Assembly (NCBI RefSeq): GCF_036195045.1
Contig: NZ_CP108100.1
Span: 7,812,001-7,876,000, forward strand
Length of the DNA stretch: 64,000 nucleotides
Direction of reading: 5' to 3'
Source of the DNA: Streptomyces sp. NBC_00236
GTDB lineage: Bacteria > Actinomycetota > Actinomycetes > Streptomycetales > Streptomycetaceae
In this document: one piece after another, positions 1-64,000 of the stretch
How the letters are laid out: every line of letters starts with the position of its first letter
Position numbering within the stretch: the stretch's first letter is position 1
Translations under genes and position numbers: made by a program
The notes under the pieces: generated by a model
What the model was told of the DNA's origin: nothing
The model's database searches: none
What the model saw: the letters and a program-made list of their open reading frames with translations, nothing else

Positions 1-39
1 GATACCGGATCACGGTGCCGCAGCGGCGCTGAGGTGGGA

Positions 40-82
40 CGACTGCTGCCGGGAGGCGGTGTCCGTCCCCCGGCAGCAGTCG
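40..82. terminator. Hairpin terminator 3' of the sortase gene
   Basis: The arms CGACTGCTGCCGGG (40-53) and CCCGGCAGCAGTCG (69-82) pair perfectly over 14 bp around a 15-nt loop. It lies just past the minus-strand stop of the sortase gene and could also end a gene entering from the left. No U-tract follows, as is usual for Streptomyces terminators. Confidence 0.6.
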
Positions 83-138
83 CGAACAGGCCTCATCGGC
101 CGCAGCGGCCCAAGAGGCCTCCGCCGGCCTCATCGGCC

Positions 139-798
139 TCAGCGGGTTTCGACCAGGCGGGCGAAGGCCACCACGTTGCCGTCGTAACCGTTCGCCTTCG
201 TGTATCCGCCGCCGCAGGTGATGACCCGCAGTTCCGCCTGTCCCGTGTCGCCGTACACCCGGGCGCCGGGGAAGTCGTTCTTGGAGAACACCTCGACTCC
301 GTAGACCTCGAACACGGCGATACGGTCGTCACTGCGGGCGACCTCGACGCGGTTGCCCTTCTTCAGCGAGCCGAGTCCGTAGAACACGGCGGGGCCAGCC
401 TGGTTGTCGACGTGACCGACGATGACGGAGGTGCCGAGCTGCCCCGGCGCGATGCCGTTCTGGTACCAGCCGGCCAGGTTGGGGTCCTGCGGGGGCGGTG
501 TCTCGATCCAGCCGTTCGCGTCGAGGTTCACGTCGACCACCGGTGCGTCGACCCCGATCGAGGGGATGGCCACGCGTGCGACGGGCGCGTACGCCAGCGG
601 CTTCACGGCCGGGCCGGCCACCGGGGTCCCCGGGGCGATCTTCTGGTGGCCCACCGATGTGGCGGCGACCGGCTGCGGCGGACCGGGTGAGAGGTCCGCT
701 CCGTTCCGCATCAACGCGAGACCGGTGAGCATCGCCAGTGCGAGTGCGCCCCACGGCGAGTGTCTGATCCGTTCTGGGCGCCAGTTGTCCCGGCCCAT
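139..798 (-). CDS. Class F sortase, membrane-anchored transpeptidase
   Basis: A 219-residue cysteine transpeptidase expected to act outside the membrane, cutting a C-terminal sorting signal and attaching the protein to the cell wall. A signal anchor lies at residues 16-30. The sortase core carries His129 in VGHVDN, Cys195 in VITCGGG and Arg214 in FARLV, the expected catalytic triad. The short size, single N-terminal anchor and lack of a C-terminal helix fit the actinobacterial class F group. The ATG at 798 follows AAGGGAGAACC, a good ribosome site. Two genes to the right encode paralogous secreted proteins with matching hydrophobic, Arg-rich C-termini and are the obvious candidate substrates. 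The family call is firm; the substrate is inferred. Confidence 0.92.
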   Translation of the reverse strand: MGRDNWRPERIRHSPWGALALAMLTGLALMRNGADLSPGPPQPVAATSVGHQKIAPGTPVAGPAVKPLAYAPVARVAIPSIGVDAPVVDVNLDANGWIETPPPQDPNLAGWYQNGIAPGQLGTSVIVGHVDNQAGPAVFYGLGSLKKGNRVEVARSDDRIAVFEVYGVEVFSKNDFPGARVYGDTGQAELRVITCGGGYTKANGYDGNVVAFARLVETR

Positions 799-1111
799 GG
801 TTCTCCCTTCGTCGCGACGAGGGGAACGCTAGGCGCGGGTCGGCCGGGCGGCATTCAGGGAGGCGCGAACGGGTGGCGGCGACCCGGCGGGCTGCTTATC
901 GGAGTAGCGGCCGGAGAAAACTTCTGACGGTCTGTGACCTGCGGGTCCATCAGGTTCACGGGTGTTCGCCCGGTGTGTCGGATCACCGGGGTGGAGCAGT
1001 CCCGAAATGCGGTGGATCAAGGATCTGGTGAGGGTTCGTCATGGGAGGCGTTCTCGTCGAACCATCCCGGTGCACAGAGCTCCGGGGCGCTTCCCGCTGG
1101 AGGTTCGAACG
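799..1111. other. 313-bp spacer between divergent sortase and surface-protein genes
   Basis: No convincing gene here. It should carry the promoters of both divergent neighbours. The plus-strand frame stays open upstream of 1112, but that stretch has no coding character and the ribosome site supports 1112 as the start. Confidence 0.5.
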
Positions 1112-1771
1112 ATGCGTGCTACACGCGCTCTCGTTGTCGCCGCGACCGCCGTCGCCGCCCTCGGGCTCGGTGCCCCGATGGCCGCAGCCGGTGGAGACGT
1201 CGGGAACGGCCAGAACAACGGCAACAGCCAGAACGACTGGAACGACCCGGGCGACTGGGACAACGGAGACGGCAACGGCAACGGAGGCAACGGAGGCAAC
1301 GGCGGAAACGGCGGAAACGGCGGGAACGGCGGGAACGGCGGGAACGGCGGGAACGGCGGGAACGGCCGCAACAACGGTCCGAACAACGTGACCGTCGACC
1401 CCGAGCGCGTCCACCAGGGCGCGGCCATGCAGGTCAGCGCCGAGGGCTGCGGCCGTGGCGGCAGCGTCTCGTCCAACGCGTTCCGCACCACGAGGCTTTC
1501 GGCGGGCCGGGTCGGCCACGCCCGGGTCCGGATCTTCAACGACGCGACGCCCGGCTCCTACAACCTGACGGTGCGCTGCGACGGCACCGACCGGACGGCC
1601 GGACACCGCTTCACCGTGCTCAACAGCCGTGGCGCGCAGGGCGGCTTCGGCGGCTCGATGGCCGCGAGCCCGGCGGAGATGGGCGTCGGAGCGGGCCTGG
1701 CCGCCTCGGCGGCCCTCGGCGGAGGCATGTACTTCATGCGCCGCCGGAGGACGGGCAATGGGGCGATCTGA
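1112..1771 (+). CDS. Secreted Gly/Asn-repeat surface protein, candidate sortase substrate
   Basis: 219 residues. The start is set by GGAGG eight bases upstream. A signal peptide (1-26) is followed by a Gly-Gly-Asn repeat (about 54-86) built from 9-bp DNA repeats. A folded domain of about 80 residues follows, with two cysteines (113, 156), then the motif QGGFGGS (176-182), a hydrophobic segment (190-208) and the tail RRRR. Domain and tail match the convergent neighbour at 1864-2418, including Cys spacing (43 versus 42 residues). The layout is that of a wall-sorting signal, but no LPxTG or LAxTG is present. Role unknown; a surface location is likely, and linkage by the adjacent class F sortase is inferred. 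Confidence 0.85.
   Translation: MRATRALVVAATAVAALGLGAPMAAAGGDVGNGQNNGNSQNDWNDPGDWDNGDGNGNGGNGGNGGNGGNGGNGGNGGNGGNGGNGRNNGPNNVTVDPERVHQGAAMQVSAEGCGRGGSVSSNAFRTTRLSAGRVGHARVRIFNDATPGSYNLTVRCDGTDRTAGHRFTVLNSRGAQGGFGGSMAASPAEMGVGAGLAASAALGGGMYFMRRRRTGNGAI
1268..1369 (+). repeat. 9-bp tandem repeats encoding Gly-Gly-Asn
   Basis: About eleven in-frame copies of a 9-bp unit close to GGCGGGAAC, with variants GGAGGCAAC and GGCGGAAAC. The later copies are nearly identical, so copy number may vary between strains while the frame is kept. Confidence 0.8.
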
Positions 1772-1803
1772 CCGTAAGGACGCACCCACCGGCCCGATAA
1801 CCG

Positions 1804-1842
1804 AAGTCGCCCCGAGTCCTCCAAGAGGACCCGGGGCGACTT
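1804..1842. terminator. Bidirectional terminator between convergent surface-protein genes
   Basis: Near-perfect inverted repeat: AAGTCGCCCCGAGTCCTC pairs with GAGGACCCGGGGCGACTT around a 3-nt loop, with one mismatch. TTTCG follows on the plus strand. It sits between the stops at 1771 and 1864. Confidence 0.85.
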
Positions 1843-1863
1843 TCGTTCCGCCGGCGGTGCCGG

Positions 1864-2418
1864 TCAGTGCGAGCGGCTCTCCTTGCGCCGCCGCACCACG
1901 AAGACGGTGCCGGTGGCGGCGGCCACGGCCAGCGCGGTGCCGGCCACGATCTCGCCGGTGTCCATGCTGTCGATGCTGCCGCCGAGACCGCCCTGCACAC
2001 CGGCCGGGGAGGCGGTGGACACCGCGGAGCTCGTCGAGCTCGTGGTGGGTGTGCTGGTGGCGGCGCTGATGGTGAGGTTCACCTTGGCCGTGGAGACCGG
2101 CGAGGTGTTGCAGGTGAACGTCACCTCATAGGCGGCGCCCGGCTTGGCGTCCGAGTCGACTGTCGCCCGCCCGGTGCCGCCCTGGGGGATGGTGACGGTG
2201 TCGAACACCCCCGAGGACGCCGTGGCCGTGGTGGAGCAGCCCCTGGCCGCCAGGGTGACCTGGCCGCCGGGCGCGATCACCGAAGGCGTGACGGTGTACC
2301 CGCTCCCGCTGTTGGACGGTCCGCCCGTGGTAGCGGCATACGCGGTCACGGCCGGGGCGGTCAGGGCGAGTGCTGCGGCGCCGAGCAGAGCGACGGGGGT
2401 GACACGTATTGCGCGCAT
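1864..2418 (-). CDS. Secreted surface protein, second candidate sortase substrate
   Basis: 184 residues. The start at 2418 follows GGAGGATTCACC; an upstream in-frame ATG at 2466 would put residues ahead of the signal peptide. A signal peptide (1-29) precedes a domain of about 80 residues (41-118) with cysteines 61 and 103, homologous to the 1112-1771 product. A Ser/Thr-rich linker (119-137) leads to GVQGGLGGS (140-148), a hydrophobic segment (156-175) and the tail RRRKESRSH. The linker replaces the Gly-Asn repeat of the paralogue. The shared QGG[FL]GGS motif ahead of the membrane segment is the most striking feature. Probably a wall- or membrane-anchored surface protein; function unknown. Confidence 0.85.
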   Translation of the reverse strand: MRAIRVTPVALLGAAALALTAPAVTAYAATTGGPSNSGSGYTVTPSVIAPGGQVTLAARGCSTTATASSGVFDTVTIPQGGTGRATVDSDAKPGAAYEVTFTCNTSPVSTAKVNLTISAATSTPTTSSTSSAVSTASPAGVQGGLGGSIDSMDTGEIVAGTALAVAAATGTVFVVRRRKESRSH

Positions 2419-2530
2419 GGTGAATCCTCCGGGTCCCCGAGGAGCAGCTGCGGAACGGATTTCCACAAAGCGTCAGAAATGCACCTCGATGCGGGCAACG
2501 CTAGAAGTGGTGCATTTCGCCCGCGATCGG

Positions 2531-2572
2531 GGTGCGCCGCTCGGGGCACCGCTGTCCCCCGAGCGGCGCACC
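2531..2572. terminator. Terminator of the DUF4239 gene
   Basis: Perfect 16-bp stem GGTGCGCCGCTCGGGG (2531-2546) with CCCCGAGCGGCGCACC (2557-2572) and a 10-nt loop, just past the minus-strand stop at 2591. Confidence 0.85.
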
Positions 2573-2590
2573 GCCCGGGGGAGAGGTCCG

Positions 2591-3358
2591 CTATCCGCCC
2601 GCCGCGCCGGGGAACAGATCAAGGAACGGTGCGGCGGTGGCCGAGATGCCCCGGCCGAAGGGGGAGTCGAAGTCCCAGATGAGGAAGAGGAGGAAGGCGA
2701 TCAGGACGCTGAAGAGACCGGCCAGCAGGAGTTCGCGGAACGTCCGGCGGATCTGCAGGGTGAAGATCAGCCCCACCGTCACCAGTGCCCCGGTGATCAG
2801 CCCGAACCAGACGACGCCCGGCATCGTGGCTCCCGCGCTCTGCCCCCGTGCGTTGCGGGCGTCGTCCGCTGCCGCGACCTGGTCGACCAGCGGCTGGTAG
2901 GCCTGCCCCTCGTGGTCCGTCTTCGGCCGGTAGTCCGTGACGTCGGCGCGTACCCGGTCCAGGAGCTCACCGCCCCGGTCGCCGAGGGTGCCGTGCTCGC
3001 TCATCGTCCGCCATTCGTCGTGCACGACGTAGCTGACGTAGGCGTCGACGTCCGCGCGGATCCGGTTGCGGACCTCGACCGGGTAGACGGACGAGCGTGC
3101 GCTGACCTCGTGCAGGGCCTGTGCCTCCTGGCGTACGTACTCCTGGGCGGCGCCGCGGCCCTCCCAGACGCCCGCGATGGCGAGGCCCAGCACGATGGCG
3201 TAGACCACCCCGATCATCATCGTCATGTACTCGATGACGTCAGGGGTCTCGGACGGGTCGTCGTCCTCGGGAAGGCGACGGTTGTTGAGTACGGCGATGG
3301 TCAGCACGACGGTGCTGGCCGCGGCCATGGCGAGGGTGAGAACCAGCCATTCCGACAT
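2591..3358 (-). CDS. DUF4239 integral membrane protein
   Basis: 255 residues, with membrane segments near residues 3-23, 45-64, 186-206 and 212-230. A charged loop of about 115 residues separates the two pairs. This is the layout of the DUF4239 (bestrophin-like) family, which has no established biochemical role. The ATG at 3358 follows a GGAGG site. Only 15 bp separate it from the end of the upstream polyproline gene on the same strand, so the two are probably one operon. Confidence 0.85.
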   Translation of the reverse strand: MSEWLVLTLAMAAASTVVLTIAVLNNRRLPEDDDPSETPDVIEYMTMMIGVVYAIVLGLAIAGVWEGRGAAQEYVRQEAQALHEVSARSSVYPVEVRNRIRADVDAYVSYVVHDEWRTMSEHGTLGDRGGELLDRVRADVTDYRPKTDHEGQAYQPLVDQVAAADDARNARGQSAGATMPGVVWFGLITGALVTVGLIFTLQIRRTFRELLLAGLFSVLIAFLLFLIWDFDSPFGRGISATAAPFLDLFPGAAGG

Positions 3359-3373
3359 GGGTGCCTCCGGAGG

Positions 3374-3928
3374 TCATCGGGAACGGGGCCGCAGTACGGC
3401 GACGGCGAACACTGCGGGGGCTGTGATCATCAAAGTGAGCGTGACCAGGGAGGTTTGGCGTTCCGGGGCCTTCCGTACGGGTCTGCGGTACGAGGGAAGC
3501 GCCACGGGCGCGGGTGGCGCCGGGCGTGCGGACGGTGTGGGGGACGGGGACGGAATGGGCGACGGGGACGGTGTGGGGGGCGGAGGCGGGGTGGGCGCAG
3601 GAGGCGGCTCGGGAGGGGGAGCGGGAACGGGCGGTGGCGGTGGCGGAGGCGGCGGAGGTGGCGGTGGCGGTGGAGGTGGCGGTGGCGGTGGAGGAGGTGG
3701 AGGCGGGGGCTTCGGTTTCGGAGACGGCGGGGGAGTGGGCTCCGGCACCGGCCCCGCGTAGCAGCTGCCGTCGCCGCTCTCGGCCACCGCCACACCGCCG
3801 TCACCGTCCCCGATGGAGGCGTACGCGCAGCTGTCGGCCAGCGCGGGCGTCGGGGCGGTCAGCAGCCAGGTGAGTGCGACGGCCGCGGTGAGTCGGCCGA
3901 TGAGTGATCCGTACACGAGGGGCAGCAT
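3374..3928 (-). CDS. Secreted polyproline surface protein
   Basis: 184 residues from the ATG at 3928, chosen because a signal peptide starts there (MLPLVYGSLIGRL, cleavage near ALADS). The frame is open further upstream but without coding character. After a short acidic region comes 27 consecutive prolines, then mixed Pro-Ser/Pro-Ala repeats, a basic stretch, a C-terminal membrane helix and the tail RPRSR. It resembles a wall-spanning stalk fixed in the membrane. It lacks the QGGxGGS motif of the nearby sortase candidates. Function unknown. Such proline runs stall ribosomes and normally need elongation factor P. Confidence 0.7.
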   Translation of the reverse strand: MLPLVYGSLIGRLTAAVALTWLLTAPTPALADSCAYASIGDGDGGVAVAESGDGSCYAGPVPEPTPPPSPKPKPPPPPPPPPPPPPPPPPPPPPPPPPPPVPAPPPEPPPAPTPPPPPTPSPSPIPSPSPTPSARPAPPAPVALPSYRRPVRKAPERQTSLVTLTLMITAPAVFAVAVLRPRSR

Positions 3929-4120
3929 GTGCCAGGCCGTGGCGGGGCACGCCGGACAGTCGCGGGATTCGCCTGATGGAGGGGACCTGGAGCACTCAGT
4001 GTTTGAGGCTCCGGAAGAATCTGCGTACGCATTGAACAAAGAACGGCCCGGCGCCCGTATCCACTGCCATGAACGGCGCGAACCCGCGCCGCAACTGGCG
4101 GAAGTACCACGGGAGTTGAC

Positions 4121-5080
4121 ATGAACACCTGGCGAAACGCCTCGCTCGCGGTGACCGCGGCGGCCTTGTTGGCGCTCACGACGGCGTGCGGTCAGGACAA
4201 GGGCGGCGAGTCTCCCGACGGGCAGAACGTGGGCAACGCGAGTCCGGCCGGGCAGGCTGCCGACAGCTACGGATCGGACAGCGGTTACGGTTCCGGCGCC
4301 ACGACGGAGACCGCGTCGGCGAAGCAGGCCGGTCAGCTCGCGGTGTGGGACAGCAGGAAGCTCGGCAAAGTCGTCACGGACAGCGAGGGATTCACGCTCT
4401 ACCGATTCGACAAGGACACTGCGAGCCCGCCCAAGTCGAATTGCGAAGGCGACTGTGCGAAAGCCTGGCCGCCGGTGCCGGCGGGCAATGTCACAGCGGC
4501 CGCCGGAACGGATGCCGCTACGGTCGGGAAGGTCACCCGCGCCGACGGTACGCAGCAACTCACACTGGCCGGCTGGCCGATGTACCGGTATGCCAAGGAC
4601 GCCCGCCCGGGCGACGCGCTGGGGCAGGGAGTGGGTGGAACCTGGTTCGCCGCGGCGCCGGACGGCAAGAAGGCGGCCGTGAACGCGGACGGTCCCTCGG
4701 GTGCGGAACCGGCCGGCCTTGCGGGACTCTCGGTGCGCAAGGATCCGAAACTCGGCGATATCGTCGTGGACAAGCGCGGCATGACGGTCTACCGGTTCAA
4801 GAAGGATGTTGCGTGGCCGATGAAGTCGGCCTGCACCGGCGCCTGTCTCTCGAAGTGGCCGGTTGTCGCGCCGGTCGGGAAGAATGAGGTGAAGGGCGTC
4901 ACCACGAAGGGTTTCGTCACCTTCGACCGGCCCGACGGACTCAAGCAGCAGGCCATCGACTGCTGGCCCATCTACACGTTCTCCGGGGACGTCAAACCGG
5001 GTGACACCAACGGCCAGGGGGTCGGGGGCACCTGGTACGCGGTCTCGCCCCAGGCCAAGTTGGTCGGCGCGCCGAAGTAG
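4121..5080 (+). CDS. SCO0930-family lipoprotein with two secreted-repeat domains
   Basis: 319 residues. A lipoprotein signal peptide ends in LTTAC (Cys23). A Gly/Ser linker leads to a tandem array of PF03640 'secreted repeat' units. Each has the pattern LVDSxGxTLYRFxKD, a CxGxCxxxWPP-like Cys pair (NCEGDCAKAWPPV; ACTGACLSKWPVV) and a closing GQGVGGTW(F/Y)A. The last unit also carries a WPIY segment. The product should sit on the outer face of the membrane. The biochemical role of these repeats is unsettled; the paired cysteines suggest redox or metal chemistry, which is inference. The ATG at 4121 was chosen for the signal peptide. The genes immediately downstream encode a methyltransferase and the RmdA-type protein, as in S. 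coelicolor from memory. Confidence 0.88.
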   Translation: MNTWRNASLAVTAAALLALTTACGQDKGGESPDGQNVGNASPAGQAADSYGSDSGYGSGATTETASAKQAGQLAVWDSRKLGKVVTDSEGFTLYRFDKDTASPPKSNCEGDCAKAWPPVPAGNVTAAAGTDAATVGKVTRADGTQQLTLAGWPMYRYAKDARPGDALGQGVGGTWFAAAPDGKKAAVNADGPSGAEPAGLAGLSVRKDPKLGDIVVDKRGMTVYRFKKDVAWPMKSACTGACLSKWPVVAPVGKNEVKGVTTKGFVTFDRPDGLKQQAIDCWPIYTFSGDVKPGDTNGQGVGGTWYAVSPQAKLVGAPK

Positions 5081-5281
5081 TTGCCGCGCGGTCTTCCGGT
5101 GCCGTCCCGTCGCCGAATGTCACTGGCAGCGACGGGACGGTTGCACATGCCACTGGTGTGTGACCAATAACGGACCGCTAATTTCCGTTTCCGCTCGCTC
5201 TCCTGGCGGTGGGTCAGTAGCCTCTGGTCAATACTGACCATGAACATGGCCGGATCCCCGAGGCGACTGTTGGAGACATCG

Positions 5282-6100
5282 ATGGAGCGTCCCGCCTGGG
5301 CACCGCGAGGCATTGACATTTCGGTGCCGAGCGTGTCCCGAATGTACGACTTCTATCTGGGCGGCTCGCACAATTTCGAGGTGGACCGGGAAGCGGCCCG
5401 CAAGGCCATGGAGTTCATGCCGGGACTTCCCAAGATCATGCAGGCGAACCGCGCCTTTATGCGGCGGGCCGTACGCTTCGCGCTGGACGAGGGCGTCACG
5501 CAGTTCCTGGACATCGGCTCCGGGATACCGACCTTCGGCAACGTGCACGAGGTCGCTCAGGCGCTCGACCCGCAGGCGAAAGTGGCCTACGTCGATCATG
5601 ATCCCGTCGCTGTTGCACACAGTCAGGCCGTACTCGAAGGCAACGACCGCGCGGTGATCGCCGCGGCCGACCTGCGTCGGCCGGAGGAGATCCGCGACCA
5701 CCCCGAGGTCTCCAAACTTCTCGACCTGGACCGCCCCGTGGCGCTGCTGCTCGTCGCCGTGCTCCACTTCATCGAGGACGCCGACGACCCGCACACGGCC
5801 GTCGCCGCGCTGCGCGACATCCTCGCCCCGGGAAGCCTGCTGGTCGTCACCCACGCCTCGTACGAGGGGGTTCCCGTGACGAGGGAGGAAGCCGGCGGTG
5901 CGGTGGGGGTGTACGAGGACATCCGCAACCCGCTGGTCATGCGCTCCCGCGATCAGGTCGGCCGGTTCTTCGACGGCTACGAGATGGTCGAGCCCGGACT
6001 GGTGCCGATGCCGCTCTGGCGTCCCGAGGCAGCCGGTGCGCAGGAGAACGAGGACCCGTACGCCTTCGCGGGCTTCGCCGGAGTGGGACGCAAGGCGTGA
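5282..6100 (+). CDS. PF04672-type SAM-dependent methyltransferase
   Basis: 272 residues of the Streptomyces-expanded PF04672 (DUF574) family. It carries SVSRMYDFYLGGSHNFEVDR near the N-terminus, the SAM-site motif FLDIGSGIPTFGNVHE, the acidic loop VAYVDHDPVAVAHS and the VLHFIEDADDP segment. Substrates of this family are largely unknown. I chose the ATG at 5282 because GGAGACATCG precedes it; an alternative ATG at 5240 has no ribosome site. The stop overlaps the GTG of the next gene (GTGA), so the two are translationally coupled. A paralogue lies at 54652. Confidence 0.85.
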   Translation: MERPAWAPRGIDISVPSVSRMYDFYLGGSHNFEVDREAARKAMEFMPGLPKIMQANRAFMRRAVRFALDEGVTQFLDIGSGIPTFGNVHEVAQALDPQAKVAYVDHDPVAVAHSQAVLEGNDRAVIAAADLRRPEEIRDHPEVSKLLDLDRPVALLLVAVLHFIEDADDPHTAVAALRDILAPGSLLVVTHASYEGVPVTREEAGGAVGVYEDIRNPLVMRSRDQVGRFFDGYEMVEPGLVPMPLWRPEAAGAQENEDPYAFAGFAGVGRKA

Positions 6101-8271
6101 GCATTCCCGCCCAGGCGTCCGGAGCCCCGGACGCGGAGCCCGACGGCCCCGAGGACCGGCTCCGGAGATTCGCCACGATCTGGAGCCGGGCGATCTTCCC
6201 GTCGACGGCCACCTCCATGACCCGGCCGGAGTTCGAGCAGCATCTGCTCCCGCTGGCCCGCTCGCTCAGCGACACGCTGCACGCCCGCCCGTTCGACCCG
6301 GCACCCGCAACCGCGGTGGGCACGGCCCTCGTCGCGGCGCACTGCACGGATCCGGACGCGCTCAGCTCCACGCTCGGCGTCGTCGACTCTTACCTGGTGC
6401 TCTACTGCGGCAGCAACGGACCGGTCGCGCTCTCGACCGAGGACAGCCGGTCCCGCAGCGCGCGGATCCAGCACGCGGTCGCCGGCGGCTTCTCCCAGGC
6501 ACTGCGCGAGCGGACCCTCGCCGAGCAGGAGGCCATCGCCCGCTCGGCGCTCGCCGCACGCTCCCACGCCGAACAGGCGCTGCACGCGACGGAGGCGCGC
6601 TTCAGGGCCGTCTTCAAGGACGCGGCCATCGGCATCGGTATCGCCGATCTGGACGGCAACCTGCTGGAGATCAACGACACCCTCACCCGGATGTTCGGCG
6701 GCCTCGAGAACCACGTCCTGAGCCACCGGCTCAACGAGTGGGTCCATCCGGAGGACACCCCGCAGGTCTGGAAGTACTACAACGAGCTGGTCCGTGGTGA
6801 ACGCGAGCACTACCGGGTCGAGAAGCCGTACTACCGCAACGACGGCACCGTCCTGTGGACCAATCTCACGGTGTCGCTGCTCCGTGACTCCGAGGGCCGG
6901 CCCGAGTACCAGCTGGCCCTGATGGAGGACACCACCGAGCGCCGGCTGCTCAATCTGCGGCTGCGGTACGAGGCCACGCACGACGCGCTCACCAGTCTGC
7001 CGAACCGGACGCTCTTCCTGGAACGGCTGGAGAAGGCGCTCTCGGCGGGCGACGGGAGCCGGTTCGGCCTCTGCTACCTGGACCTGGACGGCTTCAAGGC
7101 GATCAACGACAGCCTGGGCCACGCTTCGGGCGACCGGCTGCTGGTCGAGGTCGCGGACCGGCTGCAGAGCTGCGCGACCGCACCCGGGGAGATGGTGGCG
7201 CGGCTCGGCGGCGACGAGTTCGTGGCCCTGACCACCGGACCGGACACCGCGGCGGAGGTCGACGAGCTCGCGTGCCGGCTCCTCGGCGTACTTGCCGCGC
7301 CGGTACGCCTCGACGGGCGCGAGCTGACCGTCCGCGGGTCCATCGGGGTCGTCGAGGGGCCCGCCGGCGAGCGGAGCGCCGCGGAGGTGCTGCGCAGCGC
7401 CGACATCACGATGTACCGGGCCAAGTCCGCGGGCGGCAACCGCTTCGAGCTCGCCGACGCGGAGGCGGACGCCCGCGCGATCACCCGGCACGGCCTGACC
7501 ACGGCGCTGCCGGCCGCACTGGAGCGCGGCGAGTTCTTCATCGAGTACCAGCCGCTGGTGCACCTGGACGACGGTTCGGTGCACGGCGCGGAGGCTCTGG
7601 TGCGCTGGTGCCACCCGCAGCACGGGGTGCTGGGGCCCGACCGGTTCATCGCACTCGCGGAGCACACCGGGCTGATCGTGCCGCTCGGCCGCTGGGTGCT
7701 GGAGGAGTCGGTGCGGCAGGCCAACTTCTGGCAGGAGCGGCACACCGACGGCGGTCCGCTGCGGATCAACGTCAACCTCTCACCGGCCCAGCTGCACCAC
7801 CCGGGGCTGGTCGCGGAGACCGTCGACGTCCTGGAGCGTTCCGGGCTCGAAACGGGAGCGCTGTGCCTGGAGGTCACCGAGTCGGCCCTCATCGGGGCGG
7901 ACGAGGACCTGCTGAAGCCGCTGCGGCAACTGGCGGAAATGGGCGTCGACATAGCGCTCGACGACTTCGGCACCGGGTACTCCAACCTGGCGAACCTGCG
8001 GCGGCTGCCGGTGAGCGTGCTGAAACTGGACCGGTCCTTCACCCAGGGGATGCAGCACCATCCGGCCGACCCCGTCGACCTGAAGATCGTCGAGGGGATC
8101 GTGTCGCTCGCGCACAGCCTCGACCTGGCCGTGACGGTGGAGGGCGTGGAGACGAGGGCGCAGGCGGATCAGCTGCGGCAGCTGGGCTGCGACACCGCCC
8201 AGGGCTGGTACTACGCGCGCCCCGGCGCACCGGACCGGATCCACTCCCTGCTGCTGGCCGACGCGGTGTGA
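6097..8271 (+). CDS. rmdA: PAS-GGDEF-EAL cyclic-di-GMP enzyme, RmdA-like
   Basis: 724 residues. An N-terminal region (1-150) precedes a PAS/PAC domain (about 165-285), a GGDEF domain with intact GGDEF at about 371-375 and an EAL domain with GAEALVRW near 499 and DDFGTGYSNL. Both catalytic motifs are kept, so synthesis and hydrolysis of c-di-GMP are both possible. The S. coelicolor protein of this layout, RmdA (SCO0928), acts as a phosphodiesterase and affects development. Orthology rests on domain order plus the neighbouring SCO0930-type lipoprotein and sdh genes. The GTG start overlaps the methyltransferase stop by four bases. It should control morphology and sporulation timing through the c-di-GMP pool. 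Confidence 0.88.
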   Translation: MSIPAQASGAPDAEPDGPEDRLRRFATIWSRAIFPSTATSMTRPEFEQHLLPLARSLSDTLHARPFDPAPATAVGTALVAAHCTDPDALSSTLGVVDSYLVLYCGSNGPVALSTEDSRSRSARIQHAVAGGFSQALRERTLAEQEAIARSALAARSHAEQALHATEARFRAVFKDAAIGIGIADLDGNLLEINDTLTRMFGGLENHVLSHRLNEWVHPEDTPQVWKYYNELVRGEREHYRVEKPYYRNDGTVLWTNLTVSLLRDSEGRPEYQLALMEDTTERRLLNLRLRYEATHDALTSLPNRTLFLERLEKALSAGDGSRFGLCYLDLDGFKAINDSLGHASGDRLLVEVADRLQSCATAPGEMVARLGGDEFVALTTGPDTAAEVDELACRLLGVLAAPVRLDGRELTVRGSIGVVEGPAGERSAAEVLRSADITMYRAKSAGGNRFELADAEADARAITRHGLTTALPAALERGEFFIEYQPLVHLDDGSVHGAEALVRWCHPQHGVLGPDRFIALAEHTGLIVPLGRWVLEESVRQANFWQERHTDGGPLRINVNLSPAQLHHPGLVAETVDVLERSGLETGALCLEVTESALIGADEDLLKPLRQLAEMGVDIALDDFGTGYSNLANLRRLPVSVLKLDRSFTQGMQHHPADPVDLKIVEGIVSLAHSLDLAVTVEGVETRAQADQLRQLGCDTAQGWYYARPGAPDRIHSLLLADAV

Positions 8272-8303
8272 GTCCGGCGGACGCCGTGCCCCCGAGTCCG
8301 TCG

Positions 8304-9221
8304 TCAAGCGCCGGACGGCCCTGAGGGGACGGCTTCCGCCCGGCTGGCGAGGAGCACCCGCTGCAGCTCACGCGCCGCCCGCGGCGGAGCCACGTCGCTG
8401 CGGTGCGCCAGCGCGATCGTGCGGCGCAGTCCCGGCCGCGCGAGGGGTGTCGTCCGCAGGTCGTGGCCGGCCCGGACGGCGACCATGCTCGGGACCACCG
8501 CCACGCCCAGGCCGGCCCGGACGAAGCCGAGCACGGCATCCATCTCGCCACCCTCCACCGTGAACGACGGCTCGAAGCCCTCGGCGCGGCAGGCGGCCAC
8601 CGTCAGCTCCCGCAGGTCGTAGCCGTGCCGGAACATCACCAGCGGTTCGCCCTGAAGGTCCGCGATCCGGACCGTGCCGCCCCGGCCGGGCCGCGGACCG
8701 TCCGCCGAGGAGACCACCACCAGGTCCTCCTGGAGCAGTTCGACGGTGGTCAGTGCCGGTGAGGCCGCGGGCAGCGGCAGCACCACGAGGGCCAGGTCGA
8801 GTGCGCCGCGCGCCAGTTCACGTACCAGGTCGTGCGAACCGCCCTCCTCCAGCAGCAGCTGGATCCCGGGGTGCAGGTCGTGGAAGCGGCGCAGTACATC
8901 GGGCAGCAGCCCCGTGCAGACGCTGGGCGTCGCGCCCAGTCTGACCCGGCCACGGCGCAGCTGGGCCAGCTCCTGGACCTCGTGCCGTGCGGTGTCGGCG
9001 TCGGCCAGGATGCGCCGGGCGAGCGGCAGCAGGGCCTCGCCCGCGTCCGTCAGCGTGATGTTCCCCCGGGCCCGGCTGAACAGTTCGGCGCCCAGCTCGG
9101 TCTCGAGGGCCCTGATCTGCTGGGAGAGCGAGGGCTGCGAGACGTGCACCTCCTCCGCGGCGCGGGTGAAGTGCCGGGCCTCGGCGACCGCCACGAAGTA
9201 CAGGAGCTGCTGGAACTGCAT
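8304..9221 (-). CDS. LysR-family regulator divergent from sdhCAB
   Basis: 305 residues. An N-terminal winged helix (FVAVAEARHFTRAAEEVHVSQPSLSQQIRALE, 8-39) precedes the LysR substrate-binding fold. It starts 96 bp from sdhC on the opposite strand, so it probably controls sdhCAB and itself; the effector is unknown. TAGGCT ends six bases before its ATG and no ribosome site is visible, so the transcript is probably leaderless. A T-N11-A inverted repeat at 9243-9257 sits between the two genes. Confidence 0.92.
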   Translation of the reverse strand: MQFQQLLYFVAVAEARHFTRAAEEVHVSQPSLSQQIRALETELGAELFSRARGNITLTDAGEALLPLARRILADADTARHEVQELAQLRRGRVRLGATPSVCTGLLPDVLRRFHDLHPGIQLLLEEGGSHDLVRELARGALDLALVVLPLPAASPALTTVELLQEDLVVVSSADGPRPGRGGTVRIADLQGEPLVMFRHGYDLRELTVAACRAEGFEPSFTVEGGEMDAVLGFVRAGLGVAVVPSMVAVRAGHDLRTTPLARPGLRRTIALAHRSDVAPPRAARELQRVLLASRAEAVPSGPSGA

Positions 9222-9227
9222 ACACCC

Positions 9228-9233
9228 AGCCTA
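9228..9233 (-). promoter_or_regulatory. -10 element of the LysR gene, probably leaderless
   Basis: TAGGCT on the minus strand lies six bases before the ATG at 9221. With the normal 6-7 bp distance to the start site, transcription would begin at the start codon. Confidence 0.45.
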
Positions 9234-9242
9234 CCGCGGTCA

Positions 9243-9275
9243 ATAGGGTGCGCCTATGGATATCAGCTACTCCAT
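9243..9275. promoter_or_regulatory. LysR-type operators between LysR and sdhC
   Basis: ATAGGGTGCGCCTAT (9243-9257) is an inverted repeat with the T-N11-A pattern of LysR sites. A second inverted repeat, ATGGA-N10-TCCAT, spans 9256-9275. They sit about 40-75 bp from each start codon. Confidence 0.6.
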
Positions 9276-9278
9276 GTC

Positions 9279-9309
9279 TTGGACTGATCGGGCCCTTCGG
9301 CCCTAGCGT
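9279..9309 (+). promoter_or_regulatory. sdhC promoter, leaderless type
   Basis: TTGGAC (9279-9284) and TAGCGT (9304-9309) are separated by 19 bp. The -10 hexamer ends seven bases before the sdhC ATG at 9317 and no ribosome site is present, so the mRNA probably starts at the initiation codon. Confidence 0.5.
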
Positions 9310-9316
9310 CGTGTTC

Positions 9317-10024
9317 ATGGCATTGGCAACACGGACGGACCGACGGCCGTCCATGACGCGCACGCTCTGGGACTCATCCGTCGGCAAGAAGACGATCATG
9401 GCCGTGAGCGGTCTGATCATGCTCCTCTACTTGGTCGTCCACATGGTCGGCAACCTGAAGATCTTCTTCGGTTCCGACGAGTTCAACGGCTACGCGCACT
9501 GGCTGCGCGTGATGGGCGAGCCGGTCCTGCACCACGAGTGGGCGCTGTGGATCGTCCGTGTCGTCCTGGTCGCCGCGGTGGTCCTGCACGCGGTGTCCGC
9601 GTACCAGCTCAGCCGGCGCGACCTGCGGGCGCGTCCCAGCAAGTACGTGCACAAGAAGCCGCGCGCGAGCTATGCCACGAACACGATGCGCTACGGCGGC
9701 ATCATCATGGCGCTGTTCATCGTCTGGCACATCCTGGACCTGACGACCGGGACCGTGCACTCGGGCGGATTCCAGTCCGGGCACCCGTACCAGAACGTCA
9801 TCGACACCTTCTCCACCTGGTACGGCAACGTCATCTACATCGTCGCCATGGTGGCCGTGGGGCTGCACGTCCAGCACGGGTTCTGGAGCGCGGCGCAGAC
9901 CCTCGGCGCCGGCCGCGCGAGCCGCGACCGCGCCCTGAAGGCCCTCGGCAACGTCCTCGCGCTGGTACTGACGGTGGGCTTCGTCTCCGTACCCGTCGCC
10001 GTCATGACCGGAGTGGTGAGCTGA
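9317..10024 (+). CDS. sdhC: Succinate dehydrogenase cytochrome b subunit
   Basis: 235 residues with five hydrophobic helices and conserved histidines ([30 protein letters not shown]), as in the single large di-heme anchor of Bacillus-type complex II. It binds the catalytic subunits to the membrane and passes electrons to quinone. The ATG at 9317 ([12 protein letters not shown]) was chosen over an upstream extension because a -10 box sits seven bases ahead. One base separates the stop from the sdhA start. There is no separate sdhD, consistent with the type. Confidence 0.92.
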
Positions 10025-10025
10025 C

Positions 10026-11971
<1,946 letters not shown>

Positions 11972-11975
<4 letters not shown>

Positions 11976-12718
11976 AGCTCACCCTGCGCGTCTGGCGCCA
12001 GAAGAACGCCGACGCCCCCGGCGCCATGTCCACCTACGAGGTGGACGGAATCTCGCAGGACATGTCGTTCCTGGAGATGCTCGACACCCTCAACGAGGAG
12101 CTCATCCTCGAAGGCGACGACCCCGTCGCCTTCGACCACGACTGCCGCGAGGGCATCTGCGGCGCGTGCAGCCTCGTCATCAACGGCGACGCCCACGGCC
12201 CGGAACGCACCACCACGTGTCAGCTCCACATGCGGTCCTTCGCGGACGGCGACACGATCGACATCGAGCCCTGGCGCGCCTCGGCCTTCCCGGTCGTCAA
12301 GGACCTGGTCGTGGACCGTTCGGCGTTCGACCGGATCATCCAGGCCGGCGGCTACATCTCCGCCCCGACCGGTACGGCGCCCGACGCGCATGCGACACCG
12401 GTGCCCAAGCCGGACGCGGACTTCGCCTTCGAGCACGCCGAGTGCATCGGCTGCGGCGCCTGCGTCGCCGCCTGCCCCAACGGCTCGGCCATGCTCTTCA
12501 CCTCGGCGAAGGTCAACCATCTCAACGTCCTGCCGCAGGGCGCCCCGGAGCGCGAGACCCGGGTCCTGGACATGGTCGGCCAGATGGACAGCGAGGGCTT
12601 CGGAGGCTGCACGCTCACCGGTGAGTGCGCCACGGCCTGCCCGAAGGGCATCCCGCTGCCGTCGATCTCCGCGATGAACAAGGAGTGGCTGCGGGCGACC
12701 CGCAAGGTCCGGCGCTGA
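11972..12718 (+). CDS. sdhB: Succinate dehydrogenase iron-sulfur subunit
   Basis: 248 residues. The N-terminal ferredoxin domain carries the [2Fe-2S] cysteines 58, 63, 66 and 83. The C-terminal domain has [15 protein letters not shown] and [16 protein letters not shown] for the remaining clusters. It links the flavoprotein to the cytochrome subunit. The ATG overlaps the sdhA stop (ATGA), so sdhCAB is one tightly coupled operon. A longer frame to the left is only open DNA inside sdhA. Confidence 0.95.
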
Positions 12719-12731
12719 GCGCTGGTGCCGG

Positions 12732-12770
12732 TTCCAGGTCCCGGAGGCCGCCCGCCTCCGGGACCTGGAA
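12732..12770. terminator. Bidirectional terminator of sdhCAB and chitinase genes
   Basis: Perfect 16-bp stem TTCCAGGTCCCGGAGG / CCTCCGGGACCTGGAA with a 7-nt loop, between the convergent stops at 12718 and 12792. Confidence 0.9.
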
Positions 12771-12791
12771 GTCCGTATGTCTCCGGCGGGG

Positions 12792-14558
12792 TCAGGAGGT
12801 AACGGAGAGATCGTCCGCGTGGACCGTGCCCTGCCCGTACCAGCCGTGCAGATAGACGGTCACCGTGCCGCTCGCGCCGGTGGTGAAGGCCACCGACTGC
12901 TTGGCGTAGCCGCTCGACGAACCCCAGGTGCTCGCCGACGCGCCGCCCCGGACACCGAGGTAGCCGTAACTTCCCTGCACCCATCCTTGAAGCGTGTACT
13001 TCGTGTGGGGCGACAGCGTGAGCGTCTGGGTGCACTCGCCGGTCTGCGAGGAGGTGGCCGCAGCGGCGAGCGCGTGCGTGCCGCCGTGCACCGGGGTGGA
13101 GACGACCGCGCCGCCGGACTCACAGGTCCAGGGACCGAGCGAGCCGGTCTCGAAGTCACCGTTGACCAGCGATCCGGTGCCACCGCCGGGACCGGAGACG
13201 GTCAGGGTGTACGGGGCCGAGTGGCTCAGCGTGCCCGAAGCGCCCGTCACGTTGATGGTGTACGTGCCGGGTGCGGCCGACGCCGAGGCGCTGACCGTCA
13301 GCGTCGACGTGCCTCCCGCGGTGACCGACGCCGGGCTGAGGGACGCAGCCACTCCGGCCGGTGCGCCGCTCGTCGTCAGCGCGACGGTCTTCGCGCTGCC
13401 CGAGGTGACCGCCGTCTTCACGGTGGCCGTCGCCGAACCGCCCGGTGCGACCGTCGCCGATGCGGGGGTGACGGCCACCGAGTAGTCGTCCGTCACCGGG
13501 CCGCTGCCGCCGCTCGTGAAGGGGGCGAACGTGTGGCTGAAGTACCAGGTGTCCTGCGCGATGCCGGAGCAGGTGTCGCTGCCGCCGGTGCCGGGGCAGC
13601 CGCCGTTGTCGCGCTGGAGCGCCCAGAACGACAGCGTGCTGACGCCCTTGGAGACGGCCCAGTCGTAGACCTGGGTGGCGTCGGCCGTGGTGAACGTCTC
13701 GGCGGGACCGTAGTCGTCGATGCCCGGCATCTCGATGATGCCGGTCATGCCCCAGAGCTGGGCGTCGGTCTTCGACGGGTACAGATCGGCGAGCTGGCCC
13801 TTGAGGCCGGTGATCGCCGTCTGGGTGTCCTGCGCCATGTTGTGCGCGGCACCGTCGTAGTAGTCGAACGTCATGAGGTTCACGACGTCGACCTTCGCCC
13901 CGTTGGACACCGCGTTCTCCAGCACCGCGAGACCGCTGTCGGCCAGCCCGCTGGTGGTGGTGGGCAGGGTGTACGAGATCTGCACCGAGCGGCCGTTGGC
14001 GGCCGCCCAGTCCTGGACCTTCTTGATCGCCTTGTTGCGGCGGTCGATCCCCGCGCTGTTCTCCAGCGCGTTGTCCTCGATGTCCATGTCGAGGCGGGAC
14101 ACGTCGTAGGTCGTGATGACCTTCTCGTACGCCGCCGCGATGGAGTCGACGCTCGTACAGCTGTCGGCGATCTCGGTTCCGCCGTTGTCGGCCGCGTAGC
14201 CGCCGAACGACGGGATCACATCACCGCCGCGCGACCGGATGGTGGTGAAGTCGGCGCCGAACTCGGACTGGGCGATGGGCGTACCCGAGTCGCCGTTCCA
14301 GTAGGGGGTGCAGGAACCGCGGGCCTCCGTCTGGATGAAGGCCATGGTCAGGTACTTCGCGCCGGACGCCTGGGAGAGCGCGGCCGGGCTGTCGCCGTTC
14401 CACGCCTCGAAGTACGGGGCGAAGACGTGCGCGGGCAGGGGAGTGGCGGCGGTTGCGGCAGCCTGGGCGCCGGCGCCTGATCCGAGGACCAGGCCTGCGG
14501 ACGCGACGACGGTGGCCAAGGCGCCGAGGACGGCGCCGACTGTTCTTGGACGTCTCAT
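12792..14558 (-). CDS. Secreted GH18 chitinase with C-terminal carbohydrate-binding domain
   Basis: 588 residues from the ATG at 14558, preceded by GGGAG. A signal peptide (1-34) leads to a GH18 barrel with DMDIE at 157-161 (catalytic Glu161), the DxDxE signature. The barrel ends near 330 (FWALQRDNGGC). Next comes an Ig-like domain (about 360-440, DYSVAVTPASATVAPGGSATATV), then a Gly linker and a carbohydrate-binding jelly-roll (NGDFETGSLGPWTC to the end). It should hydrolyse chitin outside the cell. A DasR-like operator lies in the promoter, linking expression to N-acetylglucosamine status. Confidence 0.93.
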   Translation of the reverse strand: MRRPRTVGAVLGALATVVASAGLVLGSGAGAQAAATAATPLPAHVFAPYFEAWNGDSPAALSQASGAKYLTMAFIQTEARGSCTPYWNGDSGTPIAQSEFGADFTTIRSRGGDVIPSFGGYAADNGGTEIADSCTSVDSIAAAYEKVITTYDVSRLDMDIEDNALENSAGIDRRNKAIKKVQDWAAANGRSVQISYTLPTTTSGLADSGLAVLENAVSNGAKVDVVNLMTFDYYDGAAHNMAQDTQTAITGLKGQLADLYPSKTDAQLWGMTGIIEMPGIDDYGPAETFTTADATQVYDWAVSKGVSTLSFWALQRDNGGCPGTGGSDTCSGIAQDTWYFSHTFAPFTSGGSGPVTDDYSVAVTPASATVAPGGSATATVKTAVTSGSAKTVALTTSGAPAGVAASLSPASVTAGGTSTLTVSASASAAPGTYTINVTGASGTLSHSAPYTLTVSGPGGGTGSLVNGDFETGSLGPWTCESGGAVVSTPVHGGTHALAAAATSSQTGECTQTLTLSPHTKYTLQGWVQGSYGYLGVRGGASASTWGSSSGYAKQSVAFTTGASGTVTVYLHGWYGQGTVHADDLSVTS

Positions 14559-14610
14559 GGGGCAGCTCCCAGCGGGGTGGGACAACGGGCGGATTGCCGT
14601 GAGGCATGCC

Positions 14611-14640
14611 CATGATTGGTCTGGACCAGATAACTGTCAA
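14611..14640 (-). promoter_or_regulatory. Chitinase promoter with DasR-like (dre) operator
   Basis: On the minus strand TTGACA (14635-14640) is followed by a 17-bp spacer holding TGGTCCAGACCA (14617-14628), then AATCAT. The 12-mer matches the direct-repeat operator known from Streptomyces chitinase genes and the DasR consensus TGGTCTAGACCA at 11 of 12 positions. A repressor there would block polymerase. Confidence 0.75.
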
Positions 14641-14722
14641 CGTTCTTTACTGTTTCATGTCCAGCCGCTGCCCTGCCGCTTAACTCGCTCGGCGCACAAG
14701 GAAGTTGGGCGGTGTGGTGCGG

Positions 14723-17149
14723 TCAGTCCCGGGGGAGCGCGGCTCGGAGGTACGCGGCCGTGCGGCTGTCCTCGGCCCGGGCCACCTCCACCGGCGGTCC
14801 GGCCGCCACGATCCGGCCGCCCCGGTCGCCGCCGCCCGGGCCGAGGTCGATCACCCAGTCGGATCCCGCCACGACGGCCATGTCGTGCTCCACCACCACG
14901 ACGGTGCTGCCCGCGTCGACCAGCCCGTGCAACTGCCGCATCAGTACCTCGACATCGGCCGGGTGCAGCCCCGTCGTCGGCTCGTCGAGCAGATACAGGG
15001 TGTGGCCACGCCGGGCGCGCTGCAGTTCGGCAGCCAGCTTGATCCGCTGAGCCTCGCCGCCGGACAGCTCCGTAGCCGGCTGTCCGAGGCGCAGATAACC
15101 GAGCCCCACATCGAGCAGCGTCCGCAGACTGCGCCCGGCGCCGGGCGTGTCCGCGAAGAAGCCGGCCGCCGACTCCACCGTGAGGTCCAGCACCTGAGCG
15201 ATGTTCAGCCCCCGCAGGGTGACCGCGAGCGTCTCCGGGTTGTACCGCGCGCCGTGGCAGTCCGGGCAGGGCGCGTACGTACTGGGCAGGAAGAGCAGTT
15301 CCACCGAGACGAACCCCTCGCCCTGGCAGGTCTCGCACCGCCCGCCCGCCACGTTGAAGGAGAACCGGCCGGCCCGGTAGCCCCGCTCTCGCGCCACATC
15401 GGTCGCTGCGAACAGCTTGCGCACGACGTCGAAGAGTCCCGTGTACGTCGCCAGGTTGGAACGGGGGGTACGGCCGATGGGCCGCTGGTCGACCTGGACC
15501 AGACGGTCCACCGCGGCCAGCCCCTCCGCCGAGGCGCAGCCGGACGCGTGCCGCTCCATCTGCTCCTCCGAGGCGTCGTCCACGGCCTGCCGGTCCGCCA
15601 GCGCACCCGCCAGCACCTGCCCCACCAGCGTCGACTTCCCCGAGCCCGAGACCCCGGTGACGGCCGTGAACACCCCGAGCGGGAATGCGGCGTCCACACC
15701 ACGCACGTTGTGCCGGTCCACCCCGTGCAGCCGCAGCCACCCCGAGGGCGTGCGCACCTCGCGTACGGGAGCGGGGGCTTCGTCGAAGAGGAAGCGCCGC
15801 GTCGCCGACTCCGCCACGTCGGCCAGAGCGGCCGGCGGCCCGCTGTGCAGGACCCGGCCGCCGTGCTCACCGGCCAGCGGCCCCACGTCCACGAGCCAGT
15901 CCGCCTGCCGGACCACATCCATCTGATGCTCCACGACGAAGACCGTGTTCCCGGCCTCCTTGAGCCGGCCGAGCACCGCGAGCAGCGACTCCGTGTCCGC
16001 CGGATGCAGTCCGGCCGACGGCTCGTCCAGGACGTAGACGACCCCGAAGAGCCCCGACCGCAGCTGGGTGGCCAGCCGCAGCCGCTGCAGCTCGCCGGAC
16101 GAGAGCGTCGGAGCCGTACGGTCGAGGCTGAGATAGCCCAGCCCCAGTTCGGTGACCGTTCCGATCCGGGCCAGCAGATCCCCCGTCAGTACCCGGGCGG
16201 TGTCGTCCCCGCCCGCCGCCGACAGCACCTCGGCCAGCGCCGTGAGCGGGAGGCCCGCCAGTTCCGCGATCGTACGGCCCGCGAACGTCACCGCCAGGGC
16301 CTCCGGCCGCAGCCGGCTGCCGCCGCAGACCGGGCAGGGCGCACTCGTCAGGAAACGTTCGGCCTTGGCTCGCAGCGTGCGGCTCCGGGAGTCGGCGAAC
16401 GTGTGCATCACATAGCGCCGCGCGCTCATGTACGTGCCCTGGTACGGGCGTTGGATGCGGTCGGCGTCGCGCACGGGATGCACGGTGACCACCGGCTGTT
16501 CGTCGGTGAACAGGATCCACTCACGGTCGGCCGGATCGAGTTCGCGCCAGGGCCGGTCGATGTCGTAGCCCAGTGCGTCCAGCACATCGCGCAGGTTCTT
16601 GCCCTGCCACGCGCCCGGCCAGGCCGCGATCGCCCCGGCCCTGATCGACAGCCCCGGGTCGGGGACGAGGAGCTCCTCGGTCGTGCGGTGGATCCGCCCG
16701 AGACCGTGGCATTCGGGGCAGGCGCCGGCGGCGGTGTTCGGCGAGAAGGCGTCCGAGTCGAGGCGTTCCGCCCCCGGCGGATACTCCCCGGCCCGCGAGA
16801 ACAGCATCCGCAGGGAGTTGGACAGGGTCGTCACCGTACCGACGGACGACCGCGTCCCCGGCGCGGACCGGCGCTGCTCCAGCGAGACGGCCGGCGGCAG
16901 CCCGGTGATCTCGCCGACCTTCGGTGCGCCCACCTGGTGGATGAGCCGCCGGGCGTAGGGCGCGACGGACTCGAAGTAGCGGCGCTGAGCCTCCGCGTAG
17001 ATGGTCCCGAAGGCCAGTGAGGACTTCCCGGACCCGGAGACGCCCGTGAACACGGTGAGCGTGTCGCGCGGGATGTCGACCCGGACGTCCTGCAGATTGT
17101 GCTCGCGTGCGCCGCGGACCCTGACGTACGGATCGTGGGGGGTGGGCAT
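14723..17149 (-). CDS. UvrA-like excinuclease ABC ATPase (short UvrA2 type)
   Basis: 808 residues, about 150 shorter than true UvrA. It has two ABC ATPase halves with Walker [11 protein letters not shown] (N-terminal) and [10 protein letters not shown] (middle). Two zinc-type CxxC modules ([16 protein letters not shown]) fall in the first half and [14 protein letters not shown] in the second. Signatures [12 protein letters not shown] and [12 protein letters not shown] are intact. Short paralogues like this occur in actinobacteria and Deinococcus and near drug-resistance genes; they are thought to recognise bulky DNA adducts or bound drugs. No partner nuclease gene is near. A small HAD-type gene is divergent. 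Confidence 0.9.
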
Positions 17150-17268
17150 GGGGTGGGGCTCCGTACGGGGTTCGGGCAGGCTGACCGGGGCAAACGGTTC
17201 GATTCTAGGCGCCGGGCCCCTGCCGCGCCGTGTGGTGGAACGGCGCCGTCCCTTGGTTTGCTGGGCAC

Positions 17269-17757
17269 ATGAGAGACGACGACAGGCCGCTGGCCGTGTT
17301 CGACCTGGACGGCACCCTCGCGGACACCGCCCACCGCCAGCACTTCCTGGAGGGCCCCCGGCGCGACTGGGCCGGATTCTTCGCGGCTGCCCCCGCCGAT
17401 CCGCCGCTGCCCGAAGGCGTACGGCTCGCCGTGCGCAGCGCCGGGGAGTGCGAGGTCGTCTACCTCACCGGGCGGCCGGAGCGCTGCCGGAAGGACACCG
17501 TGGCCTGGCTGGCCCGGCAGGGGCTGCCGGAGGGGCCGCTCCACATGCGGCGCAACGACGACCGGCGGCCGGCTCGCAGGACCAAACTGGAGACCCTGCG
17601 ACGACTCGGCCGGGGCCGCGTCGTGCGGATGCTGGTGGACGACGACGAGCTGGTCTGCGACGCCGCCGAACTGGCCGGATTCACGGTGGTACGCGCCCGC
17701 TGGGCGATCGCCTCGCCTGCCCTGAAGGACGCGCAGGAGCGCGAGGGGCGCACCTGA
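17269..17757 (+). CDS. Small HAD-fold phosphatase domain protein
   Basis: 162 residues. The N-terminal motif [11 protein letters not shown] carries the nucleophile and acid aspartates of the HAD superfamily. [14 protein letters not shown] is motif II and [13 protein letters not shown] motif IV. The TGRP motif and short cap resemble the phosphatase half of polynucleotide kinase-phosphatases, so a nucleic-acid end or nucleotide substrate is possible but unproven. The ATG at 17269 was preferred over a GTG-type extension lacking family similarity. It is divergent from the UvrA-like gene. Confidence 0.75.
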
Positions 17758-17772
17758 CCGGGGCCGGAGCCG

Positions 17773-17988
17773 TCACTCCGGGTCGTCGAGCCGGAAGCCC
17801 ACTTTCAGGCCGACCTGGTAGTGCTCGATTCGGCCATCCTTGATCTGTCCGCGCACCTGGGTGATCTCGAACCAGTCGAGATTGTGCAACGTTTCGGAAG
17901 CTCTTGCGACGCCGTTGCGGATTGCCGCGTCCACGCCGTCATGGGAGGTTCCTACGATCTCGGTGACGCGATATGTGTGGTTTGACAT
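17773..17988 (-). CDS. Dodecin, flavin-storage protein
   Basis: 71 residues beginning [15 protein letters not shown], full length for dodecin. The family forms hollow dodecamers that bind flavins in pairs. The Trp that stacks on flavin is present (LDWFEI), as are the QVRGQI and [13 protein letters not shown] strands. AGGAGACACACC precedes the ATG at 17988; the longer open frame upstream is not coding. It is divergent from a sugar-binding lipoprotein gene and convergent with the HAD gene. Confidence 0.93.
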
Positions 17989-18076
17989 GGTGTGTCTCCT
18001 CTCGCCCTTACCAAGGTGCCCCACCTCGGTGAGGTTCGCGAGAGATCGCTGAGTGCCGGTCTGTCCGGAACCGCCC

Positions 18077-18105
18077 TTGACCAAAGGATTGGTCCATACC
18101 AAAAT
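18077..18105 (+). promoter_or_regulatory. Promoter of sugar-binding lipoprotein with dre-like operator
   Basis: TTGACC (18077-18082) is followed by a 17-bp spacer and CAAAAT (18100-18105). The inverted repeat TTGGTCCATACCAAA (18089-18103) overlaps spacer and -10. Its core TGGTCCATACCA matches the DasR consensus at 10 of 12 positions and shares TGGTCCA with the chitinase site. Confidence 0.55.
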
Positions 18106-18190
18106 CCAGCCACGCCCGTGCGAGCGCAGCCCGCAGTCCCCCACACCGGGTCCGCAAGTCTGTCCTGCCGTTTCGCAGAAGGTGACCCCC

Positions 18191-19447
18191 GTGAAGAACC
18201 GCATGCTCGTCGGAGCCATTGCCCTGATTTCCACTGCCGCGCTGGGCGGGTGCGGAATGATCCCGGGCTCGGGCGGTTCGGGCGACAAGAAGGTCACGAT
18301 CTGGCTGATGAAGGACAGTGTCACCGGCGACTTCCTGGACCGCTTCAAGGCCTCGTACGAGGACGAGCACTCCTCGGTCGAACTGGAGTTCAAGATTCAG
18401 AGCTGGAGCGGAATCGGGCCGAAGGTTCTCGAAGCGCTGGGCGGCAAGGACACCCCGGACGTCATCGAGGTCGGCAACACCCAGGTCGCCCAGTACGCGG
18501 AGAGCGGCAATCTCCGCGACCTCACCCTGGAGTCCATGCGTGACCTGGGCAGCGAGGACTGGCTCCCCGGCCTGGCCCAGCCGGGCAGCATCCGCGGCGT
18601 CCAGTACGGAATCCCGTGGTACGCGGCCAACCGGGTGGTGATCTACAACAAGGACCTGTTCGAGGAGGCGGGAATCAAAAGCCCGCCGAAGACGCGTGAA
18701 CAGTGGATCGAGGACACCGAAAAGCTGAACCGGAACGGCAATCAGGGCATGTACCTGCCGGGCCAGAACTGGTACGTGCTCGCTGGATTCATCTGGGACG
18801 AGGGCGGCGAACTCGCCGACGACAAGGGTGGGGACTGGCAGGGGCGGCTGGGCACTCCGGCGGCGCTGAGGGGGATGGATTTCTATTCCGAACTCCAGGC
18901 CCTGGGCAACGGTCCCAAGAACGCGGACGAGGAAAAGCCCCCGCAGAGCGATGTGTTCGCCAAGGGTGATGTCGCGCAGATCATCTCCACCCCCAGCACC
19001 GCGACCCTGATCGAGAAGGCGAACCCGGAACTCAAGGGAAAGCTGGGCTACTTCCCGATACCCGGCAAGACCGCGAAGGCACCGGGTTCCGTCTTCACCG
19101 GCGGCTCCGACCTGATCATTCCGCAGAAGGCGGACCAGCGGAGCGCGGGATTCGAGGTCATCAAGGCACTGGCCGGCGCGAAATGGCAGGAGGAGCTCGC
19201 CAAGGCCATGAGCTACGTGCCCAACAAGACGTCCCTGGCCCACGTCATCGAGGGCGAGGAGAGCACCGCCGCGATGGCCGAAGGCGCCGCGCGGGGCCAC
19301 GCGACCCCCAACTCGCCGCAGTGGGCCGCCGTCGAGGCCGCCAACCCGATCAAGCCGTACATGACGGCGGTCCTCCAGGGCAAGGACCCGGCGACCGAGG
19401 CGAAGACCGCGTCCGAGAAGATCACCGCGCTGCTCGCCGGCAGCTGA
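18191..19447 (+). CDS. Sugar ABC transporter substrate-binding lipoprotein, orphan
   Basis: 418 residues of the extracellular solute-binding family 1. A lipoprotein signal (MLVGAIALISTAALGGC) starts the protein. The binding-protein core follows, with typical segments KDTPDVIEVGNTQVAQYAESG, GIPWYAANRVVIYNKDLFEEAG and TGGSDLIIPQKA. The GTG start at 18191 sits just upstream of the signal peptide. No permease or ATPase gene is adjacent, so it must serve a transporter encoded elsewhere. A DasR-like operator in its promoter and a chitinase gene nearby point to chito-oligosaccharides or N-acetylglucosamine as ligand; that is inference. Confidence 0.85.
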   Translation: MKNRMLVGAIALISTAALGGCGMIPGSGGSGDKKVTIWLMKDSVTGDFLDRFKASYEDEHSSVELEFKIQSWSGIGPKVLEALGGKDTPDVIEVGNTQVAQYAESGNLRDLTLESMRDLGSEDWLPGLAQPGSIRGVQYGIPWYAANRVVIYNKDLFEEAGIKSPPKTREQWIEDTEKLNRNGNQGMYLPGQNWYVLAGFIWDEGGELADDKGGDWQGRLGTPAALRGMDFYSELQALGNGPKNADEEKPPQSDVFAKGDVAQIISTPSTATLIEKANPELKGKLGYFPIPGKTAKAPGSVFTGGSDLIIPQKADQRSAGFEVIKALAGAKWQEELAKAMSYVPNKTSLAHVIEGEESTAAMAEGAARGHATPNSPQWAAVEAANPIKPYMTAVLQGKDPATEAKTASEKITALLAGS

Positions 19448-19692
19448 CCCGGCAGCTGACCCGGCAGCCGTCGCCCGGCCTCGCGGGGGAGGGTGGGACC
19501 CGCGCGCGGCACGGGGGCTTCGCGAGGAGGGCGGGCCGTCGCGCACCACGGGATTCAGCCGTCGCACATCCCCGCTCCCCATGGCGGACACGTCGAATCC
19601 AGCCGGTCACGGAAGAAGTAGGAGGGTCCGGGTCATCGCGGCCACGCGAAGGCCCGGCAGCCGCTCCTGCCGACCCGTCCCCGGAGTCCGTC

Positions 19693-20499
19693 ATGCATGT
19701 GCTGCCCACCGCCTCCCCCCTCGCCCCGTCCGTCCCGGTACAGCGACCCGACCCCGCCGCCCCGCCGCGCTACCGGGTGTCCCTCGCCGTGGACCAGGCG
19801 GAGATACGCGCCGCCCAGCGCCTGCGCCACCAGGTCTTCTCCGCCGAGTTCGGCGCCCGGCTGGACGGACCCGAACCAGGTCTGGACAGCGATGCCTTCG
19901 ACGCGTACTGCGACCACCTCCTGGTCCGGGAGACGGAGACCGGCGAGATCGTCGCCACGTACCGGCTCCTTCCGCCCGAACGCGCCCGTATCGCCGGACG
20001 CCTCTACGCCGAGAGTGAGTTCGACCTCGCCCGGCTCGAACCGGTCCGGGACGACCTGGTCGAGGTCGGCCGCTCCTGCGTCCACCCGGCCCACCGCGAC
20101 GGCGCCGTCATCGCCCTCATCTGGGCCGGCCTGGCCCGCTACATGGAGCGCAGCGGGCACAACTGGCTGGCCGGCTGCTGCTCGATCCCGCTCTCCGACG
20201 GCGGGGCCGTGGCCGCCCGGGCCTGGGACACCGTACGGACGAAGCACCTGGCGCCCGAGGACTACTGGGTCACGCCACACCGCCTGTGGCAGCCCCCGGC
20301 CGGGCTCCCGGACGGCCCCGGAGGGCTCTCCTCGCTCCCGCCCCTGCTGCGCGGCTATCTGCGCCTGGGCGCCCGGGTCTGCGGGGCACCCGCACACGAC
20401 CCCGAGTTCAACGTCGCCGACCTGTACGTCCTGCTCTCGCTCCGCGCCACCGACCCCCGCTACCTGCGCCATTTCCTCTCGCTCGCCCCCCAGCAGTGA
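19693..20499 (+). CDS. olsB: Ornithine N-acyltransferase, OlsB-like
   Basis: 268 residues of the GNAT-fold acyltransferase family that makes lyso-ornithine lipid from ornithine and an acyl carrier. Typical segments are AQRLRHQVFSAEFGARL, VATYRLLPPE, EVGRSCVHPAHRDG and WLAGCCSIPL. The start ATG gives a length close to family members. It overlaps the next acyltransferase by four bases (GTGA); N-acyl- then O-acyltransferase is the classic olsB-olsA order. Ornithine lipids are phosphorus-free membrane lipids, so the pair may matter under phosphate limitation. Confidence 0.85.
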   Translation: MHVLPTASPLAPSVPVQRPDPAAPPRYRVSLAVDQAEIRAAQRLRHQVFSAEFGARLDGPEPGLDSDAFDAYCDHLLVRETETGEIVATYRLLPPERARIAGRLYAESEFDLARLEPVRDDLVEVGRSCVHPAHRDGAVIALIWAGLARYMERSGHNWLAGCCSIPLSDGGAVAARAWDTVRTKHLAPEDYWVTPHRLWQPPAGLPDGPGGLSSLPPLLRGYLRLGARVCGAPAHDPEFNVADLYVLLSLRATDPRYLRHFLSLAPQQ

Positions 20500-21341
20500 G
20501 CGCCTGGCTGCCCGTCTCGCCCTGCACCCCGCCCGGCTGCGCCGCCCACGACGGCTCAGCCCGGCATCCGCTCACGGCGACGGCCCTGCTCGTCGCCGGC
20601 TGCGCGCTCACCCTCATCGGCGCGCTGTGTACCCCGCTCGTCCTGCTCCTCGGCCGCGCCGCCCGGGAGCGGCTGACCCGGGGCTGGGCGTACGGGGTGG
20701 TCCGCGCCTTCGGGGTGCGCGTGCGTGTCGTCGGCCGGGTGGACGGGCACCGGGGCGGGCCGGGGGTCCTGGTCGTCGCCAACCACGTGTCCTGGCTGGA
20801 CATCCCCCTGGTCGCGGCCGTCTGCCCCGGCCGCATGCTGGCCAAGAGCGACATCAGGCACTGGCCGCTGCTCGGGCCGCTGGCCGCGCTCGGCGGTACT
20901 CTCTTCGTCGAGCGCGAACGGCTGCGGGCCCTGCCCGCGACCGTGCACGCCCTGGCGTCGGCGCTGCGGGGCGGGGCGCGCGTCGTGGTCTTCCCGGAGG
21001 GCAGCACCTGGTGCGGCCGCGGGCCCGGCGGCCGGTTCCGGCCCGCCGCCTTCCAGGCGGCGATCGACGCCGGAGCCGCCGTCCAGCCGGTCCGCATCCG
21101 CTACCTCGGCACCCCCGCGGGGCGCCGGACCCCGGCGGGAGCCGCCGCATTCGTGGGGGACGATCCGCTGGCCGCCTCCCTGTGGCGGGTGGTGCGGGCG
21201 GCCGGGCTGACCGCCGAGATCCACGTCCTGCCGTCGATCCCGGCGGGCAGCGTCAACGGCCGCCGCGCACTGGCCGGGCTGGCTCAGTCCACGGTGGCCA
21301 GCGACAGCGCGAACCTGCCTGCCGAATCGGTCCACCACTGA
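20496..21341 (+). CDS. olsA: Lyso-ornithine lipid O-acyltransferase, PlsC family
   Basis: 281 residues. An N-terminal membrane helix (TALLVAGCALTLIGALCTPLVLLL) precedes the PlsC fold with catalytic NHVSWLD, the FVERER strand and FPEGST. The family transfers acyl chains to lysolipids; coupling to olsB makes lyso-ornithine lipid the likely acceptor. The GTG start overlaps the olsB stop. The last 58 bases run antisense through the 3' end of egtD, an unusual convergent overlap; the final 15-20 residues look unconserved and may be read-through. Confidence 0.85.
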   Translation: MSAWLPVSPCTPPGCAAHDGSARHPLTATALLVAGCALTLIGALCTPLVLLLGRAARERLTRGWAYGVVRAFGVRVRVVGRVDGHRGGPGVLVVANHVSWLDIPLVAAVCPGRMLAKSDIRHWPLLGPLAALGGTLFVERERLRALPATVHALASALRGGARVVVFPEGSTWCGRGPGGRFRPAAFQAAIDAGAAVQPVRIRYLGTPAGRRTPAGAAAFVGDDPLAASLWRVVRAAGLTAEIHVLPSIPAGSVNGRRALAGLAQSTVASDSANLPAESVHH

Positions 21342-22246
21342 CTCAGCCGAAGGCCCGCGGCGGCGAGTTCATCGCGCACACCGTCCTTGCGGAACTTCGC
21401 CGACACCTCCGTCCGCACCTCCTCACCGTCCTCGAACGGCACCAGCAGATCCAGCTCCGGGATCTTCACCGTGAGTGCCCGGCGGGCCCGCAACCGCATC
21501 TCGATCCACTCCTGTTGCGGGTCCCACCGGGCCACATGCTCGAAGTCGTCCGGCGCGAAGTCCGCACCCAGCTCCCGGTCGACGACCGACAGGACGTTCC
21601 GGTTGAACGCGGCCGTCACTCCGGCCGCGTCGTCGTACGCCGCGACCAGCACCTTCTCGTCCTTCACCAGATCCGTCCCCAGCAGCAGCGTGTCGCCGGG
21701 GGACAGCATCGACCGCACCGACGACAGGAACGCCGCCCGCTCGGCGGGCAGCAGATTGCCGATGGTGCCGCCGAGGAAGGCCACCAGCCGCGGGCCCGGA
21801 GTGTCCGGCAGCGACAGCTCCGCGGTGAAGTCGGCGATCAGCGCGTGCACCGACAGCTCCGGCCGCTCCTTGAGCAGTGCGTCCGCCGCACCGCGCAGCG
21901 CGCTCTCGCTCACGTCGACCGGAACGTAACTGTGCAGGTCCGCGAGCGCGTCCAGCAGGTGCCGGGTCTTCTCCGAGGAACCCGAACCCAGCTCCACGAG
22001 CGTCCGGGCACGGGACGCGGCCGCGATCTCGGCCGCCCGGTCGATCAGGATCTCCCGCTCCGCGCGCGTCGGGTAGTACTCGGGCAGCCGGGTGATCTCC
22101 TCGAACAGTTCACTGCCGCGGGCGTCGTAGAACCACTTGGGAGGCAGCGTCTTCGGCTGCCGGGTCAGACCGTGCAGCACATCGGCGCGCAGCGCCGCGT
22201 CCGTCGCGTCCACCGGCAGGGTACGGGTCAGCAGAAAGGGACTCAC
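21284..22246 (-). CDS. egtD: L-histidine N-alpha-methyltransferase
   Basis: 320 residues. It makes hercynine by trimethylating histidine with SAM, the first step of ergothioneine synthesis. Family motifs are PKWFYDARGSELFEEITRLPEYYPTRAE, the SAM site LVELGSGSSEKTRHLLDAL, VAFLGGTIGNL and the C-terminal WWTDSAGRFALSLA. The GTG start overlaps the egtC stop (GTGA), closing a four-gene operon. Its 3' end overlaps olsA on the other strand. Confidence 0.93.
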   Translation of the reverse strand: MSPFLLTRTLPVDATDAALRADVLHGLTRQPKTLPPKWFYDARGSELFEEITRLPEYYPTRAEREILIDRAAEIAAASRARTLVELGSGSSEKTRHLLDALADLHSYVPVDVSESALRGAADALLKERPELSVHALIADFTAELSLPDTPGPRLVAFLGGTIGNLLPAERAAFLSSVRSMLSPGDTLLLGTDLVKDEKVLVAAYDDAAGVTAAFNRNVLSVVDRELGADFAPDDFEHVARWDPQQEWIEMRLRARRALTVKIPELDLLVPFEDGEEVRTEVSAKFRKDGVRDELAAAGLRLSQWWTDSAGRFALSLATVD

Positions 22247-22998
22247 TGGGTGGGCTCCTTGAGCGTGGTCAGCAGGACTTCGGCGCGGGTCGCGGTCAGC
22301 AGTGTGCGGTCGGGGGCCTCTTGCCAGCGCGGATCGTCGTCGTACGGCTCCGAGGCGACGACCGCGTGCCTGCCGGGCTCGGCCAGGTACCAGAGGGTGT
22401 CGCCCCACGCCGTCGCCACGATGCTGCGGCCGTCGGTGAGCAGCAGGTTGAGCCGGGACCCGGGCGCCGCCCCGGCCACGTCCCGCACCGTGCAGGCAAC
22501 CGCCTCCGGTAGCGCGTCGCCCGATGCCAGACGGTGCTGGATCAGGGCCCACACCAGCGCGGAGTCACAGCGGGCGGTGAGGCGGAGCAACTCGGCCGGG
22601 GGCAGTGCAGCGGCCACCGGTGCCACGGATCCGGGCCAGCCCTTCACCGCGCCGTTGTGGCTGAAGAGCACTCCGCCGCTGCGGAACGGCGCAGCCGCCG
22701 CCTCACCGTCCGGGTCCGCCTCGGTGGCGTCCCGGACCGCGGCGAGCAGGGCGCCGCTGCGCACCACCCGGGCCAGATCGGCGAACGTCTGGTCCCCCCA
22801 GACGGGCCCCTGGCGGCGGTACCGTCCCGGCTCCGGGTCCCCGTCCGCGTACCAGCCGACACCGAAACCGTCCGCGTTGACGGTCCCGTACCGCTGCCGG
22901 CGCGGTTCCCAGGACTGCCGCACCAGCGAGTGCGCCGGCTGGGTCAGCACGACGCCCAAGGGGATCGGCGGCCCCACATAGGCGATATGACGGCACAT
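22243..22998 (-). CDS. egtC: Gamma-glutamyl-hercynylcysteine sulfoxide amidohydrolase
   Basis: 251 residues, Ntn-type class II glutamine amidotransferase fold. After Met removal, Cys2 (MCRHIAYVG) is the nucleophile. NADGFGVGWY and LFSHNGAVKGW are the conserved substrate-site segments. It removes glutamate from the sulfoxide intermediate. The ATG overlaps the egtB stop (ATGA). The longer open frame upstream lies inside egtB and is not real. Confidence 0.93.
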   Translation of the reverse strand: MCRHIAYVGPPIPLGVVLTQPAHSLVRQSWEPRRQRYGTVNADGFGVGWYADGDPEPGRYRRQGPVWGDQTFADLARVVRSGALLAAVRDATEADPDGEAAAAPFRSGGVLFSHNGAVKGWPGSVAPVAAALPPAELLRLTARCDSALVWALIQHRLASGDALPEAVACTVRDVAGAAPGSRLNLLLTDGRSIVATAWGDTLWYLAEPGRHAVVASEPYDDDPRWQEAPDRTLLTATRAEVLLTTLKEPTQ

Positions 22999-24347
22999 CA
23001 CACATCCCTGGCCGTACGGAAGCCGGAGAAGATCTGACGCCGCACCGGAAGGTCCCAGTTGCGGAACGTCCCCCGGCACGCCACCGCGTCCACGGCGAAC
23101 GAGCCGCCGCGCAGCACCTTGTGCTCCGGGCCGAAGAACACCTCCGAGTACTCGCGGTACGGGAACGGTGCGAAGCCCGGGTAGGGCAGGAAGTCGCTGG
23201 ACGTCCACTCCCACACGTCGCCGATCAGCTGACCGGCGCCCGAGGGCGCGCGCCCGGCCGGGTACGCCCCCGCCGGTGCGGGACGCAGATGGCGCTGCCC
23301 GAGGTTGGCGCGCTCCGGTGTCGGGTCCTCGTCGCCCCACGGATAGCGCCGGGAGCGCCCGGAGGCGGGGTCGTGCCGGGCCGCCTTCTCCCACTCCGCC
23401 TCGGAGGGCAGTCTGCGGCCGGCCCAGCGGGCGTACGCGTCCGCTTCGTACCAGCTGACGTGCAGTACCGGCTCATCCGCCGGGACCGGTTCGGTCACCC
23501 CGAAGCGCCGGCGCAGCCACTGCCCGGCGTCCCGGTGCCAGAACAGCGGCGCCGTGAGCTCGTGTTCGCGCACCAGCTCCCATCCCGCGGGCTGCCACCA
23601 TCGCCGCTCCGTGTAGCCGCCGTCCTCGATGAAGGCCCGGTAGGCGCCGCAGGTCACCGGCGCGGTGTCGATGAAGAAGCCGGGCACCTCGCGCACGTGC
23701 GCGGGCCGTTCGTTGTCGAGCGCCCACGGCTCGTTCGACGTGCCCATGGTGAACGGGCCGCCGGGGACCAGGACTTCCGGTGCCAGGGCGGCCGCACCGG
23801 CTGCCCGCGGCGGTTCCGGGGCGGTCAGCGCGGCTGGGCCCGAGCGCAGCTGATGGGTGATCAGCATGGTCTCGTCGTGCTGCTGTTCGTGCTGGGCGAT
23901 CATCCCGAAGACGAAACCGGACCGCACCAGCGGCCGGTCGCCCAGGGGCGTCGACTCCAGTACGTCCAGGGCACGGCCGCGTACCTCCGAGGCGTACGCG
24001 CGGGCCTCGGCGGGCGCCAGCAACGGCAGGGAGGGCCGGGTGGCCCGGGGGTGCTCAAACGCGTCGTAGAGGCCGTCGATCTCCGGGCGCATGGCCTCAC
24101 GGCCGGCGACGCCGCGCAGCAGCCACAGCTCTTCCTGGTTGCCGATGTGCGCGAGGTCCCAGACGAGGGGGGACATCAAGGGGGAGTGCTGCGCGGTGAG
24201 TTCGCGGTCGTCCACGCTGTCGGTCAGGATCCCGGTCCGCTCGCGGGCGGTGAGCAGCGCGTCGAGCGCGCGCTCCCTGAGCAACTCTGGGTCGTGGACG
24301 ACCGGTTTCTGCGGGGTGTGCGGCGAAGGTGCGGGGGAGTCGGTCAT
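22998..24347 (-). CDS. egtB: Iron-dependent ergothioneine sulfoxide synthase
   Basis: 449 residues. An N-terminal DinB-like half holds the iron ligands (HIGNQEE; HEQQHDE). The C-terminal formylglycine-generating-enzyme fold follows (GGPFTMGTSNEPWALDNERPAHVREVPGFFIDTAPVT to GGSFAVD). It joins hercynine to gamma-glutamylcysteine using oxygen. The ATG at 24347 overlaps the egtA stop by four bases. Confidence 0.94.
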   Translation of the reverse strand: MTDSPAPSPHTPQKPVVHDPELLRERALDALLTARERTGILTDSVDDRELTAQHSPLMSPLVWDLAHIGNQEELWLLRGVAGREAMRPEIDGLYDAFEHPRATRPSLPLLAPAEARAYASEVRGRALDVLESTPLGDRPLVRSGFVFGMIAQHEQQHDETMLITHQLRSGPAALTAPEPPRAAGAAALAPEVLVPGGPFTMGTSNEPWALDNERPAHVREVPGFFIDTAPVTCGAYRAFIEDGGYTERRWWQPAGWELVREHELTAPLFWHRDAGQWLRRRFGVTEPVPADEPVLHVSWYEADAYARWAGRRLPSEAEWEKAARHDPASGRSRRYPWGDEDPTPERANLGQRHLRPAPAGAYPAGRAPSGAGQLIGDVWEWTSSDFLPYPGFAPFPYREYSEVFFGPEHKVLRGGSFAVDAVACRGTFRNWDLPVRRQIFSGFRTARDV

Positions 24348-25660
24348 GAGAGGGTCCCCTTCGGGTGGACCGAACCGAGGTGCCGGTCCGTGGTGAGCAG
24401 ATCCCGCAGGTCGTCGGCCGGACATCGGCCCCGTGCGACATAGCGGTCCCGGAAGTCGGCCACTGCCTCCAGTACCGTCTCCGTCGCTCCCCTGCGCGGC
24501 AGCGCCTCCAGTGCGAGGTCGAAGCAGGTGACCGCAGCGGCCCGCAGTTCCGGATCGGTCAGCCCGTCGCGGGCGGCCCCGGCCCAGAGCGGATTGCGCG
24601 GCGCGGCCAGTGGGCCCGCCGTCTCGGCCAGGGGTTTGACGGTGCGGTACACGGTCTCGGCGGCCTCCGGGTCGTCGAACAGGGCAGTGGTGACGGCGAG
24701 CGGGACGAGCCAGCCGTCGTCGCCGTGCTGCGCGTCGATCATGCGCAGCTCCAGATGCCCGCGCGGTCGTACCGGCGGGAACAGCGTGGTGATGTGGTAG
24801 TCGAGGTCGGCCCGGACCGGGCGACGCGGTTCCCCGCGGCGGATCCAGTCACGGAAGGTGAGCCCCTCGGGCACGGCCCAGGGACCCTCGTCGCCCCTGA
24901 TGCACAGCACGGGCGTGTCGAGCACATGGGCGGCCCAGGCGTCCCGGGGCGGTAGCTGCCCGGCCGGGGCCAGGGTGCGCAGCGGATCGAGGTCGGCCCA
25001 CAGCGACTGGCGCGTCGACCGCCACGGTGCCGGCTTCCCCAGCCGGAACGGCGAGTTGGCGAACGCGGCCACCAGGACCGCGCCCAGCAGATGGGACAGC
25101 TGCCAGCGCCGCCCGTATCCGAGCGGTCCCGGCTCCTCCTCTCCGGCGTCCAGACAGACCTGGACGGAAGCGGTCGTGCACATCATGGCGCGGCCCGCGG
25201 GGCCCGACCGGTCGAGCGCGATCTCCATGGCGTCGTAGCGGGGCTGGTGCAGCAGCCGGCGCGGCGGATGCCAGGGGTCGACGCCGAACCCGGCCGGAGC
25301 GAGGCCCAGCCGGTCGAGGGTGTCGCGTACGGCGACGAGATCGGCGGCCGTGTCGTTGATGCAGGCCATGAGCGAGTCGGCGGGGCGCGAGCTGAGCTCC
25401 AGCTGGCCGCCGGGTTCGAAGGTGAGCGCCGCGTTCAGGGGCAGCTCCCCGACGGCCTTCGCGGCCGCGTCGAGACGGTGGTGCGCGACAGGCACGTGGG
25501 GCCGGTCACGATCGTGGAGGAGCCATTCGAGCTCGACCCCCACGATGCGGGGCGGGCCTGTCTTGAAGCAGATGCAGCGCAGTAAATCCTCCGCCTCGCC
25601 CTCGCCGATGGGCGTGGGCTGTCCGGGCGGACCGTGTTCGCCAGGTGTGTCGGTTGACAT
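24344..25660 (-). CDS. egtA: Glutamate-cysteine ligase for ergothioneine
   Basis: 438 residues of the glutamate-cysteine ligase family 2. It supplies gamma-glutamylcysteine to EgtB. Signature parts are VGVELEWLLHD, LTFEPGGQLELSSRPA, MMCTTASVQVCLDAG, FANSPFRLG and HLELRMIDAQ. AGGAGG precedes the ATG at 25660. It is the first gene of egtABCD, in which every junction is a four-base overlap. No egtE (sulfoxide lyase) gene lies in the window; in Streptomyces that step is usually encoded elsewhere. Confidence 0.93.
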   Translation of the reverse strand: MSTDTPGEHGPPGQPTPIGEGEAEDLLRCICFKTGPPRIVGVELEWLLHDRDRPHVPVAHHRLDAAAKAVGELPLNAALTFEPGGQLELSSRPADSLMACINDTAADLVAVRDTLDRLGLAPAGFGVDPWHPPRRLLHQPRYDAMEIALDRSGPAGRAMMCTTASVQVCLDAGEEEPGPLGYGRRWQLSHLLGAVLVAAFANSPFRLGKPAPWRSTRQSLWADLDPLRTLAPAGQLPPRDAWAAHVLDTPVLCIRGDEGPWAVPEGLTFRDWIRRGEPRRPVRADLDYHITTLFPPVRPRGHLELRMIDAQHGDDGWLVPLAVTTALFDDPEAAETVYRTVKPLAETAGPLAAPRNPLWAGAARDGLTDPELRAAAVTCFDLALEALPRRGATETVLEAVADFRDRYVARGRCPADDLRDLLTTDRHLGSVHPKGTLS

Positions 25661-25807
25661 GCCGGGCCTCCTGTTCCGGTGCGACCGTCCTACCCAAACC
25701 CCTGCCGGGAGATCGCACAAGGGTGCCCCTGTGCGTCGGAAATTCACTTGCGTCCGTGCCGTGGGGTCGTTGACGATGCCCCGTATGCACCATAAGGGGG
25801 AGGGCCG

Positions 25808-26650
25808 GTGAGCGCCCGGCTGCGCGGCATCGCGCGAGAGACCGAGACCATCGTCGAGGCGGGCCACTACCGCACACCGCAGGGCCGCGAGGTCAGCATC
25901 GAGCGTGCGCTGACGGCCGCCCTGTCGGGTACCAGGCTGTACGGCCCCGAGCCGGTGCACGTCGCGGCCCTGGACGGGGACCGCACCCCGCGCATCGAGG
26001 TCACGGCGGAGAGCAGCCTCCAGGCGGCCGCCCGGCTGACCGGCGAGCAACCGGGCAAGGTCGCCGTCCTGAACTACGCCTCCGCGCGCAATCCGGGCGG
26101 CGGCTACCTCAACGGGGCGCAGGCGCAGGAGGAGGCCCTGTGCCGCGGCTCCGCCCTGTACGCGACGCTGCTGCGGGCTCCCGAGTACTACGCCCGCCAC
26201 CGGGCCGAACGCAGCGCCTTCTACACCGACCGGGTCATCCACTCACCGGGCGTGCCCGTCTTCCGGGACGACCGCGGCCGGCTGCTCGACACCCCGTACA
26301 CGGCGGGATTCCTCACCTCTCCCGCGCCCAACGCCGGCGTGATCCGCCGCACGGCCCCCGAGTCCGCGCACCGCATCCCCGCCGCTCTCGCCTCGCGCGC
26401 CGAGAGGGTGCTGGAGGTCGCGGCGGTACGGGGCTACCGCAGGCTGGTGCTGGGCGCCTGGGGATGCGGTGTCTTCCAGAACGACCCCGCAGAGGTGGCG
26501 GGGGCCTTCGGCGCCCTGCTCACCGGCGACGGCCGCTTCGCGGGCCACTTCGAGCAGATCGTCTTCGGCATCCTGGAACGCAGCGCCGATTCGCCCACCA
26601 GGGCCGCCTTCGACCGTGCGTTCGCCGCCGAGGGGCAACCCTCAGGCTGA
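25808..26650 (+). CDS. TIGR02452-type macro-domain / microbial PARG-like hydrolase
   Basis: 280 residues. The core carries NPGGGYLNGAQAQEEALCR, with GGG at 97-99 and QEE at 107-109. This is the GGG-X6-8-QEE signature of poly(ADP-ribose) glycohydrolases and the catalytic loop of microbial PARG-like proteins. Further motifs are NYASARNPGG and LVLGAWGCGVFQNDPAEVA. The likely reaction is release of ADP-ribose from proteins or nucleic acid; substrate not established. A GTG start follows AAGGGGGAGGGCC. It is divergent from egtA. Confidence 0.85.
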   Translation: MSARLRGIARETETIVEAGHYRTPQGREVSIERALTAALSGTRLYGPEPVHVAALDGDRTPRIEVTAESSLQAAARLTGEQPGKVAVLNYASARNPGGGYLNGAQAQEEALCRGSALYATLLRAPEYYARHRAERSAFYTDRVIHSPGVPVFRDDRGRLLDTPYTAGFLTSPAPNAGVIRRTAPESAHRIPAALASRAERVLEVAAVRGYRRLVLGAWGCGVFQNDPAEVAGAFGALLTGDGRFAGHFEQIVFGILERSADSPTRAAFDRAFAAEGQPSG

Positions 26651-26762
26651 CGTTGAGCCATAGGGTTCGACGCCAGCGCGCTCGTCGCGGCTGGACCGTT
26701 CGGGTCGGCGCGCCCGCCGCGGCCGCGCGGACCGGCCACGGCCGTGACGGACGCGGACGTGC

Positions 26763-27230
26763 TCAGCGCCAGCCGTAGCGTTCCCGCATCCGCTCGACGA
26801 CCAGGTCGAACCTGTCCCGGTCCAGCGCGCACGCCTCACGCCGCATGCCGTCCTCGTGCACCCGCAGCACCCGGTCCAGGTCGACCCACGACGGACGGCC
26901 CGAGCTGTCCCAGGGGCCCGCTCCCAGTCCCACCCATTCCCGGTCCTGGTCGTGCTGCTTGCTGGACAGCTGTACAGCGAGCAGTGTCCCCGCCGCCTCA
27001 CGGGCGACCACGAGAACCGGACGGTCCTTGCCGCGCCCGTCGTTCTCCTCGAACGGCACCCAGGTCCAGACGATCTCGCCGGGATCGGGGTCGCCGTCGC
27101 GGTCGGGGGCGTACGAGGTGCGGACCGGACCCACGTCATGCGGGTCGGCCTGGGAGGTGGCGGTGGGGCCGGCCCGGCCGGGGAAGGAGGCCGTGCTGTC
27201 ATTGCTGTCGCTGCGGTGCTGGATGGTCAT
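26763..27230 (-). CDS. PemK/MazF-like protein without adjacent antitoxin
   Basis: 155 residues. A hydrophilic, variable N-terminus (1-45) precedes a MazF/PemK-like barrel: GEIVWTWVPFEENDGRGKDRPVLVVAREAAGTLLAVQLSSKQ. GEIVW and the KDRPVLVV strand are the typical RNase-toxin signatures. The C-terminal half (WVDLDRVLRVHEDGMRREACALDRDRFDLVVERMRERYGW) is the usual extension of the Streptomyces group. No antitoxin gene flanks it, so it may not be a classical toxin. The start at 27230 gives the family-like length; further upstream the frame is open but has no similarity. Confidence 0.7.
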   Translation of the reverse strand: MTIQHRSDSNDSTASFPGRAGPTATSQADPHDVGPVRTSYAPDRDGDPDPGEIVWTWVPFEENDGRGKDRPVLVVAREAAGTLLAVQLSSKQHDQDREWVGLGAGPWDSSGRPSWVDLDRVLRVHEDGMRREACALDRDRFDLVVERMRERYGWR

Positions 27231-27408
27231 CGCAACACCGTAGGACCTGTACGGCCCCTCGCGTGGAGCGGGTCCGCCGTACGGGCCGCGGACCATCACC
27301 CGTACCCCCTTGGTTCCGGCGCGGTCCGGACCTCGGCCTGAGGCTGAGACCCGGTCAGGGCCCCGGCGCGTTCCCGTGCCGAACGGGTCTGGAAGACTGC
27401 CCGACGCC

Positions 27409-28431
27409 ATGAGTCAGTTAACCGAGCAGCCCGCCGAAGGCCCCGTCCCGACCAGCGCCGACGTGGCGCGGCTGGCGGGCGTCTCGCGGGCCACCGTGTC
27501 GTACGTGCTGAACAACAACACGGCCGTGAGGATCAGCGATCCGACCCGCCGCCGGGTGCGGGAGGCCGCCACCGAACTCGGCTATGTACCGCACGCGGCA
27601 GCCCGGAGCCTGCGCGCCGGACACTCGCGCATGGTGCTCCTGCCGACCGCGCACCTCTCCTCCACGCCGCTGCACCACCGCTTCCTGCACGGGCTGGAAT
27701 CGGGCCTGCGACGCCTCGACTACACCGTCGTCCAGTACGGCTCCATCGGCCTCGACCCGGACGACGCCGCCCGCGCCTGGGCCGAGCTGCGGCCCGTGGC
27801 CGTCATCGCGCCCGGTTCGGTCCCCCTCACTCCGCAGGGCATCGCCGTACTCCGTCGCTCCGGCGCGAAAGCGGTGATCACCCTCGGACCGCAACCGGTT
27901 CCCGGCGCCCACGCGCTGATCACGGATCAGCGGGAGGTGGGCGCCAGCGCCGTCCGGCATCTGCTGGAGCGCGGCCGGCGGCGGATCGGCGTGGTGATGC
28001 CCGCGGAACCCGGTCCCGCCCTGTTCGCCGGCCCCAGACTGGCCGGTGCCCGGCGGGCCGCCGCGGCCGGCCGCGTCCGGGTCGAGGAGCTCCCGCTGCA
28101 CTACACGGAGGAGTCGGCGGCAGCCCTGGCCGCCCGCTGGAGCCCTCTCGGTCTGGACGCCGTGTTCGCGTACGACGACGCCTACGCGATGCTGCTGATG
28201 CGGGCCCTCCAGGACGCCGGGATCCAGGTGCCCGAGGACACCGCGGTGGTCGGCGCGGACGACTTGATGCTGGGAAGGCTGCTGAGGCCCAGGCTCAGCA
28301 GCGTACGGATGGAACTGGCGACGGTGCAGCCGCTGGCCGACCTCGTCGACCGGCTGGTGCAGCACCCCGGCCCGGAACCCGAACGGCACGACCTGCTGCG
28401 GGCCCGGACCGTCCACCGTGAATCCAGCTGA
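27409..28431 (+). CDS. LacI-family transcriptional regulator
   Basis: 340 residues. The N-terminal HTH (SADVARLAGVSRATVSYVLNN) with hinge helix (AARSLRAG) is followed by a periplasmic-binding-like effector domain ending in GADDLMLGRLLRPRLSSVRMEL. The effector is unknown. No sugar genes are adjacent and it is divergent from the PemK-like gene, so a target cannot be named. The ATG at 27409 gives a normal N-terminus. Confidence 0.9.
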   Translation: MSQLTEQPAEGPVPTSADVARLAGVSRATVSYVLNNNTAVRISDPTRRRVREAATELGYVPHAAARSLRAGHSRMVLLPTAHLSSTPLHHRFLHGLESGLRRLDYTVVQYGSIGLDPDDAARAWAELRPVAVIAPGSVPLTPQGIAVLRRSGAKAVITLGPQPVPGAHALITDQREVGASAVRHLLERGRRRIGVVMPAEPGPALFAGPRLAGARRAAAAGRVRVEELPLHYTEESAAALAARWSPLGLDAVFAYDDAYAMLLMRALQDAGIQVPEDTAVVGADDLMLGRLLRPRLSSVRMELATVQPLADLVDRLVQHPGPEPERHDLLRARTVHRESS

Positions 28432-28475
28432 ACCGGCCGTCAGCGCGGCAACATGCGCGGCGGACGCCCCTTGCC

Positions 28476-28481
28476 TAGCGT
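28476..28481 (+). promoter_or_regulatory. -10 element giving a probable leaderless mRNA
   Basis: TAGCGT lies seven bases before the ATG at 28489, with the same hexamer and spacing as sdhC. No ribosome site is visible. Confidence 0.4.
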
Positions 28482-28488
28482 CATGACC

Positions 28489-28974
28489 ATGAGTCATCCG
28501 CAGAGTTACGAGATCCTGCTGGTTCCCGCGTTCACCGACGTCAAGGGCACGGCGGACAAGGGAGCCGGGACGAAGGCCTCAATCGCCGGCGATTCCGGTA
28601 CCGGCGACGCGGCCGCCGAGGATCAGGACACGGGGGACACCAGGGACGCGAAGGACAAGAAGCAGGCGACGGACACGAGGGAGGCGGCGGACGCGCACGA
28701 CGCGGCCGCGGAGGACCGCGAACCCGAGGTCGTGGCGGCGGAGTACTCCGGCAGCCACGCTGCCGGGAGCCCCCGCCCCGGCGCGGCCATCCGCTCGGCG
28801 GTCGTGACCGCCACGGGGGAGACGGGCGAGTCGGGTTACCCGCGGTATGCCGGCGAGGGGATGGTGGCGGACATCGACCCCGCGACGCACACCGTCCAGG
28901 CCCTGCTGATCGACGGATCGGAGCTGGACTACGGGCTGTCGGTCCGCGTCTCGGAGCGCGACACGGACGGCTGA
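28489..28974 (+). CDS. Hypothetical protein with acidic low-complexity insert
   Basis: 161 residues. A short ordered start (SHPQSYEILLVPAF) and a C-terminal part (EGMVADIDPATHTVQALLIDGSELDYGLSVRV) flank about 90 residues rich in Asp, Ala, Glu, Lys and Thr, probably disordered. The C-terminal half looks like a small beta domain. I do not recognise the family. Two ATGs (28483, 28489) are possible; TAGCGT seven bases before the second favours it. The frame ends just before a shared terminator. Confidence 0.55.
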   Translation: MSHPQSYEILLVPAFTDVKGTADKGAGTKASIAGDSGTGDAAAEDQDTGDTRDAKDKKQATDTREAADAHDAAAEDREPEVVAAEYSGSHAAGSPRPGAAIRSAVVTATGETGESGYPRYAGEGMVADIDPATHTVQALLIDGSELDYGLSVRVSERDTDG

Positions 28975-29002
28975 AGCCGCCGGGCTCCCGGCGCGACGAC
29001 GC

Positions 29003-29034
29003 TCAGGGCCCGGCCGTCACCGGCCGGGCCCTGA
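29003..29034. terminator. Bidirectional terminator before the thioredoxin gene end
   Basis: Perfect 14-bp stem TCAGGGCCCGGCCG / CGGCCGGGCCCTGA with loop TCAC, between convergent stops at 28974 and 29060. Confidence 0.9.
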
Positions 29035-29059
29035 CGCCTGCGCGTGCGGGAGGAGCAGC

Positions 29060-29431
29060 CTACTTCTGCTCCTTCTGCTGGTCCTCGATGGACTTGCGGA
29101 CCTCGTCCATGTCCAGCTTCCTGGCCTGACCGATCACGTCCTCCAGGGCCGCCTCCGGCAGCGCGCCCGGCTGCGAGAAGACGGCCACGTTGTCCCGGAC
29201 GATCATCAGCGTCGGGATGGACCGGATCTCGAAGGCCGCCGCCAGCTCCTGCTGCGCCTCGGTGTCGACCTTGGCGAAGACCAGGTCCGCGTGACGCTCG
29301 GACGCCGAGTCGTAGACCGGCGCGAACTGCCGGCACGGGCCGCACCAGGAAGCCCAGAAGTCGATCAGGACGAACTCGTTCTCACTGACGACCTGATCGA
29401 AGTTTTCCTTGGTGAGCTCTACGGTGCTCAT
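29060..29431 (-). CDS. trxC: Thioredoxin with SigR-type promoter
   Basis: 123 residues, complete thioredoxin fold with active site WCGPC (Cys30, Cys33) and the cis-Pro loop SIPTLMIV. It reduces protein disulfides in the cytoplasm. A Lys/Glu/Gln-rich C-terminal tail (EVRKSIEDQQKEQK) is longer than usual. A SigR consensus promoter lies upstream, and S. coelicolor trxC is a known SigR target; the symbol rests on that and on genomic context. It is divergent from a disulfide-reductase gene. Confidence 0.92.
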   Translation of the reverse strand: MSTVELTKENFDQVVSENEFVLIDFWASWCGPCRQFAPVYDSASERHADLVFAKVDTEAQQELAAAFEIRSIPTLMIVRDNVAVFSQPGALPEAALEDVIGQARKLDMDEVRKSIEDQQKEQK

Positions 29432-29474
29432 GTTCTGCTACCTCTTCCTGTGCCCGTATCGACGTGTCCGGGAC

Positions 29475-29500
29475 AACGGTGCCTGTGCTTGCGCTATTCC
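29475..29500 (-). promoter_or_regulatory. SigR (thiol-stress sigma factor) promoter of thioredoxin
   Basis: On the minus strand GGAAT (29496-29500), 18 bp, then GTT (29475-29477): an exact match to the SigR consensus GGAAT-N18-GTT. It leaves a 5' leader of about 35-40 bases before the ATG at 29431. Confidence 0.8.
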
Positions 29501-29546
29501 GCCTGCCCATGTGGCCGCCGCGCACACCCATGACCAGAATGGGCCC

Positions 29547-30992
29547 ATGACACAAGCTGTGGAGCCTGTCGCGTACGACGTCGTGGTCATCGGCGCGGGT
29601 CCGGTGGGTGAGAACGTGGCCGACCGCGCCCGGGCCGCCGGGCTGAGCGCCGCGATCGTGGAATCCGAGCTCATCGGCGGCGAGTGCTCGTACTGGGCCT
29701 GTATGCCGAGCAAGGCCCTGCTGCGCCCCGTCGTCGCCCGCGCGGACGCCCGCCGCGTCCCGGGCCTCGCCGCAGCCGTCCAGGGCCCGCTCGACACCGC
29801 CGCCGTGCTCGCGCACCGCGACACGTACGCCTCGCACTGGAAGGACGACGGCCAGGCCGCCTGGCTCGAGGGGATCGGAGTCGACATCCACCGGGGCCAC
29901 GGCCGGCTGACGGGGCCGAAGGCGGTCTCCGTCACGGCGCCCGACGGAACGGAGCGCCGGCTCACGGCCCGGCACGCGGTGGCCGTGTGCACGGGCAGCA
30001 GGGCCGTCGTTCCCGACCTGCCGGGCATCGACGGCGCCCGCCCCTGGACCAGCCGGGAGGCGACGAGCGCCAAGGAGGTACCCCGTCGCCTCGTCGTCGT
30101 GGGCGGGGGAGTGGTCGGCGTGGAGATGGCCACCGTCTGGGGCGCCCTGGGAGCCGACATCACCCTGCTGGTCCGCGGCAAGGGGCTGCTGCCCCGCATG
30201 GAGCCGTTCGCCGGCGAGCTCGTCGCCGAAGCGCTGACCGAGGCGGAAGCCGACATCCGTACGGGCGTCTCGGCCACGTCCGTACGGCGCTCCGCACCGG
30301 ACGGACCGGTCACCGTCGCACTGGACAACGGCGAAGAGATCGAGGCGGACGAAATCCTCTTCGCCACCGGTCGCGCCCCGCGCACCGACGACCTGGGCCT
30401 GGAGACGGTCGGCCTGGAGCCGGGCTCCTGGCTCACCGTCGACGACAGTTGCCAGGTCGAGGGCACCCCCTGGCTCTACGCCGTCGGCGACGTCAACCAC
30501 CGCGCGCTCCTGACCCACCAGGGCAAGTACCAGGCCCGCATCGCCGGAGCGGCCATCGCCGCGCGCGCCCAGGGCGTCCCGATCCTGGAGACGGACCGCT
30601 GGGGCGCCCACGCGGCCACCGCCGATCACGCGGCCGTGCCCCAGGTCGTCTTCACCGACCCGGAGGCCGCCTCGGTGGGCCTCACCCTCGCCGAGGCGGA
30701 ACAGGCCGGCCACCGGGTCCGGGCCGTCGACTACGACCTCGCCTCGGTCGCAGGCTCCGGTCTGTACGCGGACGGCTACCGCGGCCGGGCGCGCATGATC
30801 GTCGACCTGGACCGGGAGGTCCTGCTGGGGGTCACCTTCGTCGGCCCGGGCATCGGTGAACTGCTGCACTCGGCGACGGTCGCGGTCGCGGGAGAGGTCC
30901 CCCTCGACCGCCTCTGGCACGCGGTGCCCGCATACCCGACGATCAGCGAGATCTGGCTCCGCCTGCTGGAGACGTACCGGGACGGGGGATGA
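29547..30992 (+). CDS. Class I pyridine nucleotide-disulfide oxidoreductase
   Basis: 481 residues. FAD motif VVVIGAGPVGENVADRA, redox-active GGECSYWACMPSK (Cys47, Cys52), NAD(P) motif VVVGGGVVGVEMATVWGALG and FAD motif LYAVGDVN are all present. The dimerisation domain ends in HAVPAYPTISEIWLR. Where lipoamide dehydrogenase has HPTxxE with the catalytic His, this protein has YPTISE, so it is unlikely to be a standard lipoamide dehydrogenase. Mercuric-reductase-like and other disulfide reductases differ similarly. The natural substrate is unknown. It is divergent from the thioredoxin gene. Confidence 0.88.
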   Translation: MTQAVEPVAYDVVVIGAGPVGENVADRARAAGLSAAIVESELIGGECSYWACMPSKALLRPVVARADARRVPGLAAAVQGPLDTAAVLAHRDTYASHWKDDGQAAWLEGIGVDIHRGHGRLTGPKAVSVTAPDGTERRLTARHAVAVCTGSRAVVPDLPGIDGARPWTSREATSAKEVPRRLVVVGGGVVGVEMATVWGALGADITLLVRGKGLLPRMEPFAGELVAEALTEAEADIRTGVSATSVRRSAPDGPVTVALDNGEEIEADEILFATGRAPRTDDLGLETVGLEPGSWLTVDDSCQVEGTPWLYAVGDVNHRALLTHQGKYQARIAGAAIAARAQGVPILETDRWGAHAATADHAAVPQVVFTDPEAASVGLTLAEAEQAGHRVRAVDYDLASVAGSGLYADGYRGRARMIVDLDREVLLGVTFVGPGIGELLHSATVAVAGEVPLDRLWHAVPAYPTISEIWLRLLETYRDGG

Positions 30993-31309
30993 ACCACGTA
31001 CGGCCGCCCCGTACGCGGTTCGCGCCCGGGTGCCCGTCGGGACCGGCGCATCCGTCGGCAGGCCCGCGATCGTGGACCGGCCCGGAAGATCCTCCGGCGG
31101 GGACGCACGGCATGGCGGACCACCTGAATGCGTAAGCCGTTCGCGTGGCGCCGCGGTTGAGCCGGCCGGAGGATGCCGCTGCGCCGAACGGTCCAACAGT
31201 GGCCCGGCGGAGGCGCCGCCGGGTTCGGCCGGTGGTTGCCTGAACCCCGCCGGCCCGCCGGCCGGAAACCGGCCGTACCGGAGCGGGCCAGCGAGGAGAC
31301 AGAGACGCC
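30993..31309. other. 317-bp intergenic region
   Basis: No convincing gene. It holds the 3' spacer of the oxidoreductase and the promoter region of the SDR gene, including a short repeat around GCCGGCCGGAAACCGGCC. Confidence 0.4.
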
Positions 31310-32152
31310 ATGGATTCCCACGTCGAGGCAGCGCAGGCGGGTGCTCTGCCGGCCGGCCTGCTGAAGCGCCAGACCGCACTGGTGACGGGCGCCAACTCAG
31401 GCATCGGCAGGGCCACCGCCATCGGACTCGGCCGGGCCGGGGCCGATGTGGTGGTCAACTACGTGAGTGGCCGTGAGGCCGCCGAGGACGTGGTCCGGGA
31501 AATCTCCTCGTTCGGTGTCCGCGCGGTGGCCCACGAGGCCGATGTGTCGCAGGAGACCCAGGTGGCCGCGATGGTGGATCGCACGGTCCAGGACTTCGGG
31601 ACCCTCGACATCCTCGTCGCCAATGCCGGTATGCAACGCGATGCCAGGTTCACCGAGATGACGCTCGCCCAGTGGCAGAAGGTGCTCGACGTCAACCTCA
31701 CGGGCCAGTTCCTGTGCGCTCGTGAGGCGACCAAGGAGTTCCGCCGGCGCGGAGTGGTCCCCGAGGTGTCCCGGGCGGCCGGGAAGATCATTTGCATGAG
31801 CTCGGTGCACCAGGTCATCCCCTGGGCGGGACACGTGAACTACGCCTCTTCCAAGGGAGGCGTGGAAATGATGATGCAGACCCTGGCACAGGAGCTCGCA
31901 CCCGAGAAGATCCGGGTCAACGCGGTCGCCCCCGGGGCGATCAGGACCCCCATCAACCGCAGTGCCTGGGAGACGCCGGCCGCCCGGGAGGACCTCCTGC
32001 GCCTGATCCCCTACGACCGGATTGGGGACCCCGAGGACATCGCCCAAGCCGTCGTCCTGCTCGCGTCCGACCTCATGGACTACGTCGTGGGGACGACGCT
32101 CTACGTCGACGGCGGGATGACGCTCTTCCCCGGGTTCGCCACCGGCGGCTGA
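31310..32152 (+). CDS. Short-chain dehydrogenase, glucose 1-dehydrogenase-like
   Basis: 280 residues, classical SDR. The nucleotide motif TGANSGIGRAT, NAG (VANAGMQ), catalytic Ser in MSSVHQV, and YASSK with Tyr and Lys are intact. The C-terminal GTTLYVDGGMTLFPGF matches glucose 1-dehydrogenase-like members. About 17 extra N-terminal residues precede the Rossmann fold. GAGGAG lies upstream of the ATG. No operon partner indicates the substrate. Confidence 0.88.
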   Translation: MDSHVEAAQAGALPAGLLKRQTALVTGANSGIGRATAIGLGRAGADVVVNYVSGREAAEDVVREISSFGVRAVAHEADVSQETQVAAMVDRTVQDFGTLDILVANAGMQRDARFTEMTLAQWQKVLDVNLTGQFLCAREATKEFRRRGVVPEVSRAAGKIICMSSVHQVIPWAGHVNYASSKGGVEMMMQTLAQELAPEKIRVNAVAPGAIRTPINRSAWETPAAREDLLRLIPYDRIGDPEDIAQAVVLLASDLMDYVVGTTLYVDGGMTLFPGFATGG

Positions 32153-32366
32153 GCTTCGCGGGTCCAGGACCGCGCAGGCCCATGCGGACATGCGGCTGGA
32201 GCCCGTCACCGAAAGGCGCCGGGTGACGCCCGGAGAAGGCGACAGCGTGGTGCCGCTGACGACGTCCTGAGCGTGGTCCGGACCCCCGGCCTGATCTTCC
32301 CCGGCTCCAGCGGAATCTGACACATCGCGCAGCCGGACGACCGGTGTCGCGAGGGAGGTATGCCCC

Positions 32367-33659
32367 GTGCGGATCAGAATGTCCTGGGCCGCCGTGTTCA
32401 GGCTGCGGCAGTATGTGAAGGCAAGCCTGTGGATCATGCCGTTGTTCGGCCTCGTGGTGGGAGTCCTGCTGGCCCAATGGGCCGTCACCGCGGACAGTTC
32501 CCACTGGCCACCGAGCGGCTGGCGCTATTCGGCGACCACGGCGAGCGGAGTGCTGAGCGCCATCGTCGGAGCGATGATCGCGCTGCTGGGATTCGTCGTC
32601 ACCATCGGTGTTCTCGTCATTCAGCAGGCCACCGGCACACTGTCCCCCAGGTACATGCGGCTCTGGTACCGGGACCGGCTCCAGAAGACCGTGCTGGCCA
32701 CCTTCACCGGCACGTTCGCGTTCGCCTTCTCCCTGCTGCGCAGCATCGAGACGCGTTCGGTCCCTGACCTCGGGGTCACGCTCGCCGGTGGCGCCGTGGC
32801 GGTCAGCCTGTTGCTGCTGCTCGTCTATCTCAACCGCTTCACACACAACCTCAGGCCCGTCGCCATCGCCGACCTCGTCGGACGCATGGGCGAGGACGTG
32901 TTCGAGCAGGCGGCCGGGAAGGCCAAGGCCTCGGCCCCGCATCCCGGCGAGCCTTCCGTGCCGCGCGGACGGACGACCGTCATCCGGGCGGCGGCGGGCG
33001 GAGCCCTCCAGGCCCTTCACACCGCCGGTCTCTCGGCCGTCGCCGCGCGCCACGACTGCGTCTTCACCGTGCCTCACGTGATCGGTGACTACGTTCCCCG
33101 AGGCGCCGTCCTCGTCGAGATCCACGGCGGCACAGCCGTCCCCGACCACCGGCAGGTGACCGGGCTCATCGCGCTCGGTCCCGAGCGGACGATCGAACAG
33201 GACCCGGCCTTCGCCCTCCGGGTGCTCGTCGACATCGCCATCCGCGCCCTGTCGCCCGCAGTCAACGACCCCACCACCGGAGTGCAGGTCCTCAACCACA
33301 TCGATTCGTTCCTCACGGTGGTCGGCCAGTCGCCGCTTCCGGGCCGCTATGCGCTGGCCGGCCAGGACGGCCGGACGCGGCTCGTCCTGCGGGGGAGGGC
33401 ATGGGAGGACTACCTGCAGCTCGCCGTTTCGGAGATCCGTGACTACGGGTCGACGTCGCTGCAGATCTGCCGCCGGCTGCGCGCCCTCCTGCACGGGCTG
33501 CTCGACAACCTTCCGCCCGTCCAGCATCCGGCAGTCAGGGCCCAGCTGGAGCTCCTGGACGCTGCGGTGGAACGGGCCTTTCCCGACCCCGCCCGCCGCT
33601 CGGTCGCGCAGGTGGCCGACAGCCAGGGGGTGGGCGGCCGGTCCGGGCCGGGCCGTTAG
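32367..33659 (+). CDS. DUF2254 membrane protein
   Basis: 430 residues. Four membrane helices in the first 170 residues (near 20-38, 58-82, 108-124, 133-152) are followed by a soluble C-terminal region containing HDCVFTVPHVIGDYVPRGAVLVEIHG and ALSPAVNDPTTGVQVLNHI. This fits the DUF2254 predicted membrane family; function unknown. The GTG start follows GGGAGG, nine bases away. The DPTTxxQ segment is the best-conserved part of the family and is intact. Confidence 0.88.
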   Translation: MRIRMSWAAVFRLRQYVKASLWIMPLFGLVVGVLLAQWAVTADSSHWPPSGWRYSATTASGVLSAIVGAMIALLGFVVTIGVLVIQQATGTLSPRYMRLWYRDRLQKTVLATFTGTFAFAFSLLRSIETRSVPDLGVTLAGGAVAVSLLLLLVYLNRFTHNLRPVAIADLVGRMGEDVFEQAAGKAKASAPHPGEPSVPRGRTTVIRAAAGGALQALHTAGLSAVAARHDCVFTVPHVIGDYVPRGAVLVEIHGGTAVPDHRQVTGLIALGPERTIEQDPAFALRVLVDIAIRALSPAVNDPTTGVQVLNHIDSFLTVVGQSPLPGRYALAGQDGRTRLVLRGRAWEDYLQLAVSEIRDYGSTSLQICRRLRALLHGLLDNLPPVQHPAVRAQLELLDAAVERAFPDPARRSVAQVADSQGVGGRSGPGR

Positions 33660-33705
33660 ACGGAGTCCTCCGGGAGCCCGGACGCACCGCATGCCGCACG
33701 ACCGC

Positions 33706-34698
33706 TCAGTGTGCCTCGACCCAGCCGTGCCGGACGGCATGACCGCCGAGCTGCATCCGGGTCCGGACTCCGGCGAGGTCCATGAGGCGTCGCAGCCGCC
33801 GGTGCAGTGTGCGCGGTGAAAGACCGAGCTGAGCCGCGGCCGTCGGATCGGTCAGACCGGCCAGCAGCAGAGCGAGGATCTTCCGGTCCAGGTCGGTCGG
33901 ACCCTCCGCACCGATGGCGACGGTGGGCTCGGTGCCCGCGCCGATGCCCGACAGTTCGAGTGGATGGGCGGCGCGCCACACCGATTCGAACAGCGCGTCC
34001 AGGGCATCCAGCAGGCCGCTTCGGTGCAGCAGCACGGCTCCGGGATCCCCGGCCGGTGTGACCGCGAGCGGGACCAGGCCGAGGTCGGCATCGGCCAGCA
34101 CGAGTTTCATCGGCAGCTCGTCGGCGACCCGCAGCTGCACGCCGTTGCGCATCGATTCGACGGCATCGGCGATGATCCCCGGCTCGGCCAGTACGGCCCG
34201 GTCCAGTACCGCCCGGAAGTGGACGCCGCGGTTGATGGCCATGGGTTCCGCGGAGTTCTCGCCGGGCGGCACGGCGACGAAGGGCGCGGTGATGAAGGAG
34301 CGGACCTGCGTCCGGGCGGCCTGCTGCACCTGGAGGAAGCGATGCCGGATCGCGTCGACGCCTGTGATGACCTCGATCAGATCGCTGATGCTGCTCCCGG
34401 TCATCGCCGCCCGGTGTTCCTCGGCGAACGTGACCAACGCCTGTTCGGCCATGCGCAGCCCGTCCCGGCGCTGGCTGATGAGAGCGCCGAGCGCCATGGC
34501 GGGCGGGGCGGCGGTGAACCGCCCGTCCGCCGACCTGATCACCAGCCCCCATTCGACCAGACGGTCCAGGGCCGTGCCGGTGTGGGCCCGCGGCACGCCG
34601 AGCTGATCCGACAGCAGGGTCGCGGTGGAGTCCGGCCGGCCGAGCAGCTCGCGATAGACACGCTCATCATCGGGCTCCAGGCCCAGGACATCCAGCAT
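33706..34698 (-). CDS. TrmB/LuxR-type two-HTH transcriptional regulator
   Basis: 330 residues. An N-terminal winged helix of TrmB type (YRELLGRPDSTATLLSDQLGVPRAHTGTALDRLVEWGLV, 15-53) leads through a ligand-like middle region to a C-terminal LuxR HTH (LLLAGLTDPTAAAQLGLSPRTLHRRLRRLMDLAG). Regulators of this layout are widespread in Streptomyces and often sit beside a large subtilase gene, as here. The start at 34698 gives the normal N-terminus. It lies downstream of the subtilase terminator, so it is transcribed separately. Confidence 0.88.
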   Translation of the reverse strand: MLDVLGLEPDDERVYRELLGRPDSTATLLSDQLGVPRAHTGTALDRLVEWGLVIRSADGRFTAAPPAMALGALISQRRDGLRMAEQALVTFAEEHRAAMTGSSISDLIEVITGVDAIRHRFLQVQQAARTQVRSFITAPFVAVPPGENSAEPMAINRGVHFRAVLDRAVLAEPGIIADAVESMRNGVQLRVADELPMKLVLADADLGLVPLAVTPAGDPGAVLLHRSGLLDALDALFESVWRAAHPLELSGIGAGTEPTVAIGAEGPTDLDRKILALLLAGLTDPTAAAQLGLSPRTLHRRLRRLMDLAGVRTRMQLGGHAVRHGWVEAH

Positions 34699-34794
34699 CG
34701 GCGACCGACTCTCTTCCGCTTGCCGCAGCGGAGAGAGTATGCGCCATGGCGGCAGACTCTGAATAGTCGCTGGTGGGAGCAGGTATGACGGGAA

Positions 34795-34824
34795 GGGCCC
34801 CGGGGAGTCGCCTCCCCGGGGCCC
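34795..34824. terminator. Subtilase gene terminator
   Basis: Perfect 13-bp stem GGGCCCCGGGGAG / CTCCCCGGGGCCC with a 4-nt loop, just past the minus-strand stop at 34836. Confidence 0.85.
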
Positions 34825-34835
34825 GTCGGTGTGGG

Positions 34836-37800
34836 TCATCGCAGGCCGTACGCCCGGATGATCTCGTTCTTGACGCTGTAGCCGCTGTCCGTCGCGGCGC
34901 TCGCGCGGACCGACACGAAGCCGCCGGGCTTCTTCGCGGTCCGGAACGACCCGGTCCAGGAACCACCGGCACGCTGGGCGAGGGTCACCTTCTGCCAGGT
35001 GGCGCCGTCGTCGTACGACACGTCCAGCTTCACCGTGACGACCTTGCCCGGCACGGTGCCGGAGTCCATCGACACCGGCTTGAGCGTGATCCGCTGGGTG
35101 GCGTCGGCCCTGACGTCGCCGTGCAGGTCGGACTCCAGCGCGTAGTCCAGGTTCAGCACCGAGAACCGCTCGAAGAACTCGGACTCGACGGTGTCGGACA
35201 CGAAGGTCCATTCGGTGTGGGTGCGCGTCGACAGCCGGAAGGCGTCACCGGGCCGCTCCACATCGAGGACGGTGCGGTAGGGCAGCTTGCCCGCAGGCAC
35301 CTCCACCCACTGCATGTCGCCGCTGACCGGGTTGTCGTGGATCAGTTCGTCGCCCTGGAACACCTGGAGGTGGGACGGCGTCTCACCCCACGGCAGATAG
35401 CCGCCCAGCCGCATGTTGTCGCTCGCGGAGGCCCAGGCCTGCACGTTCCACGTCATGTAGTTCTGCCAACGGGAGTTGTACACACCGAACGACTCACCCT
35501 GGCCGGGGCGGGTCGCCGGAGCGAACCAGTCCAGCCGGCTGGTGCTGCCCCTGGCGTACGTGTTGTCGCCCGACACCATCGACCACGGCAGCGCCGTTTC
35601 GACTCCCTGCGTGTGGAACTCCCTCCAGACCTGACCCGGCGTCACCCACTCGGTGCGCGTGCCCGGGTGCCACTCGCGCTCGGGGAAGTTGAACGACGGG
35701 CTGAGGGTGAAGTCGGACCGGTAGCCTTCGGCACTTCCGCCGTCCGCGGCCGAGTAGTAGCGGGCGTCGATCCGGGCGAGGTCGTGCTCGGTCGGCTTGT
35801 AGACCAGCGCCCGGTCCGGCACCCGGCCGGGGTAGTCCCGGGTCAGGTCGTAGACGAACGGTGTGAACTCCGTCTGCTTCATGGTCAGCTTCAGGATGCC
35901 GGCCCTGGCCATCGCGACGAGGGCCTTGCCCGCGTCGCGATGCACGGTGGCGACCGGAATGGCCGACTCGCCGACGTACTCCATCAGGGCGCCTGCCCCG
36001 TCGTTGACCACGATCAGCGCCTTCGCGCCGGCCGCGACCGCGGCGTCGGTCCGCTCCTGCGGCGAGACCTCGTCGCTGCGCCCGATGACGACGAGCTTGC
36101 CCTTGGCGCGCGTCTTCTCGTAGGCGGCGGCAGAGCCGTCGCCCGCGTAGACGGCGTCCAGCCGGTCCGTGGCCGTACCCAGGGCGCTGCCCGCCTGCAC
36201 CAGTGCCTCGAAGCGGAGCCGGCCGCCCGGCGTGCTCAGGCTGAGCGGCGGCTCGCCCTTGCGCCAGCGGGTGATCAGCATGAACTCGCCCTGCGTCATC
36301 GCCTCCGTCGGTGCCACGTAGACGTCGTCGTACGTCGGCGGCAGCACGTACGCACCGCGGTAGTCCATGAACGGGTCGAAGCCCTTGTAGTGGATGTTGA
36401 AGTCGACCTTGCGCTGGCGGTCCTCGGAACGCTGCGGAGCCTCCGTCTCCAGCAGGTGTGCCCGGCTCGCGTCGAGCACCACGTCGGCCGGGCCGTCCTT
36501 GAGCACGGTCTCCGGGTCGACCAGCACGGCCAGACCCGAGCGGTCCGGCTTCTGGCCGGCCACGTCGACGTACGCCCCGACGGAGTACAGGCCCGGCGCC
36601 ATGCGCATCGTGGTCGAGCCCTCGACGTAGACGTTCCACGGCCAGGAGTCGCCGGCCAGGTTGACCGTGACCCAGCCTGCGGCCGGCTTGCCGTCCCGGC
36701 CGACCAGCTTGATGTTCAGGTCGTAGCGCTCCTCCTCCTTGAGCAGAGCCACGGAGGTCCGGGTCACCTGCTTTCCGGTGGCGGCGTCGGTCCCCGTCAC
36801 GTAGCCGACGTGGCGGCCTGCCGAGGCGGCCCGCGGGTCACCGGTCACGGGGATCGCGGCGGTGCCGCCCGCCGGGACGGTCACCGCGGTGGCTCCCAGC
36901 GTGAACGGGCCGCCCGCGTCGGTCAGCGCCAGGTCCAGCGTGACGTCGGCGGAACCCGTGTTGGTGAAGGTCAGGTCCTTCGTGACGGCGACATCGCCCG
37001 GTTCGTGCGGCCAGGTGTAGTTGCCGAAGAAGAGCGATCCGGTGCCACGGACCGTCGTGCGCACGGCGGCGGCCACGTCGACACGGCCGGTGCCCACCTC
37101 GTACGGCGAGTACCCCTCGTCCAGGCCCTTCGCCGTGCTCATCAGGTGTTCCTTGAGCTGCGCGCCGTTCCAGTCAGGATGCTGCTGGGACAGGATCGCC
37201 GCCGCGCCGACGACGTGCGGGGTGGCCATCGACGTGCCGCTGATCGTGCGGTAGAGGCCCTCGCCCCCATCGGTCATCTCCTGCGAGCGGGGCGCGGTGA
37301 TGTCCACGCCGGGCGCCGCGATGTCCGGCTTCATCCCGCCTGAGTACGCCAGGGGGCCGGTGCTGGAGAAGGAAGCGAGCCGGTCCTCCTTGTCCGTGGC
37401 GGCCACCGTCAGCGCGGAGGCGGCGGCGCCCGGGGCGGAGACGGTCTCCGGGCCCGCGTTGCCTGCTGCGATGACGAACAGCGTGCCGTACTGCGCGGAC
37501 AGCGCGTCGACCGTCTGCGACATCGGGTCGCTGCCGTCCGTCGGGTAGGAGTCACCGAGGCTCATGTTGACGACGTCGGCTCCGGACTCGGCGGCCCACT
37601 GCATGCCCGCCATGACCCAGGAGTCCTGGCCGTAGCCCTCCGCGCCGCCGAGCACCTTGCCGACGAACAGGTCGGCGCCGGGGGCGACACCTTTGTTGTC
37701 GCCGCCGGAGGCGGAACCCGAGCCGACGATCGTGCCGGCCACGTGGGTACCGTGGCCGTTGACGTCGGTGACGGTCTCGCCCGGTACGAAGCTGACCGTG

Positions 37801-38570
37801 CCGTCGATCAGGCCGGCGAAGTCGGGGTGGTTGACGTCGATACCGGTGTCGAGGACCGCGACCTTGGCCCCCTTGCCGGTGTACCCGGCCGCCCAGGCCT
37901 CGGGCGCGCCGATCAGGGGCACGCTGTCCTTCAGGGTGGCCTTCACCCGGCCGTCGAGCCAGAGCTTCTCCATACCGGCTCCGAGCTTCGCGGCCCCCTG
38001 CGGCGCGACGGCGGTCCAGAAGGCGTGGGCCTGCCGCTTCCCGGTGCTGAGCGCGGCACCGTGGATGCCCTTGAGGCTGCGGGTCAGCTTGCTGCCGCGC
38101 GGGGCCGTCGGCTCGACGGCGGAGCGGGACTTCGACGGGGTGTACGTCGCGATCAGCGGCACCGCGGCCGACTTCGCGTCGTCGTAACCCATCTCGATCA
38201 GGTCGGTGACGTTGAACAGTCGGCGGTCGAGCTTGCCGGCGCCCAGCAGCGGTGCCGCCTCGTCCGGGACGACGAGCAGGTCGCCCTTGACCTCCTGGAT
38301 CTTCACGCCACCGACGGCGCTGTCGGGCCGGTGAACGTCAGCGGACTGTTTGCCGTCGGCCATCGTGGTGACCGTGACGACGTCGCCGGTGACCAGGGTG
38401 ACCTTGTGGGTCGCCGAGGGCTTGGCGGGAACGGCGGGCCTGCTCGGAGCGGCCTGTGCGGGCGCTTGCAGGGCTATGAGGCCCGACGCCAGAAGCGGCA
38501 CGGCGACGGCGGCCGAGAGCAACTGCCGGCGTCTGCGCCGGAAGGCGGGTGACTGAATGGGGGAGAACAT
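34836..38570 (-). CDS. Large secreted S8 serine peptidase (subtilase)
   Basis: 1244 residues. An RRRRRQ-containing signal peptide (1-40) and a propeptide region precede the catalytic domain. The triad is Asp in VAVLDTGIDVNHPD (about 240), His in NGHGTHVAGTIVG (about 275) and Ser in SGTSMATPHVVGA (about 446). A Fn3-like region (about 510-600) follows. A protease-associated segment (KLVVIGRSDEVSPQERTDAAVAAGAKALIVVNDG) and more beta-rich domains run to the C-terminus. This is the size and layout of the Streptomyces multidomain subtilases. It is exported; natural substrates unknown. The regulator downstream is its likely controller. Confidence 0.93.
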   Translation of the reverse strand: MFSPIQSPAFRRRRRQLLSAAVAVPLLASGLIALQAPAQAAPSRPAVPAKPSATHKVTLVTGDVVTVTTMADGKQSADVHRPDSAVGGVKIQEVKGDLLVVPDEAAPLLGAGKLDRRLFNVTDLIEMGYDDAKSAAVPLIATYTPSKSRSAVEPTAPRGSKLTRSLKGIHGAALSTGKRQAHAFWTAVAPQGAAKLGAGMEKLWLDGRVKATLKDSVPLIGAPEAWAAGYTGKGAKVAVLDTGIDVNHPDFAGLIDGTVSFVPGETVTDVNGHGTHVAGTIVGSGSASGGDNKGVAPGADLFVGKVLGGAEGYGQDSWVMAGMQWAAESGADVVNMSLGDSYPTDGSDPMSQTVDALSAQYGTLFVIAAGNAGPETVSAPGAAASALTVAATDKEDRLASFSSTGPLAYSGGMKPDIAAPGVDITAPRSQEMTDGGEGLYRTISGTSMATPHVVGAAAILSQQHPDWNGAQLKEHLMSTAKGLDEGYSPYEVGTGRVDVAAAVRTTVRGTGSLFFGNYTWPHEPGDVAVTKDLTFTNTGSADVTLDLALTDAGGPFTLGATAVTVPAGGTAAIPVTGDPRAASAGRHVGYVTGTDAATGKQVTRTSVALLKEEERYDLNIKLVGRDGKPAAGWVTVNLAGDSWPWNVYVEGSTTMRMAPGLYSVGAYVDVAGQKPDRSGLAVLVDPETVLKDGPADVVLDASRAHLLETEAPQRSEDRQRKVDFNIHYKGFDPFMDYRGAYVLPPTYDDVYVAPTEAMTQGEFMLITRWRKGEPPLSLSTPGGRLRFEALVQAGSALGTATDRLDAVYAGDGSAAAYEKTRAKGKLVVIGRSDEVSPQERTDAAVAAGAKALIVVNDGAGALMEYVGESAIPVATVHRDAGKALVAMARAGILKLTMKQTEFTPFVYDLTRDYPGRVPDRALVYKPTEHDLARIDARYYSAADGGSAEGYRSDFTLSPSFNFPEREWHPGTRTEWVTPGQVWREFHTQGVETALPWSMVSGDNTYARGSTSRLDWFAPATRPGQGESFGVYNSRWQNYMTWNVQAWASASDNMRLGGYLPWGETPSHLQVFQGDELIHDNPVSGDMQWVEVPAGKLPYRTVLDVERPGDAFRLSTRTHTEWTFVSDTVESEFFERFSVLNLDYALESDLHGDVRADATQRITLKPVSMDSGTVPGKVVTVKLDVSYDDGATWQKVTLAQRAGGSWTGSFRTAKKPGGFVSVRASAATDSGYSVKNEIIRAYGLR

Positions 38571-38689
38571 GGCATGGGTCTATCCGCGAGTGGCGCACGG
38601 CGTGAAGAGCCGGTGGCGGCAAGTCCTTGCCATGGCAGCGACTTGCCGCCGGGGAACGGCTGGAATGCGGTCAAGTCGCCCTCGGTGAC

Positions 38690-39215
38690 CGAGTTGCGCG
38701 GGCGCCGGTCGCGGATGCCGCTGTCAGGGCAGACCTGCCGGCCGACCGCCTCGCCGCCCGGACCCGGGCGGGTGACCGTCGACGTCCCTGAGCTCGCGCT
38801 CGCTCCCGCGCCCCGATATGCATCGCGTAGTGGCTGCGCGCCGCGCCCGGATCGGCCGACGCCTGACGAGGCCAGCGAGCAGCCGGTCCGAGCCGGGCAG
38901 CAGGAAGGCCTCCAGCCGAGTCCGTGGCAGCACGAAGCGGAGCCCCCGGCGCGGAAGCCGCCCGGACGGGCACCGACAGGACGCCGATGCGGGTCTCCGC
39001 GGCAACGATGATCAGATCCTGTTCGGTGGACCACCGCCGGTGGACGGGCGGCTTGCTCACCCCGGCCCTGGCCGCGACGGCATCCGTCGTGACCGCGCCC
39101 GGGTCCCCTGCCCGGCGACCAGGCCCACCTCCACGTCGAGCACGGCTCCGGAGACCGTGTCCCGCGCGGTCGCCCCGGGCTGCGTACGGCCCGGCCGGCC
39201 TCTCCGTCATGTGCA
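38690..39215 (-). pseudogene. Decayed TetR-family regulator
   Basis: On the minus strand the TetR N-terminal pattern is split over three frames: GRPR in one, RDTVSGAVLDVEVGLVAGQG in the next, then VTTDAVAARAGVSKPPVHRRWSTEQDLIIVAAETRI. Further parts such as FVLPRTRLEAFLLPGSDRLLAGLVRR and ERELRDVDG fall in yet another frame. At least three frameshifts are needed to restore one protein. No single frame gives a full regulator. It is either a genuine pseudogene or a stretch with several sequencing errors; flanking genes read cleanly, which favours decay. Confidence 0.7.
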
Positions 39216-39308
39216 GAGCCTGCGGCCGTCAGCTCACCGCATTCCCTCATCAGGACGGCGTGCCGTCGTCGGCATACGATGGGTCGCCGGTGCCGAAAGG
39301 GGCGCAAA

Positions 39309-41162
39309 ATGGACGAATATCCCCTGATCGAGAACCACGGTCTGATCGGAGACCTGCAGACCGCGGCTCTCGTGACCACGGACGCGACGATCGACTGGTT
39401 CTGCTGTCCCCGCTTCGATTCGCCCAGCGTGTTCGGTGCCCTGCTCGACCACCGAAAGGGCGGTCACTTCACCGTCCGGCCGGTCGCCGACACGTACACG
39501 AGCAAGCAGCTCTACCACCCCGACACGGCCGTCCTCGTGACACGTTTCATGACCGAGGCCGGCACCGGTGAGGTGGTGGACTTCATGCCGGTGACCGGAA
39601 CGACAGCGACGGACCGGCACCGTCTGGTCCGCATGCTGCGGTGCGTCCGGGGCAGCATGACGTTCGAAGGGGAGATCGCTCCCCGCTTCGACTACGGCCG
39701 CACACCGCACGAGCTGCACATCACGGAGCGCGGGGCCCTGTTCACTTCACCGGACATGAACCTCGCCGTCCACGCCGTCCGCGAGCCACAGGACGAGCGG
39801 CTGCTGAACATCCTCTCGGGCGAAAACGACCTGCGGTTCACCCTGACCCTGCAGGCGGGCCAGCAGCGTGGCCTGGTCATGGAGTCGTCCCCCGACGGGC
39901 CGCCGCAGGAGGTATCCGTGGCGGAGTTCGAGCAACTCTTCGACGAGACCGTCCAGTTCTGGCGCTCCTGGCTGGGACAGTCCACCTATGCCGGCCGGTG
40001 GCGGGAAGCGGTGGAACGGTCGGCCGTGACGCTGAAGCTCATGACGTACGCGCCCACCGGCGCCCTGGTGGCGGCCCCCACGGCGGGCCTGCCCGAGCAG
40101 TTGGGCGGAGAACGCAACTGGGACTACCGCTTCACCTGGATCCGTGACGCGTCGTTCTCGGTGTACGCGTTGCTGGGCCTGGGGTTCAGGGAGGAGGCAA
40201 GGGCGTTCATCGGCTGGCTGCACGACCGCGTGAAGGAAGAGGCCGGTCACGAAGGCGGCACCGGGCCACTGAACATCATGTACCGCGTCGACGGCTCCTC
40301 GGACCTGGTCGAGGAGACCCTGGACCACTGGGAGGGCTACGGCGGCTCCGCCCCGGTCCGCATCGGAAACGGAGCGGCGAGCCAGCTGCAACTGGACATC
40401 TACGGTGAGGCGCTCGACAGCATCTACTTCGCGCACCAGCACGGCATGCACCTGGATACGCGGGGCTGGACCGCGCTGCACACCCTTCTCGACTGGCTGG
40501 TCGATCACTGGGACCAGCCCGGTGAGGGGTTGTGGGAGACCCGAGGCGGCAGGAAGGACTTCACCTACGGCCGCGTGATGTCCTGGGTTGCCTTCGACCG
40601 CGCCGTCCGCATCGCCACCGACGACGGCCGTCCGGCTGCCCGCGGCCGCTGGGTGGACGCCCGGGACACGATCTACCAGCAGGTGCTCAACCGTGGCTGG
40701 GACCCGACGAAGAAGGCCTTCGTCCAGCACTACGGCGACGACGTCCTCGACTCGTCCCTGCTGCGCATGCCGACGGTCGGTTTCATCACGCCGGACGATC
40801 CCATGTGGAAGTCCACGCTGGACGCGATGGAGCATGAGCTGGTCAGTGACAGCCTCGTCTACCGCTACAACCCCGAGGCCTCACCCGACGGGCTGAGCGG
40901 CTCGGAGGGGACCTTCTCCCTCTGTACGTTCATGTACGTCGACGCCCTGGCGCGGGCCGGACGCATCGACCAGGCCCGGCTGGTCCTGGAGAAGATGCTC
41001 ACCTACGCCAACCATCTCGGCCTGTACTCGGAGGAGATCGCCGTGACGGGCCGTCAACTGGGTAACTTCCCACAGGCGTTCACTCACCTGGCGCTGATCG
41101 ACGCCGCCATCACGCTGGATGCCAGGATCAACGCGGCACGCGGGGGCACGGGCACGGCCTGA
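39309..41162 (+). CDS. GH15-family glycoside hydrolase (glucoamylase/trehalase-like)
   Basis: 617 residues. It opens with YPLIENHGLIGDLQTAALVTTDATIDWFCCPRFDSPSVFGALLD, the N-terminal domain typical of intracellular actinobacterial GH15 proteins. The (alpha/alpha)6 barrel has GERNWDYRFTWIRDASFSVYAL, GLWETRGG with the likely acid Glu, and GLYSEEI with the likely base Glu. No signal peptide. Relatives include mycobacterial trehalase and glucoamylases, so trehalose or a glucan is the likely substrate. The ATG at 39309 follows GAAAGGGG. Confidence 0.9.
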   Translation: MDEYPLIENHGLIGDLQTAALVTTDATIDWFCCPRFDSPSVFGALLDHRKGGHFTVRPVADTYTSKQLYHPDTAVLVTRFMTEAGTGEVVDFMPVTGTTATDRHRLVRMLRCVRGSMTFEGEIAPRFDYGRTPHELHITERGALFTSPDMNLAVHAVREPQDERLLNILSGENDLRFTLTLQAGQQRGLVMESSPDGPPQEVSVAEFEQLFDETVQFWRSWLGQSTYAGRWREAVERSAVTLKLMTYAPTGALVAAPTAGLPEQLGGERNWDYRFTWIRDASFSVYALLGLGFREEARAFIGWLHDRVKEEAGHEGGTGPLNIMYRVDGSSDLVEETLDHWEGYGGSAPVRIGNGAASQLQLDIYGEALDSIYFAHQHGMHLDTRGWTALHTLLDWLVDHWDQPGEGLWETRGGRKDFTYGRVMSWVAFDRAVRIATDDGRPAARGRWVDARDTIYQQVLNRGWDPTKKAFVQHYGDDVLDSSLLRMPTVGFITPDDPMWKSTLDAMEHELVSDSLVYRYNPEASPDGLSGSEGTFSLCTFMYVDALARAGRIDQARLVLEKMLTYANHLGLYSEEIAVTGRQLGNFPQAFTHLALIDAAITLDARINAARGGTGTA

Positions 41163-41164
41163 GG

Positions 41165-41266
41165 GCTCCCGCGCGGAGTGCATATCGGCCCGAGCTCCCG
41201 CGCGGAGTACACCGTCCGGCCCGTACGGTGGCCGCCGCACCCTCTCCGCCCCGTACGGTGACCGTC
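41165..41266. repeat. Two pairs of short direct repeats
   Basis: GCTCCCGCGCGGAGT occurs at 41165-41179 and 41194-41208. CCCGTACGGTG(G/A)CCG occurs at 41220-41234 and 41252-41266. All lie between the convergent GH15 and phosphatase-fold genes. Role unknown. Confidence 0.6.
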
Positions 41267-41282
41267 GCTCGCGGGACCGCGG

Positions 41283-41876
41283 TCACCGGACAGGCTCCTC
41301 CGCTACGAGCGGCCGACCACAGCGCAGGTTCCACCGCCCCGACCTGCCGCTGAGCTCCGTGACCGTGAGGGGTGCCACGTCCAGTCGCCAGAACGCCAGT
41401 GGAGGAAGGGCCAGCGCATGGACGACGGCGGCCCGGATCACGGCAGGCTCGACCACCCCCACGACCCGGCCCGGACCGTCCCCGTGCAGCGAGTCGAGCC
41501 ACCGGCCCACCCTGGCGCAGAGCTCCAGCAGAGACTCGCCCCCGTGCGGAGCCGCCGCCGGATCCGCCAGCCAGGCCGCCACCCCGTCCGGCTCGTCCGC
41601 GCTCACCTCGGACAGCCGCGCACCGGACCAGCGGCCCATCTCCCAGTCCCGCAAGGCGTGTTCGGCGCCTGTCCGGAGCCCCAGCGCTTCCGCGGTGTCG
41701 CGGCAGCGGCGGGACGGCCCCCGCAGCCACTGGTCCGCGACCGGGACCGAACCGGAGGCAGCGGCTGCCCGGGCAGGCCGGAGCCCGGATTCGTCCAGCG
41801 GAGCGTCACCGGCGAACCGGGCCTCGCGCAGCGCGGAGTTCATTGCCGGTGAGATCAACATCACCCGTACCGTCAT
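41283..41876 (-). CDS. Histidine-phosphatase-fold protein lacking catalytic histidines
   Basis: 197 residues. The overall pattern fits phosphoglycerate-mutase-type phosphatases: DAPLDESGLRPAR, LRGPSRRCRDTAEALGL, DWEMGRWSGARLSEV, GGESLLELCARVGRWLDSL and VIRAAVVHAL. However, the N-terminal RHG is replaced by ISP (MLISPAMN) and the second His, normally HGG before VIRA, is VEP. The fold is kept but catalysis by the usual phosphohistidine is not possible. It is divergent from a cobalamin riboswitch and cbtBA, and CobC-like phosphatases act in B12 synthesis, so a regulatory or binding role around cobalt/B12 is an inference. Confidence 0.75.
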   Translation of the reverse strand: MTVRVMLISPAMNSALREARFAGDAPLDESGLRPARAAAASGSVPVADQWLRGPSRRCRDTAEALGLRTGAEHALRDWEMGRWSGARLSEVSADEPDGVAAWLADPAAAPHGGESLLELCARVGRWLDSLHGDGPGRVVGVVEPAVIRAAVVHALALPPLAFWRLDVAPLTVTELSGRSGRWNLRCGRPLVAEEPVR

Positions 41877-41984
41877 GCCCGCCCTCAACTCCCTGAACTG
41901 TGACCCCGTGGCCAAGCACACCATGGCATCCAGGGCGCGCCGGCCCGCCCACGGGCACCATGGCGGCCGTCACGCCCAAGCGGT

Positions 41985-42115
41985 ATGGTCGCGACGACAC
42001 GACGAGGGTGTGACGGAAGTCCGGTGAGAATCCGGCACGGTCGCGCCACTGTGAACCCGTACCCGTACGGGAAGTCAGACCCAGCACCTTCGTCTCAGGC
42101 ACCACGATCGGGACG
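41985..42115 (+). ncRNA. Cobalamin riboswitch upstream of cbtBA
   Basis: The leader contains GACGGAAGTCCGGTGAGAAT, then the B12 box GCCACTG at 42045-42051, the core pattern of AdoCbl riboswitches. Flanking GC-rich stems and GTCAGACCCAGCACC follow. It ends about 25 bases before the cbtB ATG, so B12 should switch off cobalt import. Boundaries are approximate. Confidence 0.88.
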
Positions 42116-42139
42116 CGTGTTCCCTCAGGAGGTTCTGCC

Positions 42140-42355
42140 ATGGCACAGACTGCTGCCCCCGCCACGGTCACACCCGCCATCACTCCCATCTCGCTGAAGG
42201 CCATTGCCCCTTGGGCGGTCTTCTTCGGCGTCGTCATGCTGATCCTGCTGTACTTCGTCGGTGCCGAGCAGGGCGCCACCGCGCTCATTTCGGGCGAAGG
42301 CGTGCACGAGTGGGTCCACGACGGCCGTCACCTCCTCGGATTCCCCTGCCACTGA
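42140..42355 (+). CDS. cbtB: CbtB, small cobalt-transporter subunit
   Basis: 71 residues with one membrane helix (WAVFFGVVMLILLYFVGAEQ). The C-terminal His-rich tail HEWVHDGRHLLGFPCH is the CbtB metal-binding signature. CbtA and CbtB are predicted to form a cobalt uptake system found under B12 riboswitches, as here. AGGAGG lies upstream of the ATG. The spacer to cbtA is 29 bp. Confidence 0.93.
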   Translation: MAQTAAPATVTPAITPISLKAIAPWAVFFGVVMLILLYFVGAEQGATALISGEGVHEWVHDGRHLLGFPCH

Positions 42356-42384
42356 TCCATCCGGCTGATCCAGGGGAATCCCTC

Positions 42385-43170
42385 ATGAACTCCATATCTG
42401 TCAGAGCCCTGCTCGTCCGCGGCATGCTGGCCGGCCTTGTCGCGGGTGCGCTCGCGCTTGCGGTGGCGTACTTTCTCGGCGAGTCACGCGTCGATGCGGC
42501 CATCGCCCTCGAAGAGGCGCACCGCCACAGTCACAGCCACGACCACGGCGGCGGCGAGGAACTCGTCAGCCGGGGCATGCAGGCCACCGGCGGACTCGCC
42601 ACCGGTGTACTCGTCTTCGGCGTCGCCGTCGGCGGCATCGCCGCACTCGTCTTCTGTTACGCACTCGGCCGGTTGGGCCGGTTCGGCCCCAGGGCGACGG
42701 CCGCGCTGATCGCGGGAGCCGCCCTGCTGACCGTGTACATCGTCCCGTTCCTGAAGTACCCGGCGAATCCGCCGGCTGTCGGCAACCCCGACACCATCGG
42801 CAGACGCACCGCGCTGTTCTTCCTCATGGTCGCCCTCAGCGTGCTGCTGGCCGTCGCCGCCGTCATCCTCGGCAGGCGGCTGGCTCCGCGCCTGGGCAAC
42901 TGGAACGCCACCATCGCCGCCGCTGCCGGCTACGTGCTGGTCATCGGCCTCGCCTATGCCTTCCTGCCCTCCTTCAACGAGGTCGGAAAGGACTTCCCGG
43001 CTTCTCTGCTCTGGGAGTTCAGGCTGGCCACGCTCGCGGTGCAGGTCACGCTCTGGACGGCCTTCGGGCTGGTCTTCGGCTATCTCACCGAACGGCTGCT
43101 GGAGCCGGGGCGGGACGCGGCCACTGCCACGGACGCCAGAACGAAACGGTCGGCCCCCGTGGCGGGCTGA
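42385..43170 (+). CDS. cbtA: CbtA, cobalt transporter membrane subunit
   Basis: 261 residues with about six membrane helices. A His-rich extracytoplasmic loop (HRHSHSHDHGGG, near residues 46-57) probably binds the metal. LVRGMLAGLVAGALA opens the protein as in CbtA relatives. With CbtB it should import cobalt for cobalamin synthesis under riboswitch control. The ATG at 42385 is the natural start; the longer open frame runs through cbtB. Confidence 0.92.
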   Translation: MNSISVRALLVRGMLAGLVAGALALAVAYFLGESRVDAAIALEEAHRHSHSHDHGGGEELVSRGMQATGGLATGVLVFGVAVGGIAALVFCYALGRLGRFGPRATAALIAGAALLTVYIVPFLKYPANPPAVGNPDTIGRRTALFFLMVALSVLLAVAAVILGRRLAPRLGNWNATIAAAAGYVLVIGLAYAFLPSFNEVGKDFPASLLWEFRLATLAVQVTLWTAFGLVFGYLTERLLEPGRDAATATDARTKRSAPVAG

Positions 43171-43176
43171 GGTTCT

Positions 43177-43221
43177 GTCAGGGCCCGCCGGGGGAGACCA
43201 GGATCCGCGGCGGGCCCTGAC
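43177..43221. terminator. Terminator between cbtA and the GNAT gene
   Basis: Perfect 14-bp stem GTCAGGGCCCGCCG / CGGCGGGCCCTGAC with a 17-nt loop, between convergent stops at 43170 and 43238. Confidence 0.88.
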
Positions 43222-43237
43222 GCGTACGGAAGCCGGC

Positions 43238-43747
43238 TCACGCCTGTCCGGCGGAACCGTCCCAGTCGATCCGGTAGTACCTCAGCAGCGCGTCCTCCTT
43301 CACGAGGCGCATGCCCGCCGCGGCCATGACGTGCTGGGAGGCGATGTTGTCGAGGTCGGCGTCCCCGTGCACGCAGACGATGCCCTGGTCACGGGTGAAC
43401 CGAAGAAGCGCACGGAGCGCCTCGGAGGCGTAGCCCATGCCGCGCGCCGACGGCACGAGTCCGTAGCCGATCGTGACGTGCCCGTTCTCGTCGGGCGCGC
43501 CGTGGAACCCGGCTCCGCCGATCAGCAGCCCGTCCTCGCGGCGCCTTACGTGGTACGAACCGTAGGGAGTCGGGTCACGGGTCTCGGCACAGGTCTCCAG
43601 GAACCGCTGGGCCGCCCGCATCTCACCCGGGAGGGGAAAGCCGGGAGCCCAGCGAGCACCCTCGGCCGGCCTGCCCGCCGCCACCTGCTCGGCCTCGGCA
43701 AGGGTCATCGGGGACAGGATCAGCCGTGGTGTGTCGAGTGAGGTCAT
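43238..43747 (-). CDS. GNAT-family N-acetyltransferase (RimJ/RimL type)
   Basis: 169 residues. TPRLILSPMTLAEAE opens the fold and GYGLVPSARGMGYASEALRALLRF is the acetyl-CoA loop. NIASQHVMAAAGM is the usual C-terminal part. It transfers an acetyl group to an amine; the acceptor is not predictable. Transcribed singly, between two strong terminators. Confidence 0.85.
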   Translation of the reverse strand: MTSLDTPRLILSPMTLAEAEQVAAGRPAEGARWAPGFPLPGEMRAAQRFLETCAETRDPTPYGSYHVRRREDGLLIGGAGFHGAPDENGHVTIGYGLVPSARGMGYASEALRALLRFTRDQGIVCVHGDADLDNIASQHVMAAAGMRLVKEDALLRYYRIDWDGSAGQA

Positions 43748-43773
43748 GCCCTGTGAGGTATCACGCGCCGAGG

Positions 43774-43807
43774 CCGGGCCGCACCCGGATATCCGGGTGC
43801 GGCCCGG
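43774..43807. terminator. TPR gene terminator
   Basis: Perfect palindrome: CCGGGCCGCACCCGGAT followed at once by its reverse complement (34 bp, no loop). It lies just past the minus-strand stop at 43820. Confidence 0.8.
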
Positions 43808-43819
43808 TGTGCGCGGCGG

Positions 43820-44176
43820 TCAGGCATCACCGGCCGGGGTGAAGTCCCCGGACAGGGCGGCGGCCATCCGCAGCTGCGTGTCCGCCTCGGACTGCCGGCC
43901 CTGGCGCTCCAGCGTGCGGCCGAGCATGAGCCGTGCGTACTGCTCCACCGGGTCGAGTTCCAGCACCGTGCGCAGCTCCGTCTCGGCCCGGACGAGCCGT
44001 GCCGAGTGGTAGTAGGCCCGCGCCAGCAGCAGCCGGGGCGCGACCTGGTCCGGCACCTCCTCGACGAGTCCGCCCAGGATCCTGGCCGCCGTCGTGTACT
44101 CCTTCGACCCGAAGAACAGCTGTGCGCGGTCCCAGCGCTCGGCGGCGGTTCCGAACTCGTAGTAGGTGTCGCTCAT
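43820..44176 (-). CDS. Small tetratricopeptide-repeat protein
   Basis: 118 residues, all helical. Repeat units at about 15-50 (RAQLFFGSKEYTTAARILGGLVEEVPDQV) and 50-100 (LLLARAYYHSARLVRAETELRTVLELDP, LMLGRTLERQGRQSEADTQLRMA) match TPR consensus. It is probably a protein-protein adaptor. GAGGAGGTCAC precedes the ATG. Its neighbour across the divergent promoter is a pirin gene. Confidence 0.85.
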   Translation of the reverse strand: MSDTYYEFGTAAERWDRAQLFFGSKEYTTAARILGGLVEEVPDQVAPRLLLARAYYHSARLVRAETELRTVLELDPVEQYARLMLGRTLERQGRQSEADTQLRMAAALSGDFTPAGDA

Positions 44177-44305
44177 GTGACCTCCTCGGTCGAAGGCGCC
44201 GCCGGGCCGCTCCCGTACGTGTCCACCCGCCACAACACCGGCAGATGGTTTAACATTCCACTAAAAATTCGGCGTGGGCGCCACCCGCCCGGAGCCGCAC
44301 GGGAA

Positions 44306-44311
44306 TAGGTT
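44306..44311 (+). promoter_or_regulatory. -10 element of the pirin gene, probably leaderless
   Basis: TAGGTT ends seven bases before the ATG at 44319 and there is no ribosome site. An AT-rich block (44246-44271, GGTTTAACATTCCACTAAAA) lies upstream and may bind a regulator shared with the divergent TPR gene. Confidence 0.4.
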
Positions 44312-44318
44312 GACCGCC

Positions 44319-45284
44319 ATGAGCAATCTCGATCGCCAGGCCGCACTCTCCGTCTGTGGAGGGCGGGGTTTCGTCGTCGCCGAACCCGTACGTGAACTCC
44401 TCACTCCGCGCCACGTCCGGCTCGGCGAGTCCACCGAGGTCCGCAGACTGCTGCCCAACCTGGGCCGCCGCATGGTCGGGGCCTGGGCCTTCGTCGACCA
44501 CTACGGCCCCGATGACATCGCGGACGAACCCGGGATGCAGGTTCCGCCGCACCCCCACATGGGCCTGCAGACGGTCAGCTGGCTGCACGAGGGCGAGGTC
44601 CTGCACCGCGACAGCCTGGGCAGTCTGGAGACGATCCGCCCGCGCGAGCTCGGCCTGATGACGTCGGGCCGCGCGATCAGCCACTCCGAGGAGAGCCCCA
44701 GGCCGCACGCCGCGCTGCTGCACGGCGCCCAGCTCTGGGTCGCCCTGCCCGATGCCCACCGCACCGTCGAACCGCACTTCCAGCACCACAAGGACCTGCC
44801 GACCGTCACCGCCCCCGGCCTCACGGCCACGGTGATCCTCGGCACCCTCGACGGCGCCACCTCGCCCGGCACCGCGTACACCCCGATCGTCGGCGCCGAC
44901 CTCGCCCTGAGCGGCGGAGCCGAGGCCCGCCTCCCGCTGGACCCCGACTTCGAGTACGCCGTGCTGTCGATGTCCGGCGAGGCGGAGGTCGACGGCGTGC
45001 CCGTCCTGCCCGGGTCGATGCTCTACCTCGGCTGCGGCCGTTCCGAGCTTCCCCTGCGTGCGGAGTCGGACGCGGGGCTGATGCTCCTGGGCGGCGAGCC
45101 CTTCGAGGAGGAGATCGTCATGTGGTGGAACTTCATCGGGCGTTCCCACGAGGAAATCGAGGAGGCCCGCCAGGCGTGGGCGGAGGGCTCCCGCTTCGGT
45201 GAGGTGCACGGCTACGACGGCGACCGGCTGCCTGCTCCCGCACTGCCGCCGGTGGCGCTGAAACCGCGGGGACGGGTGCGCTGA
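44319..45284 (+). CDS. Pirin-family cupin protein
   Basis: 321 residues, two cupin domains. The metal site is HPHMGLQTVSWLHEGEVLHRDSLG with the HxH and later His/Glu ligands kept, and MTSGRAISHSEESP is the second conserved block. Bacterial pirins bind iron; some act as quercetinases, others as redox-responsive partners of metabolic enzymes. Nothing nearby fixes its role here. The ATG at 44319 follows a -10 box by seven bases. Confidence 0.9.
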   Translation: MSNLDRQAALSVCGGRGFVVAEPVRELLTPRHVRLGESTEVRRLLPNLGRRMVGAWAFVDHYGPDDIADEPGMQVPPHPHMGLQTVSWLHEGEVLHRDSLGSLETIRPRELGLMTSGRAISHSEESPRPHAALLHGAQLWVALPDAHRTVEPHFQHHKDLPTVTAPGLTATVILGTLDGATSPGTAYTPIVGADLALSGGAEARLPLDPDFEYAVLSMSGEAEVDGVPVLPGSMLYLGCGRSELPLRAESDAGLMLLGGEPFEEEIVMWWNFIGRSHEEIEEARQAWAEGSRFGEVHGYDGDRLPAPALPPVALKPRGRVR

Positions 45285-45455
45285 ACTGGAGTGATGTGTT
45301 CTCCGGTGCGCCCTGTCGTGTGCGCTCGCTGCGTCCCCCCGCCAGCACGGCGGAGGGGTGCAGCTGTGTCTCCGGAGGTCGATTCCTGGGGCGGTCGGCA
45401 CTCGCACGTGTTGGCACCCGTGACCAGGTCTGATCAAACACCGGCTGACCCGTTG

Positions 45456-45484
45456 TTGACCTTACTGATGCGTCATCAGATTGC
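45456..45484 (+). promoter_or_regulatory. Orphan promoter with palindromic operator
   Basis: TTGACC (45456-45461) is followed by a 17-bp spacer that contains the palindrome CTGATGCGTCATCAG (45465-45479), then GATTGC. It points rightward into a gene remnant on the opposite strand, so the gene it served appears to be lost. The -10 is weak. Confidence 0.4.
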
Positions 45485-45529
45485 CGGGGTTGGGGGACTG
45501 CCGATGCTGCCCTGCCCGACCAGCGCTCT

Positions 45530-45950
45530 CCTGGGGTCTCGGGTACGCGTCCGGCGCTGAGGACGAAGGAGTGCTGGCCGTCGGGCAGTGGGTGGACCTC
45601 GGAGGTGATCTTGAACTCGGCGAGGCGTCGGCCGAGCGCGGTGCCGTCGTCGGCGAGGGTCTCGTACTCGCCGAAGTGGACAGTGGGGGGCGGCAGGCCG
45701 GTCAGGTCGGCGTTCACGAGACTGATCTGCGGGTCGGCGAAGTCCACGGCGGGGTCCTGGATCCAGGCTGACCGGAAGAGTTCGAGCGTGGCCCTGCTGA
45801 GCATTCGGTCGCTGCTCTGTTCGCGTCCACCGCCGGGAGCCGCATCGTGAGGTCGGTCCACGGTGAGAGGCTGACGATCGCGCCCGGGGCCGCCGCACCC
45901 TTTGCGAGCAGGCGCAGCGGCAGCATCACCGCGAGGGTGCCCGGATCGGG
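45530..45950 (-). pseudogene. Truncated, frameshifted alpha/beta hydrolase (HSL type)
   Basis: The minus strand reads GTLAVMLPLRLLAKGAAAPGAIVSLSPWTDLT in one frame, then shifts at about 45820 to SSDRMLSRATLELFRSAWIQDPAVDFADPQISLVNADLTGLPPPTVHFGEYETLADDG and DGQHSFVLSAGRVPE. These are the core and C-terminal parts of a hormone-sensitive-lipase-type esterase. The N-terminal half with HGGG is missing and the C-terminus is cut at about 45530. Both ends and the frame are damaged, so no function remains. Confidence 0.8.
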
Positions 45951-45951
45951 T

Positions 45952-45977
45952 GGGGGCCGGCTGATCGGCCGGCCCCC
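45952..45977. terminator. lpd terminator
   Basis: Perfect 10-bp stem GGGGGCCGGC / GCCGGCCCCC with a 6-nt loop, just past the minus-strand stop at 45983. Confidence 0.75.
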
Positions 45978-45982
45978 CGGAG

Positions 45983-47386
45983 TCAGAGGTTGATCATGTG
46001 GCCGGTGAGGCCGTGGAACGCTTCCTGGAGTGCTTCGCCGAGGGTGGGGTGGGTGTGGACGTTGCGGGCCAGTTCGGTGGCCGTCAGGTCCCACTTCTGC
46101 GCGAGGGTGAGCTCGGGGAGAAGTTCCGCGACGTCCGCGCCGACCATGTGTCCGCCGAGGAGCTCGCCGTGCGCGGCGTCGGCTACGAGCTTCACGAAGC
46201 CGGTCGGTTCGCCGAGACCGTGGGCCTTGCCGTTCGCGGTGAAGGGGAACTTCGAGACAAGCACCTCGTGCCCCTCGTCGCGGGCCTGCTGCTCGGTAAG
46301 CCCGAACGAGGCGACCTGGGGCTGGCTGAAGGTCGCGCGCGGCATCATCCGGTAGTCGCCCAGCGGCATCGTCTCCGCCCCGGCGATGGTCTCGGCGGCG
46401 ACAACGCCCTGCGCCTCGGCTACGTGGGCGAGCTGGAGCTTGGCGGTGACGTCGCCGATCGCGTACAGGTGCGGTGCCGAGGTCCGCATGTGCTCGTCGA
46501 TGGCGATGGCGCCCCGGTCGGTGAGGGTGACACCGGTGTTCTCCAGGCCGTAGCCGGTGGTGCGCGGTGCGAAGCCGACGGACATGAGGACCTTGTCGGT
46601 ACGAATTTCCGAGTGCGTGCCGTCGGCGGCGGTGTAGGTGACCGTGACGGAGGTTCCCTCGTCCGTGACGGCCTCGACCTTGGTGGAGGTCAGGAGGTTG
46701 ATGCCGAGTTTCTTGTACTGGCGGGCGATCTCCTTGGACACCTCGGCGTCCTCGTTGGGCAGCGCGCGGTCGAGGAATTCGAGAATCGTGACCTCGACGC
46801 CGTAGTTGCGCAGTACGTAGGCGAACTCCATGCCGATCGCCCCGGCGCCGACGATGACGATGGAGGCGGGCAGCTCGCGCTGAAGAATCTGCGTCTCGTA
46901 GGTGACGACGTTCTCGCTGAGCTCGACGCCGGGCAGCAGTTTCACGGTGGAGCCGGTGGCGATGATGGCGTCGTCGAAGGTGACGCTCTGCGTGCCGCCG
47001 TCGGTGAGGGCGACGTCGAGGGTGCGGGCGTCGGTGAAGGTGCCGTGGCCGTCGATCTCGGTGATGGCGTTCTTCTTCATGAGGAAGTGCACGCCCTTGA
47101 CCCGGCCGTCGGCGACCTGCCGGCTGCGGTCGTAGGCGGCGCCGTAGTCGAAGCTCACGTCGCCCGAGATGCCGAACTGCTTGGCCTGGTAGTGGAAGGT
47201 GTGGGCGAGTTCGGCGTTGCGCAACAGGGCCTTGGAGGGGATGCAGCCGACGTTCAGGCAGACGCCTCCCCAGTACTGCTTCTCGATGACGGCGACACTC
47301 TTGCCCAGCTGGGCGGCGCGGATCGCGGCGACGTAGCCGCCGGGCCCGGCGCCGAGGACGACGACATCGAAGTGTGTGCTGCTCAT
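45983..47386 (-). CDS. lpd: Dihydrolipoyl dehydrogenase
   Basis: 467 residues. FAD motif [21 protein letters not shown], redox disulfide [13 protein letters not shown] (Cys43, Cys48), NAD motif [24 protein letters not shown] and catalytic HTHPTLGE at the C-terminus are all intact. It should reoxidise lipoyl groups of E2 components with NAD. GAAGGAGAACC precedes the ATG at 47386. No 2-oxoacid dehydrogenase genes are adjacent, so it serves complexes encoded elsewhere or is a second copy. Both sides carry gene remnants. Confidence 0.92.
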
Positions 47387-47508
47387 TGCGGTTCTCCTTC
47401 TCGTTTCCGCTCTGGTCATCGTCATGCCGGCGACAGGCTGTCGCACGGCGGGACTACGACCGCCCAGCCGCCCCGGTCCGGTGGATGGGCGGCTCGTAGA
47501 CGCTGGTG

Positions 47509-47741
47509 TCAGGCGTGGGTCAGGGTCGGGTGGTCGGTGTATCCGGCCTTGCCGCCGCCGTACAGGGTGGCCGGGTCGATCTCGTTGAGCGGGGCATCGG
47601 TGCGCAGGCGCTCGACGATGTCCGGTGGTTGGTGTTCGGGGAGAGGAACTGGTGCAGCAGGCAGCCGTTCGCTCCGTGGATCTCCGCACCGTCCGCGCCG
47701 GCGGCGCTCGCGGTCGATGTGCGTCCGCACCGCACCCTTGA
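47509..47741 (-). pseudogene. Old-yellow-enzyme (alkene reductase) remnant
   Basis: The minus strand keeps [24 protein letters not shown] in one frame. It then jumps to [31 protein letters not shown] in another, ending at a normal OYE C-terminus. The [15 protein letters not shown] block and the C-terminal block are normally more than 150 residues apart, so an internal deletion joined them. Everything N-terminal to the first block is missing, replaced by the TetR gene end. Confidence 0.8.
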
Positions 47742-48302
47742 TCAGTCTGCCTTCGTCAAGGCCGCATGCGCGGCGGCAAGGATCTCCTCGGAGAGCGGGG
47801 AGCCCTTGGTGGCCCGCGACAGGACCAGCGCGCCGAGCAGGGTGCAGAGGCGGGCGATGCCGTCCTGGTCGTCGGTGGCGAGGAAGCCGGCGAAGTCGGC
47901 CACTCCCTCGGTGTAGACGCGACGGGCCTCGCGCTCCCCGCCCTCGCGCGCGATGTCGGTGGCGAGCGCGGCGACCGGGCAGCCGTGCCCCGGGTCGTCG
48001 CGGTGCTCGGTGGAGAGGTAGGTGTCGATCAGGGCCTGCTGGGCGGCTTCGCGCTGTCCCTCGTACCGCTCGAGCCCGGCGCCGTGGTGTCGGGCGAGTT
48101 CGGCGAAGGCGTGGGCGGTGGCCTCGTCGACGAGCGCCTCCTTGGAAGTGAACTGTTTGTAGAACGCGCCGTGGGTCAGGCCGGCCGCCTTCATCAGGTC
48201 GGCGACGCTGACCTGCGTGCCCTGTTCCCGGAGCAGGCGGGATGCGGTGTCCACCACCCGCCTGCGATTTTCCTCCGCCTGTGCCTGCGATACGCGGCCC
48301 AT
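47742..48302 (-). CDS. TetR-family regulator divergent from an SDR gene
   Basis: 186 residues. The N-terminal HTH ([46 protein letters not shown]) is intact and the C-terminal domain resembles TetR proteins acting on electrophile or quinone-type reductase genes. The ATG at 48302 follows GGGAGG. It shares a 115-bp divergent promoter with the SDR gene at 48418, where an AT-rich inverted repeat is the likely operator. The OYE remnant beyond its stop was perhaps once a target. Confidence 0.9.
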
Positions 48303-48349
48303 GACCACCTCCCGTTTGGATGTCGACTGGCATCTATCATAGGCTCGTG

Positions 48350-48373
48350 TTTAGATTGGATGCATAATCTAAA
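48350..48373. promoter_or_regulatory. Probable TetR operator
   Basis: Perfect inverted repeat TTTAGATT (48350-48357) and AATCTAAA (48366-48373) with an 8-bp spacer, strikingly AT-rich for this genome. It lies between the divergent TetR and SDR genes. Confidence 0.7.
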
Positions 48374-48417
48374 TCGGTGCGGGTGGCCGACGGCACCCGC
48401 CGGGACCAGGAGCAGGC

Positions 48418-49110
48418 ATGGAACTCAAGAACGCGGTCGCAGTCGTCACCGGCGCCAACCGGGGCCTCGGGCGGCATCTGGCAGCCCAGCTCGTCGAGCG
48501 CGGCGCGAAGGTGTACGGCGCGGCCCGACGCCCAGAGGCGGTCGACGTGCCGGGCGTCATCCCGCTGCGGCTGGACGTCACGGACGCGGAGTCGGTACAG
48601 GAGGCCGCCCGCATCGCTTCCGACGCGACGCTGCTGATCAACAACGCAGGCATCTCCACCGGTGCGACGCTGGTCGGAGGCAGCCTGGACGAGGTCCGCC
48701 GGGAGATGGAGACCAACTTCTTCGGCCCTCTCGCCGCCACCCGGGCCTTCGCCCCCGTCATCGAGGGCAACGGCGGCGGCGCCGTACTCAACGTCCTGTC
48801 CGCCCTGTCCTGGTTCCACCCGGCCGGCCTCGGCTCCTACGCCGCGTCCAAGGCCGCCGCCTGGGCGCTGAGCGACGCGACGCGCGAGGAGCTGGCACCT
48901 CGCGGGATCACCGTCTCGGCCCTGCATGTCGGCTACATGGACACCGACATGGCCGCCGACGTGCCCGCCGACCAGAAGGTCGCCGCCGTCGACGTCGCGG
49001 CCCAGGCCCTGCACGGCATCGAGACCGGCCTGACCGAGATCCTCGCCGACGAGACCAGCCGGTACGTCAAGCAGAGCCTTTCCACGGCACCCCAGCCGAA
49101 CGCAGGCTGA
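48418..49110 (+). CDS. Short-chain dehydrogenase
   Basis: 230 residues. TGANRGLGRHLA, NNAGIS, catalytic Ser in LSALSW, and YAASKAAAW (Tyr, Lys) are all present. It lacks a long C-terminal tail, as in small atypical SDRs. CAGGAGCAGG precedes the ATG. The divergent TetR gene and the operator between them suggest induction by a small molecule. An aldo/keto reductase pseudogene follows on the same strand and was probably once co-transcribed. Confidence 0.9.
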   Translation: MELKNAVAVVTGANRGLGRHLAAQLVERGAKVYGAARRPEAVDVPGVIPLRLDVTDAESVQEAARIASDATLLINNAGISTGATLVGGSLDEVRREMETNFFGPLAATRAFAPVIEGNGGGAVLNVLSALSWFHPAGLGSYAASKAAAWALSDATREELAPRGITVSALHVGYMDTDMAADVPADQKVAAVDVAAQALHGIETGLTEILADETSRYVKQSLSTAPQPNAG

Positions 49111-49167
49111 CGCTCACCCCTCCACACCGGCGCGCCCCCCTTCCCACCCCTCGCACAAGGACGCCTC

Positions 49168-49904
49168 ATGCGCTACACGACCTTCGGGCACCGGACCGGA
49201 CTGCGCGTCTCCGAGTACGCGCTCGGCACCGCGAACTTCGGCACCGGCTGGGGCGCAGGTGCCGAACCCGACGAAGCACGGCGGATCTTCGACCGGTTCG
49301 CCGAGGCCGGCGGCACCTTTCTCGACAGCGCGGACGGCTACCAGTTCGGCGAATCGGAGGAACTGACCGGAAAGCTGATCTCCACCGACCGCGACCACTT
49401 CGTGCTGGCCACCAAGTTCGCCCTCGGCGCCGCCCCGCAGCCGGACATCTCCAAGACCGGCAGCAGCCGCAAGAACATGGTCGCCTCGGTGGAAGCCAGC
49501 CTCAAGCGCCTGGACGCAGCTCCGCCGAGGGGCGCCTGAGCGACCTGGGCAGGGTCATCCACACCGAGAGCACCGGCCAGAAGACCGCCGTCGTCGACAC
49601 CGTCCTGGCCACCGCCGAGGAGACCGGCGTGACACCCGCCCAGGTTGCCGTGGCCTGAGTGCGCGAACGCGCCGCCCGTTCCGCGGCCACGCTCGTCCCG
49701 ATCGTCGGCCCGCGCAACCTCTCCCAGCTCGACAGCTACCTCGGCGCCCTCGACGTCCAGCTGACCGACGAGCAGTACACCCGCCTCACCGATGTCAGCG
49801 CCGTTCCGCTCGGCGCACCCCACGAAGGGATCGCCGCCTCCCTGGACCCGCCTCCAAGGCGGCGCCGCCGACCACGTCACCGCCCCGGCCGTGCCGGTGG
49901 CCTG
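49168..49904 (+). pseudogene. Aldo/keto reductase with several inactivating lesions
   Basis: The start is intact: MRYTTFGHRTGLRVSEYALGTANFGTGWG and LDSADGYQFGESEELTGK. After LKRLD (about 49514) roughly 100-130 codons are missing and the frame shifts to GRLSDLGRVIHTE. An in-frame TGA at 49656-49658 stands where relatives have TGG (AWVRERAARS). Near 49850 a further shift is needed to reach GGAADHVTAPAVPVA and the old stop at 49902. Only the N-terminal third can be made. Confidence 0.88.
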
Positions 49905-49995
49905 ATGGGTGAACGCGGCTGATTACGCGGTGCGCCCGCGCCGCAGCGAGAAGAACAACACAAACCATTTCAAGACGTACGGCGTCCAAGCCGGG

Positions 49996-50055
49996 GTGCG
50001 CGACGCGGAGATATCCGACCCCCAGATATCCGACGCCCAGATACCCGACCCCCAG
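49996..50055. repeat. 15-bp tandem repeats upstream of the quinone oxidoreductase gene
   Basis: Three abutting copies, ATATCCGACCCCCAG (50011), ATATCCGACGCCCAG (50026) and ATACCCGACCCCCAG (50041). A degenerate fourth (9 of 15) lies at 49996. They end 23 bp before the TTG start of the next gene, so they fall in its leader or promoter. Confidence 0.85.
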
Positions 50056-50078
50056 AAACGCTTTGACAGGAGTCCTCC

Positions 50079-51104
50079 TTGAAAGCCTTCGTCCTCGAGA
50101 AGTACGGTTCCCCCTTGCGGGAGGCCGAGATGCCCGTGCCGGTCCCCGCCCCCCATGAGGTGCTCGTGCGCATGGTCGCGTCGGGCGTCAACCACGCCGA
50201 CGAGCGGATCCGCTCCGGCGAGTTCAAGGTGATCTTCCCGTTCAGGCTACCCAAGGTCATGGGCGGTGAGCTCTCCGGCGAGGTCGTAGAGGCCGGCTCC
50301 GCGGTACGCGACATCGCCGTGGGCGACCACGTGTACGGCTATGTCGACCTGGCGACCACCGGCACCTTCTCCGAGTTCGTCGCGGTCGATGCCGCCACGA
50401 TGGCACCCGTTCCCCGGTCGGTGAGCCTGGTCGAGGCCGCGGGGCTTCCAGTCGTCGCCCTCACGGCCTGGCAGGCCCTCGTCGAGATGGGCAAGGTGAC
50501 AAAGGGGCGGACCGTTCTCATCCATGGCGGGACCGGTGGCGTGGGATCGGTCGCGATCCAGTTCGCCAAGCACCTGGGCTGCACCGTCGCCACCACCGTC
50601 TCGACGGCGAACATCGCAGCCGCACGAGAGCTCGGTGCCGACATCGTCATCGACTACCGCCACGACGACCTCGTGCAGAGCCTCGCCGGCACGCCCGTCG
50701 ACCTCGTCCTCGACACTCAGGGCGGAGCCACCCTGCGGGCTTCCCTCAGTGTGCTGCGCCCCGGCGGCACGGTCATCGGCATCACGGGCCCGCCCGACCC
50801 GGCCTTCGCGCGGCGCGTCGGCGTCAACCCCGTCGTCAGGCTCGCCATCCGGGCCCTGAGTGCCCGTACCCGCCGCCGGGCACGCGCGCTCGGGGTCACC
50901 TACCGGTTCCTGTTCATCACACCCGACAGCGCCGCGCTGCGCCAGGTCACCGAACTGGTCGACTCCGGGGTACTGCGCCCGGTCGTCGACCGGGTGCTCC
51001 CGTTCGGCCAGACCCCGCGGGCTCTCGCCGAGACGCTCGCCGGCGGCACACGCGGCAAGGTCCTGGTCACCACCGACTCGAAGGCGGTGACCAACCGTGG
51101 CTGA
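50079..51104 (+). CDS. Zinc-type alcohol dehydrogenase / quinone oxidoreductase (MDR)
   Basis: 341 residues of the medium-chain reductase family. GroES-like start (EVLVRMVASGVNHADERIRSGEF), GELSGEVVEAG and the NAD(P) motif IHGGTGGVGSVAIQFAKHLG are present. Catalytic zinc ligands are absent, so it is of the quinone-oxidoreductase type. The start is TTG at 50079, set by AGGAGTCCTCC. Three 15-bp repeats lie directly upstream. Confidence 0.87.
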   Translation: MKAFVLEKYGSPLREAEMPVPVPAPHEVLVRMVASGVNHADERIRSGEFKVIFPFRLPKVMGGELSGEVVEAGSAVRDIAVGDHVYGYVDLATTGTFSEFVAVDAATMAPVPRSVSLVEAAGLPVVALTAWQALVEMGKVTKGRTVLIHGGTGGVGSVAIQFAKHLGCTVATTVSTANIAAARELGADIVIDYRHDDLVQSLAGTPVDLVLDTQGGATLRASLSVLRPGGTVIGITGPPDPAFARRVGVNPVVRLAIRALSARTRRRARALGVTYRFLFITPDSAALRQVTELVDSGVLRPVVDRVLPFGQTPRALAETLAGGTRGKVLVTTDSKAVTNRG

Positions 51105-51378
51105 GTCCAACGTCCGCCCCCGACCGACCACATGGGCCACGACGCCCAACCGACGCATCGTCGTAGGTTCGAACACGCTCGTCCACCGCGACCAGCGACC
51201 GCCGGGAGGAGGCTGGCGATGACGAAGAACCTCCGCACGCCCACACCAACGGCATCGACGCCTCCGGTCGGCAGGTCGGCCATGATCACGAGGGCCGGGA
51301 AGGCGCCCGGCCCTCACGGGATGCGGAAGCACCACCGTCCCGACCCGCCTCCACTCACGCCAAGCCCGTGTGTCGTGC

Positions 51379-52080
51379 CTACGGAGCCGATGACGCCGGC
51401 TCCAGCACGGGGGAAGCCTTCTTCGGCCGTTGCCCGGTACGCATGGCGAGCAGGAGAAGGCCGGCCGCGGCGAAGACCGCGCCCGTAGCCACGTAGAGGG
51501 CCAGGGGTGTCCAGTCGGCGTCGAGCAACCAGCCCGCGGCGGAGGGGGCGATGATGGCGCCCACGCGGCCGACGCTGATCGCTGCTCCGACCCCGGTGGC
51601 GCGCAACCGGGCCGGGTAGATGCCTGGTGTGAGTGCGTAGAGGCCTGCGATGCACCCGTTCACGGCGACGCCGATGACCGCGCCGACACAGAAGGCGAGA
51701 GTGAGGACGTCGGTCGAGTTGGCGAAGGCCATGACGAGTGCAGCGGCCACGAAGAGGTAAGTGCGCAGCACGCTGATGAGGGCGTAGCGCGCGGCGAGTG
51801 CGCCCAGGAGGGCGGTGCCGAAGATGCCGCCCAGGTTGAGCAGGGTGCCGCCGGTCAGACTCTGTGTCGATGACATGCCGGCTTCAACCAGCAGTGTGGG
51901 TGTCCAGCTGGTGACGAAGTAGAACGCGGCCATGACCAGGAAGAAGGCTCCCCAGAGCACCAGGGTGGGGCGACGCAGGTCTCGTGTCAGCAGACTACGA
52001 ATTCCACCGGTGGAGGATCCTGTTCCGTCCGTCTCGGGGAGTGAGACAAGTTCGGGCTGCCGCATACGTCGAGCGAGGGT
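51379..52080 (-). pseudogene. C-terminal half of an MFS (aromatic acid/H+ type) transporter
   Basis: The minus strand reads RRMRQPELVSLPETD (the central loop) and then six membrane helices, from LVLWGAFFLVMAAFYFVTSWTPTLLVEAG to ALYVATGAVFAAAGLLLLAM, with PARLRATGVGAAISVGRVGAI between. The N-terminal six helices are missing. Homology stops at about 52075, exactly where a glucosidase remnant begins on the other strand. An in-frame ATG at 52065 could still start a half-transporter. Confidence 0.82.
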
Positions 52081-52305
52081 GTTGACCTGCCCTCCGGCGC
52101 ACAGGCCGAGCCCCGGCGTCTGATCGGCTTCCGCAAGATCACCCTCGACCCACGTGCAAGTGCGCGCCTCAACTTCAGTGTCAGTGCCCGCGACTTCTCG
52201 GTATGGAATGCCGACGCGTGGAAGCTCACTCCCGGCTCCTGCACCATCCACGCGGGCCGGTCCTCGCGGAACCTGGCTGTACAGCGGATTGTCACCATCA
52301 GCTGA
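52075..52305 (+). pseudogene. C-terminal remnant of a GH3 beta-glucosidase
   Basis: The plus strand reads VDLPSGAQAEPRRLIGFRKITLDP, then ARLNFSVSARDFSVWN and AWKLTPGSCTIHAGRSSRNLAVQ, ending at the TGA at 52303. This is the Fn3-like domain that closes GH3 glucosidases (relatives: RxLxGFxKVxLxPGES...). The rest of the gene is gone. It abuts the MFS remnant head to head. Confidence 0.8.
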
Positions 52306-52349
52306 TTTCCTCTGAGTTCGAGAAGTTGCACGTAAGCCGTTCTCCGCAT

Positions 52350-52393
52350 GGCTTCGGTCTGCTGTCGGTTGCGGGTGACAGCAGACCGAAGCC
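52350..52393. terminator. Terminator left from the GH3 gene
   Basis: Perfect 17-bp stem GGCTTCGGTCTGCTGTC / GACAGCAGACCGAAGCC with a 10-nt loop, 45 bases past the GH3 stop. Still intact although its gene is dead. Confidence 0.88.
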
Positions 52394-52399
52394 GTGCGC

Positions 52400-52616
52400 T
52401 GTGGCCGGAGCGGTCGCCGGGCCGCGGCCGGTGTCGGGCCGACGTGGGCAGCCTCGAAGGAGCGGTCGAGGCCGCGGACCGCTTCGATGGCCTCCAGCGG
52501 ATCCGTGTCAGGCGCCCGTCCCGCTCCCACTGCACGTGGTCAGATTCGTCCCCGAAGCCGGCCGCGGCACTGCTGCCGTGCAGCACGAGGTAAGGGAGGC
52601 CAGGCGTCGTCGTCAT
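52400..52616 (-). pseudogene. Unrecognised frameshifted gene start
   Basis: From an ATG at 52616 the minus strand reads TTTPGLPYLVLHGSSAAAGFGDESDHVQWERDGRL. Continuing in the next frame gives DTDPLEAIEAVRGLDRSFEAAHVGP. Both pieces look protein-like but no single frame joins them. I do not recognise the family and no ribosome site is visible. Confidence 0.25.
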
Positions 52617-52714
52617 GTGTGCATGTGTGCATGTGACAGAGAGATCAAAAGACAGTTGTCCACCGCCGTGGCAGGCGCACGTCGCAGCCTCCGCGGTTCA
52701 CGACCGGAGCCGGC

Positions 52715-53284
52715 TCAGTCGGCCGGAACCGGCTCAGCAGGCTGCCACTCTCGCCTGATCAGTCCGAACACCCACGAGTCGGATACCTCGCCGTTCACCA
52801 CGCAGTCCTCCCGCAACGTCCCTTCACGCAGGAACCCGATCTTCTCCAGGACCCGGGCGGAAGCCACGTTGCGCGTATCCGTCTCGGCCTGAACCCGGTT
52901 CAGGTCGAGTGTGTCGAATGCCCACCGCAGCAACGCGTGTGCGGCTTCCGTCGCGTATCCGTGGCCCCACATCGCCTCGTCGAGGACGTAGCCCAGCGAC
53001 GCGCTTCGGTACTCCGGGTTCCATCCGGTCAGCCCGCACCAGCCGACGAAGGCACCGTCGGAAGCACGGTCGATGGCCACTCGTGCTCCGGTGCCCTCGT
53101 CCGCCATCTTCCGGCACATCGTGATGAAGCGCTGGGCGCGGGCCGTCTCGTTCCACGGCGGGGAGTCCCAGTAGCGCATCACGTAGGCGTTGCTGTGCAG
53201 CGCGAACAAGGAATCCGCGTCGGCGTCGGTGCAGGGGCGCAGTCGCAGGCGAGAGGTGTGCAGCACGGGGGTGGTCAAAGTCAT
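52715..53284 (-). CDS. GNAT-family N-acetyltransferase (RimJ/RimL type)
   Basis: 189 residues. TSRLRLRPCTDADADSLFALHSN opens the fold. ASLGYVLDEAMWGHGYATEAAHALLRWAF is the acetyl-CoA loop and NVASARVLEKIGFLREGTLRED the usual end. Probably acetylates a protein N-terminus or small amine; acceptor unknown. The start could be the ATG at 53284 or one three codons upstream at 53293; neither has a clear ribosome site. Confidence 0.87.
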   Translation of the reverse strand: MTLTTPVLHTSRLRLRPCTDADADSLFALHSNAYVMRYWDSPPWNETARAQRFITMCRKMADEGTGARVAIDRASDGAFVGWCGLTGWNPEYRSASLGYVLDEAMWGHGYATEAAHALLRWAFDTLDLNRVQAETDTRNVASARVLEKIGFLREGTLREDCVVNGEVSDSWVFGLIRREWQPAEPVPAD

Positions 53285-53396
53285 GCGCACCATCTTGTGT
53301 TCTCACGGAGCGGGCAGAAACCGAATATCCGGACCCGGCCCGACCCTCACCGCCGACCGTCAGATCCTGAACAGGTCCTTTTGGGGCGGTCGGGTA

Positions 53397-54293
53397 TCAA
53401 ACGCCCTTCAGAACACGGTCAAGTGCCGCCCGGCCCGCAGGTCCCCAGTGCGCCTTCCCGCCCGGCAGGCCCCGATCCCCGTTCTGCCCCATGAGCATCA
53501 GGAACAGGCTCTTCACGGCAGCCAGACCCCGGGCGCGCCGGATGGCCGCCTCGTCCGCACGCGCGTACATGTCGAAGAACCGCGCGGCCCTGCCCGCGGG
53601 CAGCAGCACCCATGCGGCGGCGAGGTCCCACGCGGGATCGCCCGCGGCCAGGGCACCGAAGTCGACGATGCCCGAGAGCGTTCCGTCCGAGACCACGACG
53701 TTCGCGGGATGCAGGTCGCCATGTACCCAGACCGGCGGGCCCTCCCACGCGGGCGCCGCAACGGCGTCGTCCCAGACCGCCCGGACGTCGGCAGCGAGGT
53801 GGTCGGGGCAGGCAGCCTGGAGGAAGTGGTCGAAGCCGTCAGTGGAGATCCTGGGATGGGCACCGACGTCCGTGGAGACCGGCGCATCTGCGGGAGCCTC
53901 CACATGGAGCGCCCGGAGGAATCCCGCCAGCGTGTCGGCCGCGTGGTCGCCGCGGCTGATCGAGCCGAGGTCCAGCGGCTCGCCGGGAACCCACGTCATC
54001 ACGGTCCAGTGCCGGGGAAAGCGCTCCGACGGTTCACCGAACCGCACCGGGACCGGCACCGGGAGCGGCAAGCGCGGGGCCAGCACCGGTAGCCACCGCC
54101 GCTCCTTCAGCTGGAGCTCGGGAGTGGGGTCCATGCGCTGCATGCGCACGGCCAGCTCGTCCCCGAGGCGCCACATCTGGTTGCCCCAGCCGCCCGCCAC
54201 CTCCCGGACGGCCAGCCCCGCAAGGTCTGGGTGTTGCTCCTGCAGCAGGCCGCGGACCAGCCCTGCGGTGATCTCGATCTCGGTGTCGGTCAT
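53397..54293 (-). CDS. Aminoglycoside phosphotransferase-family kinase
   Basis: 298 residues with the APH/choline-kinase fold. Residues 35-51 hold the nucleotide loop (GWGNQMWRLGDELAVRM). The catalytic loop is VHGDLHPANVVV (His191 on) and the metal site IVDFG (211-213). Members phosphorylate aminoglycosides, homoserine, sugars or lipids; nothing nearby identifies the substrate, so resistance should not be assumed. TACTGT eight bases before the ATG hints at a leaderless transcript. Confidence 0.88.
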   Translation of the reverse strand: MTDTEIEITAGLVRGLLQEQHPDLAGLAVREVAGGWGNQMWRLGDELAVRMQRMDPTPELQLKERRWLPVLAPRLPLPVPVPVRFGEPSERFPRHWTVMTWVPGEPLDLGSISRGDHAADTLAGFLRALHVEAPADAPVSTDVGAHPRISTDGFDHFLQAACPDHLAADVRAVWDDAVAAPAWEGPPVWVHGDLHPANVVVSDGTLSGIVDFGALAAGDPAWDLAAAWVLLPAGRAARFFDMYARADEAAIRRARGLAAVKSLFLMLMGQNGDRGLPGGKAHWGPAGRAALDRVLKGV

Positions 54294-54651
54294 GCGAAGT
54301 CACAGTACCGAGGCGGCAGACGGAGCACTTGACCCGCTCCGTCCGCGCCGAGCTCGGCGGTGGCCGGCTGGACCGGTGAAGGGTGCTCCCGGCGGCGGGA
54401 ATCGCGCATCCGGCACGCCCGTGCAGGGGTGAACCGGCGAGACGCCTGAGCCGCACTGCGCCGGGATGAGCCCCGGGCAAGGGGCTCCCTGCCAGACTGC
54501 GGCGGCCTGTCGGGGCCCCAGCAGGTGGGGCGCCGCCGCCGGGAAAGCCGGCAGGGCGGGTACTGGCGACCGGCAGGTGCGGGCGCCGCCATGTCGGCCT
54601 GGACGTTAGGTTGTTGACCACCACTCCGGTTCGCACTGTCAGGAGGCGCCC
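54294..54651. other. 358-bp divergent spacer
   Basis: No gene is supported. It should carry the promoters of the APH gene (leftward) and the methyltransferase gene (rightward). The latter is preceded by a strong AGGAGG ribosome site. Confidence 0.5.
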
Positions 54652-55554
54652 GTGTCCGGCGACACACTGAGTCAGGATCCCGCAGAGCTGAGAAGGAGGA
54701 CGGACAGCAGCAGGGCGCACCCGGCCCGCGTCTACGACGTCTTCCTCGGCGGCAAGGATCACTATCCCGCGGATCGCGACGCGGCAGCCGCCGGTCTCGC
54801 CGCCAACCCGCGCGGTTACCTCGACGTACGGCACAACCGTGACTTCCTGCGGCGCGCCGTCACCACGCTGACCAAGGACGACGGCATACGCCAGTTCCTC
54901 GACATCGGCACCGGCCTGCCGACCGCGGAGAACGTGCACCAGATCGCCCAGCGCACCGCCCCCGAGACGCGGGTGGTCTACGTCGACAACGATCCGGTCG
55001 TCCTCGCTCACGCCCGCGCCCTCCTCACCAGCGGTCCCGAAGGGCGTACGGACTACATTGACGCCGACCTGAAGAGCCCGGGGCAGATCCTCGAACAGGC
55101 TGAGCGGACACTGGACTTCAGCCGCCCCGTCGCGCTTTGCCTCGTCGCGGTTCTGCACTTCGTCGAGGACGAGGCGGCGTATCCGATCGTCCGCGAGCTG
55201 ATGGACGCGCTGCCCGCCGGCAGTCGACTCGTACTCAGCCACCTCACCGACGACCTCAACCCGGAGAACATCCGGGCGGTCCAACGCACGTACACGGAAC
55301 GCGGTTTCACGTTCGTGCTCCGTAACCGCACGGACATCGGGCGCTTCTTCACGGAGGCCGGGCTGGAGCTCGCCAGCCCCGGCGTCGTCCCGGTGCACCA
55401 CTGGCGCGCGGACCATGCGGCCCCGGTGCCCGAGCAGCCCGAGGAGTCCTACCTGGCGGGCCTCGAAGACATCGAGAAGGTCCGGTACAAGGACATCAAC
55501 GACGTCACGGACGCCGATATCAACGTGTACGGAGGGCTGGGCGTCAAGGGCTGA
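54652..55554 (+). CDS. PF04672-type SAM-dependent methyltransferase, second copy
   Basis: 300 residues, paralogue of the gene at 5282. HPARVYDVFLGGKDHYPADRDAA, FLDIGTGLPTAENVHQIAQ, VVYVDNDPVVLAHARALL and VLHFVEDEAAYPIV match family positions. Compared with the first copy it has an N-terminal extension and a longer C-terminus (YLAGLEDIEKVRYKDINDV). The GTG start is set by AGGAGG six bases upstream. Not coupled to any gene; substrate unknown. Confidence 0.86.
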   Translation: MSGDTLSQDPAELRRRTDSSRAHPARVYDVFLGGKDHYPADRDAAAAGLAANPRGYLDVRHNRDFLRRAVTTLTKDDGIRQFLDIGTGLPTAENVHQIAQRTAPETRVVYVDNDPVVLAHARALLTSGPEGRTDYIDADLKSPGQILEQAERTLDFSRPVALCLVAVLHFVEDEAAYPIVRELMDALPAGSRLVLSHLTDDLNPENIRAVQRTYTERGFTFVLRNRTDIGRFFTEAGLELASPGVVPVHHWRADHAAPVPEQPEESYLAGLEDIEKVRYKDINDVTDADINVYGGLGVKG

Positions 55555-55711
55555 CGGCCGTCGGGATGCTGAGCGTGGCGGCCCGGTGGAGCTCGCGGCC
55601 GGCCTGGAGGCTCTGCTGAGGGTGGCGCCGTGACCCTCTCGCGTCGATCCCGTCTCCGAAGGGCCGGGGTGACCCGGATCGCGGACGATGGGCTCCAAGT
55701 GCTGAACGATT

Positions 55712-55747
55712 CGTTGCCGTTGCCGTTGCCGTTGCCGTTCCGTTGCC
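55712..55747. repeat. Hexanucleotide microsatellite
   Basis: Four copies of CGTTGC, then CGTTC and a further CGTTGC, in the spacer after the methyltransferase gene. Confidence 0.7.
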
Positions 55748-55851
55748 GCGGCTCCCGCGCCTGCCGCTTGGACGGAATGGCTCAAGTACATGGCTGTCGG
55801 GCGCACTTCACCTAGTTCGGGTGATCCCCACCGTGATATCACAGACGGGGG

Positions 55852-57036
55852 TTGTCGGTTCGGGTGCCGAACGGGGGTGTCGTCGTGGCTGTGGGCTATC
55901 TGGTGACCGTGGTGTTGGCCGTACTGATCGTGGTGTTCTGCCTGGTTCGCATACGCGGGCCGAAGCCGGTCTTCTACGTCAGCTACCGGCTCGGTCTGGT
56001 CTTCAACGAGATCCCGCACGTCGTCCTCTACGCGCTGGTGGCATCGACGGCGCTGGCCTGCTTGGAGGGCGACATCGCCACGACCGCGGACCGGGTGAAC
56101 GTCGGCGTGGCAGTGGTCGCGGCCGGCGGGCTTGTGGTGGTCGGCCTGCGCGGGGTGCGGGCGGCGTCCGTGGTGCGGGTCGCCCTGGACGAAGCGCTCG
56201 GCGCCGGCACGGGAACGCACCGCCGGCCGCCGCTGGCACGCATCCTGCTCAGGCCCGTCTTTCGCCGCCGCCGTGACGTCCAGCGGGTGGGTAACGTCAG
56301 CTACGGGGACGGAGGGCGCCGCAATCTCCTCGACGTCTACCACCACCGGTCGCGTCCCGAGGGTGGCTCCGTAATGATCCACTTCCATGGCGGCCACTAC
56401 GACCAGGGCCGGAAGGACACCCAGTCGCTGCCTCTGCTCTACCGGCTCGCCGGCCAGGGCTGGGTCTGCATCAGCGCCAACTACCGGCTGCGGCCCGACT
56501 TCCCGCATCCCGCCCATCTGATCGACGCCAAGAAGGTCATCGCCTGGGCGCGCGAGCACGCAGCGGAGTACGGTGCGGCGCCCGGCGCGGAGGTGTTCGT
56601 GGCGGGGAGCTCTGCGGGCGGGCACATGGCGGCTCAGGCCGCACTCACCCCCAATGAGCCCGCCTACCAGCCCGGGTTCGAGGGGGCGGACACCTCTGTG
56701 ACCGCGGCAGTCGTTCTCAACGGCTTTCTCGCGGAGTACTTCGACGGAGACCCGGCGACCTCGCCGGTGAACCTCGTCCGGGCGGATGCACCGCCGTTCC
56801 TCATCGCACACGGGGACCTGGACGAACTGGTGGACACCGAGAATCCCAGAGCCCTGGTCACCGCTCTGCGTTCCGACTCCACCTCGCCAGTCGTGTACGT
56901 CGAACTTCCCGGCGCCCACCATGCTTTCGACCTCTTCCACTCATTCCGGTTCGAGGCGCTCATCGACGGCATCGAGGACTTCGCCGCGTGGGTGACGGCC
57001 CGGAAGAAGCCGAGCCAAGACCGCGTCGGCCGGTAG
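55852..57036 (+). CDS. Membrane-anchored alpha/beta hydrolase
   Basis: 394 residues. The first 125 residues hold three or four membrane helices (VGYLVTVVLAVLIVVFCLV, IPHVVLYALVASTALACL, VGVAVVAAGGLVVVGL). The hydrolase core follows: HFHGGHYDQGRKD (oxyanion loop), ANYRLRP, nucleophile GSSAGGHMAAQAA, Asp in HGDLDELVD and His in GAHHAFDLF. The HGG and GxSxGG pattern is that of HSL/BD-FAE-type esterases. Substrate unknown, perhaps a lipid or xenobiotic ester. The start is uncertain (TTG 55852, GTG 55864 or 55885). Confidence 0.83.
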   Translation: MSVRVPNGGVVVAVGYLVTVVLAVLIVVFCLVRIRGPKPVFYVSYRLGLVFNEIPHVVLYALVASTALACLEGDIATTADRVNVGVAVVAAGGLVVVGLRGVRAASVVRVALDEALGAGTGTHRRPPLARILLRPVFRRRRDVQRVGNVSYGDGGRRNLLDVYHHRSRPEGGSVMIHFHGGHYDQGRKDTQSLPLLYRLAGQGWVCISANYRLRPDFPHPAHLIDAKKVIAWAREHAAEYGAAPGAEVFVAGSSAGGHMAAQAALTPNEPAYQPGFEGADTSVTAAVVLNGFLAEYFDGDPATSPVNLVRADAPPFLIAHGDLDELVDTENPRALVTALRSDSTSPVVYVELPGAHHAFDLFHSFRFEALIDGIEDFAAWVTARKKPSQDRVGR

Positions 57037-57110
57037 AAATCCTGGCCCGCCGCCGCGCCTACCCGGGGGCCGGAAGGCGGCAGGATCCGGCGTCCCGCCA
57101 CCGCCGGCGG

Positions 57111-57150
57111 GGACGGGCAGGCACGGGCAGGGACGGGCGGGGACGGGCAG
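57111..57150. repeat. Four 10-bp tandem repeats
   Basis: Four abutting units with consensus GGACGGGCAG (one variant each in units two and three), just after the hydrolase gene. No coding frame. Confidence 0.8.
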
Positions 57151-57214
57151 GCCGGACTGTGGACTCCCGCAGACGTATACGGACTTGTACGGACTCCTGC
57201 GGCGGCCTCTGCCT

Positions 57215-58216
57215 TCAGCGGCGAGTGCCACGGGGCGCCCGCAGCACGGATGCCCCCGCCGGGGTCAGTGTGTGCAGCACGGCCGGCCCGTTGCGGACAG
57301 TCGTGATCAGCCCCGCGTCGCGGAGCACCGTGGCATGCCGGCTCGCGGCGGAGGCCGAGATGCCGGCGGCCCGCGCGATCTCACCCGTCGTCGCGCCCCC
57401 GGCCGCGGCCCGCAGCGCGACGGCGCGGGCGCGCCCGAGTAGGTTGGCCAGCGGACGCTCCGGGTCGCTCTCATCGGGGGCCCGGGGCGCGGGTTCGTGC
57501 AGCAGCGAGTACCAGATCACCGGCGGCAGCCCCGGGTCGGCGAAGGCGACCGGCTCGCCCCAGTTGAAGTGCGACGGGACGAGCGTGAGCCCGCGGCCGT
57601 TGAGATACAGATCCCGGTCCGCCATCTGCCGTGGATAGGCGACCTCCAGAACGGGCGGACGCCAGCGCAGCATCGGCCCGAGCCCGGCGAGCATGCCTTC
57701 CACCCCGCCGTTCAGGAATCCCCGGGACCGGAGCGCGCGTTCCGCCTCTGTTCCGGCCCGCACCTGCTCCTGGTGGGGGACGACGACGGCGTCGAAGTAC
57801 GCCCGCAGCATGCCCACGAACTCCAGGCGTCCCTGGCGCCCGGCCAGCTGCCCGGCCCACCGGGGCGCTCCCGCGACCCGGTCGAGCAGGGCCAGCTCCG
57901 CCGTCACCCGGCGCGGCGGCGTGGCGAGGACCGACTCCAGGCCTGCCTCCAGACCCTCGACGGCGGTGACCGGTGTGAGGAAGTCCGGGAAGTAGGTGGC
58001 CCTCGGGTACAGGGGCAACAGCACGCTCTGCAACGCCCGCTCCAGCCCTGCCTCCCGCAGTTGCAGGCGCGCCGCCCGGTACCACCCGGCATACGCCCAC
58101 CGTCCTCTGCGGGACTGCAGCCGGTGGAGAGTGGCGGCGATCTCGAACAGCGGATCCGGCGCGGGCGCGATTCTGGTCCTGGCCAGATCCGCGTCGGTGA
58201 AATGAACACGCAGCAT
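57215..58216 (-). CDS. ArsR-type winged-helix regulator with long N-terminal domain
   Basis: 333 residues. About 240 N-terminal residues (MLRVHFTDADLARTRIAPAPDPLFEIAATLHRLQ) form the DUF5937-like region usual for this Streptomyces family. The C-terminal HTH is ATTGEIARAAGISASAASRHATVLRDAGLITTVRNGPAVLHTLT. The pattern is that of winged-helix repressors of the ArsR superfamily; no metal-binding Cys pair is visible. The ATG at 58216 follows GGGGGACCGAC. No target is adjacent apart from the convergent hydrolase. Confidence 0.87.
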   Translation of the reverse strand: MLRVHFTDADLARTRIAPAPDPLFEIAATLHRLQSRRGRWAYAGWYRAARLQLREAGLERALQSVLLPLYPRATYFPDFLTPVTAVEGLEAGLESVLATPPRRVTAELALLDRVAGAPRWAGQLAGRQGRLEFVGMLRAYFDAVVVPHQEQVRAGTEAERALRSRGFLNGGVEGMLAGLGPMLRWRPPVLEVAYPRQMADRDLYLNGRGLTLVPSHFNWGEPVAFADPGLPPVIWYSLLHEPAPRAPDESDPERPLANLLGRARAVALRAAAGGATTGEIARAAGISASAASRHATVLRDAGLITTVRNGPAVLHTLTPAGASVLRAPRGTRR

Positions 58217-58462
58217 GTCGGTCCCCCGTTGTTCCGCGACGCGCGCCCTTCCTCGGTGCGGGCCCGCCACACGCGAGCGTAGGAAACGTCGATAAACAGG
58301 AGATCGACGGGCGGATCGGCCCGCGGACACAGCGGTGCCCCGGACCAACGGCTGTTGGTCCGGGGCACGTGCTCGGGAGGATCCTGCGCCTCGACGTATG
58401 CGACGCCGGTGAGCTGTCGAACGGTCCCCCGGCTCACCCCGGGACGCTCCTGAGAGGGCCGG

Positions 58463-58825
58463 TCAGTGCAGGCAGTCCCACGTCTTCGGCCCGATGATGC
58501 CGTCCTGGGTGATGCGGCAGACGCCCTGCGCCTTGATCACGTACTTCCGGGTCGTGGGGCCGAACTGCCCGTCGACTGCCACGTCCTTGTAGCCCCAGAC
58601 GTTCCGCAGCAGGCACTGGGCGTGTGCCACGACCGCTCCGGAGGCTCCTGAACTGATCTCGGGGTGGGAGCCCGAGTAGTTGCACACGCCCAGCACGGAG
58701 ACCCCTCCGGCGGTGACGGCCGCAGGAGCCGGCGCGGCGGCCGTCGCGGATCCGGGCAGGGCGAGCGTGGCGGCTGCGGCTGCGGCGACGGCGAGCGTCG
58801 CGAAGACCGAACGAGTCCGGCGCAT
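58463..58825 (-). CDS. Small secreted peptidoglycan-binding protein
   Basis: 120 residues. A signal peptide (1-30) precedes a peptidoglycan-binding type 1 domain: AQCLLRNVWGYKDVAVDGQFGPTTRKYVIKAQGVCRITQDGIIGPKTWDCL. The DGxFGPxT and DGIIGPKTW repeats are the domain signature. Four cysteines may pair. No catalytic domain is attached, so it should simply bind the wall or modulate a hydrolase. GAGGGG lies upstream of the ATG at 58825. Confidence 0.88.
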   Translation of the reverse strand: MRRTRSVFATLAVAAAAAATLALPGSATAAAPAPAAVTAGGVSVLGVCNYSGSHPEISSGASGAVVAHAQCLLRNVWGYKDVAVDGQFGPTTRKYVIKAQGVCRITQDGIIGPKTWDCLH

Positions 58826-59280
58826 GTGGGTTTTCCCCTCGTTTCGAGGACGTCGGGTGACGTCCGGGCAGCACCAAAGCTGGCAGCGAACTCGGCGGCC
58901 GAACAAGGTTTTTGGGACGCGTGGGACGGTGGGACGCGGGCGGCAGCGATGACGACGCGTTCCTGTGGCGCGCTGGGACGGGGCCGGGACGGGCCCCGCC
59001 TCGCGACGGCCGGGCGCAGGCCCCGTGTCGAAGCGAGTCGAAGACGAGTGCGCACTCGACCGCGCGGCGTTCTCGGCGGTCGGGCGGGTGGATATGAGGG
59101 GGTCTGCGCCTCATCCGTGCCGACGCGGAAGCGCTGATCTGGGCGTTTGCGCTCAGAGGAAAGGGTGTTGTCGCCGCCGGTGACGGACTGAAACCGTGGA
59201 GTGGCTCAGCCATCGGCCGTCAGAAGGTGCCGAGCCGAGCCGCAAGCGCGTCAGGCCAAGCGGTGCGAAACGGGGGAGTC
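58826..59280. other. 455-bp divergent spacer
   Basis: No gene is supported. The motif GGGACG recurs several times around 58910-58995, giving short imperfect repeats. Promoters of the peptidoglycan-binding gene and the HTH gene should lie here. Confidence 0.45.
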
Positions 59281-59811
59281 ATGGGGAGACACACGAAGGA
59301 AGCCGAGCGGTTAGCGGCCAGGCTCAGGGCACTCAAGTGCCGTGCGGGTGTCAGTTACGAAGTGCTGGCGAGGAGCACCGGAGTCAGCAGGTCCACCCTC
59401 CACCGCTACGGCACGGGCAGTTTGCCTGCTTCGTTCGGGCATGTCCTCGCCTTCGGCAGAGCGTGTGGCGCGACGCAGGAGGAGCTGCGCGAGATCCACA
59501 CGCTGTGGGCACTGGCCACCGCGGAGGCGGGCACGGCGCAGCGCGACCGGGAGGCCGGGGCAGGGGCGGGGAGCGCACCGGCCGGCGCGTGCGTGACGGA
59601 ACCTACGGATGGGGCCGCTCCCGGTCAGGTACCGGACGGGGCGCCGGGGACGGGCGCGGAGCCGACGACCGTGGTGCAGGCGGTGGGGCGCACGCGGATA
59701 CGGTCACGCCGGCTGCTCGTGATGGCCGCCCTGCTGGGCGGTTCCGCCTGGATCATGAGTTGGTCCAGAGGAGGTTGCCCGAGCTGCGGCGTCCGGCCGG
59801 GCGGATGGTGA
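59281..59811 (+). CDS. XRE-type HTH protein with C-terminal membrane helix
   Basis: 176 residues from the ATG at 59281, preceded by GGGGGAG. An HTH (YEVLARSTGVSRSTLHRYGTGSLPASFGHVLAFGRACGATQEELREIHTLW) fills residues 23-75. A Gly/Ala/Pro-rich linker and a basic membrane-anchor segment (RSRRLLVMAALLGGSAWIMSW) follow. DNA-binding domain plus C-terminal anchor suggests membrane-tethered regulation. The last 108 bases overlap the 3' end of the convergent SDR gene. Confidence 0.75.
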   Translation: MGRHTKEAERLAARLRALKCRAGVSYEVLARSTGVSRSTLHRYGTGSLPASFGHVLAFGRACGATQEELREIHTLWALATAEAGTAQRDREAGAGAGSAPAGACVTEPTDGAAPGQVPDGAPGTGAEPTTVVQAVGRTRIRSRRLLVMAALLGGSAWIMSWSRGGCPSCGVRPGGW

Positions 59812-60567
59812 ACCCGCGGGGCGCAGGGCGTCGGACACGGACTTGACGCCGCCGTGCGCCGTGAGGCCGCCGTCGACGGGGATCTCCGCGCCGGTGATGA
59901 ACGACGACCGGTCGGACAGCAGGAAGACCACCAGTGGAGCGACCTCCTCGACGGTTCCGGTCCGCCCCAGTGGGGTCTCGCGGATGTTCGTCTCCCGGAA
60001 GGCGGGGGAGGCGGAGGCGGTCATCTCGGTCTCGATGTAGCCGGGGTGGATCGTGTTGACGCGGATTCCACGGGGTCCCAGTTCCAGTGCGGCCGTCTTC
60101 GACAGGCCTCGTAGCGCCCACTTGCTGGTCGTGTAGGCGACCGGGTAGTGGGCGGTGAGGGCTGCCGAGGAGCCCACGTTCACGATGGAGGAACCCGGCG
60201 GCATCAAGGGCATGAGGTATTGGATGCCGAGAAGCGGCCCGGTGACGTTGACCGCGTGGACGCGCGCCATGTCCTCGGGGCGCACGTCACCGACGCGGGC
60301 GCGCCACGTGATGCCGGCGTTGTTGACCAGGCCGTGTACGTGCCCGTACGTCTCCCGCAGCTCGGCGGCGAGTCCGGCCCAGTCCTTCTCGCTGGTGACG
60401 TCCAGGCCGCGGCAGCCGTCCACGGGTTCCCGGTCGGTCGCGATGACCTGGGCCCCTTCACGGGCCAGGGCGGCGGCCTCGGCCGCACCCTGGCCGCGGG
60501 CAGCGCCGGTGACGACGACGACCTTGCCGTCCAGCGCCTTGGGGTGCGGTACGGGTCTCACGAACAT
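59704..60567 (-). CDS. Short-chain dehydrogenase with unusual C-terminal extension
   Basis: 287 residues. TGAARGQGAAEAAALA, NNAGITW, Ser in VGSSAAL, YTTSK with Tyr and Lys, and IPVDGGLTAHGG are intact. The normal SDR body ends at about residue 255 (SVSDALRP). The last 30-odd residues are low-complexity and are encoded antisense to the membrane segment of the HTH gene. AGGAGG precedes the ATG. Divergent from a LysR gene, so probably its target. Confidence 0.88.
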   Translation of the reverse strand: MFVRPVPHPKALDGKVVVVTGAARGQGAAEAAALAREGAQVIATDREPVDGCRGLDVTSEKDWAGLAAELRETYGHVHGLVNNAGITWRARVGDVRPEDMARVHAVNVTGPLLGIQYLMPLMPPGSSIVNVGSSAALTAHYPVAYTTSKWALRGLSKTAALELGPRGIRVNTIHPGYIETEMTASASPAFRETNIRETPLGRTGTVEEVAPLVVFLLSDRSSFITGAEIPVDGGLTAHGGVKSVSDALRPAGSPSARPDAAARATSSGPTHDPGGTAQQGGHHEQPA

Positions 60568-60620
60568 GTCCTCCTGGCTGCGATGTGACTAATCTGGACC
60601 CTGCACCGATGATCAGGGAA

Positions 60621-60646
60621 ATCGATTCCATGGATGACTTGCATCC
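60621..60646. promoter_or_regulatory. LysR-type operator between SDR and LysR genes
   Basis: ATCGATTCCATGGAT (60621-60635) has the T-N11-A pattern. GGATGACTTGCATCC (60632-60646) is a second inverted repeat overlapping it. Both lie in the 127-bp divergent spacer. Confidence 0.5.
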
Positions 60647-60694
60647 AGGATGTGTATACCTGCGGGTCGGTGCCCTACCGCAGAGGGAAGACCC

Positions 60695-61624
60695 GTGAAT
60701 CTGGCCCGTCTCGACCTGAACCTTGTCGTCGCCCTGCGCGCTCTGCTCGAGGAGCGCAACGTCACCCGCGCCGGTCAGCGCGTCGGGCTGAGCCAGCCCG
60801 CGATGAGCGCCTCCCTGGCCCGGCTGCGCCGCCACTTCGACGACGACCTGCTCGCCCGCGTGGGCGGCCACTACGAGCTCACGGCGCTCGGCCAGGTCCT
60901 GCTGGCCCGCACCGCCACCGCCTACGAGGTGATGGAACGGCTCTTCGCGAGCCAGGCCGCGTTCGACCCGGTGAGCGAGACGCGTGAGTTCAAGATCGTG
61001 GCGTCCGACTACGCGGTCGCCGTGTTCGGTGCGGAACTCGCCCGGGTCGTGCACGAAGAGGCTCCGGGGATCCGGCTGCGCTTCACCCAGACCCCGACCA
61101 GTGTGGTCGACGAGACGGCCACCCTGCTGAGCACCACCGACGGACTGCTCATGCCGCACGGCGTCATCAGCGACTTTCCCGCCACAGACCTCTACGAGGA
61201 CCGCTGGGTCTTCCTCGTCGCCGACGATCACCCCACCGTCGGTGACCGGCTCACCCACGAGGACCTGGGGCGGCTGCCATGGGTGACCTACCAGCGGACC
61301 TACGACGCCCCTGCGGTTCGCCAGCTCGGCATGCTGGGGATCGAGCCGCGCGTCGAGGTCTCCGTCGTCAACTTCCAGTTGCTGCCCATGCTGGTGGAGC
61401 GCACGCAGCGCATCACCCTGATCCAGGCGCGCCTCGCCCGGCTGCTCGCGCCGCTCGCCGCGGTCCACGTGGTCGAGCCGCCGTACGAGGCGGTTCCGCT
61501 GCGGGAGGCGCTCTGGTGGCACCCCGTGCACACGCACGACGCCGCCCACATCTGGCTCCGTGAGACGACCGCCCGGGTGGGCCGCGGCATGGCGGACGCA
61601 CCCGCGGCCCACCCGGGCTTCTGA
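60695..61624 (+). CDS. LysR-family regulator divergent from the SDR gene
   Basis: 309 residues. LDLNLVVALRALLEERNVTRAGQRVGLSQPAMSASLARLRRHFDDDLL is the NodD/NahR-like HTH. The effector domain includes FKIVASDYA, LYEDRWVFLVADDHP and the C-terminal MLVERTQRITLIQARLARLL. NodD/NahR relatives sense aromatic compounds, so a phenolic inducer is possible. The GTG start follows AGAGGGAAGACCC. Likely activates the divergent SDR gene. Confidence 0.9.
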   Translation: MNLARLDLNLVVALRALLEERNVTRAGQRVGLSQPAMSASLARLRRHFDDDLLARVGGHYELTALGQVLLARTATAYEVMERLFASQAAFDPVSETREFKIVASDYAVAVFGAELARVVHEEAPGIRLRFTQTPTSVVDETATLLSTTDGLLMPHGVISDFPATDLYEDRWVFLVADDHPTVGDRLTHEDLGRLPWVTYQRTYDAPAVRQLGMLGIEPRVEVSVVNFQLLPMLVERTQRITLIQARLARLLAPLAAVHVVEPPYEAVPLREALWWHPVHTHDAAHIWLRETTARVGRGMADAPAAHPGF

Positions 61625-61729
61625 CGACGAGCCCGCCCTGCCGCGTCGGGGGAGGGGCGCCCGGTCCCCGGCCGTACGACGGTGCCGGCTCCCGCACGCC
61701 ACGGGAACCGGCACCGCGTGCATCGTCCG

Positions 61730-62821
61730 CTACGGGGTGACGCAGCCGATCGAGCCGACCGGGAAATTGTTGCCGGTCGATGTCGCCGTGAACCCGAAGG
61801 TGACGCTGCCGTCCGGTGGGACGGTCCGGTTGTACTCGGCGTTCCTGACCGTGAGCGCGCCGTCGGACCCCGTGGTCAGCGCACCGTTCCACGCACTGCT
61901 GATGGTGGTGCCCGCGCCGGGAGTCCACTTCACGGCCCAGCCCTCGAGCGCCGTCGTGCCGTGGTTCATGACCTCGACGGATCCCTGGAAGCCGCCGCCC
62001 CAGGAGCTGGTGACGCTGTAGACGGCCATGCACCCGGTGTGCGGGTCGGTCGGAGTGGGCGTCGGAGTCGGGTCGGTCGGGTCCGGAGTGGGCGTGCTGC
62101 CCGAGCCGCGGATGCCGGTCACCTCACCGTTGCCGCCGTCGAAGACGACGTCGGAGCAGGAGAAGAAGTTCTCCTGGCTGTCCGAGCGCACCCACTGGAT
62201 GAACATCACCGCGTCACCCGAGCGGCCCGAGGGCAACGCCGTGTCCCAGTAGTAGTGACCGCCGTCGGTACCGGGCGAGCCCGTCGCGGGCGGGTTGGTG
62301 ACGGTGTCGATCAACTCCAGGTCGTCCCAGCCAAGTTCGGTGCTCGGTGAGTAGCCGGGCTTGGACAGGTAGACCCGGAAGGAGCCCGGATGCGCCGCCC
62401 AGTTGCTGTGCTGGACCTGGATCGTCTTCCCGGACGTCAGATGCGTGCGGGGCCAGTCGGAGCGCGCGGCGTTGTATCCGGTGAAGTTGTACGGCGACCG
62501 GTCACCGGCGCTGCACAGCTTCCCGTCGGGGACGTAGCCGGCCCCCCGCCCACCGGCGTTGGAGTCGAGTACGGCGAACCAGTTGTACAGCGAGTTCGGG
62601 CCGCTCTCGCTGAGTGCGGCCTTGCACGCCGGGTTGGTCGGGTCCAGGGAGCCGTTGCTGGTCTTGGCGTCCAGCCAGCAGAGGTAGGTGCGCGACCCCG
62701 GCGTCATCGTCACGCCGTGCGCCTGCGCGCTGCCCTGGCCGAATAACGCCAGGGCTATGGCGCCGAACAGCGTCGCGAGCACCGTCGCCAGGGAGGCAAG
62801 TTGTTTCCTGCTTCGGGTCAT
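61730..62821 (-). CDS. Cellulose-active AA10 LPMO with CBM2 (CelS2/LPMO10C type)
   Basis: 363 residues. Signal peptide 1-34 leaves His35 (HGVTMTPGSRTYLC) as the mature N-terminus, which with His144 (AAHPGSF) forms the copper histidine brace. The catalytic domain ends with FFSCSDVVFDGG. A Pro/Thr linker (TPTPDPTDPTPTPTPTDP) leads to a CBM2 (CMAVYSVTSSWGGGFQGSVEVMNHGTTALEGWAVKW). The sequence closely resembles S. coelicolor CelS2 from memory, a C1-oxidising cellulose LPMO. ACAGGAGACACC precedes the ATG. A CebR box lies upstream. Confidence 0.95.
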   Translation of the reverse strand: MTRSRKQLASLATVLATLFGAIALALFGQGSAQAHGVTMTPGSRTYLCWLDAKTSNGSLDPTNPACKAALSESGPNSLYNWFAVLDSNAGGRGAGYVPDGKLCSAGDRSPYNFTGYNAARSDWPRTHLTSGKTIQVQHSNWAAHPGSFRVYLSKPGYSPSTELGWDDLELIDTVTNPPATGSPGTDGGHYYWDTALPSGRSGDAVMFIQWVRSDSQENFFSCSDVVFDGGNGEVTGIRGSGSTPTPDPTDPTPTPTPTDPHTGCMAVYSVTSSWGGGFQGSVEVMNHGTTALEGWAVKWTPGAGTTISSAWNGALTTGSDGALTVRNAEYNRTVPPDGSVTFGFTATSTGNNFPVGSIGCVTP

Positions 62822-62882
62822 GGTGTCTCCTGTGCCTGTGCGGGGATTGTCTTCCGGTGGGGCCTGTCTCCTGCGGGGCGTG

Positions 62883-62900
62883 TATGGGAGCGCTCCCATA
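62883..62900. promoter_or_regulatory. CebR operator at the LPMO promoter
   Basis: Perfect palindrome TATGGGAGCGCTCCCATA. The core TGGGAGCGCTCCCA (62885-62898) is exactly the CebR consensus for cello-oligosaccharide control. It lies about 62 bp upstream of the LPMO ATG. Confidence 0.88.
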
Positions 62901-63051
62901 TTGTGGTTAGTAGGGGACTGTAAGAGTGCCGCCGTGTCCCTGACAACCCATCGGACGGAATGCGCGCAACGGATTCCGCAAGGGCTGGTCAGGGCCTGGT
63001 GTTGGAGGGCGTTCCGAAGCAACGGTGCATGCCTGACCGCCAGTTGCCGGG

Positions 63052-63063
63052 GGGAGCGCTCCC
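63052..63063. promoter_or_regulatory. Second, weaker CebR-like site
   Basis: GGGAGCGCTCCC with G instead of T/A at the flanks. It lies 150 bp from the first box, between the LPMO promoter and the LacI gene end. Confidence 0.5.
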
Positions 63064-63158
63064 GTGGACGGCCGCCGGGCGGTCCCGGTGACCGCCGGTC
63101 GAGGCGTGCCGACGGCGGCCCGGTCGACAGGACCGCCGACGACGTGAGCGAAGGGGCC

Positions 63159-64000
63159 TCAGGCCGACTCGCGCACCACCAGCTGCGTCCGCAGGATCAC
63201 ATGGCGCCACGCGACCTGTGGCTGGTCCATCTCCTCCAGCAGCAGCCGCACCATGGTCCGGCCGATCTCCTCCATCGGCTGGCGGACGGTCGTCAGCCGC
63301 GGTTCGGTCTGCTCGGCCAGCTCGAAGTCGTCGAAGCCGATCACCGCCACATCCTGCGGGACCCGGCGTCCCGCCGTGTGCAGGGCGGTCACCGCCCCGG
63401 CGGCCATGCTGTCCGACGAGGCGAAGACGCCGTCCACCTCCGGGTGCCGTTCGATGAGCCCGGTCATCGCCCGCCGCCCGCTGACCTCGCTGAAGTCCCC
63501 CTGTACGACCAGGGACTGCACCTCGTCGATCCCGGCGTCGCGCAGCGCCTCCCGGTAGCCGCGCAGCCTGCACCGGGAGGCGTACATCTCGGGCGGGCCC
63601 GTGATCGCGGCGATGGACTTCCGCCCGCCGCGCGCCAGATGGGCGACCGCGGCCCGCGCGCCACCCACGTTGTCCGCGTCCACATAGGTCACCCGTTCCT
63701 CGTCCGAGCGCCTGCCGAGCAGCACCGTGGGCAGTCCGGCGTCGGCGAGCATGTCCGGCAACCGGTCCTCGGCCCGCACGGACATGAGCAGCGCCCCGTC
63801 GATCCGGCCACCGCGCACGTACTTCACGAGCCGCTGCCGCTCGGCGTCCGTGCGGACGAGCGTGAGCAGCAACTGCACGTCCGCCTCGGTCAGGGCGTCC
63901 CCGACCGCCCGTGCGACCTCTGAGAAGAACGGCTCCCCGAACAGCCGCCAGTCCGTCTTCGTCATCACCAGTGCGACGGCGTCCGCGCGCCGGCCGGCCA
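63159..64000 (-). CDS. LacI-family regulator, N-terminal part outside the window
   Basis: At least 280 residues are visible. The frame is open to the right edge (AGRRADAVALVMTKTDWRLFGEPFF), so the HTH and the true start lie beyond 64000. The effector domain is complete: GGRIDGALLMSV, GLPTVLLGR, VDADNVGGARAAVAHLARGGRKSIAAITGP, GVFASSDSMAAGAV, VIGFDDFELAEQTEPRLTTVRQP. The effector is a sugar by family. It reads toward the LPMO gene and two CebR-type boxes lie between. Whether it is CebR itself or another LacI protein cannot be told without its HTH. Confidence 0.9.
   Translation of the reverse strand, partial: AGRRADAVALVMTKTDWRLFGEPFFSEVARAVGDALTEADVQLLLTLVRTDAERQRLVKYVRGGRIDGALLMSVRAEDRLPDMLADAGLPTVLLGRRSDEERVTYVDADNVGGARAAVAHLARGGRKSIAAITGPPEMYASRCRLRGYREALRDAGIDEVQSLVVQGDFSEVSGRRAMTGLIERHPEVDGVFASSDSMAAGAVTALHTAGRRVPQDVAVIGFDDFELAEQTEPRLTTVRQPMEEIGRTMVRLLLEEMDQPQVAWRHVILRTQLVVRESA

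Follow-up and report, generated by a model that had tools for sequence, protein, structure and literature searches.

The window analyzed here, a stretch of 64,000 nucleotides, corresponds to bases 7812001–7876000 of the 8.33-Mb single-contig genome of Streptomyces sp. NBC_00236. Near its start, a sortase gene (139–798, minus strand) lies head to head with the gene for a predicted secreted protein, tail protein 1 (1112–1771, plus strand), and the latter lies tail to tail with the gene for tail protein 2 (1864–2418, minus strand). The signal peptides of proteins 1 and 2 were judged by eye. The features are as follows:

139–798, minus strand: class F sortase, 219 aa, with a hydrophobic N-terminal segment at about residues 16–30 and residues H129, C195, and Asn208
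1112–1771, plus strand: tail protein 1, 219 aa, with a signal peptide, an (NGG)n linker, a Cys113/Cys156 domain, GAQGGFGGS, a hydrophobic helix, and RRRR
1276–1366, plus strand: Gly/Asn linker tandem repeat of protein 1, period 9, 10.1 copies
1385–1621, plus strand: domain of protein 1 homologous to the domain of protein 2 (hhalign)
1631–1657, plus strand: motif GAQGGFGGS of protein 1, residues 174–182 (read in the sequence)
1688–1750, plus strand: hydrophobic helix and RRRR of protein 1, residues 193–213 (read in the sequence)
1864–2418, minus strand: tail protein 2, 184 aa, with a signal peptide, an Ig-like domain with Cys61/Cys103, a Ser/Thr-rich linker, GVQGGLGGS, a hydrophobic helix, and RRRK
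2065–2301, minus strand: Ig-like beta sandwich of protein 2, residues 40–118 (mean pLDDT 85–96 per block of ten residues)
1975–2001, minus strand: motif GVQGGLGGS of protein 2, residues 140–148, with a putative cut at G143/G144 proposed by alignment with GVxTG
1882–1950, minus strand: hydrophobic helix and RRRK of protein 2, residues 157–179 (read in the sequence)

The sortase belongs to class F, as it scores 207.6 bits against the class_F_sortase model NF033748, whose curated cut-off is 166. Its AlphaFold2 model has the sortase fold, with 5hu4 as the best Foldseek match (E 2.2e-9). Residues H129, R191, C195, and N208 are invariant in an alignment of 29 sortases; H129, C195, and N208 are also invariant in another alignment of seven sortases. 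N208 is located 13 residues after C195, a spacing that would place it at the position of the catalytic Arg of other sortases. Actinobacterial class F sortases with an Asn replacing this Arg have been reported (PMC6998099, available text). Among the 104 class F sortases surveyed below, the residue read by pattern at this position is Asn in 90 and Asp in 5, nine giving no reading. Two class F sortases from outside the genus (L236 and L242) have a Ser.

The original prediction described the neighbors of the sortase as homologous proteins with matched cysteines, both ending in G[AV]QGG[FL]GGS followed by a hydrophobic stretch and Arg residues. Each of these features was confirmed. The complete tail is present in both proteins, the cysteines are 43 residues apart in protein 1 (Cys113/Cys156) and 42 in protein 2 (Cys61/Cys103), and the homology extends over the whole length of the proteins (hhalign probability 99.6, E 1.9e-24). 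No Pfam or NCBIfam model scores over its cut-off with protein 1 or protein 2; for the LPXTG anchor model PF00746 (gathering cut-off 20 bits), protein 2 reaches 13.3 bits and protein 1 is not listed. A Pro-rich secreted protein encoded nearby (3374–3928, minus strand) has a hydrophobic C-terminal segment followed by RPRSR, without such a motif.

A degenerate DNA pattern for QGG[LF]GGS, with CAG as the Gln codon, was found at just two places in the 8.33-Mb genome, in the genes for proteins 1 and 2. Since it occurs nowhere else, the presence of this pair is not a matter of chance. We aligned protein 2 with 36 relatives and seven members of the protein-1 group; among these 44 sequences, G146 is invariant and G140, G143, G144, and G147 are conserved in at least 90%. 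In a closer set of 20, picked by hand from the 120 relatives listed, no exception was seen at G140, G143, or G146, and V141, G144, L145, G147, and S148 are nearly invariant. The motif glycines rank among the most conserved residues in the relatives showing full-length similarity to protein 2. Decayed motifs were observed in at least seven relatives (P0023, P0035, P0047, P0049, P0051, P0063, and P0085). One point of the original prediction needs correcting: QGGxGGS does not delimit the motif naturally, because the conserved unit starts at G[AV] and its position 4, occupied by G143 in protein 2, may be Gly, Ala, or Thr.

To find orthologous loci, all seven class F sortases encoded in the genome were compared with one genome per species, and the best 80 of 590 places were kept, all of them in Streptomyces. 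Sortase and tails occur together: one or both tails are present at 78 of these 80 best loci, and two or more at 59, no tail being found at L034 and L042. The protein-2 orthologs carry GVRGGLGGS, GVQGGLGGS, GVHAGEGGS, or similar forms. Their 63 readable tails have either Gly (36) or Ala (27) at position 4, which thus varies inside a single orthologous family. In the protein-1 set, 71 of 73 rows have a Gly; the two Ala rows are probably misfiled protein-2 tails of L084 and L088, as the sortase frame was read too long there.

Seven class F sortases over the cut-off are encoded in the genome. The six others each have a secreted, anchored neighbor of similar plan, with the motifs GVHTGGGA, HVKTGVGGS, PVRAGGGGT, GVRAGAGGS, PVDAGDGST, and GVAAG, respectively. 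At the PVRAG locus, a LARTG protein is also present, 2.0 kb from the sortase.

This organization is not restricted to one genome. In 21 genomes (this one, 12 of the genus, and 8 of the order), 104 class F matches of at least 85 bits were identified, and about 5 kb was inspected on each side, cut at contig ends. A secreted, anchored neighbor with a motif of the GVx-[T/A/G]-G type was found for 87 of the 104 sortases, 36 of the 104 neighbor labels having been set or confirmed by hand. Ten of the remaining sortases have no partner, four are at a contig edge, two (L120 and L162) have a partner without the motif, and one is ambiguous. Among the 87, position 4 is Thr in 41, Ala in 33, and Gly in 9, and four sortases have two partners, one with Gly and one with Ala. 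Grouping the 123 partners by ectodomain gave 38 clusters, some spurious ORFs included, so the tail is common to unrelated proteins. The largest cluster, with 52 members from 20 genomes, combines tails in GAQGG, GVRGG (window type), PVRAG, SVKTG, and PPKAG. Tails of the L[PA]x[TS]G type are not wholly missing: of the 108 anchored ORFs lying no more than 1.3 kb from class F sortases, 4 have one.

Two options had been proposed for the motif: a recognition site for the sortase, or a spacer before a simple membrane anchor. In the second case, the Gly-rich stretch would be flexible, the C-terminal anchor permanent, and the sortase would act on something else. Several observations are compatible with a spacer. 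Gly/Ser linkers are common in high-GC genomes, proteins 1 and 2 have no LPxTG, and the Pro-rich protein at 3374–3928 (minus strand) possesses the hydrophobic segment and RPRSR without the motif. However, a spacer need not keep glycines at fixed places across unrelated ectodomains, nor need it adjoin class F sortases. As controls, we used those secreted ORFs of the sortase loci that have a C-terminal helix and a basic terminus. Of the ORFs directly upstream of the sortase and codirectional, 89 of 91 carry the full motif, versus 2 of 34 located 2.5 kb or more from a class F sortase, bearing in mind that these rows are related rather than independent and that the pattern was partly tuned on the same data. 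The proportion is 17 of 19 for upstream ORFs in the opposite orientation, 1 of 3 for downstream ORFs, and 20 of 37 at 0.7–2.5 kb, a category that includes the protein-2 counterparts. With a stricter pattern, written down ahead of the retrieval of the class-level loci, 18 of 29 near ORFs match and none of the 9 far ORFs (p 0.0013). A spacer before a plain anchor fits these comparative data poorly, and we consider it unlikely.

The nature of the residue at position 4 follows the phylogeny of the sortases. On a FastTree phylogeny of 102 class F sortases, for which the program warned of several long branches, the number of label changes is 11 for Thr versus 32.1 after shuffling, 11 versus 28.0 for Ala, and 5 versus 8.8 for Gly; none of 500 shuffles gave values as low as those observed for Thr, Ala, or Gly. 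Eight of the nine Gly rows and all four Gly-plus-Ala rows are grouped in one clade of 16 that contains the window sortase, L126 being the Gly row outside. Such clustering is expected for an enzyme and its substrate and equally for co-inherited genes; as sortase and tail are inherited together, the agreement may reflect shared ancestry.

At the level of the class, a class F sortase over the cut-off was identified in 26 of 59 genomes. We read by hand 42 sortases from outside the genus; 40 of them make up the full set over the cut-off, and the other two fall slightly short of it. A motif-bearing neighbor was recognized for 35, four of which (the first sortase of L230, L241, L252, and L254) were assigned from the GVDTG_CTERM search alone. 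The forms encountered include GGVATG, GGVDTG, GAPATG, and GVDAGGGG. No partner was accepted for L225, L228, L229, L235, L239 (at a contig edge), L240, and L251 among these 42.

The Thr form corresponds to an existing NCBIfam model, GVDTG_CTERM (NF058571, GVDTG sorting domain, cut-off 29). The window proteins score below it, with 19.6 bits for protein 2 (22.9 as an open frame) and 18.0 for protein 1, which the search giving 19.6 did not list. On protein 2, profile position 5 is aligned with residue 140, the first G of GVQGG, and, judging from these profile positions rather than from the letters of the model, GVDTG probably corresponds to GVQGG. In both cases GVx, a small residue, and G are followed by a spacer, a helix, and Arg residues in the same order, and both lie in the neighborhood of class F sortases, an association of GVDTG_CTERM found in this analysis and outside its published definition. 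They differ at position 4, which is Thr according to the family name and Gly in both window proteins. In the 59 genomes, 23 matches at E ≤ 1e-4 were detected in 19 genomes. Twenty-two of these lie no more than 1.6 kb from a class F sortase; the remaining one starts at profile position 11 and spans hardly more than the helix. All 15 matches over the cut-off lie within 0.91 kb of a class F sortase, and every one of the 14 genomes carrying them belongs to the 28 in which a class F sortase scores at least 145 bits (p 3e-6). In the genome studied here, ten matches were found at E ≤ 0.1. Five start at profile positions 1–5 and include the motif, and all five adjoin class F sortases; the other five start at position 10 or beyond, and none of these is beside a class F sortase, three being LAETG or LASTG proteins. 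Two GVDTG_CTERM matches in other genomes of the genus are counterparts of protein 1 by position, strand, and tail score, and one counterpart, in G036, just passes the cut-off (29.4 vs. 29).

Motif-bearing tails are also found away from class F sortases. A tail model was built from 21 rows, two of which hold copying slips; because these rows are tails of the window type, its matches beside orthologous sortases are not independent evidence. It gave 71 matches in the 21 genomes, 60 of which include the motif. Among the 11 motif-less matches, one is near a class F sortase. According to the original prediction, tailed proteins in genomes without any class F sortase would speak against a recognition site. 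At the scale of whole genomes, no such case was found: among the 21, only G013 lacks such a sortase (best match 22.5 bits), and no motif-bearing tail was found there. Similarly, 33 of the 59 class genomes have no class F sortase over the cut-off, and motif-bearing tail matches were observed only in five genomes having one. Within genomes the link is looser: of the 60 motif-bearing tails, 38 have a class F sortase within 3 kb, whereas the other 22 have none at that distance. Eighteen of these 22 were read and are mostly secreted proteins without a sortase nearby. For at least one of the distant tails, L222, which lies at a contig end, a break in the assembly may explain the separation, a sortase of the matching type (L119) being located at the edge of a different contig in that genome. 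The distant tails imply that one sortase must serve several substrates, or that the motif has another reader.

Another reader of the tails could be a rhombosortase-like intramembrane protease or a class E sortase. The GlyGly-CTERM tails of Vibrio and other bacteria resemble those of the window, with a Gly/Ser-rich motif, a hydrophobic helix, and positive charges such as Arg, and are read by a rhomboid-family protease (PMC6219818, available text). The genome encodes four class E sortases over the cut-off and three rhomboid-like places. However, the best of these places scores 54.5 bits for a rhombosortase cut-off of 84 bits, a value that no control genome exceeded either, and none is near the window, nor are the class E sortases. 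The GlyGly-CTERM model TIGR03501 gave no match to the tails and was equally silent on its own controls. We regard a different enzyme as very improbable. Least probable of all is a sorting site at a degenerate LPxTG, MDTG of protein 2 (residues 152–155) and the aligned PAEMG of protein 1: MDTG is close to the helix, like LPxTG, and its region is weakly touched by Pfam Gram_pos_anchor (protein 2 residues 155–180, 13.3 bits, cut-off 20), but the orthologs have MDSGE, MNSGE, MDPAE, MNTVE, or LDLKE, the TG not being kept and the acidic residue mostly so, and the GVDTG_CTERM alignment given above probably matches GVDTG with GVQGG.

Taken together, the comparative data argue for the recognition site, because the tail recurs throughout the class beside class F sortases and on unrelated ectodomains, and because position 4 follows the sortase tree. 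This part of the original prediction is well supported, with the qualification that the signal is neither confined to QGG nor wholly undescribed. The Gly-rich tag, as the comparisons across related genomes suggest, is a variant of the recognition signal used by such sortases. The signal in the window is best explained as the Gly form of GVx[T/A/G]GxGG, which is found beside most of the class F sortases examined. Proteins 1 and 2 would thus be dedicated substrates of the neighboring class F sortase and G[VA]x-G-G-x-G-G-S its sorting signal, a reading drawn from sequence comparison to which we assign a probability of about 0.8. Against it stand the motif-bearing tails more than 3 kb from any class F sortase, the relatives with decayed motifs, the two partners without the motif, the few L[PA]x[TS]G tails near class F sortases, and the sub-threshold GVDTG_CTERM scores of both window proteins.

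According to their predicted organization, proteins 1 and 2 would be exported and then stay in the membrane, anchored there through the C-terminal helix and the Arg residues. The sortase would bind the motif, and C195 would attack the bond after position 4, that is after Gly143 of protein 2 and Gly177 of protein 1, freeing GxGGS together with the helix, as suggested by alignment with the Thr and Ala forms. A peptidoglycan precursor would then receive the ectodomain from the sortase on one of its amino groups. In Streptomyces, the peptidoglycan has an LL-diaminopimelate–Gly bridge, and the Gly of this bridge would probably be the acceptor. To our knowledge, a Gly-Gly scissile bond is unusual for a sortase.

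A broader proposal, for which we see about as much reason to accept as to doubt, is that the class F sortases of Actinomycetes constitute a separate sorting system, in which each sortase gene has a substrate gene of its own and GVx-[T/A/G]-G-x-G-G replaces LPxTG. In one Streptomyces lineage, the Gly-Gly bond would be cut, so that the exported protein would end in Gly and the membrane stub would begin with GxGGS, an N terminus that could itself be an acceptor. The class F sortase of Cutibacterium (Propionibacterium) acnes, which belongs to the same class by name and has a published biochemistry, is reportedly an LPxTG enzyme and titled a housekeeping sortase. Unlike in this species, the neighbors described here have no LPxTG, and most of the sortases have a neighbor of their own.

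Class F sortases have been described as having no designated function (PMC6998099) and physiological roles that are unknown (PMC13251363), according to the available text of both sources. If the pairing is true, most of them (87 of 104 here) gain a candidate substrate and a candidate peptide, making the job of this enzyme class testable, and searches for LPxTG-like motifs miss a large set of wall proteins. A sortase accepting Gly before the cut would also constitute a new peptide ligation tool that does without LPxTG.

The closest precedent comes from Actinoplanes missouriensis, in which AMIS_11010 and AMIS_36440 adjoin srtF1 and srtF4 and possess a signal peptide, a transmembrane region, and a basic tail, without a known pentapeptide, for lack of which they were not taken further; the authors proposed that they may be substrates (PMC13251363). 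The likeness rests on this description, which, in the available text, concerns two genes of one species and names no motif. In the same account, a quadruple class F mutant showed no phenotypic change, which counts against proteins 1 and 2 being dedicated sortase substrates. In a literature search judged by title and start of abstract, with most subscription papers and all preprints outside its scope, we found no paper naming a class F signal of this kind and none describing GVDTG_CTERM. The original prediction that the motif was undescribed is therefore too broad for the Thr form, which NCBIfam models, and holds within that search for the Gly-Gly form and the class-wide pairing. These two appear to be new, the nearest prior report being that of the two A. 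missouriensis neighbors lacking a known motif.

In the same genus, class E sortases and their LAxTG substrates provide another example of wall sorting without LPxTG; they differ from the system of the window by the sortase class and by the Thr at position 4 (PMC5148588, available text). In the genome studied here, the three LAxTG proteins among the GVDTG_CTERM matches are encoded far from both its class E and its class F sortases.

Two further genes lie beside the locus that encodes the class F sortase and the two tail proteins:

2591-3358, minus strand, bestrophin-like protein (PF14023, 202.4 bits), adjoining the sortase/tail-protein locus
3374-3928, minus strand, secreted protein close to protein 2 that contains a long run of consecutive Pro residues

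Despite ending in a hydrophobic segment followed by RPRSR, the Pro-rich product lacks the Gly motif G[AV]QGG[FL]GGS, and it may represent a plain-anchored contrast to the Gly-motif tails. No motif of the GVx-[T/A/G]-G kind was found in the partner genes of L120 and L162, two loci of the 21-genome set, which adjoin class F sortases and retain signal peptide, helix and basic end.

Among the class-level genomes, one small cluster combines two class F sortases with three GGAxTG partners:

G034:C7:87343-101949 (L227), two class F sortases, spaced by about 3.7 kb

The tail proteins of L206-L223 are orphans, distant from every class F sortase. Some of their neighbourhoods recur: reading these loci revealed similar surroundings for L213, L219, and L221, for L208 and L223, and for L210, L211, and L220.
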